From positions 372,001 to 436,000 of the forward strand of contig NC_012029.1 in assembly GCF_000022205.1 (NCBI RefSeq): a stretch of 64,000 nt of DNA, given 5' to 3'. Source of the stretch: Halorubrum lacusprofundi ATCC 49239. Lineage in GTDB: Archaea; Halobacteriota; Halobacteria; Halobacteriales; Haloferacaceae. Each line of letters starts with the position of its first letter. Positions within the stretch are counted from its first letter, which is position 1. The position numbers and the translations under genes are program-made. Below are positions 1 to 64,000 of this stretch, one piece after another. Under the pieces are notes generated by a model. It searched no databases, was not told the DNA's origin, and worked only from the letters and a program-made list of their open reading frames with translations.

Positions 1-402
1 CTCGACCGCCTCAGCGACGTGCCCGGCAAGATCAGGCTCGTGAAGGGCGCGTACGACGAGCCGGAGGCCATCGCTCATAAGGAACAGTCGCGGGTCGACG
101 AGGCGTACCGCGAGGACCTCCGCTTCCTCTTCGAGCGCCGCGACCGCGGGATCGCCGTCGGCTCCCACGATCCCGCGATGATCTCGCTCGCCGACCGGCT
201 CGCTCGGGAGCATGGGGCCGACTACGAGGTCCAGATGCTGATGGGCGTTCGGGAGGACGCCCAGCGCGACCTCGCCGCGCAGGGGGTGGACGTGGCCCAG
301 TACGCTCCCTACGGGACCAAGTGGCTCTCTTACTTCTACCGACGGGTGCGCGAGCGCAGGCAGAACCTGGGGTTCGCCGTCCGCGCGGTGCTCGGGCGAT
401 GA
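1..402 (+). CDS. Proline dehydrogenase, C-terminal part (cut by window edge)
   Basis: This is the last 133 codons of a gene that begins before the window. Proline dehydrogenase is an FAD enzyme that oxidises proline to pyrroline-5-carboxylate, the first step of proline catabolism. The visible part carries the family signatures: RLVKGAY near the start, GSHDPAMI in the middle, EVQMLMGVRED, and the closing YAPYGTKWLSYFYRRVRER segment, whose arginines contact the proline carboxylate in known structures. The frame is open from base 1, so the true start is not visible. It ends at a TGA, and 104 bp follow before the next gene on the same strand. Confidence 0.9.
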   Translation, partial: LDRLSDVPGKIRLVKGAYDEPEAIAHKEQSRVDEAYREDLRFLFERRDRGIAVGSHDPAMISLADRLAREHGADYEVQMLMGVREDAQRDLAAQGVDVAQYAPYGTKWLSYFYRRVRERRQNLGFAVRAVLGR

Positions 403-506
403 GCGGCTTCGCCACCCACGCTACGGCGAGGACGCGGACGGCCGAGAACGCAAAGCCGTCGCGTAGAAGCCCTCTTAAGGGTCGCCGTCACATGCTTACT
501 CGATAG

Positions 507-1217
507 ATGTCCACGTGGAAACGCGATTTCGCCAGCGGCCTCATCGTGCTGGCTCCCCTGTTGGTGCTGCTTCTCGTCCTCCAGTGGATCTACCAGTACA
601 TCGCATCGATCCCGCTGATCGAGGGGCTCCAACCGGCGATCATTCCGGCGCCGCTGGAGCCGATCTCGCGGGTAATCATCGCGATGGCGGTGTTCGCGAC
701 GGTCGTCCTCGCGGTCGGGTACTTCATGCGAACGACGTTCGGCCGGCTGGCAGAGTCAGCCGTCGACGGCGCGATAAATCGGATTCCGGCGCTGCGTGTG
801 GTGTACAATGCCTCGAAGCTCGCGATCGAGACGGCCGTCTCCGGAACTGACGAGCTACAGAGCCCCGTCTACATCGAGACGTGGCCGGGGATCCGCATGA
901 CCGCGTTCCGGACCGGGAAGAAGACCCGCGACGGGAAAATCGTCCTGTTCATGCCGACCGCGCCGAACATCACCACCGGGTTCGTCATCGAGGTCGAGCC
1001 GGAGCGCATCGAGGAGACCGGGGAGACCGTTGAGGAGGGGATGACGCGCGTCCTCTCGGCCGGGTTCGCCGAGTCCGCGCATCAGGTCCCCGTCGAGGAG
1101 GAGCGACCGCCCGAGGGGACCACCGGGCAGCCTGGGGGCGTCGGCGGCGTCCGCACCGACGGAACCCCGGGTGAGTCCGACCGTCCGTCCACGGACGGAG
1201 GCGGTGAAGGCGACTAA
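507..1217 (+). CDS. DUF502 family membrane protein
   Basis: A 236-residue membrane protein of the DUF502 family, whose function is unknown. Two strong hydrophobic segments are visible near residues 10-30 and 52-74, followed by the conserved soluble part with RIPALRVVYNASKLAIET (about 93-110) and a hydrophilic domain containing VLFMPTAPNITTGFV. The last 40 residues are a Gly/Thr/Asp-rich tail with no fold signature. The ATG at 507 follows a TATA-like CTTAAG about 30 nt upstream, so the transcript is probably leaderless. It stands alone and converges on ilvE. Confidence 0.8.
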   Translation: MSTWKRDFASGLIVLAPLLVLLLVLQWIYQYIASIPLIEGLQPAIIPAPLEPISRVIIAMAVFATVVLAVGYFMRTTFGRLAESAVDGAINRIPALRVVYNASKLAIETAVSGTDELQSPVYIETWPGIRMTAFRTGKKTRDGKIVLFMPTAPNITTGFVIEVEPERIEETGETVEEGMTRVLSAGFAESAHQVPVEEERPPEGTTGQPGGVGGVRTDGTPGESDRPSTDGGGEGD

Positions 1218-1249
1218 TCGGCGGCGGTAAAAAACGGCGAAAGAGCGAC

Positions 1250-2179
1250 CTACAGGTACGTGAACCAGTCGTCGTGGGCGTCGGTTCGCCGCTCCACGAG
1301 GTCGAAGAAGGCGCTTTGGAGTTCCTCGGTGACCGGGCCGCAAGTGCCCGAGCCGATCTCGGTGTCATCGACGGAGCGGATCGGAGTCACCTCGACGGCG
1401 GAGCCGGTGAAGAACAGCTCGTCGGCGGTGTACAGCTGTCCGCGGGAGATGACCGCCTCGTCGTGGACGGTGTAGCCGCGCTCCTTCGCCAGTTCGATGA
1501 CGGTGTCGCGGGTGATCCCTTCGAGGATCGACTGTGCGGGACCGGTGGTGTAGATCTCGCCGTCGTTAACCATGAAGATGTTCTCGCCCGGCCCCTCGGC
1601 GACGTTGCCCTCCTTGTTCAGGACGATGGCCTCGACGTAGCCGTTGCGGCGGGCCTCCTCGCCCGCGAGCATGGAGTTGACGTAGAGGCCGGTGGTCTTC
1701 ACGTTCGTCGGCACCTGCGAGGAGGCGTGTTTCCGCCACGAGGAGACCATCACGTCGACGCCCTCCTCTAACGCCTCCTCACCGAGGTACGCGCCCCACG
1801 GCCACGCCGCGAGCACGAGGTCGGTCGGGCAGTCCTTCGGCGAGACGCCGAGCGAGTCGTAGCCGAAGTAGGCGAGCGGCCGGATATACGCGGAGTCGAG
1901 GTCCTGCCGGTCGAGGAGTTCGAGGGTGGCCTCGGTGATCTCCTCGCGGGAGTATTCGATCTCCATGTCGTACATCTTCGCGGAGTCGAACAGCCGGTCG
2001 AGGTGTTCCTCCCAGCGGAAGATCGCTGGCCCCTGCTCGGTGTCGTAACAGCGGACGCCCTCGAACACGCCGCTCCCGTAGTGGAGCGCGTGGGTCAGCA
2101 CGTGCGTGGTCGCGTCCTCCCAGTCGAGGTACTCGCCGTTCTTCCAGATCGTGTCGACGTCCATCTCGTCAAATCCCAT
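1250..2179 (-). CDS. ilvE: Branched-chain amino acid aminotransferase
   Basis: A 309-residue class IV PLP aminotransferase that interconverts Leu, Ile and Val with their 2-oxo acids, the last step of branched-chain amino acid synthesis. It starts with the typical DTIWKNGEYLDWEDAT and HALHYGSGVFEG motifs. The likely PLP lysine lies in PTNVKTTGLYVNS, and AEGPGENIFMV and GITRDTVIELA follow in the usual order. Length matches the family. The start is the conserved MGFDEMDVDTIW ATG. It converges with the DUF502 gene, about 30 bp apart, and no other ilv or leu gene is near. Confidence 0.93.
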   Translation of the reverse strand: MGFDEMDVDTIWKNGEYLDWEDATTHVLTHALHYGSGVFEGVRCYDTEQGPAIFRWEEHLDRLFDSAKMYDMEIEYSREEITEATLELLDRQDLDSAYIRPLAYFGYDSLGVSPKDCPTDLVLAAWPWGAYLGEEALEEGVDVMVSSWRKHASSQVPTNVKTTGLYVNSMLAGEEARRNGYVEAIVLNKEGNVAEGPGENIFMVNDGEIYTTGPAQSILEGITRDTVIELAKERGYTVHDEAVISRGQLYTADELFFTGSAVEVTPIRSVDDTEIGSGTCGPVTEELQSAFFDLVERRTDAHDDWFTYL

Positions 2180-2268
2180 ACTTGCGGGTTGCGGCCGGCG
2201 GGCTTAAAACTGTAACAACCGGGCGGGGGCTGCCGGGACGGTCGGCACCGAACCCGTGTGCGGGGCCG

Positions 2269-2371
2269 CGTTTCTACCTCGGTGTTACCAACGCGGTGAC
2301 TGTTTCCGAAGCCCCAGTTGTCGGCGGCAGAGCCACCGACGACGCCGACAACACCGCGGTTGATTATTTAA
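2269..2371 (+). repeat. Dispersed SKAPA-type structured element, degenerate copy
   Basis: The ilvE-ribB intergenic region holds a diverged copy of the element seen better at 28125, 53287 and 61741. The core starts with GTG at 2296 and contains TTTCCGAAGCCCCAGTT. Immediately afterwards GTTGTCGGCG (2317-2326) and CGCCGACAAC (2343-2352) form a perfect 10-bp inverted repeat around a 16-nt loop. The closing box is TTATTTAAA (2364-2372), which overlaps the stop codon of ribB on the other strand. The upstream TATA is degraded (TTTCTA near 2271). Confidence 0.5.
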
Positions 2372-3074
2372 AGGCCTCGACGAGAGCCGCACCCTCGACG
2401 TAGGGAATCTGTCGCCGGCGAGCGTACGCCTCGGCGTCCGCGGGCGTCAGCGCGGCGCCCGTCTCGTCGTCGAGCATCTCGCAGACCACGGCGGCGGGGG
2501 CGGCGTCGACCGCCTCAGCCATCGCAAGGCCGAGCTCGGTGTGACCGGTTCGCCCGCGCAGGCCGTCGTGAGCGCCCCGCAGCACGTGGACGTGGCCGGG
2601 CGCACGGAACTCCGCAGCAAAGTCATCGGGGTCGTACCCCGCGGGGTCGGCGTCGACGGCGGCGGCGGACACCGCCAGCTCGACGATGGTTCGGGCGCGG
2701 TCCTCATCGGTGATCCCGGTGAACGTCTCGCGGTGGTTCACGGGCAGCGAGAAGGAAGAGCGATCGTCGTACTCGGGGTCGTCGTTGACCGCGGGATGGT
2801 CGAGCGCGTCCGCGAGGAACGGGAGCCCGAACGCGTCTGCAACGGAATCTGCGACTGCGACGCAGATCAGCCCACCCGCGTCGTTTCGCATGTGCGCGAC
2901 CGCCGCCTCGTCGACGGCGCCAGCCGGGTAGATGATGTCCGTCTCGCCCTCGCGGTCCGCGAAGTCGTGGACACAGACCGGATCGCCCGCGCGGAACGCG
3001 TCGAGGGCGCGGTTGACGGAGTCGGCGTCAGAGCCCGGGACGGCGTCGACATCAGTGTCGGCGTCGGCGCGCAT
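2364..3074 (-). CDS. ribB: 3,4-dihydroxy-2-butanone 4-phosphate synthase
   Basis: A 236-residue RibB that converts ribulose 5-phosphate to the four-carbon precursor of riboflavin. Visible family motifs are DREGETDIIYPA (metal-binding acidic residues), RNDAGGLICVAV, and near the C-terminus GHTELGLAMAEAV with EMLD. An open frame continues upstream to 3656, but that stretch is a shadow of the preceding gene. The ATG at 3074 overlaps the TGA of ribK (ATGA), so the two are co-translated. Last gene of a two-gene riboflavin operon. Confidence 0.93.
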   Translation of the reverse strand: MRADADTDVDAVPGSDADSVNRALDAFRAGDPVCVHDFADREGETDIIYPAGAVDEAAVAHMRNDAGGLICVAVADSVADAFGLPFLADALDHPAVNDDPEYDDRSSFSLPVNHRETFTGITDEDRARTIVELAVSAAAVDADPAGYDPDDFAAEFRAPGHVHVLRGAHDGLRGRTGHTELGLAMAEAVDAAPAAVVCEMLDDETGAALTPADAEAYARRRQIPYVEGAALVEAFK

Positions 3075-3865
3075 CAGGCGACCTCCGTCTCGACGGGGTC
3101 CGCGGGGGTCTCGTTTTCGTCGTCGCTCTCCTCCACGTAATCGCTTTCGGGGGTGTCCGCCCGACTTGTGGCGGCTACGCGGACCTCGACCGCGTCGCCG
3201 TCGCCGAGGCCGAGCGCGTCGCGGAGCCGCTCGGGGGCGATCAGTTCGAGCTGGTCGTCGTCGTGGTGGGTGCGGTCGGGGACGATCGCGTGGACCTCCT
3301 CGTAGCGCTCGTCGCCCGTGACGAGCGTGACGCCGTAACACGAGGCCGCGCCGTAGGTGCGGTCCTCGCCTTCCCACGCGTCGATCGGCACCGCATCGAT
3401 GCCGGCCATCTCGCCGCGCCGGCGGACGCTCTCCTCCGAGAGATCGACGTTGAGCGTGCCCGGGAACGGCTCGTAGCCCAGCCGTGCTCGGAACTGCTCG
3501 GCGTAGCCGGGCAGGGTGATGTAGTGGCGCCCCTCGCCCATCCCGCCGGTGACCGCGCCGCGAAGCACGAGTTCTACGTCGGTCTCGAACAGCCGGCGGT
3601 AGTCTGCGTACTCGGCGCGGAGGGCCGCCTCGCCCGCGTCGGTGACGCGTACCCACTGGCCGTCGCCGACCACGTCACGCTCGATGTACCCCACGGATTC
3701 GAGCGTCTGAAGTCGCCGGGAGGCGGTTTGCGTCGAGGCATCGAGTCGGTCGCCGAGGGCCGCACACGACACCTTCGTCTCGGTCAGGCCGCCGGCGAGC
3801 CCGACGTGTTTCAGGGCCGCGATCGCGGCCGGGTCGGGGTCCGCCGTCGACGTCGCTTCTGCCAT
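3074..3865 (-). CDS. ribK: CTP-dependent riboflavin kinase with N-terminal HTH domain
   Basis: A 263-residue protein. The N-terminal third (about 10-80) is a winged helix-turn-helix of the MarR type: SCAALGDRLDASTQTASRRLQTLESVGYIER. The rest is the archaeal riboflavin kinase domain, with TGGMGEGRHYI, PFPGTLNVDL and GEDRTYGAASCY, a family known to use CTP to make FMN. The DNA-binding domain suggests that it also regulates genes, as reported for related archaeal RbkR proteins; here that is inference. I chose the ATG at 3865 over the ATG at 3916 because the extra 17 residues are not part of the fold. It overlaps ribB by 4 nt. Confidence 0.9.
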   Translation of the reverse strand: MAEATSTADPDPAAIAALKHVGLAGGLTETKVSCAALGDRLDASTQTASRRLQTLESVGYIERDVVGDGQWVRVTDAGEAALRAEYADYRRLFETDVELVLRGAVTGGMGEGRHYITLPGYAEQFRARLGYEPFPGTLNVDLSEESVRRRGEMAGIDAVPIDAWEGEDRTYGAASCYGVTLVTGDERYEEVHAIVPDRTHHDDDQLELIAPERLRDALGLGDGDAVEVRVAATSRADTPESDYVEESDDENETPADPVETEVA

Positions 3866-4154
3866 GTCCGGAAATGGGAATCCCGCACGCAAAAGAGTAA
3901 CGGATGTGAGATGCATCCCAAAAACGTTAACCGGATTTGCAGTGGGCCGTCGATCGGACGCTCTCGAAGTTAGATGATTCTCGTGGACCCTGATACCTAA
4001 CCCCGTCGGTATCGGCGGTCATCGTCGCGAGCTGTGACATCGCCGAGTCGGGGAAGAGGGTGCGGGAACGAGCGAGGGAGAAGCGTGAGAACCATCCGCG
4101 TGCGGGTCATCGAAAGGTAAGGTACAAATACGAACGGCGATTGGTTTCGGGTGA

Positions 4155-4226
4155 GGGCTCGTAGATCAGCGGCAGATCGCTTCCTTCGCAAGGAAGAGGC
4201 CCGGGGTTCAAATCCCCGCGAGTCCA
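4155..4226 (+). tRNA. tRNA-Ala (anticodon CGC)
   Basis: A complete cloverleaf can be folded by eye. The acceptor stem GGGCTCG/CGAGTCC includes the G3:U70 wobble pair that is the alanine identity element. The anticodon stem CTTCC/GGAAG encloses the loop TTCGCAA (anticodon CGC). The T stem CGGGG/CCCCG encloses TTCAAAT. The discriminator is A and CCA is not encoded. No intron. The 3' end (CCCCGCGAGTCCA) is repeated in tandem just downstream. Confidence 0.97.
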
Positions 4227-4518
4227 CTCCTCTCACTTCGTTCGAGTTGTTTCCTCGCTTGCCCCCGCTCGCTTCGCTCGCGGGGACCCCGCGAGTCCAC
4301 TCCTCTCACTTCGTTCGAGTTGTTTCCTCGCTTGCCCCCGCTCGCTTCGCTCGCGGGGACCCCGCGAGTCCACTCCTCTCACTTCGTTCGAGTTGTTTCC
4401 TCGCTTGCCCCCGCTCGCTTCGCTCGCGGGGACCCCGCGAGTCCACTCCTCTCACTTCGTTCGAGTTGTTTCCTCGCTTGCCCCCGCTCGCTTCGCTCGC
4501 GGGGACCCCGCGAGTCCA
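4218..4518 (+). repeat. Four 73-bp tandem repeats beginning with the tRNA-Ala 3' end
   Basis: Units start at 4218, 4291, 4364 and 4437, each exactly 73 bp and apparently identical, with a fifth partial start at 4510. Each junction reads CCCCGCGAGTCCA, identical to the last 13 nt of the tRNA including the discriminator. Inside each unit CCCCGC and GCGGGG flank a short hairpin. Because 73 is not a multiple of 3, the open frames crossing the array are artefacts. The array ends before a T-rich stretch at 4525. Confidence 0.95.
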
Positions 4519-4520
4519 TC

Positions 4521-4531
4521 TGGATTTTTCT
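4521..4531 (+). terminator. T-rich tract after tRNA and repeat array
   Basis: TGGATTTTTCT follows the last repeat junction. Archaeal polymerase often terminates at such short T runs. If it is the tRNA terminator, the primary transcript would include the whole repeat array. Confidence 0.35.
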
Positions 4532-4687
4532 CGATTCCTCAGGATCGAGGAGACCTCAGCCGTTCTACTCCTGAATCCGCGATTCCGGTTATATCCTCGC
4601 GAGCGGAGCCGCTGAGAGCGCTCACCGCGAGTTCCGTTGCACTCCGACGCCGTCGGGACTGATCCGTGGCGAGACGGGGGTAGTTCG

Positions 4688-4981
4688 ATGATCCGGCTCG
4701 ATTCGATACCGGTCCGCGACTGTCTCAGCTGTGGCGCCCACGTCTCGACGGACTTCCGCCAGGCCCACGGCGGCGAGCGCGAGGCGCAACTCCGGGTGTG
4801 GATGGGGAACCTCGCGGGCGAGTCGTGGTCGGACTTGGTGACGAGACTCAAGCGGTACTGGACCGACGCCGGTTGCGATCCGGAGCGGCTCAAAGAGGCG
4901 GTGACGCACTACCGCGACGATGCGGGACCGAAGATCCGGCCGGCGCGGGGCGCGTGGGGGAGGGGTCAGACCTTCCGGTAG
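4688..4981 (+). CDS. Small hypothetical protein with one CxxC
   Basis: A 97-residue basic-to-neutral protein that I do not recognise. It begins MIRLDSIPVRDCLSCGAHVS, a single CxxC of the sort found at the start of short haloarchaeal zinc-ribbon proteins, but no second Cys pair follows. The middle (QLRVWMGNLAGESWSDLVTRLKRYWTD) looks helical and protein-like, and the codons have high GC at third positions. An earlier in-frame ATG at 4637 would add 17 residues of low quality. No operon partner. Confidence 0.5.
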   Translation: MIRLDSIPVRDCLSCGAHVSTDFRQAHGGEREAQLRVWMGNLAGESWSDLVTRLKRYWTDAGCDPERLKEAVTHYRDDAGPKIRPARGAWGRGQTFR

Positions 4982-5258
4982 CGCGGTCCCTCGTGAGTGA
5001 CAACACTATTCTGATCCTCTTTTTGTGACCGTTTTCGCCGCGATCGATCCTCTCGACCGCCGGGTTCGAGACGATCTCGACCGCAACACAAGCGCAGATC
5101 CCGGCTCGACGAGCTTCCCGTAGTAGCCGACGATCGTGGAGTCGTCGCTCACCGATCGATCCGATTGGTTGCGGTTGGCGATCGAGATCCTCGCCGTCTG
5201 CCGAAGGAAATGCGAGGAAGTGAGCCGTAAGAAACGACGCCGTCTCCCGACCCAGACC
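4982..5258. other. Intergenic stretch with no recognisable gene
   Basis: About 280 bp between two small genes. I see no open frame with protein-like composition, no repeat and no RNA gene. The 3' end leads into the TATA box of the next gene. Confidence 0.5.
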
Positions 5259-5260
5259 GC

Positions 5261-5267
5261 TTATATA
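5261..5267 (+). promoter_or_regulatory. TATA box for the 5290 mini-gene
   Basis: TTATATA begins 29 nt before the ATG at 5290, which places the transcription start at or next to the start codon, a leaderless arrangement typical of haloarchaea. Confidence 0.6.
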
Positions 5268-5289
5268 CTCTGAGTCAGTTTGGCGTCAT

Positions 5290-5418
5290 ATGGGTATTTC
5301 CGATCTCCTTGAGGGCAAGAACCTCACGCACCGCCAGATGGGGATAATCATGATCGGGTGGATTCTGCTCGTCACGATCGTCTCCGTCGGGCTGTTGCTG
5401 TACACGTTGTCGACGTAG
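5290..5418 (+). CDS. 42-residue single-span membrane protein
   Basis: A very short gene: MGISDLLEGKNLTHRQMGII, then a hydrophobic span (about residues 17-40, IIMIGWILLVTIVSVGLLLY) and the end TLST. A clear TATA box at the leaderless distance, consistent GC-rich third positions and a clean membrane helix support it as real. The pattern of an amphipathic N-terminus plus one transmembrane helix is common among short haloarchaeal proteins of unknown function. No partner gene is adjacent; 220 bp follow before the MFS gene with nothing I can assign. Confidence 0.65.
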   Translation: MGISDLLEGKNLTHRQMGIIMIGWILLVTIVSVGLLLYTLST

Positions 5419-5638
5419 CCGATCCGTCGGGCGGGGCCGCGAACACAACTCCCTTTTGTGAGTCGTTGTCTGGGCCGTATGGTACGCGACAGCGACACAC
5501 ACGGCGGCGAGGAGATCGATCGACGGCTCGCCGACGGCTGGAAGGGATGTTCTCAGAGAATTTCGAGGCGTCGCCGTCTCGCGGCAACCCCGGCGGCTAC
5601 CCCCGGACCTATGGCGCCCCACGGAGAACGCGCTTTCA

Positions 5639-6910
5639 ATGGATTCTGCCGAGCAACGGATCGTGGCGTTCACCGCCGGATCGCACGGGCTCGTCCACAC
5701 CTACGAGCTCTCGATCCCGATTCTGTTGACCGTGTGGGTCGGGGAGTTCTCGACGACGGCCGCGGTTCTCGGACTCGTCGTGACTGTCGGCTACGGACTG
5801 TTCGGCGTCGGCGCACTTCCGGGCGGCATCCTCGTCGACCGATTCGGGTCCAAGCCGCTCATTCTCGCCTGTCTCGGCGGAATGGCGGGATCGTTTCTCC
5901 TCGTGAGCCTCGCGCCCAACCTCCTCACGCTCGCGCTCGCGATCGCCGTGTGGGGGGTCACTGCGAGCGTCTATCACCCGGCGGGGCTGTCGCTGCTCTC
6001 GAAGTCGGTCGATCAGCGCGGGACTGCGCTCGGCTACCACGGGATCGGGGGGAACCTCGGGATCGCGCTCGGCCCGCTGGCGACCGCGCTCCTCCTCTTA
6101 GCCTTCGACTGGCGGATCGTCACGGCCGCGCTCACGGTACCCGCGGCCGTGGTCGCCGCCTACGGTCTCACCGTCGATATCGACGACGCGCTTCCTGACA
6201 CTGAGAACGCGGTTTCCGATGGCGACATCGACGGCGACGGAGGGAGCGGCGCGAACGGAGCGGCCTCGCTGTCGACGATCGCCGACGACACGCGCGTGCT
6301 GCTCGCCGGCGGCTTCCTGATCGTGTTCGTCTTCGTCACGTTCAGCGGACTCTACTACCGCACGTTTCTCACGTTCCTGCCGGATCTCCTCGGCGACGTA
6401 CTCGGCGGGCTGATCGATATCCAACTCATCGACCCTGAAAGCCCGTACGCCGAGGAGTTCGACGTGGCACGATATCTGTACGTCGCCGTTCTCATGGTCG
6501 GCGTACTCGGGCAGTACCTCGGCGGGCGGATCGCCGATCGCGTGCCGCCGGAGCGCGCGCTGATGGTTCTGATGGGAATATTGACGGTCCTCGCGCTGTT
6601 GTTCGTCCCCGCCAGCGAGACCATCGTGACGTTCATCGCGGTCTCACTGCTGCTCGGCGTCGTGCTGTTCACGGTCCAGCCACTCTCGCAGGCGACGGTC
6701 GCGGCCTACTCTCCGAGCGAGGCGCGCGGGATCTCGTTCGGCTACACGTACCTCGGGATCTTCGGTTTCGGCTCGCTGGGCGCTGCGCTCGCGGGGACGG
6801 TCCTCACCCGAGCGGGACCACGAGAGCTCTTTTTCGTCCTCGCGGGTATCGCGGCCCTCGGCGCCCTCTCCGCGGCCGGAGTCTCTCGGCTCGCGACGCG
6901 GCAGGACTGA
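5639..6910 (+). CDS. Major facilitator superfamily transporter
   Basis: A 423-residue MFS permease with about twelve hydrophobic spans. The loop after the second span has the MFS signature form GGILVDRFGSKPL, and a related one, GGRIADRVPPERALM, opens the second half, showing the usual internal duplication. The central cytoplasmic loop (about residues 180-220) is very acidic (DGDIDGDGGSG), a haloarchaeal habit. Substrate cannot be told from sequence; the overall form is like sugar or drug efflux carriers. Start chosen at MDSAEQRIVAFTAGSHGLVH. It converges with the RNB gene. Confidence 0.88.
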   Translation: MDSAEQRIVAFTAGSHGLVHTYELSIPILLTVWVGEFSTTAAVLGLVVTVGYGLFGVGALPGGILVDRFGSKPLILACLGGMAGSFLLVSLAPNLLTLALAIAVWGVTASVYHPAGLSLLSKSVDQRGTALGYHGIGGNLGIALGPLATALLLLAFDWRIVTAALTVPAAVVAAYGLTVDIDDALPDTENAVSDGDIDGDGGSGANGAASLSTIADDTRVLLAGGFLIVFVFVTFSGLYYRTFLTFLPDLLGDVLGGLIDIQLIDPESPYAEEFDVARYLYVAVLMVGVLGQYLGGRIADRVPPERALMVLMGILTVLALLFVPASETIVTFIAVSLLLGVVLFTVQPLSQATVAAYSPSEARGISFGYTYLGIFGFGSLGAALAGTVLTRAGPRELFFVLAGIAALGALSAAGVSRLATRQD

Positions 6911-6982
6911 CGGCCGGAACGCCGACAACCCCGAGCGGTTCGTATTCGGTCGAGTCTTCCGAGCGGTCGCGACGGGGGCCCC

Positions 6983-8284
6983 TCAGATCGTGTGCTTCGC
7001 TTCCTCGGGGTCCTCAACGACTTTGACCCCGCGGTTGTTGACCGCGTAGGGGTCGAGCCCCTGCTCTTGGAGGAACTGCTTATAAAGTCGCTCCGCGGTC
7101 TCGCCGTCCTTCTGTTTGTCACTGGCGTGATCGCACAGTTCGAGGATGTTCTCCGGCACGTCGTTCTCGTGGACGATCCAGTGGTTGATCGTGTCCGAGA
7201 GCCGCCGGATGGGTGAGGTAAAGTGACCGTAGATGTCGAAGTTGAGCGCGTGGTGGCCGCCGAACGGGTCGTTCATGTACTTCGCTCGGGGCATCACCTT
7301 CAACACGGCGCGTTGGATCTTGTTGAGCTGGCGGTCCGGAGCCGTCTCTAAGGCGGCGTTGACGGCCTTGCGAGGGTCGTCGCCCCACGCGTCGCCGGGG
7401 ATCGAGACCCCGTCGAGCTCTTGGATCTCGCGGAGCGCCTTGCTCCACTGGTCGGGCGTCGGCTGCGGGTGGACGCGGTACATCGCTTCGACGCCGCGGT
7501 CCCACATCAGGGTGTGTGTCACCGCCTTGTTCGCTTTCAGCATCGACTCCTCGATGATGGTGTGTGCGCGGTCGCGACTGGGGTTCAACACGAGCGAGCC
7601 GTCCTCCTTGCGCTGTTCGTGCATCCGATCGGCCAGCTCGTAGGCGAGCTCGTTCTCCTCGCCGAGGGGCAAAGAGGGGTCTTCCAACCGTTCCTCGCAC
7701 TCCTTGTAGGTGAGCCGCTCGTCGGAGTTGATGACGGACTTGTAAATGTCGATGTCCTCGAACGAGAGCGTCTCGTCGTCGATCTCCATCTCGACGGTGT
7801 GTGCAAGCCGGTCCTCGTTCGGGACGAGCGAGCAGACGGTCTCTGCGAGGACCGGCGGAAGCATGTGGATCGTGTAATCCGGCAGGTAGACCGTGTTGGC
7901 CCGCTTGACCGCCTCCTCCCACATCGCGGTGTCGGGGGTGACGTAGTGGGTCACGTCGGCGATGTGGACCCACAGTCGGTAGGCGCCCTCCTCGCGCTCG
8001 ATGGAGATGGCGTCGTCGAAATCCTGCGCGTCGATCGGGTCGGTGGTCCACGTTGTCAGGTCACGGAGATCCTTCCGCTCGTCGATCTCGGCTTCGATCT
8101 CCTCGTACACGTCCTCGGTCCGGGTCTCGGCTTCGCGGAGGACCTCGTTCGGAAATTCGTCGCGGATCTCGAACTCCTCGAACAGCTCCGTCCGCTTCTC
8201 GGCAAGACGGTCGGCCAGCTCCGGCGTGATCGTCACGGGACCCTGGTCCTCCGCGGACCCCGGTTTCGGCTCGTCGTCTGACAT
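6983..8284 (-). CDS. RNB-domain exoribonuclease (RNase R-like)
   Basis: A 433-residue RNase II/R-type catalytic domain that should degrade RNA 3' to 5'. Catalytic signatures are present: DPIDAQDFDDAISIE with the metal-binding aspartates, and GHFTSPIRRLSD, which contains the SPIRR motif. Unlike bacterial RNase R (about 700-800 residues) it has no cold-shock or S1 RNA-binding domains on either side; the catalytic domain is nearly the whole protein. This compact form is the usual haloarchaeal one. Start MSDDEPKPGSAEDQ is followed by an acidic lead. Confidence 0.88.
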   Translation of the reverse strand: MSDDEPKPGSAEDQGPVTITPELADRLAEKRTELFEEFEIRDEFPNEVLREAETRTEDVYEEIEAEIDERKDLRDLTTWTTDPIDAQDFDDAISIEREEGAYRLWVHIADVTHYVTPDTAMWEEAVKRANTVYLPDYTIHMLPPVLAETVCSLVPNEDRLAHTVEMEIDDETLSFEDIDIYKSVINSDERLTYKECEERLEDPSLPLGEENELAYELADRMHEQRKEDGSLVLNPSRDRAHTIIEESMLKANKAVTHTLMWDRGVEAMYRVHPQPTPDQWSKALREIQELDGVSIPGDAWGDDPRKAVNAALETAPDRQLNKIQRAVLKVMPRAKYMNDPFGGHHALNFDIYGHFTSPIRRLSDTINHWIVHENDVPENILELCDHASDKQKDGETAERLYKQFLQEQGLDPYAVNNRGVKVVEDPEEAKHTI

Positions 8285-8371
8285 ACGGTGACCAACGCGG
8301 GTCCGTTAGAAAGGCCTGTCGGGGCGGAGGGAGGGTGTCGTCCGACAGCGGACGATGGGGCGTCGGTCCAG

Positions 8372-9235
8372 TCACCCGACGACCGCGCCGAGGATCGGGG
8401 AGAGCGCGAACGCCGCCACCGTCAGGGAGACGGCTCCGAGGACGACCGGCACCGCCGACCGGCCGACCAGCCGGAGCGCGGTCCGGCGTGCATTCGCGTC
8501 GCCGACGACGAACGGAGATCCGCCGTCGATCCGCGCTTTCACCTCGCCGACCGGCGCGTCCGGAAAGGCAGTCGCGTCGCCGACGACCGTCACACCGTCG
8601 CCGGGACGGAGGACGCGCTGGCGGTACCGGCGCTCGGGGTCGTCGCCGATGGTGAGCGGGCCGAGCGTCCACCCCATCTCCGACTCGTCGACTGCCTCCA
8701 CCGCGTCCGTGAACCGGCGGACGCGCTCGGGTGGGGTCTCGTCGGCCGCGATCTCGATGTCCTCATCGACGCCGAACGCGAAGTCGGCGGCCGCAGGGTC
8801 GACGCGAACGCCGACGCCGTCGACGACGACGCGAAACGGAACCCCCGCCTCGCCGGAGTCGATCGAGACCCACGAGCGACCTTTCCCTTGGCTGCGATAC
8901 TCCGACACGTCGTACGCACAACAGAGGCACTGCTCGTCGGAGAACGGGGCGGGGAGCGTTTCGGCATCTTCTTTGTCATCATCAGATCTCCCGTGTGCGC
9001 CCGACGCGATTTCGGCGCGCCCGGTGACCCGCACTCGGCGGTCGCCGGCTTGCAGTGACCGGGGATCAGTTGCGGTTGCGCGGGCGACGCGGAGCGCGTC
9101 GAGGGAGCCTCGGCCGCCGCGGGCGAGGAACCCGAGGCTGACGAGCAGCGCGGCGACGCCGATCAGGGTCGGGAGGGGATCGATCGTCACCCGGAGCGGA
9201 GTCGGGTGGGCAGCGAGCGTCGAGTGGAGGGACAT
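8372..9235 (-). CDS. GIDE-like membrane protein
   Basis: A 287-residue protein with one hydrophobic span at the N-terminus (about 20-40, LIGVAALLVSLGFLA) and one or two at the C-terminus (about 255-285). The middle carries features seen in GIDE-type domains: LQAGDRRVRVTGRAEI, then the EQCLCCAYDVSEYRSQGKGRSW segment and later GDGVTVVGDATAF. Eukaryotic GIDE proteins are ubiquitin ligases, but this one has no RING, so its role is unknown. Assignment is by motif shape only. The neighbour upstream is a zinc-ribbon protein, about 90 bp apart. Confidence 0.6.
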   Translation of the reverse strand: MSLHSTLAAHPTPLRVTIDPLPTLIGVAALLVSLGFLARGGRGSLDALRVARATATDPRSLQAGDRRVRVTGRAEIASGAHGRSDDDKEDAETLPAPFSDEQCLCCAYDVSEYRSQGKGRSWVSIDSGEAGVPFRVVVDGVGVRVDPAAADFAFGVDEDIEIAADETPPERVRRFTDAVEAVDESEMGWTLGPLTIGDDPERRYRQRVLRPGDGVTVVGDATAFPDAPVGEVKARIDGGSPFVVGDANARRTALRLVGRSAVPVVLGAVSLTVAAFALSPILGAVVG

Positions 9236-9321
9236 GCGTCAATCGGGTTTCGAACGGCGGAGGGAAGGCGTGTCGGTTGCGGTCGCGCTCGGTCACCGCT
9301 CGGTGACGACGTGCGGTCGCG

Positions 9322-9636
9322 TTACCGGTCGCGCTCAGAGCGCCCGCGCGACTCGTCGGCGTTGTCGACGGCGTCGGCGTAGCGGTCGAGGAACTCCTCG
9401 CGGGAGAGCCCGTCCGACTCGATCGAGGTGATTAGCGATTCGAGCCCGTCGCGCGGCTGGTGACAGATCTCATTGTCGCAGTCGGTACAGAGGTACTCGA
9501 ACTCCTTGTCGCGCCGGTTCCAGCGGTCACCCTCCTTGTCGTACTCACGTGCGTCCTCGCGCAGTACCGAGTCACCACACGTGATGCAGATCACCGTCCG
9601 CCGGTCCCGGCTCTTCCGGGAGCGCCACATATCCAT
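9322..9636 (-). CDS. Small conserved haloarchaeal zinc-ribbon protein
   Basis: A 104-residue hydrophilic protein. Two cysteine pairs (VICITCGDSV and YLCTDCDNEICH) form a likely zinc ribbon around residues 17-58, separated by a charged DKEGDRWNRRDKEFE stretch. The C-terminal 45 residues are acidic and helical. Proteins of this form are widespread in haloarchaea without known function. It reads toward the GIDE-like gene and is divergent from the antiporter pair. Confidence 0.7.
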   Translation of the reverse strand: MDMWRSRKSRDRRTVICITCGDSVLREDAREYDKEGDRWNRRDKEFEYLCTDCDNEICHQPRDGLESLITSIESDGLSREEFLDRYADAVDNADESRGRSERDR

Positions 9637-9761
9637 CCACTCGGACCCGGCGTACTTAGCGTTTGGTGCGCGGCAGACGCTCGTCGGACGGGGAGCGGCT
9701 TCGAACCGATCAGTCTCCGCCGAACTACACTACTAATACCGTGGCCCCGTTTCTCCCGGGT

Positions 9762-10241
9762 ATGCCGATCACGGAATCTGACCTCCCGGGCGTCGGGAAG
9801 AAGTTCGAGATCAACCTTGACGACGGCGAGATGGTCGTCGTCATCCACAATACGGGGAAACGTGAGGTGTTCCGCCGACCCAATCCGGACGCCGATTCCG
9901 AGAAGGTGTTCGAGTTCAGCGACGACCTCGCCCGGACGATCGGGTCGATCATCGAGGGGGCGCACTTCCAGCCGGTCGAGCCGGCCACCCAGGAGACGAC
10001 GCTGCCGGGCGGAATCCTCCTTGAGTGGTACGAGCTTCACCCCGGCTCCCCGCTCATCGGTGAGACGCTGGAAAGCGCCGACATCGGGAACCGAACGGGG
10101 CTCGCAGTCGTCGCGATCCAGCGCGACGACGAGGTGATCGACAGCCCGGGGGCCCAGACGACCCTCCGCGAAGGTGACACGCTGATCGGGGTCGGGACGC
10201 CGGAGAACTGCGAGGCGTTCGAGGAAATTCTCACCGGATGA
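9762..10241 (+). CDS. TrkA-C domain regulatory subunit of cation:proton antiporter
   Basis: A 159-residue cytoplasmic protein. The C-terminal half (about 85-158) is a TrkA-C (RCK-C) domain: LHPGSPLIGETLESADIG, LAVVAIQRDDEVI and LREGDTLIGVGTPENCEAFEEI. The N-terminal half (DLPGVGKKFEINLDDGEMV) matches the small domain of KhtT-like subunits. It lies 48 bp before a KefB-type antiporter, the same order as khtT-khtU in Bacillus, where the soluble subunit gates K+/H+ exchange. The ATG at 9762 was chosen because the longer frame to 9663 adds only promoter sequence. Confidence 0.88.
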   Translation: MPITESDLPGVGKKFEINLDDGEMVVVIHNTGKREVFRRPNPDADSEKVFEFSDDLARTIGSIIEGAHFQPVEPATQETTLPGGILLEWYELHPGSPLIGETLESADIGNRTGLAVVAIQRDDEVIDSPGAQTTLREGDTLIGVGTPENCEAFEEILTG

Positions 10242-10289
10242 ACGGCGGATTCAGCGTGATTTTCTCGGTCGGCGGCGAGGTGAGCGTCG

Positions 10290-11534
10290 GTGGCTGAGGC
10301 CCTCCTCGAACTGGGGGTCATGTTCGCTGCGATCGCCGGCGTCGGCGCGCTCGCGAACCGGCTCGGCCAGTCGGTGATCCCCTTCTACATCGTCGCCGGA
10401 ATGGTCCTCGGTGAGTTCGTGCTCGGCCGGGTCGCGCTGCCGGTCGTCGGCACTACCTACATCCCCGAGTCGGAGTTCATCGCGATCGGCGCGGAACTCG
10501 GGATCGTCTTTCTCCTCTTTTTCCTCGGACTGGAGTTCAACCTCGATCGGCTGCTCGCGCGGCGACGCCAGATCGGGACGGCGGGGACGATCGACCTCGC
10601 GAACTTCGGCGCCGGGTTCGTTCTCGGGTGGCTCGTCTTCGGCGCCTTCCTGCCGGCGTTTCTGATCGCCGGTATCGTGTACATCTCCTCGTCGGCGGTG
10701 ATCACGAAGTCGCTCATCGACCTCGGCTGGATCGCCAACGACGAGGCGGAGCCGATGCTCGGGACCCTCGTCTACGAGGACCTGTTCATCGCGGTGTACC
10801 TCGCAGTCGCGTCCGCGATCGCGCTCGGCGGCGGGGACGTTGGGGCAGCCGCCGTCGACGTCGGGATCGCGATCGGGTTCATCCTCGGGCTCTTGGGCCT
10901 CGTCCAGTTCGGCACGCCCGCGTTCGCTCGGCTCGTCGACACCACCAACCGGGAGTTCATCGCGCTCCGGTCGATCGCGACCGTAGTGCTCGTCGCAGGC
11001 GGGGCGCTCGCGCTCGGCGTCAGCGAGGCGGTTGCCGCCTTCTTCGTCGGGATGGCGTTCGCCTCGACAGATCACACCCACGAGATCGAGACGCTGCTCG
11101 AACCCGTCAGAGACACGTTCGCCGCGGTGTTCTTCTTCTGGATCGGCCTCGTCACCGACCCGCTGCTGTTCGGCGGGGTGGCGGCGCTGATCGCGCTCGC
11201 GGTGATCGTGACGACGCCGACGAAGCTCATTACCGGCTTTCTCGCCGGGCGTGCGTTCGATCTGAACGCCCGCCGGTCGACTCGCGTCGCGCTCGGAATG
11301 ACCACCCGCGGGGAGTTCTCGCTGATCATCGCGACGATCGCGGTGACCGCGGGGGAGGCCGGCGCATTCGACCCGGCGCTCGCGGCGACGATCAACGCCT
11401 TCGCCGTCGGCTACGTGCTCGTGATGGCGATCCTCGGCACGACGCTGATGCAGTACTCCGAGCCGTTCGAGTCGGCGGTGGCCTCGTGGCTGGATCGATC
11501 GGAACCGGCAGGTGACGGAGAGAGCAGTGGATAG
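10290..11534 (+). CDS. KefB/KhtU-type cation:proton antiporter
   Basis: A 414-residue CPA2-family exchanger with about twelve hydrophobic spans. It shows the family features GVGALANRLGQSVIPFYIVAGM, LGIVFLLFFLGLEFN, and the late MTTRGEFSLIIA motif. There is no RCK domain of its own, consistent with the separate TrkA-C protein encoded just upstream. Predicted role is K+ (or Na+)/H+ exchange at the membrane, important for potassium balance in a salt-in organism. The start is GTG at 10290. Kynureninase remains lie downstream on the other strand. Confidence 0.88.
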   Translation: MAEALLELGVMFAAIAGVGALANRLGQSVIPFYIVAGMVLGEFVLGRVALPVVGTTYIPESEFIAIGAELGIVFLLFFLGLEFNLDRLLARRRQIGTAGTIDLANFGAGFVLGWLVFGAFLPAFLIAGIVYISSSAVITKSLIDLGWIANDEAEPMLGTLVYEDLFIAVYLAVASAIALGGGDVGAAAVDVGIAIGFILGLLGLVQFGTPAFARLVDTTNREFIALRSIATVVLVAGGALALGVSEAVAAFFVGMAFASTDHTHEIETLLEPVRDTFAAVFFFWIGLVTDPLLFGGVAALIALAVIVTTPTKLITGFLAGRAFDLNARRSTRVALGMTTRGEFSLIIATIAVTAGEAGAFDPALAATINAFAVGYVLVMAILGTTLMQYSEPFESAVASWLDRSEPAGDGESSG

Positions 11535-11641
11535 ACCGCCCGTGTCTCGGTGATCGACCACACATCGGTCGCGACCGGTTTCAACGAGCTCCTCGATCGC
11601 TTATAAACCGTTGCCGGCGCGGTACTCCCTTATAAACAGTC

Positions 11642-11698
11642 GCCGGCATCGCTACGTCACGCCGGCGTCGTTATGTCATGCCGGCGTCGCTACGTCAC
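11642..11698. repeat. Three 19-bp tandem repeats at the 3' end of kynU
   Basis: Three copies of GCCGGCRTCGYTAYGTCAY start at 11642, 11661 and 11680. Each restates the complement of the last codons and stop of kynU (GTGACGTAG), so the array looks like local slippage at the gene end. Just before it, two TTATAA boxes sit at 11601 and 11630. Confidence 0.85.
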
Positions 11699-12258
11699 GC
11701 CGCCCTCGCTCGTCGCGTACGCCTTGTGTGCGCCGGCGTCGAGGATCGCCTCGATCTCGTCGATGACGGCCAGCACGTCGGCGAAGGCGGTGTACGACGC
11801 GGCCGGACACACTCGGACTACGTTCGGCGGCCGAAAGTCGACCACCACGCCGCGGTCGGTGAGCGCCTCGCTCAGTCGCTCCGCGTCGGGGTGTTCGAGG
11901 GCGACGTGGCCGCCACGGGCCACATGTTCGCGGGGCGTCCCGACCGCGACCTCGGGGAGCCGGTCGTCGACCAAGGCGATCAGGAAGTCCGTGAGCGCGA
12001 GCGACTTCTCACGCAGGCGGTCGATTCCGGCCTCCCGGAGCGTCTCGACCGACCCCTCAAGCGGCGCCGCCGCGAGCAATGGCGGGGTGCCGATCTGCCA
12101 CGCACCCGCCGAGTCGGCGGGGGTGTACTCCATGTTCATCTCGAACTGAGTCGCCTTCTCGTGGCCCCACCACCCCGCCAGCGCGGGCGTGAGCCCGTGG
12201 TGGCGCTCGGCGACGAACAGCGCCCCGATCGAGCCCGGTCCGGCGTTGAGATATTTAT

Positions 12259-13787
12259 ACAAACCGAGGAGAATACCTGACCCTTCAGGGTCAGGATGAA
12301 TCCGACAACGCCTCCACAACCCGCCGTCAATAGCAGCCCGGATATTCCACCGTTCTCAACCCCAGACTTTACAAGAAAAGCTAGTATAAATGCTTATACA
12401 GGCGTTCAGAATGCTGGAGGTCCACCGCACCCATCAGGCAAAAATCCTCAACCACTCACAGGGAGAGGAATCGCTTGACCGGCACGGGTGGAGCGCCAGC
12501 AAACTCTGGAACGTCGCGAACCACCACTCCCGAAAAGTCTGGAAGGAGACGGGCGAGATTCCCGGTCACGGCGACCTCAAAGACGAGTTGAAGACGCATC
12601 CAAAATACAACGGACTCCATTCTCAGTCCAGTCAGCGCGTTCTGGAGGAACTCGCTGAAGCCTTCAACTCGTGGTACGGCTCCGACGACGATCGGGACAA
12701 TCCACCCGGCTATCGGAAAGAAAACTACTACGACGACCAAGGCCGTCGCGTCCACGAAGAACACCCGCGTTCCACTGTGACGTGGAAGCAGAACGGCATC
12801 AAACACGACACCACAAACAACCGTGTTCGCCTCTCAAAAGGTGCGAACCACAAGGAACACCCGAGAGCGTGGGAATACATCCTTGTCGAATACGAGACAC
12901 GCCCCGGCGTCACGGTCGAGAACCTACAGCAGGTTCGTGCTGTCTACGACAGCACAAAGGAACGCTGGGAACTCCACCTCGTCTGCAAAGACGAGATCGA
13001 GACACCCAACGCCCCCGGCAACGAGACGGCAGGTGTCGACCTCGGGATCAGCAACTTCGCCGCCGTCGCCTACAGCACCGAAGACGCCGACCTATACCCC
13101 GGCAACCGTCTGAAGCAAGACGGCTACTACTTCCCCAAGGAGATCGCCAAGTGCGACGACAGCGGTGGTGACAGGGCAACTCGGCTCCATCACAAGTGGG
13201 CGGAACGCCGCACTCACTTCTTCCATTCCTTGGCGAAACACATCGTCGAACGGTGTGTCGAGAAGGAAGTAGGACGCATCAACGTCGGAGACTTGGAAGG
13301 GGTCCGTGAAGATGAGAACGGCAGCTCGAAGAACTGGGGCAAGCACGGGAATCTCGACTTACACGGGTGGGCGTTCGACCGCTTCAGCTCGATTCTCGAA
13401 TACAAGGCGAGAGTCGAGGGAATCGAGGTCTTGGAAGTGTCTGAGCGGGATACGAGCAAGACATGTTGCACATGCGGGAAAACAGACGACTCACAGCGCG
13501 TCCACCGCGGTTTGTACGTCTGTGATGAGTGCGACGCAGCGTTCAACGCCGACGTGAACGGGGCGGAGAACATCCGTCTCGACAGCAACGAAAGTAACTC
13601 CGAGTCTGCACCCGATTTGGGTGGAGATAGGAGTACCGGCTGGTTGGCACAGCCCGGAGTCTATCTTCACGACCTCTCTCGAGGATTCCAACCTCGGACA
13701 GAGGTGGTAGACTGCAAACCCTAATATCCCAATCCAGCGGTGCGGTGCCGTGGGATTCCCGCGTCTTCAGGCGCGGGAGGATGTCAA
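12259..13787 (+). mobile_element. IS1341-type (IS200/IS605 group) element carrying tnpB only
   Basis: About 1.53 kb inside kynU. The left end has a perfect hairpin CCTGACCC-TTCA-GGGTCAGG (12276-12295). The right end has a hairpin (13758-13777) followed by GGAGGATGTCAA, the same terminal bases as the second element at 62202. There is no target duplication, as expected for this group. The exact left border is ambiguous by about 2 nt (AC). It lacks a tnpA gene, so transposition would need a transposase from elsewhere, for example a relative of that at 63525. Confidence 0.9.
12390..13724 (+). CDS. tnpB: TnpB RNA-guided nuclease of IS1341-type element
   Basis: A 444-residue TnpB. It has an N-terminal OrfB-type helical region, then the split RuvC nuclease: aspartate in GVDLGISNFAAVA (about 220), glutamate in VGDLEGVRED, and aspartate in AFNADVNGAENI (about 390). 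Between the last two is a zinc ribbon with CCTCGK and YVCDEC. All catalytic positions look intact. Members of this family use an RNA made from the element's right end to cut DNA at matching sites. An internal start at 12408 (MLEVHRTHQ) is possible. It is antisense to kynU. Confidence 0.93.
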   Translation: MLIQAFRMLEVHRTHQAKILNHSQGEESLDRHGWSASKLWNVANHHSRKVWKETGEIPGHGDLKDELKTHPKYNGLHSQSSQRVLEELAEAFNSWYGSDDDRDNPPGYRKENYYDDQGRRVHEEHPRSTVTWKQNGIKHDTTNNRVRLSKGANHKEHPRAWEYILVEYETRPGVTVENLQQVRAVYDSTKERWELHLVCKDEIETPNAPGNETAGVDLGISNFAAVAYSTEDADLYPGNRLKQDGYYFPKEIAKCDDSGGDRATRLHHKWAERRTHFFHSLAKHIVERCVEKEVGRINVGDLEGVREDENGSSKNWGKHGNLDLHGWAFDRFSSILEYKARVEGIEVLEVSERDTSKTCCTCGKTDDSQRVHRGLYVCDECDAAFNADVNGAENIRLDSNESNSESAPDLGGDRSTGWLAQPGVYLHDLSRGFQPRTEVVDCKP

Positions 13788-13795
13788 ACGTGCAC
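13600..13795 (+). ncRNA. Probable omegaRNA (reRNA) from tnpB 3' end and IS right end
   Basis: In IS200/IS605 elements the guide RNA is made from the tnpB 3' end through the right end, with the guide taken from flanking DNA. Here the right-end hairpin (13758-13777) ends at 13787, so the guide would begin ACGTGCACCAGACCGC, kynU sequence. Borders are inferred from the family, not seen. Confidence 0.4.
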
Positions 13796-14723
13796 CAGAC
13801 CGCGAAGTCGACGCCGGCGTCGCCGAACGCGTGCGGCACCGCGCCCGCGGAGTGCGCCGCGTCGAACCCCGCGTACGCGCCCGCCTCGTGGGCGGCCTCG
13901 GCGATCCGAGCCACGTCGAACAGCTGCCCGGAGCGGTACAGCGCGGTCGGCATGAAGACGATCCCGATGTCGTCGTGTGCCGCCAGCGCGGCCTCGATGT
14001 CACGGGAATCGATCGTCCGCCCGTCCCGGCTCTCGACGACGCGGAGCTTCTCGTCGGGGCCGATTCCGCGCTGCCGCAGTTGCGCGCGGATCGCGTAGTG
14101 GTCGGAGGGGAAATCGAGTTCGTTGACGAGGACGGCGGGATCGGCCTCGGAATCCCCCTCCGGCGCCCACGTCCCGTCCGCCCGCTCGAAGCCTTCACGC
14201 ACCGGCCCGTTCCCCGCCAGTAGCTCGTCGAGGAACGTCCCGACGAGCGTGTGGATATTCACCGTGATCGAGTTGCCGACGACGACTTCGCTCGGCTCGG
14301 CGCCGACGAGCGGCGCGAGCGCGTCGCCGAGCCGCTCCCCCACTTCGAACCACGGCGGGTCGGCGTCGGTCCACCCCGCGATCAGCAGGTCGCGCCACTC
14401 GTCGACGACGCGGTCGAGGCTCGCGAGGGCGGCGTCGCTCGCGGGGCCGAGCGAGTTGCCGTCCATATATAAGACGCCGTCGGGCACCTGATACCGGTCG
14501 GCGAACCCGGAGAGCGGGTCGTTGTCGTCGAGGCGAGCGGCGAGGATCGCGGGATCGGAATCGGCGGCGTCGCCGCCGAGACCCTCGCCCGCGAGCGCGT
14601 CGCGTGCCGGGGCGTACGGGTCGTCCGCCGCCGGCGCATCGGGGTCGTCCATACACGAGTGGGGCCTCGCCGGCGACTAAGCAGTTCCGGGGCGGTCGGT
14701 TACTTAAAAAGGACCGCGGGTCG

Positions 14724-17444
14724 CTACTCGACGATGTCGATCGCCGGCCGGCCGGGCTCCGCCTTGCGAACCACCGACTCGTCGGCGTCCGCGGCGCGCT
14801 CGACGCGGACCGGCGCGTCGAACTCGCGCTCGATCAGCCACGAGGCCGCGCGAAGGGCGTCGTACTCGTCGTCTCCCGAGAGCGTCTCCTGCAGCGCCTC
14901 GCGGTTCGCCTGCAGATCTTGGCCGTACGAGGCGGCGTCGTCGCCCTGTTCGCGGATATGCGGCTCCCCCATCAGCTCCGAGATGAGGTTGTCGGCGTCG
15001 CTGTCGATCGCGATCGAGAGCGCGTCGTACTTCCAGTCGGGCGCGACGACGACGTCGATCCGCTCGGGGTCCTCGATGCCGGCGACCTCGACGATGTCGC
15101 GCACGTCCTCACGGGTGTTCGCGACCAGCCGGCGGCGGCGCTCGACCGTCTCGCGGTCGACCGTCGCGGTCGGCCACTCGGCCTCGACGACGAACCCCTC
15201 GCGGTCCAGCGTCTCCCACAGCTCCTCGGCGAGGTGCGGGACGACCGGTGCGAGCAGGCGGACCGCAACGTCCAGCCCGCGCTCGTAGGTCTCCGGGTGC
15301 GGGTCGGCGTGGCCCCGGTAGCTCCGGAGCGTCCCCACGAGGTCCTGCGCCTCGCGGAGCGCGACGTTGAACGTCAGGTCGTCGTACTCCGCGCCCGCGA
15401 TGGCGACCGCGGCGTCGACCTCGTCGGCGACGTAATCGTCGATCGTGTCGCGGTCGGCGTCCGAGCTCGCGGTCTCCGCCTCCCCCGCCGCGTACTCCTC
15501 GACCAAGTCCGTCAGGCGCGCCAGGAACCGGTGCGTCGACTTGACGCCCTCCTCGGCCCAGTCGAAGTCGCGCTCGGGCTGGGCCGCCTGCATAATGAAC
15601 AGCCGGGCCGTGTCGGCACCGTACTCGTCGACGATGCGCTGGGGAGAGACCGTGTTCCCCTTCGACTTGGACATCTTCTCGCCCTCCAGCTGGACCATCC
15701 CCTGCGCCAGCAGGTTCGTGAACGGCTCGCGGTGTGCCAGCCCCTCCTCGTCGGCTAACACCTTGGTGACGAACCGCGAGTACAGCAGGTGCATCACGGC
15801 GTGTTCGATGCCGCCGACGTACTGGTCGACCGGCATCCAGTCGTTCGCGCGGTCCAGGTCGAAGGGTACGTCCTCGGCGCCGGGCGAGACGTAGCGCAGG
15901 AAGTACCACGAGGAGTCGACGAACGTGTCCATCGTGTCGGTCTCGCGGGTGGCGGGCTCGCCGCACTCCGGACAGGTCGTCTCCTTCCACTCCTCGGCGG
16001 CGTCGAGCGGGTTCCCGGTCGTGTTGATGAACTCCGGCAGCTCGACCGGCAGGTCCGCTTCCGGCACCAGCACCGAGCCGCAGTCGTCGCAGTGGACGAC
16101 CGGGATCGGGGTCCCCCAGTAGCGCTGTCGGGAGATCCCCCAGTCGCGCAGGCGATACTGGGTGGTCGTCTCGGCGCTTTCGATGTCCTCTGTGAGCCGC
16201 TCGCGGGCCGTCTCGCTGTCGAGGCCGCTGTACTCGCCGGAGTCGATCACGACGCCGTCGTCAGTGAAGGCGCCCTCGCTCACGTCCGGCGCGTCGGGAA
16301 TCGTCTCGCCGTCCCAGTCCTCGGGCTTCGGGGCGATCACCGGCTTGATCTCGACGCCCATCTTCTCGGCGAACGCGTGGTCGCGGTCGTCGTGGCCGGG
16401 CACCGCCATCAGCGCGCCCGTCCCCACGTCGGAGAGGACGAAGTCGGCGACGAAGACGGGGATCTCCTCGCTCGTGACCGGGTTGGTGGCGGTGAGGCCG
16501 GTCGCGACGCCGTTCGGCTCGTCGCCCTCGGGGTCGGCCTCCTCCTCGATGAAGTGTCGCACGTCCGCGTCCGATTCCGCCAGCTCCTCGCTGATCGGGT
16601 GGTCCGGCGCGAGCGCGAAGAACGTCGCGCCGTGGATCGTGTCCACGCGGGTGGTGAACGCCTCGACGGGGCCGTACTCCCGCGGATCGGTCCCTTCGCC
16701 GCGTCCGTTCGAGGCGCTTCGCGCCTCGCTCACTTCGAAGTCCAAGGTCGTCCCGTGCTGGCGACCGATCCAGTTGCGCTGCATCTGGCGCACGGAGTCG
16801 GGCCACCCCGCCAACCCGTCGATCGCCTCCAACAGCTCGTCGGCGTACTCCGTAATCTCCAGGAACCACTGGTCCAGATCGCGGGTCTCGACCGGGGTGT
16901 CACACCGCCAGCACAGCTCGTCGTCCCCTTCCACCTGCTCGTCGGCGAGGACGGTCTCACAGGAGGGACACCAGTTCACCTCGGCGTCGCGGCGCTCGAC
17001 GAGCCCCGCCTCGTGGAAGCGGCGGAACAGCCACTGGTTCCACTGGTAGTAGTCGGGGGTACAGGTGGTGACCTCGCGGTCCCAGTCGTAGCCGAACCCC
17101 ATCGACTGCATCTGCCCTTTCATCGTGTCGATGCAGTCGAACGTCCAGTCGCGGGGGTTCGTGTCCCGCTCCTTGGCGGCGTTCTCGGCGGGGAGCCCGA
17201 ACGCGTCCCACCCCATCGGATGGAGCACGTCGTCGCCGCGCATTCGGCGGTACCGGGCGTACGCGTCCGTGATCGTGTAGTTGCGGACGTGGCCCATGTG
17301 GAGCTTCCCGGACGGGTACGGGTACATTCCCAGCACGTAGGTGGGATCGTCCACCTCGTCCGGCGTGCGATACACGGAGGCGTCGTCCCACGCCTCCTGC
17401 CACCGTTTCTCGACCGCAGTGTGGTCGTAACTCTCCTGAGACAT
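14724..17444 (-). CDS. leuS: Leucyl-tRNA synthetase
   Basis: A 906-residue class I synthetase that charges tRNA-Leu. The HIGH-type motif is in MYPYPSGKLHMGHVRNYTIT (about 40-60) and the KMSKS motif in GEKMSKSKGNT (about 595). Zinc-binding cysteine pairs (CPSCE...CWRCD, CDDCG, CPECG) and a CP1 editing domain are present. Motif forms such as HPMGWDAFGLPAENAA are those of bacterial-type LeuRS, the form known in haloarchaea. The frame stays open to 18101, but that is antisense to the next gene; MSQESYDHTAVEKRW is the expected N-terminus. Another ATG at 17489 would add 15 residues. Confidence 0.95.
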   Translation of the reverse strand: MSQESYDHTAVEKRWQEAWDDASVYRTPDEVDDPTYVLGMYPYPSGKLHMGHVRNYTITDAYARYRRMRGDDVLHPMGWDAFGLPAENAAKERDTNPRDWTFDCIDTMKGQMQSMGFGYDWDREVTTCTPDYYQWNQWLFRRFHEAGLVERRDAEVNWCPSCETVLADEQVEGDDELCWRCDTPVETRDLDQWFLEITEYADELLEAIDGLAGWPDSVRQMQRNWIGRQHGTTLDFEVSEARSASNGRGEGTDPREYGPVEAFTTRVDTIHGATFFALAPDHPISEELAESDADVRHFIEEEADPEGDEPNGVATGLTATNPVTSEEIPVFVADFVLSDVGTGALMAVPGHDDRDHAFAEKMGVEIKPVIAPKPEDWDGETIPDAPDVSEGAFTDDGVVIDSGEYSGLDSETARERLTEDIESAETTTQYRLRDWGISRQRYWGTPIPVVHCDDCGSVLVPEADLPVELPEFINTTGNPLDAAEEWKETTCPECGEPATRETDTMDTFVDSSWYFLRYVSPGAEDVPFDLDRANDWMPVDQYVGGIEHAVMHLLYSRFVTKVLADEEGLAHREPFTNLLAQGMVQLEGEKMSKSKGNTVSPQRIVDEYGADTARLFIMQAAQPERDFDWAEEGVKSTHRFLARLTDLVEEYAAGEAETASSDADRDTIDDYVADEVDAAVAIAGAEYDDLTFNVALREAQDLVGTLRSYRGHADPHPETYERGLDVAVRLLAPVVPHLAEELWETLDREGFVVEAEWPTATVDRETVERRRRLVANTREDVRDIVEVAGIEDPERIDVVVAPDWKYDALSIAIDSDADNLISELMGEPHIREQGDDAASYGQDLQANREALQETLSGDDEYDALRAASWLIEREFDAPVRVERAADADESVVRKAEPGRPAIDIVE

Positions 17445-17571
17445 CTGCTTATATACTCGTGGAGGGGTCGGCGTCGTATAGCTTTCCATCCAGTGTTTCG
17501 GTATGACACACCCCCTCGTGGGCGGTGGTCGAACCGACGGAAGTACCGCCGTCGACGACGAAAACGACCGT

Positions 17572-19848
17572 CTAGAGCTTCTCCGATTCCTGCGCCTGCT
17601 TGACGCGCCGCGTCGCCTGCTCGATTCGCCTGTCCGTCGCGTTCGCGAGACCGGGCGAGAGCCCCTCACGCGCCGCCGCGAGCCGTTCCTGAATCCGAGC
17701 GATCCGCTCGAGCACGTTCTCCAGTTGGCGATTGGTTCCCTCTTTGTCCCCCTCACGGGCGCGTTCCTCGGCCCGCTCGGCGTTGTCGACCGCGGCGGCG
17801 AGGGCGCGTTCGAGCCCGTGTATCGCGTTCGACGGTCCGCCCTCGGAGCCATCCGAGCCGCCGCCAGAACTCCCGTCGTCGCTATCGTCGTCGCCGCTTT
17901 CGGCCGCAACCGCCGCCACCTCCGCCCGCGTCTCCTCGGCCACGTCGGCGACGAACCCGGCGAGCGAGGCCGCGCCAGTTTCGGGCCGGTCGATTCGGAT
18001 CGGTTCACCGGATCCCGCGGCCTCCGGGGCCGGCTTAATGCGATAGGCACCGATCTCGTCGTCGGCGTCGCGCACCTCGGTCGTGTACGCGCCACCGGCA
18101 TGGACGTACACCGCGTCGCTCCCGTCGACCGCCGAGTCGTAGATCCGACCGGCGAAGTCGTCCTCGACCGCCGTCCGTGTCATGTCGATGTCGCTTTCGG
18201 CGTCCGACAGCTCCACCTTCGTCGCGTTCTCGCGAGCGACGAGTGGAATCTCGCCGTCGACGCCGGCAGTCGTAAGGGGCTCGTCCGCCGAGACCGCCAG
18301 CTCCTCGCTGTGGGGCGCCTGCCCCGCGCCATTGACCGTCAGCCGGTGGTCGCCCTCGGGGATCCCGTTCGCGACGGCGATTCCGCCGCCGAACGTGGGG
18401 ACCGCTTCGGGATCGCTCTCGATCAGGACGAACGACTCGGTGATCGCGTCGGTCGTCGTCAGCCCCTCGCCCTCGGGGGCATCGTCGCTTTCGACCGCCC
18501 GCGTGACGCGGGCGACGACCGCGTCGAGTTCGGCCGTTGCGCCGTCGCCGAACGACTCCTCGGCCGCGATGGCGTCGTACCGCTCGGCGAGCTCAGCACG
18601 GTGGTTCCCGGCGGTCACGTCGAGCGCGGGGTTCTCGTACCGCGGCTGCTTCCACGGGATGCCCGTGGTCGTGATGTGGCTGGCGACGGCATCCTCGACA
18701 ATTTCCGGGACCGCGAACTCGTAGCTGAGCTGCGGGCCGGTGAACGCGGTGATATCCTCTAGCTCGGCGCTCTGGACGAGGTCGTACCCGATCACCTCGT
18801 CGGCGGTCCGGTCCGCGAGCTCGTCCTCGCGATCGGCGTGGCGGAAGGCGATTCCCGTCTCTCGGAACGGAAGGTCGGTCGGGGGCGATCCCAGTGCGTC
18901 GAGCGATCGAATCGTGAGCGCGCCGTCGACCAGCGACTCGACCGAGACCGACGGGAGGTCCGGGTGATCGTAGAGCGGTTCGCCCTCGTACTCGGGAACG
19001 ACGAACGGGAGCCGCATCCCCTCGTCGCGGGGGAGCCCGTACGCGATGGGAATCCCGAGGAGGTCCTCGACCGTGTCGATCGTCGTGTTCGTGATGTCCG
19101 CGAGCAGCCCCTCCTCGCCGACGCGCTGGAACTGGCCGGGGTTCTCGTTGACCGAGAGGGTGCTGGAGTGCGAGCCTAGCTCGGAGAGGACACGCGGGAT
19201 GGCGTCGGGGTTCGGATCGAGGAACTCGTTGTTCGGCACGCTGCGGGAGTGCGAGCTGGCGACGTACAGTTGGGGGTCGCCCGTGTCGAGGTCGACGAAG
19301 ACGTGGAGCACTTCCCAGTCGTGCCAGTGGAAGTTAGCCGTGAACTGGTCGAACGCGGAGTAGAGCCAGAACTGGACGACTGCGAGGGGTGAGTCCTCGT
19401 ATTGGACCCCGTTGTAGAAGACGGTCGGGTTCGGCGGTTCGCCCGCCTCGTCGTACCGCTCGTGGTAGCCGTCGAACGCCACGAACCCGTCGACAACGGT
19501 CTCGTCGTCCTCCTCGACCGTATACGGTCGCGGATCGGTCGGGAACCACGGCTCCGCGGAATCGAAGAACAGCGTCGGCGCGAACCGGGTCGCAAGCTCG
19601 TCGAGCGTCTCCGGATCGAGGGTATCTGTGGCGGCGTCGTCCGGCTCCGAGCCGGAACAGCCCGCGAGCGCGGCGCTCCCGGCTCCCGCGAGCGCGCCGA
19701 GGACGGTCCGACGGGCGACGCCGGATTCGGGCCGATCGTCGTCGATGTCGGACCGATCGTCGTCGATGTCGGACCGATCGTCGTCGATGTCGGACCGATC
19801 GTCGTCGATGTCGGACCGATCGTTGCCGGGGGAGGCGCGATCGGTCAC
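17572..19848 (-). CDS. Tat lipoprotein with NLP/Vps62-like N-terminal domain
   Basis: A 758-residue exported protein. The first 40 residues are four DRSDIDD repeats, an unusual extension before the twin-arginine signal ARRTVLGALAGAGSAALAGC, whose cysteine (about 64) should be lipidated. The following domain has RFAPTLFFDSAEPWFP, VEEDDETVVDGFV and NFHWHDWEVLHVFVD (about 172-186), similar to the GHRHDWE heptad of NLP/NPP1 proteins and to Vps62-like domains. The C-terminal third is helical and rich in Ala, Glu and Arg (likely coiled coil) after a Gly/Ser/Asp linker. Function unknown. It lies upstream of leuS on the same strand, about 130 bp away. Confidence 0.75.
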   Translation of the reverse strand: MTDRASPGNDRSDIDDDRSDIDDDRSDIDDDRSDIDDDRPESGVARRTVLGALAGAGSAALAGCSGSEPDDAATDTLDPETLDELATRFAPTLFFDSAEPWFPTDPRPYTVEEDDETVVDGFVAFDGYHERYDEAGEPPNPTVFYNGVQYEDSPLAVVQFWLYSAFDQFTANFHWHDWEVLHVFVDLDTGDPQLYVASSHSRSVPNNEFLDPNPDAIPRVLSELGSHSSTLSVNENPGQFQRVGEEGLLADITNTTIDTVEDLLGIPIAYGLPRDEGMRLPFVVPEYEGEPLYDHPDLPSVSVESLVDGALTIRSLDALGSPPTDLPFRETGIAFRHADREDELADRTADEVIGYDLVQSAELEDITAFTGPQLSYEFAVPEIVEDAVASHITTTGIPWKQPRYENPALDVTAGNHRAELAERYDAIAAEESFGDGATAELDAVVARVTRAVESDDAPEGEGLTTTDAITESFVLIESDPEAVPTFGGGIAVANGIPEGDHRLTVNGAGQAPHSEELAVSADEPLTTAGVDGEIPLVARENATKVELSDAESDIDMTRTAVEDDFAGRIYDSAVDGSDAVYVHAGGAYTTEVRDADDEIGAYRIKPAPEAAGSGEPIRIDRPETGAASLAGFVADVAEETRAEVAAVAAESGDDDSDDGSSGGGSDGSEGGPSNAIHGLERALAAAVDNAERAEERAREGDKEGTNRQLENVLERIARIQERLAAAREGLSPGLANATDRRIEQATRRVKQAQESEKL
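19733..19816. repeat. Four perfect 21-bp tandem repeats in the lipoprotein N-terminus
   Basis: Units of CGATCGTCGTCGATGTCGGAC repeat four times, followed by a partial unit. They encode the seven-residue DRSDIDD repeat in frame. Perfect DNA identity suggests recent slippage. Confidence 0.93.
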
Positions 19849-20006
19849 GGGTGCACCTTCGCGCCGTCCGTATGTAGGGCGTCCGTCCGAAACCGCGGCT
19901 CCGGATGCATTTCACTAGCTCACGACCACAGCGGCGAATAAGTCTTCTGACAGACGGACCGAGCCACCGGGAGAAGGTATTTGCGGCCAGCAGTCCGACC
20001 TGAAGT

Positions 20007-20408
20007 ATGGACGGCAAAAGGACCCTCTACTACGCGGCGATCGCAATTGCGGTATTGATCGCTCTCTCTGTCGTCGGGACGATCATCTCGCTCGCAATCG
20101 GCGTCACCGTCTGGATGGTCACGTGGGCGATCCGACTCGCCGTGCTGGCTGGTCTTGTCTACGTCGCGTACAAGGCCGGCTCGTGGCTCCTCGGTGACGA
20201 CAACGCCCCGTCGATCGACTCGCTCGAACGTTCTCGGGGCTCCACGTCGGCGTCGGCTGGCGACACCTCAGAGAGTCGGCAAGACCGGCTCCGCCGGCAG
20301 TACGTCGAGGGACAGATCAGCGAAGCGGAGTTCGAGCGTCGAATCGCGAGCGAGTTGGAGACCGAGGAGTTCGACGACATCGATCGGGAACTCGAACGGG
20401 AACGGTAG
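20007..20408 (+). CDS. Small membrane protein with C-terminal SHOCT domain
   Basis: A 133-residue protein with two hydrophobic spans (about 8-33 and 38-60), a Ser/Thr/Ala linker, and a C-terminal SHOCT motif: RLRRQYVEGQISEAEFERRI. SHOCT domains are short helical pairs found at the end of many membrane and DNA-binding proteins; their role is unknown. The acidic ending (LETEEFDDIDRELERER) is typical of haloarchaea. It is divergent from the lipoprotein gene. Confidence 0.82.
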   Translation: MDGKRTLYYAAIAIAVLIALSVVGTIISLAIGVTVWMVTWAIRLAVLAGLVYVAYKAGSWLLGDDNAPSIDSLERSRGSTSASAGDTSESRQDRLRRQYVEGQISEAEFERRIASELETEEFDDIDRELERER

Positions 20409-20422
20409 GGAGCCGTCGGTAA

Positions 20423-20752
20423 TTAAAAACGGTCTCGAAGCTCCTCACGCAGGTCGTCGAGGTCGAGGTCCTTCATCGCGAACAGCACCAGCAGGTGGTA
20501 GACGAGGTCTGCGCTCTCGTAGGTGAGTTCGTCGAGGTCGTCGTCTTTCGCCGCGAGGATCGTCTCCGTTGACTCCTCACCGATCTTCTCTAAGACGGCG
20601 TTCTCGCCCTTTTCGTGGGTGAACAGCGAGGCGGTGTACGACCCCTCGGGCAGCTCCGCCTTCCGCGACTCGATGGTGGCGAACAGCTCGTCGAGGACGT
20701 CGTCGGGGGGGACCTCCGGATTCTCGTCGTTTTCGGCGTCTGAATCGCTCAC
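20423..20752 (-). CDS. hisE: Phosphoribosyl-ATP pyrophosphatase
   Basis: A 109-residue HisE that hydrolyses phosphoribosyl-ATP in the second step of histidine synthesis. The core DELFATIESRKAELPEGSYT, KIGEESTETILAAKDDD and ESADLVYHLLVLFAMKDL match the family, including the acidic metal-binding residues. It starts at GTG 20752, which overlaps the TGA of pdxT by GTGA, so the two are translated together. There is no HisI partner domain. HisH is about 3 kb away. Confidence 0.93.
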   Translation of the reverse strand: MSDSDAENDENPEVPPDDVLDELFATIESRKAELPEGSYTASLFTHEKGENAVLEKIGEESTETILAAKDDDLDELTYESADLVYHLLVLFAMKDLDLDDLREELRDRF

Positions 20753-21342
20753 GCGACCACCTCCTGCTCGGGGAAAAAGGCGAGGTCGTGGATCCGCGAG
20801 TCGTCGGTGAGCTCCGGGTGGAACGCGGTGGCGACCACCGGCCCGTCCCGAACCGCGACCGGGCGGCCGTCGACGGTCGCGAGTACTTCGACGCCTTCCC
20901 CCACGTCGTCGATGAGCGGCGCACGGATGAACACGGCGTGGAACGGCTCGTCGAGCCCGGTCATGGGGATCTTCGCTTCGAAGGAGTCTTTCTGTCTGCC
21001 GAACGCGTTGCGGTCGACGGAGACGTTTACGAGCCCGAGCGCGTCGACCCGGTCGTCCTTCGCGTCCCGCGAACAGACGATGAGACCCGCGCAGGTGGCG
21101 AGTACGGGCTTTCCGCTCGCGACGTGCTCGCGGATCTCCTCGTCGATCCCCTCTCGGCGGATCAGCCGCGAGATGGTCGTCGACTCCCCGCCCGGCATGA
21201 GGAGCACGTCGCAGTCAGGGACGATTCCCGCGTCCCGGACCTCGACCACTTCCGCGGGCTCGCCGTGGGCGGCCGCGGCGTTCTCGACGGCGGCGGCGTG
21301 TTCGGCCACGTCCCCCTGGACGGCGATGACGCCTGCTTGCAT
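20749..21342 (-). CDS. pdxT: Pyridoxal 5'-phosphate synthase glutaminase subunit
   Basis: A 197-residue class I glutamine amidotransferase that supplies ammonia to PdxS for PLP synthesis. Motifs are MQAGVIAVQGDVAEHAAA, LMPGGESTTISRLI, the nucleophile in VLATCAGLIVCS, and the late FHPELTDDSRIH histidine-glutamate pair. The frame remains open upstream to 21507, but MQAGVIAVQGD is the conserved start. Four-base overlap with hisE downstream. No pdxS gene lies in the window. Confidence 0.93.
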   Translation of the reverse strand: MQAGVIAVQGDVAEHAAAVENAAAAHGEPAEVVEVRDAGIVPDCDVLLMPGGESTTISRLIRREGIDEEIREHVASGKPVLATCAGLIVCSRDAKDDRVDALGLVNVSVDRNAFGRQKDSFEAKIPMTGLDEPFHAVFIRAPLIDDVGEGVEVLATVDGRPVAVRDGPVVATAFHPELTDDSRIHDLAFFPEQEVVA

Positions 21343-21455
21343 AGGAACCGGTCGGTGGGGGACGGGCAAAAAGGGCGCGCTACGGAGCAGGAGATGCGGA
21401 ACGCTGACAGCGGAGAGAGAACGGTGAACGGAAACGAACACCCGGACCGGCCGGC

Positions 21456-21620
21456 CTACGCGACCGTCAGCGAGAGAATCTGTACGAACACGCCGAAGAG
21501 GACGCAAAACGCGAGGACGGTCTTCGGGTCGATCGCGATCGCGTCCCGGTCCTCGCTGTCGAAGTAGCGGACGAGGCCCGCGCTAGACATCAGCCCGCCG
21601 GAGTTGGAACCACTGCTCAT
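21456..21620 (-). CDS. Preprotein translocase subunit Sec61-beta (SecG)
   Basis: A 54-residue protein: a Ser/Gly-rich start ([20 protein letters not shown]), a charged [14 protein letters not shown] stretch and one membrane span ([19 protein letters not shown]). This is the archaeal Sec61-beta form, the small tail-anchored subunit of the SecYE translocon. It is too short for many gene finders. The start at 21620 gives the conserved N-terminus. It is divergent from thioredoxin and about 110 bp from pdxT. Confidence 0.92.
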
Positions 21621-21780
21621 GCCCGAGAGTGCGCCTCGCGGCGTTCTAAACGTTTCGTTCGCCTATGGGTGCGGAACCGCTTCGAAGTGGGACGCTGAGA
21701 GCGACGACCGCGGTTCGACGCCGGAACGTGCACAAGTGGGAAACCCTTATGCGCCGCCCGGCGGTAGGTTGCGCCGGATA

Positions 21781-22050
21781 ATGACTGTTCGACTGCTGGA
21801 TTTTCACGCTGACTGGTGCGGCCCGTGTAAGACGCAGGACCCGATTCTGGAGGAGATCCAGGAGGACCTCGGCGACGCCTTCGAGCTCCAGAAGGTGAAC
21901 GTCGACGAGGAGCAGGACGTCGCCAACCAGTATCAGGTGCGCTCGCTACCAACCCTCATCATCGAGAACGACGAGGGCGTCGTCGACCGGTTCGTCGGCG
22001 TCACCCAGCGCGAGGACATCGAGGCCGCGCTCTCCGAAGCCGGCGCGTAA
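21781..22050 (+). CDS. Thioredoxin
   Basis: An 89-residue thioredoxin with the active site ADWCGPCKTQDP and the cis-proline loop VRSLPTLIIENDEG. It is slightly shorter than bacterial thioredoxin but keeps the fold order. The longer frame back to 21604 is not protein-like. A TATA-like CCTTATG lies about 30 nt before the ATG, suggesting a leaderless transcript. No reductase is adjacent. Confidence 0.92.
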   Translation: MTVRLLDFHADWCGPCKTQDPILEEIQEDLGDAFELQKVNVDEEQDVANQYQVRSLPTLIIENDEGVVDRFVGVTQREDIEAALSEAGA

Positions 22051-22164
22051 CGGTCCGCACCACCGCCGTTCGAGAACATTACGGACGATCGGGAGGCTCA
22101 AGCCGGTCCAATTTGACCCGCTGCGTCTCGCAACCTTTTACAGCGTCGGCCCGTCAGTAGTGGT

Positions 22165-22314
22165 ATGGCCAGTTTCGACGCCGCGGAACGCCGCAACCTT
22201 GACCGACACATCTGCATGCGCTGTAACGCCCGCAACTCCCCCGACGCCGACCGGTGCCGCAAGTGCGGCTACACGAATCTCCGCCCGAAGGCGAAGGAAC
22301 GCCGCGCGGCGTAG
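22165..22314 (+). CDS. rpl40e: 50S ribosomal protein L40e
   Basis: A 49-residue zinc-ribbon ribosomal protein: [20 protein letters not shown], a second pair CRKCG, and the basic ending [11 protein letters not shown]. The four cysteines bind zinc. Length and sequence match archaeal L40e. A TTTTACA box begins about 30 nt before the ATG. Confidence 0.95.
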
Positions 22315-22489
22315 ATCGGTCGCCGATCGGCCCTCGTTTCTCCTGCAGATCGCCTCCCCGAGCCGTCGGTACGAGCGATCGGTGTTTCGTCCGCATCGTC
22401 GCCACGCCGCGTCACACCTCTGTCACGCGTTCACACGACACATTCGGTTGCTGTAGATTTTTGCGACGACGGTCACAATCGTTCGGACG

Positions 22490-23503
22490 ATGGATCCAAC
22501 ACTCGACGAGATCGACCTCGATACGGTCCGGCTCGGCCGAACCGGCCTCCGGACGAACGAGTTCCAACTCGGCACGTGGCGGTTCGGTCGCGTGACCGAG
22601 GCGGGCAACGTAGAGATCGACGAGGCCCGCGCCCACGAACTGCTCGACGGGTACGAGGCCGCGGGCGGCCGCTACATCGACACCGCCGACGTGTACGGCG
22701 GCGGCGACTGCGAGCGCTGGATCGGCGACTGGCTCGCCGAGCGCGACCGCGAGCGCTACACGATCGCGTCGAAGGTGTACTGGCAGATCCGCGACGGCGA
22801 CCCGAACAGCCGCGGCACGAACCGCAAGAACGTCCGCCACCGCGTCGACGCCCTCCTCGATCGGCTCGACACCGATTACCTCGACGTGCTCTACATCCAC
22901 CGCTGGGACGACGAGACGCCGGCCCGCGAGCTGATGAAGACGCTCAACGGGCTCGTGGAGTCCGGCAAGGTCCACTACCTCGGCGCGTCGACGCTCCGCC
23001 CGAACGCCTGGAAGGTCGCCCGCGCCAACGAGATCGCCCGCAGCGAAGGCTGGGAGCCGTTCAACGTGCTCCAGCCGCGATACAATCTCGTCGACCGCGA
23101 GATCGAAGGGGAGTACTTGGAGTTCGCGCGCCAGCAAAATCTGGCCGTTTCCCCGTGGAGCCCGCTCGGTCAGGGGTTCCTGACCGGGAAGTACGACCGC
23201 GACGAGGACCTCCCCGAGGAGTCGAAGGCCGCCGAGTCGAGCCGCTTTCAGGAGGCGTACCTCACCGCGGAGAACTTCGACCTCCACGACGAGCTCGACG
23301 CCGTCGCCGAGGAGGTCGACGCCACGCCCGCACAGACCGCGCTCGCGTGGCTCGCCCACCGCGACGGCGTCACCGCGCCCATCGTCGGCGCGCGCACGAC
23401 CGCCCAGCTCGCGGAGAATCTCGCGGCCGCTTCGATCGATCTGTCCGACGAGCAGGTCGACCGCCTGACTGCCGCAAAGTCCGGCCCGTACGACGGGCTG
23501 TAG
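22490..23503 (+). CDS. Aldo/keto reductase
   Basis: A 337-residue NADPH-dependent oxidoreductase of the AKR superfamily. The catalytic tyrosine sits in YIDTADVYGGGD, the lysine in YTIASKVYWQI and the histidine in LDVLYIHRWDD. The NADP-binding end has APIVGARTTAQLAENL. The closest general form is the beta-subunit-like or YajO/Tas-like group acting on small aldehydes; the substrate is unknown. Single gene, preceded by a short AT-richer promoter region. Confidence 0.9.
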   Translation: MDPTLDEIDLDTVRLGRTGLRTNEFQLGTWRFGRVTEAGNVEIDEARAHELLDGYEAAGGRYIDTADVYGGGDCERWIGDWLAERDRERYTIASKVYWQIRDGDPNSRGTNRKNVRHRVDALLDRLDTDYLDVLYIHRWDDETPARELMKTLNGLVESGKVHYLGASTLRPNAWKVARANEIARSEGWEPFNVLQPRYNLVDREIEGEYLEFARQQNLAVSPWSPLGQGFLTGKYDRDEDLPEESKAAESSRFQEAYLTAENFDLHDELDAVAEEVDATPAQTALAWLAHRDGVTAPIVGARTTAQLAENLAAASIDLSDEQVDRLTAAKSGPYDGL

Positions 23504-23541
23504 GACGGGCTCTGACTCCGCTCCCGCCCTGATTCGGGTGC

Positions 23542-24201
23542 CTACCGCTCCGCGCAGTACTCGACGAAGTTCCGCAAGATGCGGAGCCCCGTTTCCCCGC
23601 TCTTCTCGGGGTGGAACTGCGTGCCGAACACGTTGCCCGCCTCGTTGGCGACGACGGCGGGGAAGTCGACGCCGTAGTCCGCGGTTGCAACGACCGCGTC
23701 CGGGTCGTCGGGCTCGGCGTAGTAGGAGTGAACGAAGTAGGCGTACTCACCGTCTACGCCCTCGACCAGCGGGTGGTCGCGTTCGACTTCGAGCTCGTTC
23801 CAGCCCATGTGCGGGACCTTCCGATCCACGTCGAACCGGACGTTGGTTCCGGGGACGAGATCGAGACCGGTCACCTCGCCTTCCCCCTCGTGGTCGGCCT
23901 CCTCACTGGAGGTGAGGAGCATCTGCATCCCGAGACAGATCCCGAAGAGGGGACGACCGGCGTCGGCGTGGTCGGTCAGCGCCTCGCGAAGCGGACCGGC
24001 GTTCTCCATCCCCTCCCGGAACGCGCCGACGCCGGGGAGGACGACGCCGTCGGCGTCGGCGAACGCCTCGGGGTCGTCGGTGATCTCGACCGACGCGCCC
24101 GCCCGCTCTAACCCGCGGGTCGCAGATCGGAGGTTCCCGAGGCCGTAGTCGACCAGAACCACGTCCGCCAGCGTCTCCGCGGGCGGTTCGAAGGTGCTCA
24201 T
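23542..24201 (-). CDS. hisH: Imidazole glycerol phosphate synthase glutaminase subunit
   Basis: A 219-residue class I glutaminase that feeds ammonia to HisF in histidine synthesis. It has VDYGLGNLRSATRGLERAG, GVGAFREGMEN, the nucleophile cysteine in PLFGICLGMQMLL and the histidine-glutamate pair in TQFHPEKSGETG. Start MSTFEPPAETLADVV is slightly longer than the core. HisF is not nearby, which is usual for the scattered his genes of haloarchaea. Confidence 0.94.
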   Translation of the reverse strand: MSTFEPPAETLADVVLVDYGLGNLRSATRGLERAGASVEITDDPEAFADADGVVLPGVGAFREGMENAGPLREALTDHADAGRPLFGICLGMQMLLTSSEEADHEGEGEVTGLDLVPGTNVRFDVDRKVPHMGWNELEVERDHPLVEGVDGEYAYFVHSYYAEPDDPDAVVATADYGVDFPAVVANEAGNVFGTQFHPEKSGETGLRILRNFVEYCAER

Positions 24202-24289
24202 ACCTCCTCTCGGAGGGGGACAGAAAAGTCGGTTTCCCTTGTGACAGTCGGCGGGCGACGGACAGCGTCGGGGGTGGCCGTCCGACCGG

Positions 24290-25381
24290 TCACTTCAGCA
24301 TCGAGTCCGCCATCCGGCGCGGGAAGCCGGTGACGAGCTCCCAGATGCTCATCTCGACGTCGTCGGAGCGCAGCCGCGACCGGAGTCGCTGGCTGAACAG
24401 CTCGACGGAGATGATGAGCAGGAAGATGGCGAGCAGCGTCGCCATCATCTCGGTGAACCGCAGCAGGTTCTGCTGGGACGTGAGGACGTAGCCGAGTCCC
24501 CCCGCGCCGATGACGCCGACGGTGACGCCGATGCGGACGTTGATCTCGAAGATGTACAGCGTCCACGCGATGAACGCCGTTCGGACCTGACTCAGCATCC
24601 CGAAGAAGACGATCTGGGGCTTGCTCGCCCCGGTCGTGCGCATCGCCTCGATCGGCCCGTCCTCGATCTCTTCGAGCTCGTCGACGAACAGCCGGCCGAG
24701 GTTCCCGATCGTGTCGAACGCGATCGCGATCGCGGCCGAGGCGGGACCGAGCCCGAGGAACGGGATGAAGATGAGCGTCCAGATGATCGCCGGGATCGCC
24801 CGGATGAAGGACATCGTCCCGCGGAAGATGAAGTTGAAGGGGAACGGGGTGACGCGCTCGGAGCCGAGCGTCCCGAAGACGAGCGCGAACGGGAACCCGA
24901 GGACCGTCCCGACGAACCCCATCGCGAGGGTGATACCGGCCTCTCCGAATATCTGGAAGATCCCGAGTTCCTGGAAGAAGAACACGTAGATGTCCGTCGG
25001 GTTCGGGGGGAACTGGAACAATAGCCTGCCGATCTCGGGGTCGTACAGCAGGTTTTCTTGTCTGATGAACTGGATGTACTGGCCGAAATCGAGGAACGGG
25101 ATCACGCCGAAGTAGTTCGTGATCGGAAAGAAGCCGGTCAGCGACTCGGTGAACGTCTCGAGGCGCGCGTCCGGGTTCAGAAGCTCCGTCGCGGCGAACG
25201 CCTGCAGCGTGGCGAACGCGAGGAACGCCAGCAGTCCGGTCCACCCGAGCGCCCGACGGCGACGCGTCCGCTTGATGTTCTCGAACTGTTCGGCGATGCG
25301 ATTCGGAACGCCGGAGCCGTCGGCGTCGTCGATCGCGCCGGATCCGGCCGTCCCGTCGGAGGTCGTTGTGTCTTTTGTCAC
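24290..25381 (-). CDS. phnE: Phosphonate-type ABC transporter permease
   Basis: A 363-residue inner-membrane permease. After a hydrophilic N-terminus it has one early span (WTGLLAFLAFATLQAFAATELL) and then the binding-protein-dependent permease block, whose EAA-type loop lies near EAMRTTGASKPQIVFFGM. It should form the channel for phosphonate, phosphite or phosphate esters with PhnC and PhnD. The GTG at 25381, 22 bp after the phnC stop, was chosen; an ATG at 25450 would overlap phnC by 47 nt. Confidence 0.88.
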   Translation of the reverse strand: MTKDTTTSDGTAGSGAIDDADGSGVPNRIAEQFENIKRTRRRRALGWTGLLAFLAFATLQAFAATELLNPDARLETFTESLTGFFPITNYFGVIPFLDFGQYIQFIRQENLLYDPEIGRLLFQFPPNPTDIYVFFFQELGIFQIFGEAGITLAMGFVGTVLGFPFALVFGTLGSERVTPFPFNFIFRGTMSFIRAIPAIIWTLIFIPFLGLGPASAAIAIAFDTIGNLGRLFVDELEEIEDGPIEAMRTTGASKPQIVFFGMLSQVRTAFIAWTLYIFEINVRIGVTVGVIGAGGLGYVLTSQQNLLRFTEMMATLLAIFLLIISVELFSQRLRSRLRSDDVEMSIWELVTGFPRRMADSMLK

Positions 25382-25403
25382 TCGTAGATCAGCTCCGTTC
25401 TCG

Positions 25404-26189
25404 TCACGTCGTCGCGACCTCGTCGGTCGCCTCGTCGCTGTCGCCGTCATCTCGGACGAACATCCCCTCAGTGTCGATGTCGCCGTAGAGGTCGTCGATG
25501 ACGTCGATCGTCAGCTCGTCTCGGTACCCGTCGAACACCTTTTTGCCGTCGCGCAGACCGATGAAGCGGTGCCCGAACTTCCGAGCGATATTCACCTGGT
25601 GGAGGCTACAGAAGGTCGTCAGATCGCGGTCATTGGAGGCGGTCCGGAGGTAGTTCATCACGCTCTGTGCGCTGCCGGGGTCGAGGCTCGCGACCGGCTC
25701 GTCGGCGAGCAAGACGTTCGGCTGCTGGACGAGCGCACGGGAGATCCCCACCCGCTGCTGTTGACCGCCGCTCATACTTCGCGCCTTCTGTTCGGCTTCG
25801 TCTAGGAGGCCGACCGTGTCAAGCGCGTCGAGAGCGCGGTGTTTCTCCTCAGGATCCTGTAGCTGGAGGACGCTGGAGAGGAACCCGGAGCGGTGCACGC
25901 CCCCGGAAAGCGAGTTCGAGTACGCCGTCATGTCGCCGATGATGTTGTGCTGTTGGAAGATCATCGCGACCTCCGGGCGGGGCTCGAACATGGGCTCGCC
26001 GTCGATCAGGATTTCACCGTCCGTCGGGGAGAGCAGCCCGCTCAGCGTCCGGAGCAGCGTCGACTTCCCGGATCCGGAGACGCCGAGCACGATGACGAAC
26101 TCGCCTGCGGGGACCTCGAAGGACACGTCGTCGAGCGCGACCGTGTCGCCGAATCGTTTCGTAAGACCGTCTACTTCGATGTAAGTCAT
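25404..26189 (-). CDS. phnC: Phosphonate-type ABC transporter ATP-binding protein
   Basis: A 261-residue ATPase with Walker A (GVSGSGKSTLLR), Q-loop (MIFQQHNIIG), signature (MSGGQQQRVGISRAL) and Walker B (VLLADEPVASLDP). The family form, including NSLSGGVHRSGFLSS before the signature, is that of PhnC. It is the middle gene of the phnD-phnC-phnE operon, 28 bp after phnD. The C-terminus ends in an acidic tail. Confidence 0.93.
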   Translation of the reverse strand: MTYIEVDGLTKRFGDTVALDDVSFEVPAGEFVIVLGVSGSGKSTLLRTLSGLLSPTDGEILIDGEPMFEPRPEVAMIFQQHNIIGDMTAYSNSLSGGVHRSGFLSSVLQLQDPEEKHRALDALDTVGLLDEAEQKARSMSGGQQQRVGISRALVQQPNVLLADEPVASLDPGSAQSVMNYLRTASNDRDLTTFCSLHQVNIARKFGHRFIGLRDGKKVFDGYRDELTIDVIDDLYGDIDTEGMFVRDDGDSDEATDEVATT

Positions 26190-26217
26190 AGCGAGAGAGT
26201 GTACGTAGCCGCTCAGC

Positions 26218-27312
26218 CTAGAGTTCGTTCCACTCCAAGCCGAGCTCTTGACCGAGCTGCGCGACGGGGTCGTAGTCTTCGGCGCTCGCTTCGACGACGC
26301 CGCTGAACCAGAGCGCGTGCGCCTCGACCAGATCGAGGTCCTCCCGCTGGTCCTCGCTGAGCTCGGACTCGTCCATGTCGAGGATCTCGGGGTCGATGTT
26401 GAGTGCCTCGGCGATGTCAGCCTGCGAGTCGTGCTCGAACGCCTCCTGAGGCGCGTCGATCATCAGCTGTCGGATGTCGTCTTTGAGCGACTCCTCCCAC
26501 GCGGCGTTGCTCACGATCGGCGCACGTGGGATCGGGTCGGAGACGGCGAGTAGCTGGAGTTCGGGGTCGTCTTCGCCGGCGCCGTCGTACTCGGCCGAGA
26601 TGTCGACGAACTCCTGTGACATCTCGTCGAACTGCTCCTGCGGGACGTGTGACGCCGTGGAGAAAGCGCCTGTCCCGGCGGCCGCGATCCGGTCGTCCTG
26701 AATGAGCTGTTCGCGGGCGGTCGAGTGGTCTGAAGTCCGGAGCTCGAAGTCCTCGGGCGAGCCGGAAGGTGCGCTCCCGATGTCGATCCCCGCGTTGCTG
26801 AGCATGTACAGCGGGAACAGGGTCCCGGAGACAGAGGTCGGCGCGGCCGACGCGAAAACCTCGCCTTCGAGGTCGGCGAGCTCTTCGATGTCGCTGTCAG
26901 CCGTCGTCGTGATGAGCGAGAAGTACTTTTCAGCGCCGTAGGCCACCCGCATCCCCGTCACGTCGAGCTGATCGGGGATCTGCGCGACCGCGCCGGGCGA
27001 GGTGTCCGCGAAGACCCGGTCGCCCTCGCTCGCGCGTCGGAGCTCCTGTGCCGTCCCGGAGTAGCTCGCGGTCGGCTGTTCGATGATCTCGATGTCGGCC
27101 TCGGACTCGAGGTACTCGAACATCGGCTGGTACTGGACCTGGATGTCGATCTCCTCTTCCGCGGGGTTCATCACCCACGTGACTTCCGTCGCCGAGTTCC
27201 CGGAATCACCCGACGTGCCGCCGTCGGAACAGCCGGCGAGCCCGACTACCCCAGCCGCGCCGGCCGTTTTGACAAACGTTCGCCGATTCGCCGACCACCT
27301 GTTGTCGGACAT
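26218..27312 (-). CDS. phnD: Phosphonate/phosphite-type substrate-binding lipoprotein
   Basis: A 364-residue exported binding protein. The twin-arginine signal NRRTFVKTAGAAGVVGLAGC gives a lipidated cysteine near 28. The mature part resembles PhnD/PtxB proteins: VTWVMNPAEEEIDIQVQYQPMFEYLE, later EVFASAAPTSVSGTLFPLYML. It delivers ligand to PhnCE. No C-P lyase genes accompany it here, so the ligand (phosphonate, phosphite, phosphate ester) is open. First gene of the operon, preceded by an AT-rich promoter near 27330-27370. Confidence 0.92.
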   Translation of the reverse strand: MSDNRWSANRRTFVKTAGAAGVVGLAGCSDGGTSGDSGNSATEVTWVMNPAEEEIDIQVQYQPMFEYLESEADIEIIEQPTASYSGTAQELRRASEGDRVFADTSPGAVAQIPDQLDVTGMRVAYGAEKYFSLITTTADSDIEELADLEGEVFASAAPTSVSGTLFPLYMLSNAGIDIGSAPSGSPEDFELRTSDHSTAREQLIQDDRIAAAGTGAFSTASHVPQEQFDEMSQEFVDISAEYDGAGEDDPELQLLAVSDPIPRAPIVSNAAWEESLKDDIRQLMIDAPQEAFEHDSQADIAEALNIDPEILDMDESELSEDQREDLDLVEAHALWFSGVVEASAEDYDPVAQLGQELGLEWNEL

Positions 27313-27414
27313 ACAGTTGTGCTTTCTACTCTCATGGTATATTATTTTCTATGTTTCATATACAGCGCTACTGTGACGGACGTTCGCACTCATTTCACCG
27401 GCGATCCGGTCGTT

Positions 27415-28029
27415 TCAGAATTCTCCGAGCCGCGACTGACCGCCCGACCCGGCGCCGGCGGTCCCGCTCAGCTCGCCCGCCCGCGCGATGGTCTCGAAGA
27501 ACCCGTCGCGCTGGCTCCGGTCGTACAGCGTCGCCGCCGGGTGGACGGAGAGCAACACGCGCCGTGAGGCGCCGGCGATCCGCACGTCGACGACCTCGCC
27601 CGACTCCGAGGTGATCGCCACGGATCGGTCGAGGAGGTGCTCACTCGGCACCTTCCCGAGGGTGACGATCAGTTCGGGGTCGAGTCGGTCGATCTCGGCG
27701 TCGAGGTACCCGCGGCAGTTCGCCAACTCCTCGGTCGTCGGGTCCCGGTTGTCCGGCGGGCGGCACCGCACGCAGTTCGTGATCCGCACGTCCGCCCGCG
27801 CGAGTCCGGCGTCCCGGAGCGCGTCGTCGAGCACGTCGCCGGACCGCCCCACGAAGGGCTCGCCCCGCTCGTCCTCCTGTGCGCCCGGCCCCTCGCCGAC
27901 GAACAGCAGGTCCGCGTCGGTCGGGCCGACGCCGTCGACGATCCGGCTCCGCGACTCGACGAGCGCCGGACAGCGCTCGCAGGACGGCACTCGGAGGTCC
28001 CCGTCGAGCGCGTCCCCGTTCTCGGTCAT
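27415..28029 (-). CDS. Uracil-DNA glycosylase, family 4 type
   Basis: A 204-residue base-excision repair enzyme that removes uracil from DNA. It has GEGPGAQEDERGEPFVGRSG (active-site region) and the SVHPAATLY motif, and four cysteines (two in PSCERCPAL, one pair region NCVRCRPPDN, one in LANCRGY) that fit the Fe-S cluster of this family. I chose the ATG at 28029 because a TATA-like TTATGT overlaps the earlier ATG at 28056 and lies 29 nt upstream, the leaderless distance. Confidence 0.9.
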   Translation of the reverse strand: MTENGDALDGDLRVPSCERCPALVESRSRIVDGVGPTDADLLFVGEGPGAQEDERGEPFVGRSGDVLDDALRDAGLARADVRITNCVRCRPPDNRDPTTEELANCRGYLDAEIDRLDPELIVTLGKVPSEHLLDRSVAITSESGEVVDVRIAGASRRVLLSVHPAATLYDRSQRDGFFETIARAGELSGTAGAGSGGQSRLGEF

Positions 28030-28124
28030 GGATCGAGGTGCGAGCGGGGTCGACATAAGTCCGTCCGCCTTCCGACGACGTTTCGGTTGGGTAGTGTCTC
28101 GATCGTGTGGCCGGTGTCCGCTAG

Positions 28125-28289
28125 TTATAAGAGGTTGCTAGTAGATCGACGGTGAACACTTCCAAAGCCCCAGCCGGGAGACGCTTCGCGCCTCTGGCAG
28201 CCGGCGCGTAGCGCCGGCGACCTCGCACGCGCACTTCGTGGCCGCCGATGGCGGCCACTCAGAGGCGCGCCACTGCAGTTTCTTTATAA
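28125..28289 (+). repeat. Dispersed SKAPA-type structured element, best-folded copy
   Basis: TTATAA at 28125 is followed exactly 27 nt later by GTG (28152) and the core TCCAAAGCCCCAGCCG. Then CGCGCCTCTG (28187-28196) pairs perfectly with CAGAGGCGCG (28260-28269), enclosing two perfect 8-bp hairpins: GCCGGCGC/GCGCCGGC (28200-28218) and TGGCCGCC/GGCGGCCA (28239-28257). The closing TTATAA (28284-28289) overlaps the stop codon of the glycerate kinase gene. The GTG frame would encode only 19 residues. A weaker copy of the core may precede the first TATA (28094-28124). Confidence 0.75.
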
Positions 28290-29798
28290 GCTACGTCCCT
28301 CCTCTCCATCCCGCTTCTCCACGACGATCGCCCGCAGGTCGTTGACGTTCGTTCCGGTCGGACCGGTCCGCAGGAGCGCGCCCGCGTCGTCGAAGAGTGG
28401 GTACGCGTCGTGGCGGTCGAGGGCGTCGCGGGCGGCGTCGGGGTCGAGCGTCGTCGCGTCCGCGATAGCTCCGGCGGCGTCGGTCGGGCCGTCGAGCCCG
28501 TCGGTGTCGGCGCTCGCGACGACGACTCGGGGGGCGCTGTGGCCGTGGCCGTCGTCGTCCCCTCCTCCGCCCCCGCCTCCGTCCCCCAGCGGGCCCTCCG
28601 CGAGCGCCAGTCCCGCGCTCGCGGCGAACTCCGCGTTCGGGCCGCCCGTCCCCGGATCCGCCGCGTCCCCGAGCGTGACGGTCGTCTCGCCGCCGGAGAG
28701 CAGCACGGCCGGCGGCTCGATCGGCGACCCGCGGGCGGCGCACTCCTCGGCGATCGCGGCGTGGGTCGTCCCCGCCTCGCGCGCCTCGCCTCGGACGCTC
28801 GCGGACAGCACCAGCGGCTCGTACCCCCGGTCCGCCGCGGCGGTCGCCGCCGCGTCCAGCGCGGTTCGCCCGTTCCCGACGACGAACGCCGCGCTCCGGT
28901 CGAACGCCGGGTCGCCCGCGGTCGGGGTCTCCGGCAGCTCTCCGTCGGCGCCTGCACGGAGGCGCTCGCGCACGCTGTCGGGGGCGTCGAGGTCGTACCG
29001 GTCGAGGACCGCCAGCGCGTCCGCGTACGTCGAGGGGTCGGGGACGGTGGGCCCGCTCGCGATCGTGTCGAGCGGGTCGCCGATCACGTCGCTGACCGCG
29101 AGGGTGACGGTCGTCGCGGGGGCGGCAGCGCGCGCCAACTGTCCGCCTTTCACCGCCGAGCAGTGCTTCCGAACCGCGTTGATCTCGTCGATCGACGCGC
29201 CCGACGTGAGCAGCGCCGACGTGAGCGCGCGGAGATCGCCGACCGAGATGGGGTCCGCGGGCGCGGCCAGCAGCGCGCTGCCCCCGCCGGTGATGACCGC
29301 GAGAACGAGGTCGTCGGGGCCGGCGCGCTCGGCCGCGTCGAGGACCCGCCGAGCGCTCTCGACACCCCGCTCGCTCGGCAGCGGATGATCGCCCGGGAGC
29401 ACGTCGATCGTCGCGGTCGACGACGGGTCACTCGCGTCAGCGCCCGTCCAGTCCGGGGGGTCGTCCGTAACGACGATCCCCTCGTCGATCTCTCGGTCGC
29501 TCCGGCCGAGCGCGCCGGCGACCCCCGCCGCCGCACCCGCGGTCGCCTTCCCCGCCCCGAGGAGGACGACCCGGTCGTACGCGTCGAGGTCGTACTCGCC
29601 GCCCGCGCCGTCGACGCCCTCGATTCGGAGGGTCCCGTCTCGGACCGAGACGGCGTCGCGGATCAGCCGCTCCGGGAGCGCGGCCTCGATCCCGGCCGCG
29701 AGGCAGTCGAGGGCCGCCTCGTGTGTCGGTGTCCGAGCGAGTCGCTCGCGGTCGCGAAACGTCACGGCGTCGTCGATCGTCTCGGCGTCATCGGTCAT
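28284..29798 (-). CDS. Glycerate 2-kinase (MOFRL family)
   Basis: A 504-residue glycerate kinase of the GckA/MOFRL type that phosphorylates glycerate at C2, linking serine, glycerol or sugar breakdown to glycolysis. It has VVLLGAGKATAGAAAGVAG, LPGDHPLPSERGVESA, ITGGGSALLAAPA, and in the C-terminal MOFRL domain VLLSGGETTVTL, GGPNAEFAASAGLALA, ADTDGLDGPTDAAGA and GPTGTNVNDL. A glycine/aspartate insert (GGGGGGGGDDDGHGH) is lineage-specific. The ATG at 29798 gives MTDDAETIDDAVTFRD; the longer frame is a shadow. Confidence 0.92.
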   Translation of the reverse strand: MTDDAETIDDAVTFRDRERLARTPTHEAALDCLAAGIEAALPERLIRDAVSVRDGTLRIEGVDGAGGEYDLDAYDRVVLLGAGKATAGAAAGVAGALGRSDREIDEGIVVTDDPPDWTGADASDPSSTATIDVLPGDHPLPSERGVESARRVLDAAERAGPDDLVLAVITGGGSALLAAPADPISVGDLRALTSALLTSGASIDEINAVRKHCSAVKGGQLARAAAPATTVTLAVSDVIGDPLDTIASGPTVPDPSTYADALAVLDRYDLDAPDSVRERLRAGADGELPETPTAGDPAFDRSAAFVVGNGRTALDAAATAAADRGYEPLVLSASVRGEAREAGTTHAAIAEECAARGSPIEPPAVLLSGGETTVTLGDAADPGTGGPNAEFAASAGLALAEGPLGDGGGGGGGDDDGHGHSAPRVVVASADTDGLDGPTDAAGAIADATTLDPDAARDALDRHDAYPLFDDAGALLRTGPTGTNVNDLRAIVVEKRDGEEGRSL

Positions 29799-29865
29799 GG
29801 CGGTGGCTCTCGGCGGAGCGACATATATCCGGCGCGGGTAGGACGATTCGGCCGGCGGGATACGG

Positions 29866-30453
29866 CTACCGCTCCCTCGTCGCCTCCCGGTGCGCGCTCG
29901 CCGCGATTGCGGCGATCCGGAGGGGCTCCGGCCGGCGGAACCCCTCGCGGACCAACCCGCAGACCGCGGCGGCGGCCTCGTCGACGTCGATCCCGACCGC
30001 GCGGACGAACAGTGGTTCCGGGGCATCGCTCGCGGCCGAGTTCCACTCGTCGCGCTCCACCCGAACCCGAGGCGGCAGGGACCGATACGTGTCGAGCCGC
30101 CGCGCGAGCGCCTCGCCGTCGAACGCCTCGCGGAGCGCCGGTTCGAGCCCGGGGCTCTCCTCGTAGCTCACGGCGTACACCGGTCGGTCGAGAGCCTCGT
30201 GAAGCCGCGACAGGTCGAGGAGGTTGAACCACGCGGGCGCGATTCCCGCCACGGCGACATGGCGCACATCCTCGCGCCTCAGCCGGTCGAAGAGCGCGAT
30301 CGCGGCGTCGGTCGCGTCGGTCCCGCCAACGGTGCAGGTCTCGAACCCGAGCCCGTCGAGGGTGCCGTCGGCTCTGACGACAGCCCCAGCTAGGCGACTG
30401 GTTCGGTCATCGTCTGAGAAGGCGATACCGAGCGTCCGGCTCGGCGGTGTCAC
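29866..30453 (-). CDS. DUF99 family protein
   Basis: A 195-residue protein of the archaeal DUF99 (UPF0215) family, distantly related to endonuclease V. Family features are LGIAFSDDDR near the start, AGIAPAWFNLLDLSRLHEAL in the middle and VRAVGIDVDEAAAAVCGLV at the end. Whether it is a nuclease is unknown. The start is GTG at 30453, only 4 bp after the stop of the small upstream gene, so they form an operon. Confidence 0.82.
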   Translation of the reverse strand: MTPPSRTLGIAFSDDDRTSRLAGAVVRADGTLDGLGFETCTVGGTDATDAAIALFDRLRREDVRHVAVAGIAPAWFNLLDLSRLHEALDRPVYAVSYEESPGLEPALREAFDGEALARRLDTYRSLPPRVRVERDEWNSAASDAPEPLFVRAVGIDVDEAAAAVCGLVREGFRRPEPLRIAAIAASAHREATRER

Positions 30454-30457
30454 CCGA

Positions 30458-30640
30458 TCAGGTCTCCTCGGATTTGATCTCCTGGAGTCGGTCGAGCAGC
30501 TCGTCGTTCGACGCACCGGGTTCGTAATCGACCGAACCCTCGTGTACCTCTTCTGCGGCCTGGACTCCGTCGTCGTCGTCGAAATCCGCATCCAGGTCTT
30601 GATTCTCCTGTTCGGATTCATCGTAGCTTCCGAAGCCCAT
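30458..30640 (-). CDS. Short acidic haloarchaeal protein (DUF5786-like)
   Basis: A 60-residue very acidic protein: MGFGSYDESEQENQDLDADF, then VHEGSVDYEPGASNDELLDRL. The N-terminal MGFGSYDESEQ form is shared with a conserved haloarchaeal family that I recall as DUF5786. No fold or function is known. It sits 4 bp upstream of the DUF99 gene, suggesting that the two act together or are simply co-expressed. Confidence 0.75.
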   Translation of the reverse strand: MGFGSYDESEQENQDLDADFDDDDGVQAAEEVHEGSVDYEPGASNDELLDRLQEIKSEET

Positions 30641-30756
30641 ATGTGAGTGAGACTAACACGCCACGAGGCATAAATCCCCGGGCGTTCGGGAGATCCCGCC
30701 GCCCCCGTTCCCGCGGGGACTGCACGTTTTTCCCATCGGGCGCCCTTCGTGCGCGT

Positions 30757-31398
30757 ATGGAGCCGATCACCGTCACTGCGGACGCGGAGGAGTTCACCTG
30801 CAACGCGTACCTCGTGTCCGGCGAGGCGCCGACCCTCGTGGACGCCGGCACGATGCCGGGCGTCGACGACGTTATCGCCGACGCGCTCGACGAGGCCGGC
30901 GTCGACGGGCTCGACCGCGTCGTGTTGACCCACCAGCACCACGATCACGTCGGCCAGCTCGACGCGGTGCTCGACCGGTTTGACGCGACGCTTTACGCCA
31001 ACGCCGCCCACCCGCGGCGCGACGTGGCGATCGGCGACGGCGACGAGATCCTCGTCGGCGACGAGCCCTGCGAGGTCGTCGAAACGCCCGGCCACGCCGC
31101 CGACCACATCTCGCTGGTCGGCGACGACCGGGTGTACTCCGGCGATGTGGTCGTCTACAACGACGGCGCCTTCGACGACGGGTCGTTCGGTCGCACCGAC
31201 ATGGCGGGCCAGTCCCGCGAGGTGCTGATCGAGAGCCTTCACACGCTCCTCGACCGCCTGCCGGACACCGCCTCGGCGATGTACCCGGGCCACGGAGACG
31301 TCTACCGCGCGAGCGACGGCCCCGACACGGTCCGCGAGGTCATCGAACGCGCCACCGAGCGCGCGGAGCGTCGCGAGCCGAAGTACCCGGACGAGTAG
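30757..31398 (+). CDS. MBL-fold metallo-hydrolase
   Basis: A 213-residue metallo-beta-lactamase-fold enzyme. The metal-binding signature is LTHQHHDHVGQLDAV, with further ligands in TPGHAADHISLVG, VYSGDVVVYND and MYPGHGDVY. The compact length fits glyoxalase II-like or general thioester and phosphate hydrolases; the substrate cannot be named. The ATG at 30757 was chosen since the added N-terminus from 30643 is promoter sequence. Divergent from the DUF5786-like gene. Confidence 0.9.
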   Translation: MEPITVTADAEEFTCNAYLVSGEAPTLVDAGTMPGVDDVIADALDEAGVDGLDRVVLTHQHHDHVGQLDAVLDRFDATLYANAAHPRRDVAIGDGDEILVGDEPCEVVETPGHAADHISLVGDDRVYSGDVVVYNDGAFDDGSFGRTDMAGQSREVLIESLHTLLDRLPDTASAMYPGHGDVYRASDGPDTVREVIERATERAERREPKYPDE

Positions 31399-31470
31399 CG
31401 CTCAGAGGAGACAAGTAGCGCTCGGGCCAAACGAGTAGCACTCGGACCGCACAAGCGAGCTGACGACTGT

Positions 31471-31510
31471 TTATAAGCGATCTACTGTAGAGTCGAAGTA
31501 GTATTTATAA
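31471..31510. repeat. Paired TTATAAGCGA boxes
   Basis: TTATAAGCGA occurs at 31471 and again at 31505, between the hydrolase and rfcS. The box matches those at the ends of the SKAPA-type elements, but no TCCAAAGCCCCA core is present. Possible element relic. Confidence 0.35.
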
Positions 31511-31594
31511 GCGAACCGTCGGTCGTCGAGCGGCTCTCCCGCACCCCATTCCGCACGACCACCCGCGATCGTTCGTTCCCGCCCGAGACGGTCG

Positions 31595-32578
31595 CTACTC
31601 CGCTAACGACAGCGACGCGAGCAGGGACTCCAGTTGCACCTGCTCGTTGGCGCCCTCGGCGATCCGGTAGTCGGCCTCGCCGATCCGTTCCATCAGCGCC
31701 ACCGCTTCGCGCTCGCTCAGGTCGAACTCCCAGACGGAGCGATGGAGTTGGTCGATCACGTCGCCGCCGGCCATCCCCGTCTCCGTGAGGAGGGTATCGA
31801 GCGTCGCCCGCGCCCGGGTGAAGTCGCCGTGTAAGGCGTTCGTCACCATCGACTCGATCTCCTCCGGGCGAGCGGTCGCCGTGATCGCGTACACCGCCTC
31901 TTCGTCGACGATCTCGCCGGTCGTCGCCGCCGCCTGCAGGGAGTTGATCGCGCGACGCATGTCGCCGTCCGCGGCGTACACGAGCGCGTCGACGCCCTCG
32001 TCGGTCACCTCGATCCCCTCCGCCGCGGCGATCTCGCGGGTCTGCGCGGCGACGGCCGCGTCCGAGAGCGGCGAGAAGCGGAAGACGGCGCAACGCGACT
32101 GGATCGGGTCGATGATCTTCGACGAGTAGTTACACGAGAGGATGAAGCGCGTGTTGTCGGAGAACTGCTCCATCGTCCGGCGAAGTGCTGCCTGCGCCTC
32201 ATCCGTGAGCGAGTCGGCCTCATCAAGGAACACGATCCGAAAGTCGCCGCCGAACGACGAGCGCGCGAACCCCTTGATCCGATCGCGCACCACGTCGATC
32301 CCGCGCTGGTCGGAGGCGTTGAGCTCCAAGAAGTTCCCGCGCCAGTTGTCGTCGCCGTACACCTGTCGAGCGATGGCGGTGGCAGCGGTCGTCTTGCCTG
32401 TACCGGCAGGCCCCCCAAAGAGCAGGTGGGGGATGTCGTCCTGCTCGATGTAGCTCTGGAGCCGTTCGACGATCGCCTCCTGCCCGTGGATGTCGTCGAG
32501 CGACTGGGGTCGGTACTTCTCGATCCAGATCTCCCGACCGGTCGCGGTCGCAGCCGTCTGCTCGTCGGCCTCGCTCAT
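31595..32578 (-). CDS. rfcS: Replication factor C small subunit
   Basis: A 327-residue clamp-loader subunit that opens the PCNA ring at primer ends. Motifs in order: [16 protein letters not shown], Walker [13 protein letters not shown], Walker [37 protein letters not shown] with the SRC arginine finger, and the C-terminal helical domain [19 protein letters not shown]. It carries no intein, although haloarchaeal rfcS genes often do. ATG at 32578; the frame open to 33175 is a shadow of the next gene. Confidence 0.96.
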
Positions 32579-32655
32579 GGCGGATCGGAGGTGTGGCGGG
32601 GTGATAAACGCCCCGAGAACGGGACGCGCTCGGTGCGGCTCTCTCCCCGCGTTCC

Positions 32656-33579
32656 CTACATCCGCCGTCGGATCGCCTCGTAGAACGCCGCCACGGCGTC
32701 GACGTCGGCCTCCGCGTCTCGCAGGCGTTCGCGTGCGTCGGCGTCGATATCGGGCGCGAGTGCGATCGCCGCGGCGCCCGTCGCGACGGTCTCGGTCCGC
32801 CAGTCGACGTACGGTTCGCCGATCCACGTCGGTAGATCGGCGCGCAACACGGCGTTCCGCCAGGCGAACTCCCGGCTCCCCTTCAGCCCGAGCAGGGCCA
32901 GCCGATCGTCGAGGGGATCGAGCAGCCGGTCGACACCCGCGATCTCGACCGCGGCGTACGTCTCGACGAGCGCGTCCTGCACGGTCTGGACCAGGTGGGC
33001 GAGGATGGCGTTTATGCGGTCGTGGTCGGCGAGTTTGCCATCCCGATCGGGATCGATGCCCACGTCGCCGAGCGTGTACGTGAGATCGTAGGTGATGTGC
33101 GCGTTGATGCCGAGCAGGGCGTCCTGTGCGACCAGCGCCTCGCTCCGGGCCGCGGCGGCAAAGGCGATCAGCCACGGGCGCGGGAGCGATTCGAAGGCCC
33201 GCCGCTCAAACGCGACCAACGCTCGGCGGTAGCGCTCCGCGAAGGCGACGAGGTACGACGCGGCCCACTCCGAGTCGAGGAACGCGCCGTCGTCGATCGC
33301 GGTCTGGACGGTCGCCGTCATCCGGCTGTACACCGTGAGAAACACCGCCCGCCGGTCCCCGCGCTCCCGGAGGTACGACTCGGTCCGTGCCAGCCGTTCG
33401 TTGACGTCGGAGACGGACGCGAACGGTGTCGCGACGAGATCGAGCAGCACCGCGTCCGACTCGTCGCCGGCCAGTTCCGCGGCGACCGCGTCGGTCTCGG
33501 TGTCGACCGTCCGCCAGACCCCGGCGAGCAGGGCGCTCACTTCCTCGGCGGTCGGAACGGCGGCGCGGATCGGACTCAT
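32656..33579 (-). CDS. DUF5995 family protein
   Basis: A 307-residue mostly helical protein of the DUF5995 type. The recognisable part is [17 protein letters not shown] followed by [20 protein letters not shown], with histidines and aspartates that could bind metal. It has no signal or membrane span. Function unknown. It lies 77 bp upstream of rfcS on the same strand and just downstream of the etf genes. Confidence 0.75.
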
Positions 33580-33595
33580 CGTGAGTCGACGGCGA

Positions 33596-34543
33596 CTACG
33601 CGAACTCGTCGATGAGTTCAGGAACGACCTCGAACAGGTCCCCGACGATCCCGTAGTCGGCGATGTCGAAGATTGGCGCGTTCGAGTCGGTGTTGATCGC
33701 GACGATCGTGTCCGATCCCTTCATGCCGGCGACGTGCTGGACCGCGCCCGAAATCCCGACCGCGATGTACACGTCCGGCGTGACGACCTTGCCCGACTGC
33801 CCGACCTGTCGGTTCTTCGGGAGCCAGCCGTTGTCGACGATCGGCCGCGACGCGGAGAGCGTCGCGCCGAGCGCGTCGGCGAGCTCCTCGACGAGCTCGA
33901 GGTTCTCCTCCTCCTCGATGCCGCGCCCGACGGAGACGAGCACGTCGGCGTCCGCGATGTCGACATCGCCACCGCCGACCTCCTCGAAGCCGGTGACGCG
34001 CGCGCCTGACTCCGGATGGTCGACCTCGAGGGACTCGACCGTCGCGTCGCCGACGCCCTCCGCGGGCGCCCACTCGCCGCCCCGGACGGTGAGGACGAAC
34101 CGGTCGCCGGCCACGTCGACGGTCGTCTCCACCTTCGAGCCGTACATCTCGCGGGTGGCGGTCAGGCCGTCGTCGTACTCGAAGCCGATCACGTCCGTCA
34201 CCAGCGGGAGGTCGTGCGCCTCGGCGACGGCGGGCGCGTAGTCCAGCCCGTTGACCGAGTTCGGGATCACGACGGTCCCCGCGTCGATCTTCTCGAGCAG
34301 CGCCCCGACCGCCGACTGGTAGACGGTGTGATCGAACTCCTCGCCGTTCGCGACCGCGTGGACCGCATCGACGCCCTCGCGGTTCAGGTCGTCGGCGAAC
34401 CGGTCGATGTCGCCGCTGATCACCGCGACGTGAAGGTTGCCACCCCGCGCGTCGGCGATCTCGCGGCCGGCCGTGATCGCTTCGTAGGAGACGTCACGAA
34501 GCTCCCCGCGCCGGTGTTCCGAGACGACGAGCACGTCGGACAT
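33596..34543 (-). CDS. etfA: Electron transfer flavoprotein alpha subunit
   Basis: A 315-residue ETF alpha chain that carries the FAD shared with EtfB and passes electrons from dehydrogenases to the respiratory chain. The C-terminal FAD-binding domain is clear: VSVGRGI, GATLSASRPIVDNGWLPKNRQVGQSGKVVTPDVYIAVGISGAVQH and IVAINTDSNAPIFDIADYGIVGD. The ATG at 34543 shares one base with the stop of etfB (TGATG), so I prefer it to the GTG one codon earlier. Confidence 0.95.
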   Translation of the reverse strand: MSDVLVVSEHRRGELRDVSYEAITAGREIADARGGNLHVAVISGDIDRFADDLNREGVDAVHAVANGEEFDHTVYQSAVGALLEKIDAGTVVIPNSVNGLDYAPAVAEAHDLPLVTDVIGFEYDDGLTATREMYGSKVETTVDVAGDRFVLTVRGGEWAPAEGVGDATVESLEVDHPESGARVTGFEEVGGGDVDIADADVLVSVGRGIEEEENLELVEELADALGATLSASRPIVDNGWLPKNRQVGQSGKVVTPDVYIAVGISGAVQHVAGMKGSDTIVAINTDSNAPIFDIADYGIVGDLFEVVPELIDEFA

Positions 34544-35331
34544 CACGCGCTCACCCCCTTCTCGCGGAGGACCTCGGCAAGGCGCGACGCGCTCTCCCCC
34601 GCGTCGCCGTCGATGATCTCGGCGTTCGACTCGCTCTCCGGCTCGTACATCGAGGTGATCGCCAGCGCGCTCTCGACGTCGTCGGCCGACAGCCCGAGGT
34701 CGGCGAGGTCCTTCGCGTCGATCTCCTTGCGCTGCGCCTGCCGGATGCCCCGGAGGCTCGCGTAGCGCGGCTCGTTGAGTCCGGTCTGGACGGTCAACAC
34801 GGCGGGGAGATCAACGTCGGTCAGCTCCTCGATGCCGCCTTCGAGCTCGCGGTGAACGTGTGCGACGCCTGCGTCCGCGTCGACTTCGAGGTCGTTGACA
34901 ACAGCGGCGTGTTCGAAGCCGATCCGCTCGGCGAGCGCAACGCCCGTCGCTCCGAATCCGGTATCTGCAGCCTGTACGCCGCCAAGAATGAGATCGGGCT
35001 CCTCCGCGTCGACGACCGCTTCGAATGTCGTGACTTTCGCGGCCACGTCGGCGAACCCGGCCTCGAAAGCGTCGTCCCAGACCCGCACGGCGCGGTCGGC
35101 CCCCTTCGCGAGCGCCATTCGGATCGTTTCCTCCGCGCGCTCCGGACCGATGGTGACGGTGACAACCTCGTCTGCGATCCCGGCCTCGGCCAGCTGTACC
35201 GCCGCCTCGATCGCGTAGTCATCCCACTCGTTGAGGTCGTACTCGAGGTCGGACGCTGCGATGTCGGTATCCTCGATCGCGAAGTCGTCGTCCGGCTCTG
35301 CAACCTCCTTGACTGTCACCAGAATTTTCAT
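34543..35331 (-). CDS. etfB: Electron transfer flavoprotein beta subunit
   Basis: A 262-residue ETF beta chain. It begins MKILVTVKEVAEPDDDFAI and shows the AMP-binding signature region with LEYDLNEWDDYAIEAAVQL, GVQAADTGFGATGVALAERI and VLTVQTGLNEPRYASLRGIRQAQRK. ATG at 35331 is the conserved start. It is the first gene of the etfB-etfA operon, and the two subunits form a heterodimer. Probable electron donors (acyl-CoA dehydrogenases) are not in the window. Confidence 0.95.
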   Translation of the reverse strand: MKILVTVKEVAEPDDDFAIEDTDIAASDLEYDLNEWDDYAIEAAVQLAEAGIADEVVTVTIGPERAEETIRMALAKGADRAVRVWDDAFEAGFADVAAKVTTFEAVVDAEEPDLILGGVQAADTGFGATGVALAERIGFEHAAVVNDLEVDADAGVAHVHRELEGGIEELTDVDLPAVLTVQTGLNEPRYASLRGIRQAQRKEIDAKDLADLGLSADDVESALAITSMYEPESESNAEIIDGDAGESASRLAEVLREKGVSA

Positions 35332-35427
35332 GATCGATACTCCGTCGTTCGACCTGTAAGAGCTTTCGGAACGCCTCACCGCGGGTTCGGGGTTTCCGTT
35401 CCGCCTCCCGACATTTTGGCGGCAGTC

Positions 35428-36735
35428 TCAGGCCTCGGATTCGCTGCTCTCGCCGTTGTCGCCGTCGGGCGCCCCACCGTCATCCGGGATCGAGATCAGG
35501 TTCTCGCGCCCCAGCCGGAGCTTCTCCACGCGGCCCAACTCGGCCATCGCGGAGAGCAGCTGTGACACCTTCGCGTCCGACCACCCGGTCTTCGCGACGA
35601 TGTCGGCCTGTCGCATCCGCCCGCCGTTATCTTCGAGGAGGCGCTCGACGCGCTCCTCGTCGGACAACAGCGAGAGGTCCTCCGCTTCCGCTTCCTCTTC
35701 CGCGGCCGCCTCACCGCCGTCGGCCCCTGATCCGTTGCTCGCCGAATTTGGATCGGTGGGATCGCCGGTCACGGCGTCGAGCCGTCCGTGGTCGGTGCGT
35801 TCTCCCCCGCCGCTGTCGACGGTGGCCTCGTCGACGCTCCCGCTCGCCGCGGAACCGGGGCTGCCGTCCATTCGCCGGTAGCCGACGATGCTCCCAGCGA
35901 TGAGCACCGCGGCGATGACGATCGCAGCGGTGAGCATCGTCCACGGCGGAGCGATCGTGCTCGCGGGCCCGTAGACGATCACTACGGGATCGCCTCCCTC
36001 GAACGTCTGGGGCCCCTCGATGATGACGTCGCCGTCTGAAAGCTGTGCCACGGCCGTGCTCGGCGTCCCTGTGACGGAGTACCCTTCCGGCGTCGCCACC
36101 TCAAGCGTCTGTCTATCCTCCAGCGAGAGGAGCCACGTTCCGCCGTCCGACGTGGTCAGTGCGTCACCCAACACCAGGTTCTCACCGTCTTCTTCGAGGA
36201 ACTCGGTCCAGACGAACGTCAGTCGGAGTTCGCCGACCGCCGCCGTCTCGGCACTCGCCACGTCGAACGACGAGGGGTCGTCGTGGGTGACGACCTCACG
36301 ATCGACGTTTTCGATCCGCATCGTCCGGTCGAGGTTCTGGCTAGCCTGGCGGGCGAACCCCTCGAACAGCGTTGCGTCGGGACCGACCTCGCCGTCCCGG
36401 AATCTCTCGCCGACCGAGTCGAACGCTGCACGGTCGCGCTCGTCGCTGAGTGCGTACCTGACTGAGACGGTCCACTGGGCGTCGCCGTCCGAGGTCGGCT
36501 CGATCCGGATCCGCGTCGCCGTGTTCGGATCGAACGGTTCGTCGATCTGTTCGACTATCGATGGATTGACCGTCGATGGGTTGATAACCGATGGGGTGGC
36601 CGCCGACGGATCGGCGTCGAGAGAGGGCGAAGACGAGGGCGAGGGCGCGCCCCCTGCGACGGGCGCGACGCCGCTCGCCACGAGCGCGACGGCCACCAAC
36701 CCGACGAGGAGAGCGCGAGACGGGGCATTCCGCAT
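35428..36735 (-). CDS. Membrane-anchored protein with C-terminal winged-helix domain
   Basis: A 435-residue protein with a signal peptide (RALLVGLVAVALVASGVAPVAGG), an extracellular domain (about 60-260, with NTATRIRIEPTSDGDAQWTV and VVIVYGPAS), one membrane span (PPWTMLTAAIVIAAVLIAGSIVGY) and a cytoplasmic tail ending in a helix-turn-helix: RMRQADIVAKTGWSDAKVSQLLSAM. This is the layout of haloarchaeal membrane-bound HTH regulators that may sense the envelope. It is divergent from the secreted protein at 36893, a possible target. ATG at 36735 preferred over GTG at 36744. Confidence 0.8.
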   Translation of the reverse strand: MRNAPSRALLVGLVAVALVASGVAPVAGGAPSPSSSPSLDADPSAATPSVINPSTVNPSIVEQIDEPFDPNTATRIRIEPTSDGDAQWTVSVRYALSDERDRAAFDSVGERFRDGEVGPDATLFEGFARQASQNLDRTMRIENVDREVVTHDDPSSFDVASAETAAVGELRLTFVWTEFLEEDGENLVLGDALTTSDGGTWLLSLEDRQTLEVATPEGYSVTGTPSTAVAQLSDGDVIIEGPQTFEGGDPVVIVYGPASTIAPPWTMLTAAIVIAAVLIAGSIVGYRRMDGSPGSAASGSVDEATVDSGGGERTDHGRLDAVTGDPTDPNSASNGSGADGGEAAAEEEAEAEDLSLLSDEERVERLLEDNGGRMRQADIVAKTGWSDAKVSQLLSAMAELGRVEKLRLGRENLISIPDDGGAPDGDNGESSESEA

Positions 36736-36864
36736 ACAGATCACCGCACTCAGGCGCCGGGCAAAACGCTTTCCATCGTTTGTTTTGACCGTCCGACGTG
36801 CGTCGTCGGTGATCGATCAGGATGCGGTCGTCGACGGATCGCGTCGGTTCATTGAGGTGGCTTT

Positions 36865-36870
36865 TTTATA
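36865..36870 (+). promoter_or_regulatory. TATA box for the 36893 gene
   Basis: TTTATA within CTTTTTTATATCG starts 28 nt before the ATG at 36893, indicating a leaderless transcript. The spacing supports that start over a long upstream frame. Confidence 0.65.
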
Positions 36871-36892
36871 TCGCGACGCAAATCAAGGTGGT

Positions 36893-38236
36893 ATGAGAGC
36901 CCTCCCGATATCCCTCTCGGTGCTGCTTCTGCTCGCGTCGATCGCCGGCGCGGTGTCGCCGGCGGCCGTCGCGGGAGCGGTCGCCGACCCGGTCGGTGAG
37001 GGTACCGAATCGGTCGCCGGAAACACCGAACCGGCCGCTGCCAGCGTAGCTCCGACCGTCGAGAATGCCGCTGACGCGCTCGACGGCGCCGACGGGGACC
37101 CCGACCGCCCGCAGGTCGACGCGGAGAACCTCACCTTCCGGACGTTGTCCACGCCGATCGGTGTCGCCACGCGCGTCGAATCCGGGAGCCGCGGCGCGAA
37201 CCTCGGCTCGTCGGTCGGGTTCGCCGTCGGCGAGACCGATGCGGCCATGGAGACCGCGGCGGTCGTCCAGCGGATCGAGGCCGCCGAGACGAGCGTGGAA
37301 CGACAGCGCCGGATCCTCGCGGCGATCAACCGCGTCGAGCGTGACGAGGTGACGCTCAACAGCCGACAGACGGAGGCGTTCAGCGCCCACGCGGCCGGCA
37401 ACCTCTCCGACCGAGAGCTCCTCGACGAGCTTGTCCGCATTGCTGCGACCGCCCGTGAGTACGACGAGCGGCTCGACGAGCTCGACGCCCTCGCCGAGGA
37501 GACCGACGGATTCAGTTCCCCGACCCGGCTCGACGAGCTTCAGGTCGCGCTACAAGTGTACGGGGGTCCCGTCCGCGACTACGCGCTCTCGACCGCGCGC
37601 GGCGCGACGCCTGCCACCGATGTGTACGTCGAGTCGAGCAATCGATCGATCGTGTTAGCGACGGTCGTCGACGGGGAGTACGTTCGCGAGGTCTTCCGAG
37701 TCGATCGCTGGGACCGCGGAGGCGGCTCGATCGGCAACGACGAGGCGATCAATGCCACGTCCGCCGCCTACCCCGAGACGGCGTCGCTCCGCGAGCCCGA
37801 CGCGTTCGGCGCCGGCTCGGTCCAGCGGATCACCATCCCGCACGATTTCGGACTCCTTCGCACCTTCGTCAGCGGCGGCACGGAACAGGTGTTCGTCGAG
37901 CACCAGCGGATCGCGCTCGGGGCGTTCCCCGACACCGAGCCCGTCTCCGTGAACGGCGACGGCTTCAACGTCACCGTCGACCGCAGCTACGCCGGCGGTC
38001 CGGTGACGGTGACCGTCCGCAACGAGGAGACCGGCGAGCCCGTCTCCGACGTCACCGTCACGAAGAGCGTCGGCGACGGCGACAGTCAAGCGATCGGTAC
38101 CACCGACGCGGACGGCATGGTCCGGACGCTCTCGCCGGCGGAGTCTTACCGGGTCACCGTCGTCGACGAGCCTCGCGCCGTCTTCGTCGACAACCTCCAA
38201 CCCATTGCAACGCCGCGACCGGTCGACGACGAGTAG
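36893..38236 (+). CDS. Secreted haloarchaeal protein with helical and beta domains
   Basis: A 447-residue exported protein of unknown function. The signal peptide is MRALPISLSVLLLLASIAGA. Residues about 75-230 are helical (TAAVVQRIEAAETSVERQRR, LLDELVRIAATAREYDERLDELDALAEE). Then come beta-rich parts with VYVESSNRSIVLATVVDG and, at the end, a carboxypeptidase-regulatory-like fold (GGPVTVTVRNEETGEPVSDVTV). No C-terminal membrane anchor is seen. It is head-to-head with the membrane HTH gene. Confidence 0.75.
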   Translation: MRALPISLSVLLLLASIAGAVSPAAVAGAVADPVGEGTESVAGNTEPAAASVAPTVENAADALDGADGDPDRPQVDAENLTFRTLSTPIGVATRVESGSRGANLGSSVGFAVGETDAAMETAAVVQRIEAAETSVERQRRILAAINRVERDEVTLNSRQTEAFSAHAAGNLSDRELLDELVRIAATAREYDERLDELDALAEETDGFSSPTRLDELQVALQVYGGPVRDYALSTARGATPATDVYVESSNRSIVLATVVDGEYVREVFRVDRWDRGGGSIGNDEAINATSAAYPETASLREPDAFGAGSVQRITIPHDFGLLRTFVSGGTEQVFVEHQRIALGAFPDTEPVSVNGDGFNVTVDRSYAGGPVTVTVRNEETGEPVSDVTVTKSVGDGDSQAIGTTDADGMVRTLSPAESYRVTVVDEPRAVFVDNLQPIATPRPVDDE

Positions 38237-38299
38237 GGTCTCGTCGTCGCCCCGGTCGCAGCCCCTGACGTTTTTCCCGGATCCCGCGGCAGTCGCCAC

Positions 38300-38809
38300 G
38301 TGCCCATCGATACCGATGCCGATCTCCTGCCCAGCGGCCCGTCCGCCGATCGATCCGAGCGCGCACTCGCGCCGGTCGCCAGCGTCCTGCTGCTCGCCAT
38401 CACGGTCGTGCTCGCGGGCGGCGTCGTGACCGCGGCGATCGACACCCCGGCTGAGCCCGCGCCGACGACCTTCCTGTCGCTGTCAGCGACTGACGACCGG
38501 ATCACGGTTACGCACCGCGGCGGAGATGCGCTCGACGCAGCCGAGTTGGAAATTCGAGTGCGCATCGACGGCGAATCACTCGCCCGGCAGCCGCCGGTTC
38601 CGTTCTTTTCGGCGGCAGGGTTCCACCCCGGTCCGACGGGCGCGTTCAACGCCGCGACCGACGGCGACTGGCGGGTCGGCGGGTCGGCGTCGTTCCGGGT
38701 CGCGGGGACGAACGATCCAACCCTCGAACCGGGCCGAACGGTCACCGTCGACGTTTCGGTCGACGGGCGACCCGTCGCGACGCTGGAGACTGTCGTCGAG
38801 TCGGGATAG
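38300..38809 (+). CDS. Type IV pilin-like protein
   Basis: A 169-residue protein with the archaeal pilin N-terminus: a charged leader, then RALAPVASVLLLAITVVLAG, the hydrophobic helix that packs the filament core. Processing by a PibD-type peptidase should occur before the hydrophobic stretch. The rest is a beta-rich head (TFLSLSATDDRITVTHRGGD, GRTVTVDVSVDGRPVATLE). The start is GTG at 38300, 63 bp after the secreted protein; the two may be co-transcribed. Confidence 0.85.
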   Translation: MPIDTDADLLPSGPSADRSERALAPVASVLLLAITVVLAGGVVTAAIDTPAEPAPTTFLSLSATDDRITVTHRGGDALDAAELEIRVRIDGESLARQPPVPFFSAAGFHPGPTGAFNAATDGDWRVGGSASFRVAGTNDPTLEPGRTVTVDVSVDGRPVATLETVVESG

Positions 38810-38842
38810 CGGCGGAGGGAGGTGCGTTCGAGCGCCGCGCCG

Positions 38843-39466
38843 CTACTCCTCGGAGACCCGCGCGACCGTCGTGATCGCGCGCGGGCTTTGCGGGCTCGCT
38901 CGCTGGATGTGATGTTCGTACGCCTCGTAGCCGGCCGCCTCGAACATCCGGTCGGCCTCGTCCTCGTCGTAGAAGAGCATGATCGCGTCGGCGACTCGCT
39001 GGAGGACGGGGTTATGCGGGTAGTCGGGCCCGACGACGAGCACCTGACCGCCCGGCTTCGCGACGCGGCGGAGCTCCCGGAGCCCCTCGATCGGGTTCGG
39101 CCAGTACTCGATCGACCCCGAGGACCAGACGATGTCGAACGTGTCGTCGCGGAACGGGAGCCGCTCGGCGTCGCCTCGGTAGAAGTTCACGCGGTCGTGT
39201 TTCCCGAACTTCTCGAACGCCTTCTCCATCTGGTGGACACTCTGGTCGAGTCCGTGGACGTCGTCGGCGTGTTCGAGGATCCCCTCGGTGCCGAACCCGG
39301 TGCCACAGCCCACGTCGAGCACTTTCGGATCGTCACCGAACTCCAGCCACGAGAGCGCCTCCGTGCGCATCTCCTCGGTCCAGGTAAACCGGTTGACCTG
39401 GTCGTACACCTTCGAGAGGTATTTGTAGAACAGGCGGGCGTTCGACTTGTTCTCGAGGATCCCCAT
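38843..39466 (-). CDS. Class I SAM-dependent methyltransferase
   Basis: A 207-residue methyltransferase. SAM-binding motif I is VLDVGCGTGFGTEGIL, motif II lies in GLDQSVHQMEKAF, and RGDAERLPFRDDTFDIVWSSG and LRRVAKPGGQVLVVGPDYP complete the Ubie/MPBQ-type fold. The form FYKYLSKVYDQVNRFTWTEEMR resembles quinone-ring methyltransferases, so a menaquinone-related substrate is possible but unproven. Converges with the pilin gene. Confidence 0.88.
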   Translation of the reverse strand: MGILENKSNARLFYKYLSKVYDQVNRFTWTEEMRTEALSWLEFGDDPKVLDVGCGTGFGTEGILEHADDVHGLDQSVHQMEKAFEKFGKHDRVNFYRGDAERLPFRDDTFDIVWSSGSIEYWPNPIEGLRELRRVAKPGGQVLVVGPDYPHNPVLQRVADAIMLFYDEDEADRMFEAAGYEAYEHHIQRASPQSPRAITTVARVSEE

Positions 39467-39636
39467 TTACCGCTTGGTTGGGTCGCCCGCCCCATAACGA
39501 CACGGATCCGTGTGGCCGTCGCGGTCGGCGGGGCAGGGGCGGTCGGCGAGATGAGCATGGAGACGGCGTCCTCTCCGTTATCCGATGCGCTCCCCCGTTC
39601 CGACCGGTTTTTCCGCTCGCCGCCCGACCGTCGGGT

Positions 39637-40431
39637 ATGGAACCGACGACGAGCGGCCGCTTCCGCGTCCACGACCGCCGCCCGCGTCCCGACATCGACG
39701 GGACCGGTCCGGCCGATCCTCCCGAGGAGTTTGTCCTCGTCGACTACCCGGAAGCGCCGATCGACCCGACCGCTCCCGACGCCGGGGACCGGTTCGACCC
39801 GCTCTACGCCGCCGCCGAGGGGTACGATGGAGACATGGCTGACCGCGTGGCGTCGCTGGAGCCGGGATTCGTCGTCGACGCGACGCTGGCGTGGACCGAC
39901 GGCTCGGCCCGCTTCGCCGATGTCGAGGTCGTCCGCGAGAGCAGATTCCGGTTCGCGGACGACGTGGACGGGATGTTCGAGGCGGCCGTCGACGCGTGGG
40001 ACCAGATCCGTTCCGCGGGAGAGGCGGTCGGCTCGATCACGACCCGGTCGAACGACGGCGAGCCGAACGGGGCGCTATACCTGTTCGCGGACGCGCCGGG
40101 AAGCGACGCGTTCGCCGACCTCCGGTCGGGTCGGCTCCCGATCGAACCGCTCGTCGCACGCGTCAACGAGTCGCGTGAGGACGACGGCCCTCGCGAGGTG
40201 TTCGTCCTCCGTCCCGCCGCGCACGACTTCGTCGCCGTCTATGTCGTCTTCGACCGAGAGGGCGTGTTGGCCCAGACGGTGCGCGACACCTACGACCTCG
40301 GTCCCGGGCTCGCCGCCGGCCTCGACGGCGGTGCGCTCGACGCGGCCAAGGCGGGATCGGACGGCGCCGAGGACGGCGCGGACGAGAGAGATGACGGCAA
40401 GGACGGCTTCGACGCGCTCGATCGGCTGTAG
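39637..40431 (+). CDS. Hypothetical haloarchaeal protein (DUF6663-like)
   Basis: A 264-residue acidic soluble protein. Conserved-looking parts are GRFRVHDRRPRP, EEFVLVDYPEAPIDP, VDATLAWTDGSARF and VFVLRPAAHDFVAVYVVFDREGVLAQTVRDTY. I recall this as the DUF6663 type, but give the name with caution. The last 40 residues are an Asp/Gly/Ala tail of low complexity. ATG at 39637 chosen; the frame is open to 39478 without support. Confidence 0.65.
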   Translation: MEPTTSGRFRVHDRRPRPDIDGTGPADPPEEFVLVDYPEAPIDPTAPDAGDRFDPLYAAAEGYDGDMADRVASLEPGFVVDATLAWTDGSARFADVEVVRESRFRFADDVDGMFEAAVDAWDQIRSAGEAVGSITTRSNDGEPNGALYLFADAPGSDAFADLRSGRLPIEPLVARVNESREDDGPREVFVLRPAAHDFVAVYVVFDREGVLAQTVRDTYDLGPGLAAGLDGGALDAAKAGSDGAEDGADERDDGKDGFDALDRL

Positions 40432-40466
40432 TCGTCGCGCGCTGTAGCCGCCGCGCGCGGTCTCGC

Positions 40467-41441
40467 TCAGAGCCAGTCGGCATCCGGATCGACCCGGCCA
40501 TCGGGCGTCTCGCCGTTGAGCACGGCGGCCACGTCGACGGCGCCGCTTCGGTTTAAGTCGTCGCGGGCCGCCTCGCTGTACCACGCCGCGTGCGGCGTGA
40601 CGATCGTGTCGTCGCGGTCGACGAGCGGATCGTCTTCGGGCGGTTCCTCCGCGAGCACGTCGAGGCCGGCGCCCTTGATCGTCTCCGACTCCAGCGCGTC
40701 GAGCAGCGCATCGGCGTCGACGACGGGCCCGCGACTCACGTTGACGACCACCGAGCTCTCGTCGAGCCGAGCGAGCGCGTCGGCGTCGACCATGCCCCGA
40801 GTCGCGTCCGTCAAGGGGGCGTAGACGCCGACGTGATCGGCCCGGTCGAACAGCTCGTCGAAATCCGCTTTCTCGACACCGTACTCCGCCATCTCGTCGG
40901 CCTCGACGAACGGGTCGTAGGCGACGAGATCAGCGTCGAATCCGGCGATCTGCTCGGCCGCGCGCCGGGCGATCGGGCCGAACGAGACGAATCCGACCGT
41001 CGACGCGCTCACGCGGCGGATCGGTCGTCCGACCTCCCAGCTCCAGCCGTCGTCGACGACGTGATCGTCGTACGCCTTCAGCGACCGCAGGCAGGCCAAA
41101 AGCAGCGAAACGGAGTGAATCGCCACCTCGTCGGTGCAGTAGTCCGGGGCGCGAGTGACGGTGACGCCGCGCTCGGCGGCGGCGCCCACGTCGACGTTAT
41201 CCACCCCAACTGCGGCCCGGACGACGGCCCGCAGGTCGAGCCGGCCGAGCGCCTCGTCGGTGACGGGCGTGTCGATGTCGGTCACAACCGCGTCGGCGCC
41301 CGCTGCCGCCTCGATCAGGCGCTCGGTCGACCCTAGTTGGGCGACCTCAATCTCGACGGGCTCGTCAACTGCCTCGTCGAGGACCTCGCGGTACGTCTCC
41401 GGATCGATCATCGGGAACGCCGACAGCACGACTTTGGCCAT
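40467..41441 (-). CDS. D-2-hydroxyacid dehydrogenase (CtBP/phosphoglycerate dehydrogenase-like)
   Basis: A 324-residue NAD-dependent dehydrogenase. The nucleotide-binding loop is VGFVSFGPIARRAAEQI, where the usual GxGxxG is changed to a VSFGPI form as in C-terminal-binding-protein-like members. The catalytic arginine is in VVNVSRGPVVDADAL, the glutamate in LAEEPPEDDPL and the histidine in IVTPHAAWYSE. The substrate is unknown. The start MAKVVLSAFPMID is clean. Divergent from the small membrane protein at 41583. Confidence 0.9.
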   Translation of the reverse strand: MAKVVLSAFPMIDPETYREVLDEAVDEPVEIEVAQLGSTERLIEAAAGADAVVTDIDTPVTDEALGRLDLRAVVRAAVGVDNVDVGAAAERGVTVTRAPDYCTDEVAIHSVSLLLACLRSLKAYDDHVVDDGWSWEVGRPIRRVSASTVGFVSFGPIARRAAEQIAGFDADLVAYDPFVEADEMAEYGVEKADFDELFDRADHVGVYAPLTDATRGMVDADALARLDESSVVVNVSRGPVVDADALLDALESETIKGAGLDVLAEEPPEDDPLVDRDDTIVTPHAAWYSEAARDDLNRSGAVDVAAVLNGETPDGRVDPDADWL

Positions 41442-41582
41442 GTACGGTCGTTTTCTCTCCCATCACTTGACGGCTTTCTCGCGTTTTCAGGTCCTGAGAC
41501 ACCCATTTTCGATCGTGATTATCATCCGGCAGTCGATTTTGATTTTCGATGGCTCTTTGCGCGCGCGCTCGCTAGGGCGTTC

Positions 41583-41912
41583 GTGAGCGACGACAGTTCA
41601 GCAGACCGGTCGACCAAACCGCCGATGCTCGTGCTCTTAGAGTCACTGGCGTTCTACCGGAACGCCCGCGTTGGGCTCGTCGTCGGCGCGCTCTTCGCGG
41701 TCCTCCTGTACGGCGTCCGGGCGCTGGAGCTACTCGGTCCGGTGATCGACATCCGGGACTACCCGCTGTTCGGTCCAGACGTGTGGTTCCTGTTGCTGGC
41801 GTTCGTGCTGGCTGCGACGTTCGCGCTGCTCGTCGCCATCGGGCTCACCGTCGTCGAAGCGGTCCGAGGGGCGCGGGACCTATCGGCGGAACGGAGCGAG
41901 GAGAAGAGTTAG
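41583..41912 (+). CDS. Small two-span membrane protein
   Basis: A 109-residue protein with hydrophobic spans near 28-48 (VGLVVGALFAVLLYGVRAL) and 64-90 (WFLLLAFVLAATFALLVAIG), joined by a short loop (VIDIRDYPLFGPD). I do not recognise a family with certainty. The start is a GTG at 41583 giving VSDDSSADRSTKPPM. It converges with the HTH gene 11 bp away. Confidence 0.7.
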   Translation: MSDDSSADRSTKPPMLVLLESLAFYRNARVGLVVGALFAVLLYGVRALELLGPVIDIRDYPLFGPDVWFLLLAFVLAATFALLVAIGLTVVEAVRGARDLSAERSEEKS

Positions 41913-41923
41913 AGCCGCGGCGG

Positions 41924-42205
41924 TCAGTCGGCGGTACAGGAGGCCTCGTTTTCGTCGCCGGTGAACTCCTGTGCGGGCTCGGTCAGCTTATAGAGTTTCT
42001 GCCGGGCATCCGCGAAGTAGACATCCTCGTCGACGACGTCGATCCCCTCTAACCGTTCGAGCGCGTAGCGGACGGTTCGAGCCGACAGCATCGACTCCTG
42101 GACGATCCCCTTCTGGGTCAACGGTCCGTTGTACTCGAGCACCTTGAAGACGAGCTTGGCGCTCGGCGGGAGGTCGTCGAGTCCCTCCGTTTGGGTTCCT
42201 TCCAT
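41924..42205 (-). CDS. Winged-helix transcription regulator (MarR/TrmB-like)
   Basis: A 93-residue DNA-binding protein. The fold is a compact winged helix: LPPSAKLVFKVLEYNGPLTQ, then the recognition region SMLSARTVRYALERLEGIDVV and the wing DEDVYFADARQKLYKL. The C-terminus has a single cysteine (EASCTAD). ATG at 42205 was chosen; a TTTATGA box about 27-33 nt upstream suggests a leaderless transcript. Two palindromes lie farther upstream (42313-42357). Confidence 0.82.
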   Translation of the reverse strand: MEGTQTEGLDDLPPSAKLVFKVLEYNGPLTQKGIVQESMLSARTVRYALERLEGIDVVDEDVYFADARQKLYKLTEPAQEFTGDENEASCTAD

Positions 42206-42312
42206 CGTTACGAATCGAAACCGCACATCGTCATAAATGTTGATGCGTCACCGCGCTCAATCGGGTGTTTTCTCGCAGTAGAAGGCAATTGTTGCTGGTT
42301 TATGACGCACTC

Positions 42313-42357
42313 ACCGGTAACATTTACTGGTAGTTGGCTGTAGACTGACCAGTCAGT
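42313..42357. promoter_or_regulatory. Two operator-like palindromes
   Basis: CCGGTAA-CAT-TTACTGG (6 of 7 pairs) and a perfect ACTGAC-CA-GTCAGT inverted repeat sit in the 320-bp region between the divergent HTH gene and the EMC6-like gene. The second has the shape of a TetR-type operator. No TetR gene is near. The rest of this region (42227-42528) shows no gene. Confidence 0.5.
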
Positions 42358-42528
42358 CAGCGATGGCGCTCGCGCGCGCTCCGTTGCCGACGCTCTGCGG
42401 GGTCGATCTCGGACGGCGTCTCGGTCGCTCGACGTGAGCCGGACGTGGCTGTCCCGGTCGGCGGCGCTCCGAGACGGGCCGCCCGGCGGAACGAACGGCT
42501 TTTCACGTGCGCTCGCGGATCGACTGGT

Positions 42529-42837
42529 ATGAGCGACGACTCGGGGATATCGGGCCATACCCGAAGCGTGGTCGTCACGACGATCTGCAGTCTCGCGGGG
42601 ATCGCCGCCGGCGTCATCTCGGCCGTGTATGTTGGGACGGATCCGGTTGACGCCGCCAGCACTACCCTCGTGCTGGTGCTGGGCGCGTTCGTGCTCGCCC
42701 AGTACCCGTTGTACAAGATGATCGGCGTCGGCGACTTCGGAGTCAAGGACAACCTCTACGTGGCGTTTCTGACGTTCACGCTGTGGTTCATCAGCTACAC
42801 CGTACTTGCGACGTCCGGCGTCGAACTGGTGGTCTGA
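42529..42837 (+). CDS. EMC6-like three-span membrane protein
   Basis: A 102-residue membrane protein with three hydrophobic spans (about 15-37, 42-62 and 78-100). The form resembles small EMC6/Rab5-interacting-type proteins, and a gene of this sort commonly precedes the Rli1 gene in haloarchaea as I recall. ATG at 42529 follows the short leader. The stop is one base before the Rli1 ATG, so the two genes are co-translated; a role near membrane protein synthesis is an inference. Confidence 0.65.
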   Translation: MSDDSGISGHTRSVVVTTICSLAGIAAGVISAVYVGTDPVDAASTTLVLVLGAFVLAQYPLYKMIGVGDFGVKDNLYVAFLTFTLWFISYTVLATSGVELVV

Positions 42838-42838
42838 A

Positions 42839-44659
42839 ATGGCGGACGACAGCATCGCGGTCGTCGACCTCGATCGATGCCAGCCCGACCGGTGTAACTA
42901 CGAGTGCGCGAACTACTGCCCGCCAAACCGGACGGGCAAGGAGTGCATCACGAAGCGCGGCGAGGACGCGGCCGAGGGCGACCCGGACCAGATCCACATC
43001 TCCGAGGAGATCTGTCTCGGAGAGACCTGCGGGATCTGCGTCGAGAAATGCCCGTTCGACGCGATCGAGATCATCAACCTCCCCTCCGAACTCGACGAGG
43101 AGCCGGTCCACCGCTACGGCGACAACGCCTTCTCGCTGTACGGGCTCCCGACCCCGAAGCCGGGCAACGTCACCGGCATCCTCGGTCCGAACGGGATCGG
43201 GAAGTCGACGGCGGTCCACGCGCTCGCCGGCGAGATGGTCCCGAACCTCGGCGACTACGAGTCTGAGGGCGACTGGGAGCGCGTGCTTGACCGATTCCGC
43301 GGCACGGGGCTGCAGAACTACCTCCAATCGCTGAAGGAGGGAGATGTGACGGTCGCGCGGAAGCCGCAGTACGTCGACCAGATCCCGAACCAGTTCGACG
43401 GCAACACCCGCGAGCTGTTGGAGCGCACCGACGAGCGCGGCGCGCTCGACTCCCTCATCGACCGGCTCAACATCAGGCCGGTGATGGACCAGCCGATCGA
43501 CTCCATCTCCGGCGGCGAGCTCCAGCGCGTTGCCATCGCGGCGTGTCTCGCCCGCGACGCCGACTTCTACTTCCTCGACGAGATCACGCCGTACCTCGAT
43601 ATCGGCCAGCGGATGATCGTCGCCCGGCTCATCCGCGAGCTGGCGGACGACGACGCGGCCGAGCGCTCGATGCTCGTCGTCGAGCACGACCTCGCCATCC
43701 TGGACCTGCTCGCCGATACCCTCCACGTCGCGTACGGGGAGCCCGGCGCGTACGGTGTCGTCACTGACCCCAAGTCGGTCCGAAACGGGATCAACGAGTA
43801 CCTGAAGGGATACCTCGACAACGAGAATATGCGGATTCGGCCGTCCGCGATCACCTTCGAGGAGCACGCCCCACGGGTCTCTTCGCGGAGCGAGACGCTG
43901 ATCGAGTACCCCGAACTCTCGAAGTCGTACGGCGACGGCGAGTTCGAACTCCACGTCGAGGGCGGCGAGATCAACCGCTCCGAGGTGCTCGGCGTCGTCG
44001 GCCCGAACGGGATCGGGAAGTCGACGCTTGCGAAGCTGTTCGCGGGCTCGTTGGAACCGGACGAGGGGGAACTCGACTTTGCACTCGACATCGCGTACAA
44101 GCCGCAGTACATCGATATTGACCAGCCGATGCGCGTCGACGTGTTCCTCTCCTCGATCACCGACGACTTCGGTAGCTCCTACTGGAACACGGAGATCGCC
44201 CAGCCGCTCCAACTCGATCGCGTGATGGAGCAGAACCTCTCGGACCTGTCGGGCGGGGAGCGCCAGCGCGTCGCCATCGCGGCGTGTCTCTCCGAAGACG
44301 CCGATCTGTACCTTCTCGACGAGCCCTCTGCGCACCTCGACGTGGAACAGCGGGTGCGCGCGACGACGGCGATCCGCCGGTACGCGGAGAACCACGACGC
44401 GACCGTGATGGTGATCGACCACGACATCTACATGATCGATCTCCTCGCAGACCGCCTGATGGTGTTCGACGGCGAACCGGCCGAGCGCGGGCACGCCACG
44501 CCGCCGCAGGAGATGCGCGACGGGATGAACGAGTTCCTCGCGGACCTGGACATCACCTTCCGACGCGACGAGCGGACGGGCCGTCCCCGGATCAACAAGC
44601 CGGGCTCGCAGCTCGACAGCTCACAGAAGCGCGACGGCGAGTACTACTACTCGGGGTAG
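42839..44659 (+). CDS. Ribosome-recycling ATPase ABCE1 (RNase L inhibitor Rli1)
   Basis: A 606-residue ABCE1 protein that splits ribosomal subunits after termination. The N-terminal ferredoxin-like domain holds the eight Fe-S cysteines (RCQPDRCNYECANYCP and CLGETCGICVEKCPF). Two ATPase domains follow: Walker A GPNGIGKSTAVH and GPNGIGKSTLAKL, signatures SGGELQRVAIAACLA and SGGERQRVAIAACLS, with a hinge between and at the end. Length and order match archaeal ABCE1. It follows the EMC6-like gene directly. Confidence 0.96.
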   Translation: MADDSIAVVDLDRCQPDRCNYECANYCPPNRTGKECITKRGEDAAEGDPDQIHISEEICLGETCGICVEKCPFDAIEIINLPSELDEEPVHRYGDNAFSLYGLPTPKPGNVTGILGPNGIGKSTAVHALAGEMVPNLGDYESEGDWERVLDRFRGTGLQNYLQSLKEGDVTVARKPQYVDQIPNQFDGNTRELLERTDERGALDSLIDRLNIRPVMDQPIDSISGGELQRVAIAACLARDADFYFLDEITPYLDIGQRMIVARLIRELADDDAAERSMLVVEHDLAILDLLADTLHVAYGEPGAYGVVTDPKSVRNGINEYLKGYLDNENMRIRPSAITFEEHAPRVSSRSETLIEYPELSKSYGDGEFELHVEGGEINRSEVLGVVGPNGIGKSTLAKLFAGSLEPDEGELDFALDIAYKPQYIDIDQPMRVDVFLSSITDDFGSSYWNTEIAQPLQLDRVMEQNLSDLSGGERQRVAIAACLSEDADLYLLDEPSAHLDVEQRVRATTAIRRYAENHDATVMVIDHDIYMIDLLADRLMVFDGEPAERGHATPPQEMRDGMNEFLADLDITFRRDERTGRPRINKPGSQLDSSQKRDGEYYYSG

Positions 44660-44680
44660 TCGTTCGGTCGAACTCCTCCG

Positions 44681-44733
44681 ATTATACAACGTGCGAGGCG
44701 AAAGCCGCGGCTTTGGCCGTGGAAGGAGGCCAA
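44681..44733 (+). mobile_element. Possible solo IS200/IS605 right-end remnant
   Basis: CCGCGGC-TTTG-GCCGTGG forms a 7-bp hairpin (with one G-T pair) and is followed by AAGGAGGCCAA. Compare the right ends of the two complete elements here: a GC hairpin followed by GGAGGATGTCAA. No transposase frame is adjacent. The remaining 170 bp up to the DUF4129 gene hold nothing I can assign. Confidence 0.4.
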
Positions 44734-44899
44734 GGTAGGCCGTCCGCCTCACAGTTCATCATCTCACGGTGAGAGCTTCGCGGCTGTTACGGTGTGTATA
44801 CTAAACCCTCTCCGGTGTGCCCACTCCGTGAATGCAGTTGGTCCTCATCGATTCGTCGTCGAGTAGCGGCCGTCAGTCCGTCACACCGTCTCTCGCGTT

Positions 44900-45586
44900 A
44901 TGAATCGGTCACAACTCCTACCGGCGCTGATAGCGCTGTTGGCGATCACGTCGCTGAGCGTCGCGTCAACGACGCTGGAGACGAGCCTGACGACCGATCC
45001 GGACGAGGAGATAAACCCGAACTGGGAGAGCCTGCCGATAGGCCAGGACGACGCGGCCGCGATTCAGGAGTCCATCGAGGGCGGAGGCGGGGAGAGCGAC
45101 GGTGGGGGCGGTAGCGGTTCCACCGACGCCACGGGATCCGCGACCGATGACCGCTCGCTCTTCGATCGCCTGATCGCGCTGTTGAGTCGACTCTTCCGTC
45201 TCCTCCTCCCGATCGCGGCGGTTCTGGCGGTGGCCGCGCTGGCGTATCGGTACCGTGACCTTCTGGCCGACCTCTTCGGGCGCGACTCCCGAACGACCCC
45301 TGCCACCGAGTCGCGACCGACGGCTGAACGCTGGCCCGGAACGACCCCCGAACACGACGTGGACCGGGCCTGGGTGGAGCTGATACGCCGGCTGAACCCG
45401 AATCGACCCGAGACGACGACCCCAGACGAGTGCCGCGCGCTCGCTCGCGTTCGAGGCGTCGATCGCGACGCCGTCGAGTCGATCGTCTCCGCGTTCGAGC
45501 ACGTGCACTACGGCGGACGCTCGGTCGACGCGGAGGCCGACCGGGCTCGCGACGGGCTCCGCGCGCTGGAGGACGACGTGAAATGA
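44900..45586 (+). CDS. DUF4129 domain membrane protein
   Basis: A 228-residue protein with an N-terminal signal or span (LLPALIALLAITSLSVAS), an acidic glycine-rich outer segment, a span near 92-113 (LFRLLLPIAAVLAVAALAYRY) and a cytoplasmic DUF4129 domain: VDRAWVELIRRLNPNRPETTTPDECRALAR and FEHVHYGGRSVDAEADRARDGL. DUF4129 is often found with transglutaminase, DUF58 and MoxR genes. First gene of a four-gene operon, overlapping the next by ATGA. Confidence 0.8.
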   Translation: MNRSQLLPALIALLAITSLSVASTTLETSLTTDPDEEINPNWESLPIGQDDAAAIQESIEGGGGESDGGGGSGSTDATGSATDDRSLFDRLIALLSRLFRLLLPIAAVLAVAALAYRYRDLLADLFGRDSRTTPATESRPTAERWPGTTPEHDVDRAWVELIRRLNPNRPETTTPDECRALARVRGVDRDAVESIVSAFEHVHYGGRSVDAEADRARDGLRALEDDVK

Positions 45587-46416
45587 CCGACCGAACCGTC
45601 GATCGCGACCCCGCGACCGACTCGAGCGATGCGGATACACGCCGAATCGGCGCTGGGGGGCTGCTCGCCCGCCTCGGTCGAGTGGCCCGCGTCCTGCTTC
45701 TCCTGGTGGGGGTCGCGACGCTCGGTGTCGGACTGCTCGTCGCCTTCGATCCGGAGACTGAGGGCGTGCTCCGGATCGACGCGGCGATCGAAGCCCTCGG
45801 GAGCGATTACGTGGTGCTGGCAGTGTTCGGTCTTCTGGCGGTCGTCCTCGCGTTACTCCTCGTGGCGGCACAGCGCGTCCGCGGCGTCAGCGAGGCGACG
45901 CCGCCGGCCGTCGAGGGCGTCCTGACGGCGTCGTATCCCGGTGCGTCGTTCGACCACGCCGGTGGTGGACGACTGCGTCGGTTCCGCTCCACTCGCTCGG
46001 CAACCGACCGTCGCCGTCGGCTCCGGGAGGCGGCGGTCCGCGCGACGATGCGCGCGGAGGGCTGTTCGCGGACCGACGCCGAGCGTCGTGTCGACGAGGG
46101 GACCTGGACGAACGACTCCGTCGCCGCATCCTCCCTCTCCGCGTCCGGACGCGGGGTCCTGGGCGGTACCCTCTCCGCTTTGGAGGTTACCCGTGACGGC
46201 GATCCGGCCGATCGTACCGTTGACGCCATCCTGGCGAAGACGACCGGCAAGAGATCGGTGGTCCGGGGTAGTGATCGGGACGGGAACGAGGACCTGACTG
46301 CGGCAACCGTTCGGAACTCGGGCCGGGGTACCGACCGGGACGCGGATCGGGACGCCAACCGAGCTTCGGACCGCCGCTCGGACGAGCGATCGACAGCGCA
46401 GGAGGGAGCCCAGTGA
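45583..46416 (+). CDS. Two-span membrane protein of the DUF58/MoxR cluster (DUF7269-like)
   Basis: A 277-residue protein with two spans (about 32-54 and 71-95) and a long basic and polar cytoplasmic part: STRSATDRRRRLREAAVRATM and GCSRTDAERRVDEGTWTNDS. The C-terminal 60 residues are a repetitive Arg/Asp/Ser stretch. The family, as I recall it, is a haloarchaeal-only companion of DUF58 proteins. It overlaps both neighbours (ATGA before, GTGA after), so it belongs to the operon. Confidence 0.7.
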   Translation: MTDRTVDRDPATDSSDADTRRIGAGGLLARLGRVARVLLLLVGVATLGVGLLVAFDPETEGVLRIDAAIEALGSDYVVLAVFGLLAVVLALLLVAAQRVRGVSEATPPAVEGVLTASYPGASFDHAGGGRLRRFRSTRSATDRRRRLREAAVRATMRAEGCSRTDAERRVDEGTWTNDSVAASSLSASGRGVLGGTLSALEVTRDGDPADRTVDAILAKTTGKRSVVRGSDRDGNEDLTAATVRNSGRGTDRDADRDANRASDRRSDERSTAQEGAQ

Positions 46417-47930
46417 CGCCCGATATCGCCGCTCTCCGTCGCTGTCTCGGTGGTTCAGAGCGTCCCGAACGAACCGCAGTCGACGGGGGATCCCGGTGGG
46501 GCTCCGCGGCCAGAACCGACGGCGGGGCCACAGCCGAACCGGCGTCCGAGACGAACCGACCGTCAGCAGTTCGGTGGACCGGCCGCTGGCGGGGGATCGC
46601 CGCCGTCACGCTTCTCGCGGTGGCGATCGGCGTCCTCGCGAAACGGCCTCCGTTGTTGCTGGTCGGCGCTCTCACCGGCGCGTACGTCGCCTACCCGCGT
46701 CTCACCGCGACTCCCAACCCCGATCTGTCCGTCCGACGGGAAATAGATCCGGCGTCGCCGGCGGACGGGGAGTGGGTGTCCGTGCGGACGACGATCACGA
46801 ACGAGGGAGACTCAGCGCTCGCCGACGTCCGAGTCGTCGACGGACCCCCGGCGATGCTCTCGGTCTCGGACGGATCGCCGCGATGTGCGACGGCGCTGCT
46901 CCCGGGTGGTGAGGTGACGATACGCTACGAGCTCCGGGCGCGCCCGGGTCGTCACGCGTTCCAGCCGACGACCGTGCTCTGTCGCGACGCGAGCGGGTCG
47001 GTAGAGGTCGAACTCTCACTCACTGCGGCCAGTTCCTTCGAGTGCGAAGCGGAGATCCCGACCGTCCCGCTACGCGCCCAGACCGGTCACCATCCGGGCC
47101 CGCTGGTCACTGACGACGGGGGCGAGGGGATCGAGTTCCACTCCGTCGAGGAGTACCGGCGCGGGGACCCCGCGAACCGGATCGACTGGCGACGATACGC
47201 GCGGACGGGCGAACTCACCTCGATGACGTTCCGCACCGAACGGCTCGCAGAGGTAGTGGTGTGCGTGGATGCACGACCCGCGTCGTATCGAGCCGCGGAC
47301 GCGACCGAACCCCACGCGGTCGCGCTCGCTGTCGACGCCGCCGGCCGAATCGGCGACGCGCTGTTCGACGCGAATCACCAGGTCGGCCTCGCCGGGTTCG
47401 GACGGCACGTTTGCGTGCTTCCGACCCGGAACGGTCCCGATCACGCCAGCCGGTTCCACCGTCGGCTGGCGACGGATCCGGCCTTCGGGCTGGATCCGCC
47501 GGAAACGGCACGCACGACCGATCGTGAGGGCGGAACAGCTCTGCCCGGATCCGTCGCTGGGGACGGACCGGACGGCGGTTGGGTGACGAGAGGTGATGGG
47601 GCCGACGGGCCCGACGGGGCCGTCCCGGTCGACACCCAGCTGTCCAGAATTCGGGCCGAGATCGGGGCGAACACACAGGTCGTGTTGATCACGCCGCTGT
47701 GTGACGACGAGGCCTCCCGCATCGCCCAGCGGTTCGAGAGCGGTGGGACCGCCGTCAGGGTTGTCAGTCCGGACGTCACCACGACGGAGACCGCGGGGGG
47801 ACGGCTCGCCCGGCTGGAGCGAACGCATCGGCTGAGCATGCTACGGAACGCCGGTATTCCCGTCGTCGACTGGACACCCACCCAACCGCTGGGCGCGGCG
47901 ATGGCGGCCGTCGAGGGGTGGGGTCGATGA
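46413..47930 (+). CDS. DUF58 domain membrane protein
   Basis: A 505-residue protein. After a hydrophilic start come two adjacent spans (about 57-90), then a beta-rich region and the DUF58 signature: EYRRGDPANRIDWRRYARTGEL, followed by VVVCVDARPASY, a von Willebrand A-like fold. DUF58 proteins pair with MoxR AAA+ ATPases, thought to remodel or insert metal into partner complexes. A Gly/Asp insert near 395 is local. The start is GTG overlapping the previous stop. Confidence 0.87.
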   Translation: MTPDIAALRRCLGGSERPERTAVDGGSRWGSAARTDGGATAEPASETNRPSAVRWTGRWRGIAAVTLLAVAIGVLAKRPPLLLVGALTGAYVAYPRLTATPNPDLSVRREIDPASPADGEWVSVRTTITNEGDSALADVRVVDGPPAMLSVSDGSPRCATALLPGGEVTIRYELRARPGRHAFQPTTVLCRDASGSVEVELSLTAASSFECEAEIPTVPLRAQTGHHPGPLVTDDGGEGIEFHSVEEYRRGDPANRIDWRRYARTGELTSMTFRTERLAEVVVCVDARPASYRAADATEPHAVALAVDAAGRIGDALFDANHQVGLAGFGRHVCVLPTRNGPDHASRFHRRLATDPAFGLDPPETARTTDREGGTALPGSVAGDGPDGGWVTRGDGADGPDGAVPVDTQLSRIRAEIGANTQVVLITPLCDDEASRIAQRFESGGTAVRVVSPDVTTTETAGGRLARLERTHRLSMLRNAGIPVVDWTPTQPLGAAMAAVEGWGR

Positions 47931-48676
47931 CGGCGTCAGATGCGACGGGACCGGCGACGGTACCCGACGGAGCAACCGCTCGGTTCGTTCGCCGACCGGC
48001 GATCACGAGCAGCGTCGTTGCCCTCGCTGCCGGCGGCGTTGCCGTGGCGCTCGTCGCCGACACGGCCCTCCAGCGGGAGATCCTTCGGCTTGCCGTCGGC
48101 GGCGCCCTCGCCTTCGGGATCGGTGCACGACTCGTTCGTCACGGTGGGACGGCCCTCCGGGCTCTGGGTGCGCTGATCGCGCTCGGTGGAGGTCTCGTCG
48201 TTCTCGTCGCGGTGGGACAGGCGGCCACGCAGTCCCCGCAGGTCACCCACCGGGTCGAGTTGCTTCCCGGGATTGTGGGTATGTGGACGCTCTCCGCGGC
48301 GCTTGCGCCGGTCCGGTTCCGGTGGAGTCGGGCCCTGATAGATCTCGGCGCCGGCTTCGTGTTCCTCGGCGTGCTCGTGACGGGGGTGACACAGGGGGTG
48401 GGCACCACCGCGCTCCTGCTCGCGGCGCTCGCGACGATCGTCGCGCGGGACGCGGCCGAGAACGCCGTGTCCGTCGGTGGACAGATCGGCGGTCAGCGCG
48501 GTGCGAGGACCGTTCGGGCCGAACTCGCTCACGTGGGAGTCGCCGCGAGCGTGGGCGCGGGCGCCGTCGTGGTCGTACTCGGGGTGGCCCGTCTCGACAT
48601 CGACGGCCTCCCGTTCGGCGCGCTCGTCGCGCTCATCGTCGGCAGCGTGGTTCTGGTCCTCGGCTCCAATCGATAG
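47927..48676 (+). CDS. Multi-span membrane protein of the DUF58/MoxR cluster (DUF7519-like)
   Basis: A 249-residue integral membrane protein with about seven hydrophobic spans, including ITSSVVALAAGGVAVALVA, ALGALIALGGGLVVLVAVG and FGALVALIVGSVVLVLGS. There are no catalytic motifs. It overlaps the DUF58 gene by ATGA and ends the operon, converging on moxR. Proteins of this kind appear to be the membrane platform of the haloarchaeal cluster; that is inference from context. Confidence 0.72.
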   Translation: MTASDATGPATVPDGATARFVRRPAITSSVVALAAGGVAVALVADTALQREILRLAVGGALAFGIGARLVRHGGTALRALGALIALGGGLVVLVAVGQAATQSPQVTHRVELLPGIVGMWTLSAALAPVRFRWSRALIDLGAGFVFLGVLVTGVTQGVGTTALLLAALATIVARDAAENAVSVGGQIGGQRGARTVRAELAHVGVAASVGAGAVVVVLGVARLDIDGLPFGALVALIVGSVVLVLGSNR

Positions 48677-48734
48677 TCCGCGCTCGCCGGTTGGCGGGTC
48701 GGCCGGGAACGATGGGGGGGTGCAGTCGTAACGC

Positions 48735-49688
48735 TCAGGCCCGCAGCTGCGGCATCGGTATCTCCGAGAGAATATCGTCGACGATCTCCGTCGTCGAGAC
48801 GCCCGAGACGCGCGCGTCGGGGGTCACCACTATCCGGTGGGACAACGCGGGCGGCGCCATCGCCTTCACGTCGTCTGGCGTCGCGTAGCTCCGACCCATG
48901 AGCGCGGCGTGGGTTCTCACGACCTCGAAGAACCGCTGGATACCCCGCGGCGACACGCCCGTGTTCACGCGCTCGTCCGTTCGCGTCGCGCGGGCGACGT
49001 CGACGAGGTACTGCCGAACGCCGTCCTCCACGCGGATCGACTCCGGAGCGCGCCGGAGCTGAGTGAGCGTGTCAAGCGAGCAGACCGTCCGGACCGATGG
49101 CGAGGAGGCCTGGCGGCCCGCGCGGCGGTCGATCAGTTCGAGCTCGCCGGCTCGGTCGGGGTAGCCGAGGCTGGTCTTGACGATGAATCGGTCTTTCTGG
49201 GCGGCCGGGAGTTCGAAGGTCCCCTCCATCTCGACGGGGTTCTGCGTGGCGATGACGACGAACGGGTCGGGGAGGGGATGGGTCTCGCCGTCGACGGTGA
49301 CCTGGCCCTCCTCCATCGCCTCGAGGAGCGCCGCCTGGGTCTTCGGCGGGGCTCGGTTGATCTCGTCCGCGAGCACGACGTTCGCGAACACGGGCCCGGG
49401 CTGGAACTCGAAGCTCTGTGTTTTCTCGTCGAAGACGTTCGAGCCGATGACGTCAGACGGTAACAGGTCGGGGGTGAACTGGACCCGCGAAAAGGAGACG
49501 TCGACCGCGTTCGCGAACGACCGAGCCGTGAGCGTCTTTCCGGTTCCCGGGACGTCCTCGAGCAGGATGTGGCCGTCGGAGAGCAACCCGACGAGAACCG
49601 TCTTCAGCGTCGATCGCTCGCTGACCACGACCGAGGCGATCCCGTCGAGGATTTGGTCACTTCGTTGCTGCACAGTCGCAGGATCCAT
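48735..49688 (-). CDS. MoxR-family AAA+ ATPase
   Basis: A 317-residue MoxR ATPase. It has Walker A DVPGTGKTLTARSFA, Walker B VVLADEINRAPPKTQAALLEAMEE, sensor and arginine-finger region (FIVKTSLGYPDRAGELELID) and the C-terminal lid (SPRGIQRFFEVVRTHAAL, YATPDDVKAMAPPALSHRI). It should act on the DUF58 complex encoded next door, although here it is on the opposite strand and converges with that operon rather than leading it. Confidence 0.93.
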   Translation of the reverse strand: MDPATVQQRSDQILDGIASVVVSERSTLKTVLVGLLSDGHILLEDVPGTGKTLTARSFANAVDVSFSRVQFTPDLLPSDVIGSNVFDEKTQSFEFQPGPVFANVVLADEINRAPPKTQAALLEAMEEGQVTVDGETHPLPDPFVVIATQNPVEMEGTFELPAAQKDRFIVKTSLGYPDRAGELELIDRRAGRQASSPSVRTVCSLDTLTQLRRAPESIRVEDGVRQYLVDVARATRTDERVNTGVSPRGIQRFFEVVRTHAALMGRSYATPDDVKAMAPPALSHRIVVTPDARVSGVSTTEIVDDILSEIPMPQLRA

Positions 49689-49878
49689 ACCGATCGGAGA
49701 GACGTCGGCCCGTTGGTTATGGTCCTGCTAAACGCGGGTTCGGTCAGCCTAACCTGCCGCTTCGGTCGAACGTGTGGTGTCGTCTCACATGGATTTGTCG
49801 AAGCACTCTCATCGGTTTTCGAGGCCACGGATCCGTCGTACCGAAGCGATTAAGCACAGAAGCCGCAAACGACCGAGT

Positions 49879-50145
49879 ATGCAACACCTCATCATTCGCG
49901 GCGACCCCGGGATCCGGCGGGACGCGGTGATCGAGTACGACGGCGAGGAGCTGGTGTGTTTCGGAATTAACGTCCAGGGCGGCTGGCACGGCCCGGACGA
50001 ACCCCAGCTCTGGTGTACCGTCGGCACCGAAGACGAGCGCGAGGCCTACGACAAACGCGAGTACGTCCCCCACTGGCTCGACGTCGACACGGTCGACGCC
50101 GAGGAGCTCGATGTGATCAAAGCGAAGGGCGAGCTGTCGGTCTAA
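49879..50145 (+). CDS. HAH_0734-type small haloarchaeal protein
   Basis: An 88-residue protein, MQHLIIRGDPGIRRDAVIEY, continuing with GWHGPDEPQLWCTVGTEDEREAYDKREYVPHWLDVDTVDAEEL. This matches the small conserved haloarchaeal family named after HAH_0734; its function is unknown. The ATG lies just after GACCGAGT with a short leader. It stands alone between moxR and tsaC, converging with the latter. Confidence 0.82.
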   Translation: MQHLIIRGDPGIRRDAVIEYDGEELVCFGINVQGGWHGPDEPQLWCTVGTEDEREAYDKREYVPHWLDVDTVDAEELDVIKAKGELSV

Positions 50146-50185
50146 CGGCGCCGTATTTCTGCGGGTTCGTATTGGTTCCTCCTCC

Positions 50186-50785
50186 CTATACCGGCGGATC
50201 GTCCAGCCACGCCTCGATCGCGCCGGCCATCGCGCCGCGACGGTGAATCGTCCTCGCGTCGGGGTCGACCACGGTGCTCTCGGTGCCGGGCGTCTCGCCG
50301 TCGTCGATGACGACCGCGACGCCTTCGCGGATCCGGTCGTCGAGGTCGTCGGGGTGCGTGACGCTCCCGCGCCCGGAGACGTTCGCGCTCGTCGCGGTGA
50401 GCGGTCCGGTCTCACGAAGCAGGTCGCGGGCGATCGGATGGTCGGGAACGCGCACGCCGACGCGGTCGCTCCCGGCGGTGAGCGCGTCCGGGACCGGGTC
50501 GCCGCGCTCGACGACCACGGTTACTGGGCCGGGGAGGAACGCCCGGGCGAACGCGACCGCGAACTCGGTGGGCTTCGTGTAGCGGAGCGCGGCGTCGACG
50601 CTCGGGACGCCGAGCGAGAGCGGGTTCGAACGCTCCCGCCCTTTTAAATCGAACACCCGTTCGACGGCAGTGGGATCGAGGGCGTCGCCGCCGAGCCCGT
50701 ACACCGTCTCCGTCGGGTAGACCACGAGGTCGCCGTCGGCGACCGCCTCGGCCGCTCGTCGGAGGGTGTCAGTGTCCTTTGTCAC
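50186..50785 (-). CDS. L-threonylcarbamoyladenylate synthase (Sua5/YrdC)
   Basis: A 199-residue enzyme that makes threonylcarbamoyl-AMP from threonine, bicarbonate and ATP for the t6A37 modification of tRNAs. Motifs: VVYPTETVYGLGGDA, LKGRERSNPLSLGV, LPGPVTVVVERG, VGVRVPDHPIARDLL, PLTATSANVSGRGS and ESTVVDPDARTIHRRGAM. It is the short YrdC-only form with no Sua5 C-terminal domain. GTG at 50785 (VTKDTDTLRRAA) gives the family N-terminus. Confidence 0.92.
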   Translation of the reverse strand: MTKDTDTLRRAAEAVADGDLVVYPTETVYGLGGDALDPTAVERVFDLKGRERSNPLSLGVPSVDAALRYTKPTEFAVAFARAFLPGPVTVVVERGDPVPDALTAGSDRVGVRVPDHPIARDLLRETGPLTATSANVSGRGSVTHPDDLDDRIREGVAVVIDDGETPGTESTVVDPDARTIHRRGAMAGAIEAWLDDPPV

Positions 50786-50865
50786 GGGAATCCGTTCGTG
50801 ACGGTCGCGAAAAAGGGTGACGTGTGGGGGAATAGCGTGCGGACAGCCGGGAGTGCCGCTCCGGA

Positions 50866-51375
50866 TCAGTCGACGAGCCGATCGATCGCGCCGCCGATGG
50901 CCTCGGCGTCGGGGAACTCGGGGTGTTCGCTTGCGACCCACGCGTACTCGACGGTGCGGTCGGCGTCGAGGAGGAAGACGGCCGGGCGCGTCTCGGCGAT
51001 CCCGGTCATGCCGTCGATATCGTGTGCGAGGCCGTACGCATCGATCACGTCCGCGCCGGGGTCGGAGAAGATCCGGACGCCGTCGGCGCGCTCGGCGAGC
51101 AGGCGCTTGTGGGCGTACGGTGTCGAGATCGAGACGCCGAGGATGTCCAGGTCGTCGGCCCAGCCGTGGTCGTCGATCGTGTTGTAGAGATACGTCGCCT
51201 GAAAGGCGCCGTCCATCGGGTGGAACAGCAGGAGCGTCGGCCCGTCGACGGCCTCGCTGAGCGCGCGGTCCTCCCAGTACTCCTCGCCGACGAGCGGTCG
51301 GGTGAAATCCGGCGCCGCGTCGCCCTCGGCGACGTGGTCCGTCTCGGGCAGCGAGACGACGTCGAAGTCGACCAT
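50866..51375 (-). CDS. Peroxiredoxin-fold protein lacking the peroxidatic cysteine
   Basis: A 169-residue AhpC/TSA-fold protein. It has the family layout: EGDAAPDFTRPL, a strand TLLLFHPMDGAFQATYLYN, LDILGVSISTPYAHKRL, and FSDPGADVIDAYGLAHD with RPAVFLLDADRTVEYAW. At the place where peroxiredoxins have a peroxidatic Cys (FxPxxFTFVC) it reads DGAFQATYLYN, and the protein contains no cysteine at all. A peroxidase role is therefore unlikely. It starts one base after the glutaredoxin stop, with a strong ribosome site. Confidence 0.82.
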   Translation of the reverse strand: MVDFDVVSLPETDHVAEGDAAPDFTRPLVGEEYWEDRALSEAVDGPTLLLFHPMDGAFQATYLYNTIDDHGWADDLDILGVSISTPYAHKRLLAERADGVRIFSDPGADVIDAYGLAHDIDGMTGIAETRPAVFLLDADRTVEYAWVASEHPEFPDAEAIGGAIDRLVD

Positions 51376-51376
51376 C

Positions 51377-51637
51377 TCAGGCACCTCCCTCGGCGTAGGT
51401 GGACTCCAGGTACTCCACGATGTTCGCGCTCTCGGACATCGTCACGCCCGTCTCGGGGTCGACGATCGCCGGCACGCTGCGGGCGCCGGAGACGCGCTTG
51501 ACGACGTTGCGCTCGGAGTGCATCGGCTCGACGTACCGCGACCGGTACTCCAGGTCGAGTTCGTTCAGCATGCGAACGACGCGCTCGCAGTAGGGACACG
51601 CCTGCAGTCGGTACAGGGTGATCGGTGATTCGCTCAT
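51377..51637 (-). CDS. Glutaredoxin-like / GST N-terminal domain protein
   Basis: An 86-residue thioredoxin-fold protein: ITLYRLQACPYCERVVRMLNEL with a CPYC active site, the cis-proline region SVPAIVDPETGVTMSESANIVEYLE. This is the soluble glutaredoxin or GST-N form. Haloarchaea lack glutathione and use gamma-glutamylcysteine, so the thiol partner differs. It is followed one base later by the cysteine-free redoxin, making a two-gene operon. Confidence 0.9.
   Translation of the reverse strand: MSESPITLYRLQACPYCERVVRMLNELDLEYRSRYVEPMHSERNVVKRVSGARSVPAIVDPETGVTMSESANIVEYLESTYAEGGA
51382..51388 (-). promoter_or_regulatory. Shine-Dalgarno site deciding the redoxin start
   Basis: GGAGGTG lies 6 nt before the ATG at 51375 and inside the end of the glutaredoxin gene. 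It favours that ATG over the GTG at 51384, which overlaps the site itself. This is a true leadered start inside an operon. Confidence 0.7.
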
Positions 51638-51834
51638 GTCCCGCCGTTCGCCGGCGAGACGGGTAATCGTGTCGACGGCGGTACTCCGGGGAGGCGACCC
51701 CGCGAACCGCTCGTTTCGGTGTTCGTTGATCGCCTGAGGGTACCGAGAGTGCTCGTGCGTGCTCGATGCTCAGCCGGCACAGCGGGTATCCGAAGGGAAC
51801 GCTTTAATCGCGGGGCGACGGAACACAAACGAAT

Positions 51835-53229
51835 ATGGGCTTGTCGTCTAGCGTGCCGGTGGCCGACCTCCTCCAGATACCGATGCCCGGCGACGGCGTC
51901 GTGCTCGCTCTCGGCGTCGCCGCGATCCTCTTTTTGATCGGGCTGTCGGCGTTCTTCTCCTCGTCGGAGATCGCGATGTTCTCGCTACCGCAACACCGCG
52001 TCGACAGCCTCGTCGACGAGGGCGTAAAAGGGGCAGAGACGATCCGCGGCATGAAACAGAACCCCCATCGCCTGTTGGTGACGATCCTCGTCGGCAACAA
52101 CATCGTCAACGTGGCGATGACCTCCATCGCGACCGCGCTGTTCGGGATCTACCTCTCGCGGGGGGAGTCGGTGCTGGCGACGACGTTCGGCATCACGACG
52201 CTCGTGTTGATCTTCGGCGAGAGCGCGCCGAAGTCGTACGCCGTCGAGAACACCGAGTCGTGGGCGCTCCGGATCGCCCGCCCGCTGAAGCTCTCCGAGT
52301 ACGCGTTGTACCCGCTCGTCGTCCTCTTCGATTACATCGTCAAGGGTATCAACAAGATCATCGGTGGCTCGGCCGCCATCGAGTCGACGTACGTCACCCG
52401 TGACGAGATCCAAGACATCATCGAGACGGGCGAACGCGAGGGCGTCATCGAGGAGGAGGAACGCGAGATGCTCGACCGCATCTTCCGATTCAACAACACC
52501 ATCGCCAAGGAGGTGATGACGCCCCGTCTCGACGTCACCGCGGTGGCGAAGGAGTCCTCGGTCGAGGAGGCGATCGAGACGTGCATCCAAGCGGACCACG
52601 AGCGCGTCCCCGTCTACGAGGGGAACCTCGACAACATCATCGGCGTGGTGACCGTCCGGGATCTCGTCCGCGAACTGCGCTACTCCGAGGGTGAGCCGTC
52701 GCTGGAGCGCGTCGTGAAGCCGACGCTGCACGTCCCCGAGTCGAAGAACGCGGACGAGCTGCTCGCGGAGATGCAGGACAACCGCCTCCAGATGGTCACC
52801 GTCATCGACGAGTTCGGGACCACGGAGGGGATCATCACCTTAGAGGACATGGTCGAGGAGATCGTCGGCGAGATCTTGGAGGGCGACGAGGAGGCTCCGG
52901 TGGAGTTCTTAGAAGACAACGTCGCCGTCGTGCAGGGCGAGGTAAACATCGACGAGGTCAACGAGATGCTCGGGATCGACCTCCCCGAGGGCGAGGAGTT
53001 CGAGACGCTCGCCGGCTTCGTGTTCAACCGCGCCGGGCGCCTCGTCGAGGAGGGCGAGGAGATCGAGTTCGACGAGATCCGGATCCGGATCGAGCGCGTG
53101 GACAACACCCGGATCATGTCCGCGCGGGTCACCGTGCTCGACGGCGCGGAGGCGGCCGACGTGGTCGCCGAGGACGACGCGCTCGAGTCGAGCGGCGAGC
53201 CCGAGGCGCCTCCGAACGACGCGGAGTGA
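51835..53229 (+). CDS. CNNM/CorC-type transporter (DUF21, CBS pair, CorC domain)
   Basis: A 464-residue membrane protein. The N-terminal DUF21 domain has four hydrophobic spans (about 18-195) with SAFFSSSEIAMFSLPQHRVDSL and NNIVNVAMTSIATALFG. A CBS pair follows (VMTPRLDVTAVAKESSVEEAI; LLAEMQDNRLQMVTVIDEFGTTEGIITLEDMVEEIVGEI), then the CorC/HlyC domain with INVDEVNEMLGIDLPEGEE-like sequence and ETLAGFVFNRAGRLVEEGEEI. Members export or sense Mg2+ or other divalent ions. Ends with an acidic tail. Confidence 0.93.
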   Translation: MGLSSSVPVADLLQIPMPGDGVVLALGVAAILFLIGLSAFFSSSEIAMFSLPQHRVDSLVDEGVKGAETIRGMKQNPHRLLVTILVGNNIVNVAMTSIATALFGIYLSRGESVLATTFGITTLVLIFGESAPKSYAVENTESWALRIARPLKLSEYALYPLVVLFDYIVKGINKIIGGSAAIESTYVTRDEIQDIIETGEREGVIEEEEREMLDRIFRFNNTIAKEVMTPRLDVTAVAKESSVEEAIETCIQADHERVPVYEGNLDNIIGVVTVRDLVRELRYSEGEPSLERVVKPTLHVPESKNADELLAEMQDNRLQMVTVIDEFGTTEGIITLEDMVEEIVGEILEGDEEAPVEFLEDNVAVVQGEVNIDEVNEMLGIDLPEGEEFETLAGFVFNRAGRLVEEGEEIEFDEIRIRIERVDNTRIMSARVTVLDGAEAADVVAEDDALESSGEPEAPPNDAE

Positions 53230-53286
53230 GAGTCGGACGCGACCAGTGGGAAAGCGGTGAGGAGTTCTGCTGATTCGGTCGATTAT

Positions 53287-53470
53287 TTATAAACGGCTGA
53301 CGGTGACTCCGCAGTGAAGGTATCGAGAGCCCCAGTCGATCGCCGATACGTTGTTGTCAGCGGACCGACCATGAACATCTCCAAAGCCCCAGCCGCGACG
53401 ACCTCGCGTGTGCTCTTCGCGCCCGATGGGCGCTCACAGGCGCGCGCGCCGACCGCATTTCGATTTATAA
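53287..53470 (+). repeat. Dispersed SKAPA-type structured element, tandem pair
   Basis: TTATAA at 53287 is followed exactly 27 nt later by GTG (53314) and a core copy with TCGAGAGCCCCAGTCG. A second core starts with ATG at 53371, exactly 57 bp on (TCCAAAGCCCCAGCCG); its TATA position reads CGATAC. Then GCGCCC-GAT-GGGCGC (53419-53433) forms a perfect hairpin inside a partial outer stem (53405-53412 with 53435-53444). A final TTATAA is at 53465-53470. This fills most of the 315-bp gap between the CNNM and DUF5781 genes. Confidence 0.75.
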
Positions 53471-53544
53471 GCGGCCGTCGCGGTCTGTCGACTCCGTCGT
53501 TCATCGACACGATCCGAAACCGGCTCTCAGCGCGTTTTTGACTT

Positions 53545-54276
53545 TTAAACCGCGTACGCGCGGGCGGCCGCGACGAGCGCCTTCCGGTAGTCGCTCTCGG
53601 AGGGGTCGGGGCCGAGCGCGAGGAACCGCTCCTTGAACGCGTCGACGTCGACGGCGTCGGTGTCGCTGCCGGCCGCACGCGCGAGGTCGTAGATACGGTG
53701 GTTCGGGCCGGCGATGTCGTGGCGCTCGACGAGGGCGAGCGCGAATGCGGCGTTGACCGCGGTGATCTCTGGGTCCGCGCCGGCCGTGACCGGCGGGGCG
53801 CCGTCCCGGGAGACCTCGGGGCGGTCGGCGACGGCGGCCGCGAGGGTCGATTCGAGGAAGCCGAGGAGCTTGTCTGCAGGCGCGACCGAGAGCGTGATGT
53901 CGTCGGCGTAGATATCCTTCATGTGGTTCGCGATCTGGTAACAGTGCGCGAGCTTGCGGCGCTCCACCGTCTCGCCGGAGAGCCCGAGGTACAGCGCCTC
54001 CTCGGTCGACTGGACGTGAGAGGCGTGCCCCTCCTCGTAGCGGGCCATGTGCGACAGCTCGTGGACGGCGAGCTCGCGGGCCATCGCGCTGGTGGCGGCG
54101 CGCTTCGAGACGTTCAGGACGTGGTAGCCGTCGTAGTGGCCGGCCCACGTCCGCTCGTCGGGGTCCTCGCGCACTTTCACGTGAACCGGGTCGTCGAGGG
54201 ACCACTCGGTCTCGAACAGGTCGGCGGCGCCGAGAAACGGGTCGGGGGGGACATCCCCCTGCACGCGGAGATCCAT
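53545..54276 (-). CDS. DUF5781 protein with HExxH motif
   Basis: A 243-residue soluble protein. The middle has AVHELSHMARYEEGHASHVQS: an HExxH-like zinc site (HELSH) with further histidines close by, as in small metallopeptidases. Other conserved parts are RVQGDVPPDPFLGAADLFETEW and HCYQIANHMKDIYADDITLSV. As I recall, haloarchaeal proteins of this form are called DUF5781; activity is untested as far as I know. ATG at 54276 chosen over GTG at 54291. Confidence 0.78.
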   Translation of the reverse strand: MDLRVQGDVPPDPFLGAADLFETEWSLDDPVHVKVREDPDERTWAGHYDGYHVLNVSKRAATSAMARELAVHELSHMARYEEGHASHVQSTEEALYLGLSGETVERRKLAHCYQIANHMKDIYADDITLSVAPADKLLGFLESTLAAAVADRPEVSRDGAPPVTAGADPEITAVNAAFALALVERHDIAGPNHRIYDLARAAGSDTDAVDVDAFKERFLALGPDPSESDYRKALVAAARAYAV

Positions 54277-54357
54277 GCGTATAGTTCTCACGGGAGCGTC
54301 GGGTAAGTCTCTTGCGTCCGTCGAAGGCTTTTGTTGCCGCGCGTCGAACGCCGAACC

Positions 54358-55587
54358 ATGGAGACACGCGTTTACGCGGCCTACGACGATGGGCTCCGGA
54401 TCGTCGACCCCGAGACGGGGACGGTCTCACACCGGCTGGCGGACCGCGCGGTCGAGTGTCTCTCGGTCGTTTCGGGTGGCACCGAGTCCGGTGGGACGGG
54501 CGGCGACGGCGAGTGTATCGACGGCGACGGGAGTGGGGGAGACGGGAGTGGGGGAGACGAGAGCAGGGGAGACGAGAGCAGGGGAGACGGGTCCAAGAGA
54601 GACCGGTCCGCCGGGGCCCGCGTGCTCGCCGGGACGTTCGACGCGGGGCTGTTCCGCTCGACCGACGGCGGAGGGTCCTTCGAGCGCGTCGCCACCGAGA
54701 GCCTCGGTCCGGGCGGGTCCGGATCCGAGGCGGTCACCGCGGTCGCGACGAGCCCGCACGACCCCGAGGTCGTCTGGATCGGAACGGAACCCTCGCGGGT
54801 GTATCGGTCGACGGACGGCGGCGAGACCGTCGAGCGAATCGGGGGGCTGACCGAGGTCCCCTCCGCGTCCGAGTGGTCGTTCCCGCCTCGACCCGACACC
54901 CACCACGTCCGGTGGATCGAGCCGTGTCCGGCCGACCCGGAGCGGTGGTTCGTGGGCGTGGAGGCCGGGGCGCTGGTCGTGACGCCGGACGGCGGGGAAA
55001 CGTGGGTCGACCGACCCGAGGGCTCACGTCGGGACAACCACGCGCTCGCGACCCACCCGGACGCGCCGAATCTGGTGTACGCGGCCGCGGGCGACGGATT
55101 CGCGGAGAGCGGCGACCGCGGCGACTCGTGGCGGGTCGTCGACCGCGGGCTCGATCACGGGTACGTCTGGGGGCTCGCGGTCGACCCCGGCGACCCGGAG
55201 ACGGCGCTCGTGAGCGCGGCCTCGGGAGCGGGTGCGGCGCACAGCCGCGGCGAGGCGTACCTCTACCGACGATCTGTGGGTGGAGACAGTCGGAGAGACG
55301 ATCGGGGGGATGATCGGGAAAATGGCCGAGGAGATGATCGGGGAGACGGAGGGAATGGCCGGAGCGCCGCGTCCGACTCGGGCCCCCGCTTCGAACGCCT
55401 CGACGACCGGGGGATCCCGACCGGCGAGGGAACGTACCGGGCGGTCCTCGCGAGCGGGCGGGCGGACGGGACGATGTGGGCGGTGCACAACGAGGGGCTC
55501 TACCGGACCCGCGACGCCGGCGAGTCGTTCGAGCGGGTTCCCGCGGACCTGCCCGCCTCGCCCGCGCGGGCGCTCGCGATCGAGTAG
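54358..55587 (+). CDS. BNR/YVTN-repeat beta-propeller protein
   Basis: A 409-residue protein of the sialidase-like BNR repeat class. Repeats of the form SxDGGxSWxx occur as FRSTDGGGSFERV, YRSTDGGETVERI, VVTPDGGETWVDR, ESGDRGDSWRVV and YRTRDAGESFERVP, so a six- or seven-bladed propeller is likely. No signal peptide, so cytoplasmic. Two repetitive inserts interrupt it: Gly/Asp/Ser near residues 45-85 and an Arg/Asp/Gly stretch near 310-340. Ligand unknown. ATG at 54358 chosen. Confidence 0.8.
   Translation: METRVYAAYDDGLRIVDPETGTVSHRLADRAVECLSVVSGGTESGGTGGDGECIDGDGSGGDGSGGDESRGDESRGDGSKRDRSAGARVLAGTFDAGLFRSTDGGGSFERVATESLGPGGSGSEAVTAVATSPHDPEVVWIGTEPSRVYRSTDGGETVERIGGLTEVPSASEWSFPPRPDTHHVRWIEPCPADPERWFVGVEAGALVVTPDGGETWVDRPEGSRRDNHALATHPDAPNLVYAAAGDGFAESGDRGDSWRVVDRGLDHGYVWGLAVDPGDPETALVSAASGAGAAHSRGEAYLYRRSVGGDSRRDDRGDDRENGRGDDRGDGGNGRSAASDSGPRFERLDDRGIPTGEGTYRAVLASGRADGTMWAVHNEGLYRTRDAGESFERVPADLPASPARALAIE
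54529..54603. repeat. 15-bp tandem repeats in the BNR protein gene
   Basis: Five units of 15 bp: two GGGAGTGGGGGAGAC, two GAGAGCAGGGGAGAC and one more diverged. They add five-residue units (GSGGD, ESRGD) in frame. The DNA identity within pairs suggests recent slippage. Confidence 0.88.
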
Positions 55588-55670
55588 AACACGAAGAACA
55601 CGAAGAACACGAAAACGAAAACGAATCGGCGGATCGAATCGGAACGAACCGGAGCGGTCCGGCTCCGGGA

Positions 55671-56396
55671 CTACTCGCGGACGGCGCCGACGACGAGGTA
55701 GACGATCGGGGTGTCGAGGACGGCGATCGCGAGTTTGAGGAGGTACTGGCCGAGGCCGAGCGCGAGGAGGACGCTCGCCGGGAGCGGGTCCCCGGAGCCG
55801 AGCACGAGGGGGGCGGCGTAGAACGCGACGCCGACGAAGATCGCGGTGTCGATGGCCTGACTGCTGGCGGTCGACGCGATGTTGCGCAGCCACAGCATGC
55901 CGCGGCCGGTGCGGTCGCGGATCGCGTGGAAGACGACCACGTCCCAGTTCTGGCTCACGACGTACGCGAGCAGGCTCCCGGCGACGACGTTGGCCGCGGG
56001 GCCGAGCGCGGTGTCGAAGGCGGCCGCGATCTCGGGGTCGATCCCGGGCGCGGCGAGGGTGGACCAGACGAGCGCGAGCACGAGGAAGTTCGCGAGGAAG
56101 GCGACGTTGACGACCACCTGCGTGGCGCGGCGGCCGTACAGCTCGGCGTAGCAGTCGGACGCGAGGAACGTGAGCGCGTACGCGAGCGCGGCGCCCGGCA
56201 GCGTGATCTCGGGGCCGACCACTGGGAGCGCGAACGGGAGCGGGAGGGCGATCACCTTCGCGGCGGTGAGCTGTGCGGTGGCGAGCGCGACGACGAACAG
56301 GGTGATCAGCCCGACCGCGGCCACCGCGGAGCGGTCGAGCGGGTCGGCCGCGAACGGCCCCTCGCCGCCGGCGGCCCGAGCCGTCCCCTCACTCAT
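55671..56396 (-). CDS. Queuosine precursor transporter-like protein (YhhQ/VUT family)
   Basis: A 241-residue membrane protein with six or more spans. The family is recognised by LTAAKVIALPL, FLASDCYAELYGRRATQVVV and LRNIASTASSQAIDTAIFVGVAF. Bacterial members import queuosine precursors; in archaea the likely use is salvage of 7-deazaguanine bases for archaeosine in tRNA. It overlaps the upstream CopG-type regulator by 8 bp. Start MSEGTARAAGGEGP lies inside the end of that gene. Confidence 0.88.
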   Translation of the reverse strand: MSEGTARAAGGEGPFAADPLDRSAVAAVGLITLFVVALATAQLTAAKVIALPLPFALPVVGPEITLPGAALAYALTFLASDCYAELYGRRATQVVVNVAFLANFLVLALVWSTLAAPGIDPEIAAAFDTALGPAANVVAGSLLAYVVSQNWDVVVFHAIRDRTGRGMLWLRNIASTASSQAIDTAIFVGVAFYAAPLVLGSGDPLPASVLLALGLGQYLLKLAIAVLDTPIVYLVVGAVRE

Positions 56397-56622
56397 CGTC
56401 GCCTCCGGCGGGGTCGTCGCGGTCGGTGGCGTCGGCGGCGCCCTCGGCCGCCTCGTCGGCGAGTCGGTCGTGGCGCGCGTCGATCTCGTCGAGCACGTCG
56501 AGGGTCTTGCGGATCGACGCGCGGACGGCGTCGCTGCGGTTCACGAACTTTCCGTCGTCGCCGACGTGGCCGTCGAGGTCGTCGAGCAGTTCGCCCGGGA
56601 TCTCGACGCTGATCTTTGGCAT
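56389..56622 (-). CDS. Ribbon-helix-helix (CopG/NikR-like) DNA-binding protein
   Basis: A 77-residue protein with the RHH fold: MPKISVEIPGELLDDLDGHV, then GKFVNRSDAVRASIRKTLDVLDEI. The rest is an acidic tail. It would bind DNA as a dimer. It overlaps the transporter gene by 8 bp and so is co-translated, which suggests that it may regulate that operon. No metal-binding domain as in NikR. Confidence 0.85.
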   Translation of the reverse strand: MPKISVEIPGELLDDLDGHVGDDGKFVNRSDAVRASIRKTLDVLDEIDARHDRLADEAAEGAADATDRDDPAGGDDE

Positions 56623-57170
56623 ACCGCTCCGTCTCCGGCGCGGACGTATGAGTGTTAGTATCCGAGTATTCGTCAGGGAGTATTGCAGTCACCCCCGATC
56701 CGACCGGACCCGACACGCGGGCCGCGTTCGCGGCGTGTGCCTCTGCGGGTCTCGGTGTCGATCGCGGGCGGGCGACCGGGGGAGTCGCCGTCGACGCCCG
56801 GAACGCGCAGCAAATTCGCGCGGTTCCGGCGTCGAAAGGGAGCGTGTGGCGCGGCCGGACGCGACCCCCTACCCGAGGCGGTGGCGCGTCCGGGCGCACC
56901 CGGGAGTATCTACGTCCCCGACCGCCCTAAATACCCGGCGGCTGGGCGGTGTCGACGCACAGGGAGGTTCCCAGTCCCCACTGCGCGCAAGCATCGCCGA
57001 CGCGGATTCGCGGCGATCCGGCATTTGTTCGGGGTCGATCGCGGTCACAGCCCGTTCGATCGCGAGCCTTTATACCACGATCCGCTGTCCGGTAATCCCG
57101 GCTTAAACAGAGATCGTCCGCCTCAGGCCTTCTCGCGTGGTTGTTACGGGTTAACACACGATGAATACCC
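56623..57170. other. Long intergenic region before the S-layer gene
   Basis: About 550 bp with several short open frames of poor composition (Arg/Pro-rich), none convincing. The last part is AT-richer and runs into the S-layer promoter. No RNA gene or repeat was recognised. Confidence 0.45.
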
Positions 57171-57177
57171 CACAAAG

Positions 57178-57187
57178 CATTTATATT
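57178..57187 (+). promoter_or_regulatory. TATA box of the S-layer transcript
   Basis: CATTTATATT is the strongest TATA-like box here. The predicted start near 57208-57212 gives a leader of about 145 nt before the S-layer ATG and about 13 nt before an upstream ORF. Confidence 0.6.
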
Positions 57188-57222
57188 GACCGCTGTATGT
57201 TTCGCTTGCAACCCCTACCCAA

Positions 57223-57357
57223 ATGACTGCAGTACTAAGTACCGAGAACCGAGTCCGGTCGCAATTTGATGATGATGTTGGCGGCGACGAAGATCGGGCG
57301 TGGATCGAAGGTGACGGGAAAGCTGCTGTGGTCGATGCGAAACACAACACACAATGA
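57223..57357 (+). CDS. 44-residue upstream ORF overlapping the S-layer start
   Basis: An open frame from ATG 57223 encodes 44 residues beginning MTAVLSTENRVRSQFDDDVG and ending VVDAKHNTQ. It has about ten acidic and five basic residues, like haloarchaeal proteins. Its TGA (57355-57357) overlaps the S-layer ATG (57354-57356) in an ATGA junction, the arrangement used for translational coupling. No Shine-Dalgarno site is visible before either start. It may be a leader peptide or a chance frame. Confidence 0.5.
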   Translation: MTAVLSTENRVRSQFDDDVGGDEDRAWIEGDGKAAVVDAKHNTQ

Positions 57358-60300
57358 CAAACGACAATAATACACGTAAGAAGGCCAGTGCGGTCTTCTT
57401 CGCGGCGATCATGGTCGTCTCCATGGTCGCAATTGGTTTCGCTGCTGCTCCGGCAGCAGCCGACCTTGATGGTACAAACAGTACCATCGACTCTGCGGCC
57501 GCCGAACCCGTGACGGCTGGGTTCGACTCGTCAGAGCAGGACGTACAGGTAAAGGTTACAATTAGCGACAATGCCAGCGACAACGTGACTGTCGACCTCT
57601 CTGAGGCGGCAGACGTGGAAGCTGTTCCGTCGCTACAGGACGTAACCATCTCCCCCAGTACGACTGGTAATGTTAACCTCCTCGGCTCGGAGTTTGACGA
57701 GAGCACGAACGTTCTCGAGTTCCAAGTCAAAGGTACCACCGCAGGAGACGACGTCGCAACAGTCACTGCCTCCTTCGAGCACGACCTCAGCAATGTTGAA
57801 GGTCCCGCCGGTACTACAAACCGGCTGAGCTACAGCGTTGGTGCAGGCACTGAAACGGATTCCACGATTGCTAACTTCGAGGTTTACTCCGCTGAGGATG
57901 TCAGCCTTGACGCACCGCTCACCGAAGACAATGTGAACTCCGCGGATTTCACAGTCTCGCACCCGGCTAACACTCCGGTCGCCGGTGATGAAGTTTCACT
58001 CTTCATCACTGGAAACGATAATTCGACTGTTGTCGATCCCACTTCGGCTACCACAGACGCAGACCCCACAACCTTCACGGGTGTCAATCTGGACAGTCAG
58101 GGAATCGCTTCCGGTGCTGGCGACGAGATCCAGTTCCATGCTGTGTTGGCGGCTGACGCCGACAACGGTACGAGCGGATTCGAGGCCAGCTTAAATAACG
58201 TTCAGGCTGATGGTACCGCCACTGTCGATGATTCTGATGCGGATATCATCACCGATAGTGATTGGGACGGTTCGCAGCTCTGGGAAGGTCAGACAGTTAC
58301 TGTTGACCTTAGTGGCAGCAATGTTGCTCCCGGTGACGAGGTCACCGTGCGAGAGGTCACTAACCGCAATGGTAACGGGTACGCGACCAACACGCGACTA
58401 GCCCGCTCCCTCACCGTTAGCGGTGATCGGACGATCTCCATCGAAACGGATCGTCTCCGTGGTGAAGCCGAATACGTCCTTCGGACGTCTAACGGGCTCC
58501 TAGCAGCCGGAACGGCCGGCGCTGGTACTGACGGAGAGTTCAGGATGGTTCTTGGTGTATCCGACATCGCTGAGGCGCAAGTTCTCACGCAGGACCTCTC
58601 GGCAGAGTTTGCTGAGGATGAAGCGAACAACGACGAGAAGATCGACGTCGACGTTGCATCGCTGCGTAGCGAATTCGACGTTGAAGTGAGCGGCGACCTT
58701 GACGACAGCGAGCTCTCCGAAGAAGAACTCGAGAACATCTTCGACGACGAGAGCGCAACCGGCCTCGACGACGGCGACGATGACACGGTGCTCATCGAGG
58801 ACGTCCAGGACGGCGAAGCCTTCGTTGCGAACTTCACTGATGTTGACGGCGGCAACTACTCCTTCGACTTCGACGTCGAGGACACTACGGCCTCCGACAC
58901 CGACTCGATCGAAGTGACCGAGCTCGGCGAGGGTGAACTCACCCTTGGTGGCGAGAGCATCGTCACCGAACAGCAGGGTGACGTCGCGAACATCACCGTC
59001 ACCTTTGACGGTACCGCTGAAACTGGTACGCTCCTCGTCGGCGACGAAGACGATGTTGGCTACCAGGGTAACATCACGATTGACTCGAACGGCGAAGACG
59101 AAGTGAACGTCCTGTTCAACAGCTACGCCGCGGGTAGCTCCGGTAACGGGACGGTCTTTGAGCTCGCGAACCCGGACGACACGGACGCTGAGCTCGACAA
59201 CTTCCAGCAGAACCAGATTTCCGACGTCCTCTCCGATGGCGACTACACGCTCTCGGTGAGTACGTCGAGCGACTACGACGATACGCTGGACGATCCCGAC
59301 ACGATCGGGACGCTCGTGCTCGAACAGCGCGCGACGACGAACCAGCAGATCTGGACGACCTCTGAAGGCACCGTCACTGACATCGTCGACGCAGCAGATG
59401 CCGACGATGAGGACGGGCTCGAAGAGCTGAACTCCCAGATTGAGGGTGACAACGTGACCCAGGCGAGCACGATCGCCGAGGGCGACTACGTCATCCACCA
59501 GATCGAGGCGTCCGGCCTGTCCGGCCTCCTCGCGCAGTACGACGACGACCCGACCACCGCGCTTAACGATGCAGTGACCGACACCGGCGCGGGTATCGGC
59601 ACTGCAGTGACCGACACCGGCGCGGGTATCGGCACCAACGACGGTGCGCTCAGCCTGCGTGTCCGTCAGACTCAGGCCTCGACGACCGCCAACCAGGATC
59701 CCGCTGAACTGCAGAGCAACATCCTGGGTAACATGACGGTCTTCGCAGACGAGGAGACGAACAACTACTACGTCGTCTACGACCTCGACGACACGTCGGC
59801 TGAGGATGGCGAAGCGTTCGACGCACGCTTCCGCGTGCAGGACGATCGCCTCCTCAACCCGTCTGACTCGGACCGTGACGCTCTCTCGACGAACGAGCTC
59901 ACCAACGAGTACTACCAGAGCGTGACCGCTTCCTTCGACGTGGCAGAGCGTGAATTCGAGTTCGACCAGGACCCTTACAACGTGACGAACGCTGAGGGTC
60001 AGGCCGTCTCGGGCACCTCGAACGTTGCGCCCGGTACTGAAGTGAACGTCCGCCTCCGCTCGGCGTCTGGTACGAGTCCCTCGTTCATCGAGACGAGCGA
60101 GGGCGTGCGTGTCAACGCTGACGGCACGTGGATGACTGAATTCGACTTCAGTGACACCTCGGTCGGTGACGAGTACACGTTCACGGTCCGGCAGACGGGC
60201 CTTGACGAGAACCCGTCCGTCGACGGTACGGTCATCGAAGCAGTCGATGACGGTACCGACGATGGTGACGACGGCAACGTGACCGACGGTGACGACGGTG

Positions 60301-60545
60301 ACGACGGTAACGTTACCGACGGTGACGATGGTGACGACGGCAACGTCACTGACGGTGACGACGGCACCGACGATGGTGACGACGGAACCGACGACGGTGA
60401 CGACGGCTCCGACGATGGATCCGACGGCTCCGACGGCGGTGACGACGGCGGCGACTCCGAAGACGGCACGCCCGGCTTCGGTGCGCTCGTCGCTCTCGTC
60501 GCCCTCATCGCGGCTGCGCTCCTCGCGACGCGGCGTAACGAGTAA
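57354..60545 (+). CDS. csg: S-layer glycoprotein
   Basis: A 1063-residue cell-surface glycoprotein forming the S-layer. The signal is KKASAVFFAAIMVVSMVAIG...APAAADL. The mature part is very acidic and beta-rich with many NxS/T glycosylation sites (NSTIDS, NVTVDLS, NGTSG, NITVTF). Near the C-terminus is a long Asp/Gly/Thr-rich spacer made of DDGDDGNVTDG repeats, a likely O-glycosylated stalk, then GTPGFGALVALVALIAAALL and an RRNE end: the PGF-CTERM signal for archaeosortase and lipid attachment. Base composition is less GC-rich than its neighbours, fitting a highly expressed gene. Confidence 0.95.
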   Translation: MTNDNNTRKKASAVFFAAIMVVSMVAIGFAAAPAAADLDGTNSTIDSAAAEPVTAGFDSSEQDVQVKVTISDNASDNVTVDLSEAADVEAVPSLQDVTISPSTTGNVNLLGSEFDESTNVLEFQVKGTTAGDDVATVTASFEHDLSNVEGPAGTTNRLSYSVGAGTETDSTIANFEVYSAEDVSLDAPLTEDNVNSADFTVSHPANTPVAGDEVSLFITGNDNSTVVDPTSATTDADPTTFTGVNLDSQGIASGAGDEIQFHAVLAADADNGTSGFEASLNNVQADGTATVDDSDADIITDSDWDGSQLWEGQTVTVDLSGSNVAPGDEVTVREVTNRNGNGYATNTRLARSLTVSGDRTISIETDRLRGEAEYVLRTSNGLLAAGTAGAGTDGEFRMVLGVSDIAEAQVLTQDLSAEFAEDEANNDEKIDVDVASLRSEFDVEVSGDLDDSELSEEELENIFDDESATGLDDGDDDTVLIEDVQDGEAFVANFTDVDGGNYSFDFDVEDTTASDTDSIEVTELGEGELTLGGESIVTEQQGDVANITVTFDGTAETGTLLVGDEDDVGYQGNITIDSNGEDEVNVLFNSYAAGSSGNGTVFELANPDDTDAELDNFQQNQISDVLSDGDYTLSVSTSSDYDDTLDDPDTIGTLVLEQRATTNQQIWTTSEGTVTDIVDAADADDEDGLEELNSQIEGDNVTQASTIAEGDYVIHQIEASGLSGLLAQYDDDPTTALNDAVTDTGAGIGTAVTDTGAGIGTNDGALSLRVRQTQASTTANQDPAELQSNILGNMTVFADEETNNYYVVYDLDDTSAEDGEAFDARFRVQDDRLLNPSDSDRDALSTNELTNEYYQSVTASFDVAEREFEFDQDPYNVTNAEGQAVSGTSNVAPGTEVNVRLRSASGTSPSFIETSEGVRVNADGTWMTEFDFSDTSVGDEYTFTVRQTGLDENPSVDGTVIEAVDDGTDDGDDGNVTDGDDGDDGNVTDGDDGDDGNVTDGDDGTDDGDDGTDDGDDGSDDGSDGSDGGDDGGDSEDGTPGFGALVALVALIAAALLATRRNE
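59571..59636. repeat. 33-bp tandem duplication in the S-layer gene
   Basis: Two 33-bp units starting at 59571 and 59604, identical except for the last base, encode AVTDTGAGIGT twice in frame. A recent duplication in a surface-exposed protein. Confidence 0.9.
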
Positions 60546-60578
60546 CGCACCTGCGACGCTTCACACTCGCTAACCACC

Positions 60579-60613
60579 GGCCCTCACGGGCCGACTCCTT
60601 GCGGTTTTTCTTT
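60579..60613 (+). terminator. Hairpin and T-run terminator after the S-layer gene
   Basis: GGCCC-TCAC-GGGCC forms a 5-bp GC hairpin, followed 12 nt later by GGTTTTTCTTTAT. The T tract alone would suffice for archaeal termination. The 400 bp that follow, up to L15e, contain no convincing gene. Confidence 0.6.
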
Positions 60614-61017
60614 ATGACGCTCCGCCTCGACCGGTGAGCGACGGCGCCGCGCAGCGCCGCCCGCACGACGCGGTGTCGGGCTCGGGATCGAGACCCGACT
60701 CGCGACGCTCGCCGCGATCACGGACTCGACGACGACGACGACACGATCGAGTCGATCTCGCGAGCACTTCGGCGTCGACGACGTCGCCGACACCCGACCC
60801 TGACCGATCGCCGAGTGCCACCATTCCCCACGCGACCGCCGTTGCGAAGCGGTTAAGGGCGAACCGCGGGAAATACGGGTAACTCGCTGGTGCGGACACA
60901 GCGGGCACTCGCCGCCGGAGCCGGCTTCGACGCCGCGATGGCCGTCGACGCCGCGCCCCGGGACGAGACGACATGTGGCCGCTTCGCGGCTGAATCGCAA
61001 CCGTCCGCGGACAACAT

Positions 61018-61608
61018 ATGGCACGAAGTTTCTACTCGCACATCAAGGAGGCGTGGCGGTCCCCCAAGGAGGGGAAACTCGCAGAGCTACAGTGGCAGCG
61101 CAAACAGGAGTGGCGCGACGAGGGCGCCATCGAGCGCATCGAGCGCCCCACCCGCCTGGACAAGGCCCGCGAGCTGGGCTACAAGGCGAAGCAGGGCGTC
61201 GTCGTCGCCCGCGTGAGCGTCCGCAAGGGCGGCTCGCGCAAGCAGCGACACAAGGCCGGCCGCCGCTCGAAGCGGCAGGGTGTCAACCGGCTCTCGCGCC
61301 GCAAGTCGATCCAGCGCATCTCGGAGGAGCGCGCCTCGCGCAAGTACCGGAACCTCCGCGTGCTCAACTCCTACTGGGTCGGTGAGGACGGCTCCCAGAA
61401 GTGGCACGAAGTGATCCTGGTGGACCCGAACCACCCCGCGATCGAGAACGACGGCGATCTCGGCTGGATCGCCTCGGACGACCACAAGGGGCGCGCGTTC
61501 CGCGGGCTCACCTCCGCCGGCACCAAGGGTCGCGGCCAGCGCACGCGCGGCACGGGTACGGAGAAGACCCGCCCGAGCGTCACCGGCAACGACCGGCAGG
61601 GCAAGTAA
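61018..61608 (+). CDS. rpl15e: 50S ribosomal protein L15e
   Basis: A 196-residue ribosomal protein, MARSFYSHIKEAWRSPKEGK, with GVVVARVSVRKGGSRKQRHKAGRRSKRQGVNRL-type basic core and a C-terminus rich in Gly, Thr and Lys (GTKGRGQRTRGTGTEKTRPS). Length and motifs match archaeal L15e. The start ATG follows ACAACAT. Monocistronic here. Confidence 0.96.
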   Translation: MARSFYSHIKEAWRSPKEGKLAELQWQRKQEWRDEGAIERIERPTRLDKARELGYKAKQGVVVARVSVRKGGSRKQRHKAGRRSKRQGVNRLSRRKSIQRISEERASRKYRNLRVLNSYWVGEDGSQKWHEVILVDPNHPAIENDGDLGWIASDDHKGRAFRGLTSAGTKGRGQRTRGTGTEKTRPSVTGNDRQGK

Positions 61609-61740
61609 GCCCGCTGCGGTTCCGACCGACTTCTCTTCGTGTATCAGTCGCGTAGTGGCGACGTCGATGTCGTCGAAGCGATCCCCGGCTGTGGTGAGCG
61701 AGTGACGAGCGCTGCGGCTGTCGTGATCGACAACCCCGCG

Positions 61741-62050
61741 GTGGACTTCTCCAAAGTCCCAGTCGCTCGCTTATAAGTGGCTTCCAGCGGATCGACGGTG
61801 AAGGTCTCCAAAGCCCCAGCCGGCGAGGACGGCGCACGCTCGCTGCGGTCCTCAGTCACTCGCTCTGCTCGTTCCCTGCGGTCCTTACGTCGCCTGCGCC
61901 GTCCTCGCCGGCTGCCCCTTTGAGTCCCACCCCACCCCGCACAGCACCGCTCCGCACCTCACACCTCCCCAGCCTCGTCGGCCACCCTCCGCGTTGCTCC
62001 GGGTGGCCGACTCCCTCGCACCGGCGACGCCACCGCCTCGTTCTTTATAA
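61741..62050 (+). repeat. Dispersed SKAPA-type structured element, longest copy
   Basis: A first core starts with GTG at 61741 (TCCAAAGTCCCAGTCG). TTATAA at 61771 is followed exactly 27 nt later by the second GTG (61798), 57 bp after the first, and the core TCCAAAGCCCCAGCCG. Then CAGCCGGCGAGGACGGCGCA (61817-61836) and its perfect 20-bp complement (61895-61914) form a long stem with a 58-nt loop. A final TTATAA is at 62045-62050. The GTG frame encodes 41 residues, Arg/Ser-rich and unlike haloarchaeal proteins. Confidence 0.78.
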
Positions 62051-62200
62051 GTGATCGTCGCTGTTCTTGTACTGACCGCTGCTGGAACAACTGACCCGAC
62101 TGCTACGGGCTTCAACAGCGCCAAAAAAACGAAACCGGAGAACGCGAGCGTGCGTGTTCGATTGCGGTGCGCGGTCGGAACGAGGCGTCTCGAGAGTGTA

Positions 62201-62238
<38 letters not shown>

Positions 62239-62244
62239 CGTTGA

Positions 62245-63905
<1,661 letters not shown>

Positions 63906-63954
63906 CTATGCATACTATCACGGTCGGACGGGTTAATGATTGCGTTGGAAACCC

Positions 63955-63999
<45 letters not shown>

Positions 64000-64000
64000 C

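Follow-up and report, generated by a model that had tools for sequence, protein, structure and literature searches.

At the centre of this analysis are 165 nt, positions 28125 to 28289 of the window (the whole 64,000-nt stretch of the Halorubrum lacusprofundi genome that was analysed), at the end of a gene on the minus strand that encodes a glycerate kinase with the domains DUF4147 and MOFRL. They carry one unit of a repeated element, followed by two small hairpin modules and then by its hairpin III; hairpin I has lost its right half, and the linker of hairpin II is gone (Table 1). The copy thus departs from the element's standard form: it is an internally deleted, shortened derivative and probably a remnant. 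Its closing TTATAA holds the stop codon of the glycerate kinase gene (TAA, minus strand, 28286-28284), as the earlier note had seen. The exact abutment of element and gene end, which that note also proposed, is not general, since the stop lies inside TTATAA in only two of seven orthologues and is 15-23 nt off in the remaining five.

Table 1. Copies of the element, their parts, and remnants in the window
Feature	Position	Strand	Basis or remark
Left unit, from TTATAA to CCAAAGCCCCAGCCG	28125..28176	+	Exact motif at 28162-28176; consensus of 234 first units
Small hairpin module GAGACGCTTCGCGCCTC, imperfect; GAGGCGCTTCGCGCCTC in other copies	28177..28194	+	
Small hairpin module, 8-bp arms, 3-nt loop	28200..28218	+	
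Hairpin III, conserved right end GCGCGCCACTGC; inner hairpin 28238-28258	28223..28276	+	Family covariation
Closing TTATAA overlapping glycerate kinase stop	28284..28289	+	
Second copy, at site S2, with two units and no hairpin but III; closing TTATAA 53465-53470	53287..53470	+	
Third copy, full form	61751..62050	+	Parts in the next two lines
Third copy: degenerate unit motif, upstream; unit; hairpin I	61751-61765; 61771-61822; 61809-61922	+	
Third copy: linker II; then hairpin II, right end; TTATAA	61965-61977; 62045-62050	+	
Remnant unit motif CCGAAGCCCCAGTTG	2306..2320	+	Relative G012 has an element at the same site
Probable remnant: two TTATAA 29 nt apart	11601..11635	-	G012 has an element there

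The copy folds better than expected by chance. The minimum free energy of the 165 nt is -75.8 kcal/mol, compared with -61.5 +/- 4.2 kcal/mol for dinucleotide-shuffled sequences (z = -3.4), and that of an 83-nt core is -57.4 compared with -40.8 +/- 3.4 kcal/mol (z = -5.0); the natural sequence was beaten by none of 200 shuffles in the first case and by none of 1000 in the second. The fold had originally been described as a perfect 10-bp outer stem enclosing two perfect 8-bp hairpins with 3-nt loops. The outer stem is indeed perfect, CGCGCCTCTG at 28187-28196 being the reverse complement of CAGAGGCGCG at 28260-28269, and the first inner hairpin is as described, while the second has 9 bp rather than 8. 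As the fold of the element, the outer stem had to be abandoned: its two strands come from the right arm of a small module and from the right side of hairpin III, and it is not a pairing of the family. In the 165-nt context other pairings compete with it, its pair probability is about 0.42, and it is absent from the minimum free energy structure (-72.9 kcal/mol when enforced versus -75.8 kcal/mol). The pairing of this region that is conserved in the family is hairpin III itself, with GCGC..GCGC around GTGGCCGCC/GGCGGCCAC.

That the stretch is a member of a repeated element is supported by the copies of the family. The motif CCAAAGCCCCAGYCG, with at most one mismatch, occurs 99 times in the H. 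lacusprofundi genome, compared with 4 times for the reversed pattern. The exact motif is found in 34 of 35 Halorubrum genomes (H. lacusprofundi included), with 2-205 copies per genome having any, and the same search gave it in none of 24 genomes from other genera of the order. The named contigs that bear the element are mostly from Halorubrum; a comparison of the 15-base motif with viral contigs gave 120 matches, a raw match count that is not taken as presence in viruses. A full copy opens with a tandem array of one to five units, continues with the three hairpins I, II and III, and closes with a second TTATAA. Each unit is 51, 54 or 57 nt long and runs from TTATAA, which may be degenerate, to CCAAAGCCCCAGCCG. 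Hairpin I is laid out as CAAAGCCCCAGCCGCGAGG...CCTCGCGGCTGCCCCTTTG, then AGTCCCACCC, and it is followed in order by the linker CTCCCCAGCCTCG, hairpin II, CTCCCTCG, hairpin III, CGCCACCGC, a short tail and TTATAA. TTATAA is present at 119 of 176 right ends, compared with 38 of 3000 background windows. When the two ends of the element were compared for a terminal inverted repeat, only a short resemblance was found, as judged by eye. The distance from TTATAA to CCAAAG is 31, 34, 37, 40 or 43 in 141 of 150 distinct Halorubrum units, and these 3-nt steps, like those of the tandem spacing (51/54/57), come without codon-like substitution or a long open reading frame, as in 28125-28176.

The expectation that pairing would be conserved at homologous copies was borne out, with many compensatory changes. 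In an alignment of 30 distinct copies, made up of six Halorubrum rows chosen for the diversity of their arms, a choice that may have biased them towards good pairing, and all 24 distinct copies collected from other genera, unselected, foot and stem of hairpin I are 96.2% paired, compared with 67.5% after shuffling. The covariation score of hairpin I is 0.668 compared with 0.142 for shuffled copies (reached in 0 of 500 shuffles) and at most 0.126 when the arms are slid. Nearly all pairs are Watson-Crick, G-U pairs occupying 2 of the 450 cells of this alignment. In a wider count over all collected copies, in which arms took whichever of nine offsets was best, a procedure that lifts observed and shuffled values slightly but unequally, hairpin I is 82% paired versus 58% shuffled in Halorubrum, and 93% versus 46% in other genera. 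Hairpin III has two-sided changes in 12 of 14 pairs and a covariation score of 0.421, compared with 0.129 when shuffled (0 of 500) and at most 0.082 when slid. Hairpin II was missed by RNAalifold on the right half, because its arms are too variable to align, and it was therefore tested by anchored arms: 47 distinct arm pairs are 83% paired, compared with 57%, and 64% at the maximum, when arms are shuffled among copies. What appears to be maintained is the fold rather than the sequence, with arms that run free and are yet complementary and with feet that are conserved.

Hairpin I extends far beyond Halorubrum. A search of plasmids gave two weak matches, of which one, in Halorussus, led to a signature for the whole class, AAAGCCCC-N75..105-CCCCTTTNAGTCC. 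This signature was matched in no fewer than 143 of 242 Halobacteria genomes, which represent 44 of 74 genera, with no match for the reversed-pattern controls; a longer signature likewise gave no control matches. The general form of the hairpin is AAAGCCC-C(variable stem)G-CCCCTTTNAGTCCCNCCC. A G before CCCC, which is absent from the search pattern, is invariant in the 30 aligned copies, and from this follows a foot AAAG, a symmetric CCC/CCC internal loop, a C-G pair and then the variable stem. In 51 of 60 Halorubrum copies and in 19 of 31 others, AGT is followed by CCC.CCC. Copies in other genera occur in inverted pairs, which are not typical of Halorubrum, and no TTATAA was seen beside hairpin I in those flanks of other-genus copies that were examined. 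Tandem left units are also found in other genera (L503, L512, L525), where a unit can repeat the variable arm of the adjoining hairpin, pointing to local duplication.

Within Halorubrum the sites are old and have been kept in one orientation, while their interiors are lost, swapped and sometimes inverted. Over a 400-kb stretch, those elements of the relative G012 that have both flanks mapped to H. lacusprofundi loci meet, with few exceptions, an element or a remnant there. Of 30 genomes with data for site S2, at least 18 have the element there; they fall on both main branches of the gene tree, and the orientation is the same in all of them. Sites S3 (11 genomes) and S4 (8 genomes) have one main orientation each. 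Since presence at S2 is unclustered on the gene tree, losses (or gains) must have been many. Between H. lacusprofundi and G012, bodies from one site resemble each other no better than bodies from different sites do (0.31 versus 0.31), and H. lacusprofundi has no near-identical copies at separate sites. The earlier note had raised the question of whether related strains carry the glycerate kinase gene without the element. Six genomes have an element at the site, no two with the same interior, and G024 has a single TTATAA there. What lies past the 3' TTATAA often looks like the beginning of a unit, so the G024 site may be a remnant and not a virgin target. L003, L342 and L429 have hairpin I interiors that are turned round relative to the usual orientation, as though by recombination between the arms of the hairpin.

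The reading that we prefer, with a probability of about one half, is that the element is a dispersed fold-back DNA repeat found throughout the haloarchaea, an archaeal analogue of the bacterial REP/BIME sequences, of which the copy at the glycerate kinase gene would be a degenerate example. The likeness lies in its being a high-copy, dispersed, extragenic palindrome, in the inverted pairs seen in other genera, in the position of Halorubrum copies mostly between unidirectional or convergent genes, for which bacterial REPs have a similar preference (PMC3733652), and in a tag beside a hairpin that has a mismatch within it, close to the foot. The differences are that hairpin I alone spans about 100-125 nt whereas a REP has 20-40 (PMC3733652), that the tag is GGGNGGGACTN and not GTAG or CGTC (PMC3733652), that the arms are almost fully variable, that the host is an archaeon, and that no link to a RAYT (Y1 transposase) is seen, as judged from G002, G004 and G005. 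For reasons of size, tag and RAYT, we do not file the element as a REP in spite of its REP/BIME-like anatomy.

According to this proposal the element would act as single-stranded or extruded DNA, its hairpins being handled by replication, by recombination, or by a structure-recognising nuclease or transposase. Such handling may first have spread the element into AT-rich intergenic TTATAA sites, and copies would now persist mainly by descent and by exchange from copy to copy. The fold could be kept up by selection for recognition or by hairpin-templated repair, and the preference for convergent sites in Halorubrum may mean that the element is tolerated there, or that it has a mild REP-like role at the 3' ends of genes. 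No mobilising enzyme for the element was found. The Y1 transposase was considered and set aside, its presence not being tied to copy number: Y1_Tnp is absent from G002, G004 and G005, some of the genomes being drafts, despite 54-115 exact motif copies. The window itself has a Y1_Tnp (IS200/IS605-type) transposase at 63543-63881 on the minus strand, and two further matches of equal score lie about 10 and 19 kb beyond it in the genome.

The main rival is that the element is a structured RNA or a 3'-end element, serving in termination or in 3'-end protection or processing, or a non-coding RNA transcribed from the TTATAA box of the unit, and this we regard as possible, if rather unlikely. It would account for the strong conservation of pairing in hairpins I and III, it gives a meaning to the TATA-box-like TTATAA, and perfect pairing could also stem from selection on a very stable RNA. 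The gene context agrees with it as well: with a simple codon-usage gene caller and intergenic gaps longer than 60 nt as the comparison set, 33 of 75 copies in H. lacusprofundi lie between convergent genes, compared with 35 of 226 gaps in G012 (Fisher p ~1e-6), and the gene on the 5' side points at the copy in 52 of 75 cases. This preference, however, is not seen in a small sample from other genera (6 of 27). Hairpins downstream of genes do function in some Haloferax terminators (PMC7237163), but the element is a long multi-hairpin repeat with strong family conservation, and its copies have no 3' T stretch. Nor does any Rfam family match it above the gathering score. A DNA-level fold fits better than an RNA gene because G-U pairs are so rare in hairpin I, because G-T and A-C mismatches show no consistent strand bias (46:29, 27:39, 12:34), and because interiors are inverted, swapped or deleted with the site retained. 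In the same way, inheritance of sites in one orientation, with interiors that turn over and sometimes invert, favours fold-back DNA over a classical RNA.

A transposon of the MITE or PATE type that is mobile today, inserting into TTATAA and duplicating it, appears doubtful. It is suggested by the TTATAA at both ends of most full copies, by the single TTATAA in G024 and by the 2-205 exact motif copies in each Halorubrum genome that has any, but it is hard to reconcile with sites of constant orientation common to several species, with the lack of a clear terminal inverted repeat, of near-identical copies and of TTATAA by hairpin I in the other-genus flanks examined, and the G024 site can be a remnant. 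The PATEs, MITEs and SMRs of Haloquadratum (PMC3119063) resemble the element as haloarchaeal repeats without a transposase in which core deletions occur, and PATEs carry near-terminal palindromes (PMC3119063). The element differs from them in its tandem units, its three-hairpin chain and its shared sites, and in having no established terminal inverted repeat and no recognised IS605-type ends. That the tandem units code for a repeat peptide on the minus strand (AGALEVFTVDPPATTY) is barely credible: unit lengths do go in 3-nt steps and one reverse frame is free of stops in 135 of 141 units, but substitutions show no codon-phase pattern, there is no long conserved open reading frame, and hairpin lengths do not follow the steps, so that coding was rejected on the codon-phase and open reading frame tests. 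A further reading, which we consider improbable, concerns the conserved tracts of hairpin I. The minus strand of hairpin I reads GGG-N-GGG-ACTNAAA-GGGG-C(variable perfect stem)G-GGG-CTTT, and its four G-tracts around a hairpin of free sequence could assemble into a G-quadruplex whose loop is that hairpin. The element would in that case be a quadruplex-duplex DNA structure, recombinogenic and found across the class, that promotes exchange of its own interior.

A structured repeat with very clean covariation in over half of the sampled haloarchaeal genomes seems to be nameless in Rfam and in the literature searched, where conserved strings and words led to no relevant description; subscription literature lay outside this search, so an earlier description is possible. 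With its feet fixed and its arms variable, the element supplies hundreds of natural hairpins in which to test whether folded DNA or folded RNA is kept, and it is a likely source of spurious open reading frames and misjudged RNA signals in haloarchaeal annotations.

Three other features of the window may be mentioned. At about 60945-61001, just upstream of a gene predicted at about 61018-61608, the Rfam eL15-Euryarchaeota leader is matched below its threshold (28.6 bits versus a cut-off of 33.7). A run of DG/DD-rich coding repeats occupies 60249-60460, inside the gene at about 58545-60545. At 4155-4519, a tRNA gene (4155-4226) is immediately followed by a 73-nt unit that includes the 3' end of the tRNA (CCCCGCGAGTCCA), holds a CTCGCTTCGCTCG palindrome and is repeated about four times in tandem.
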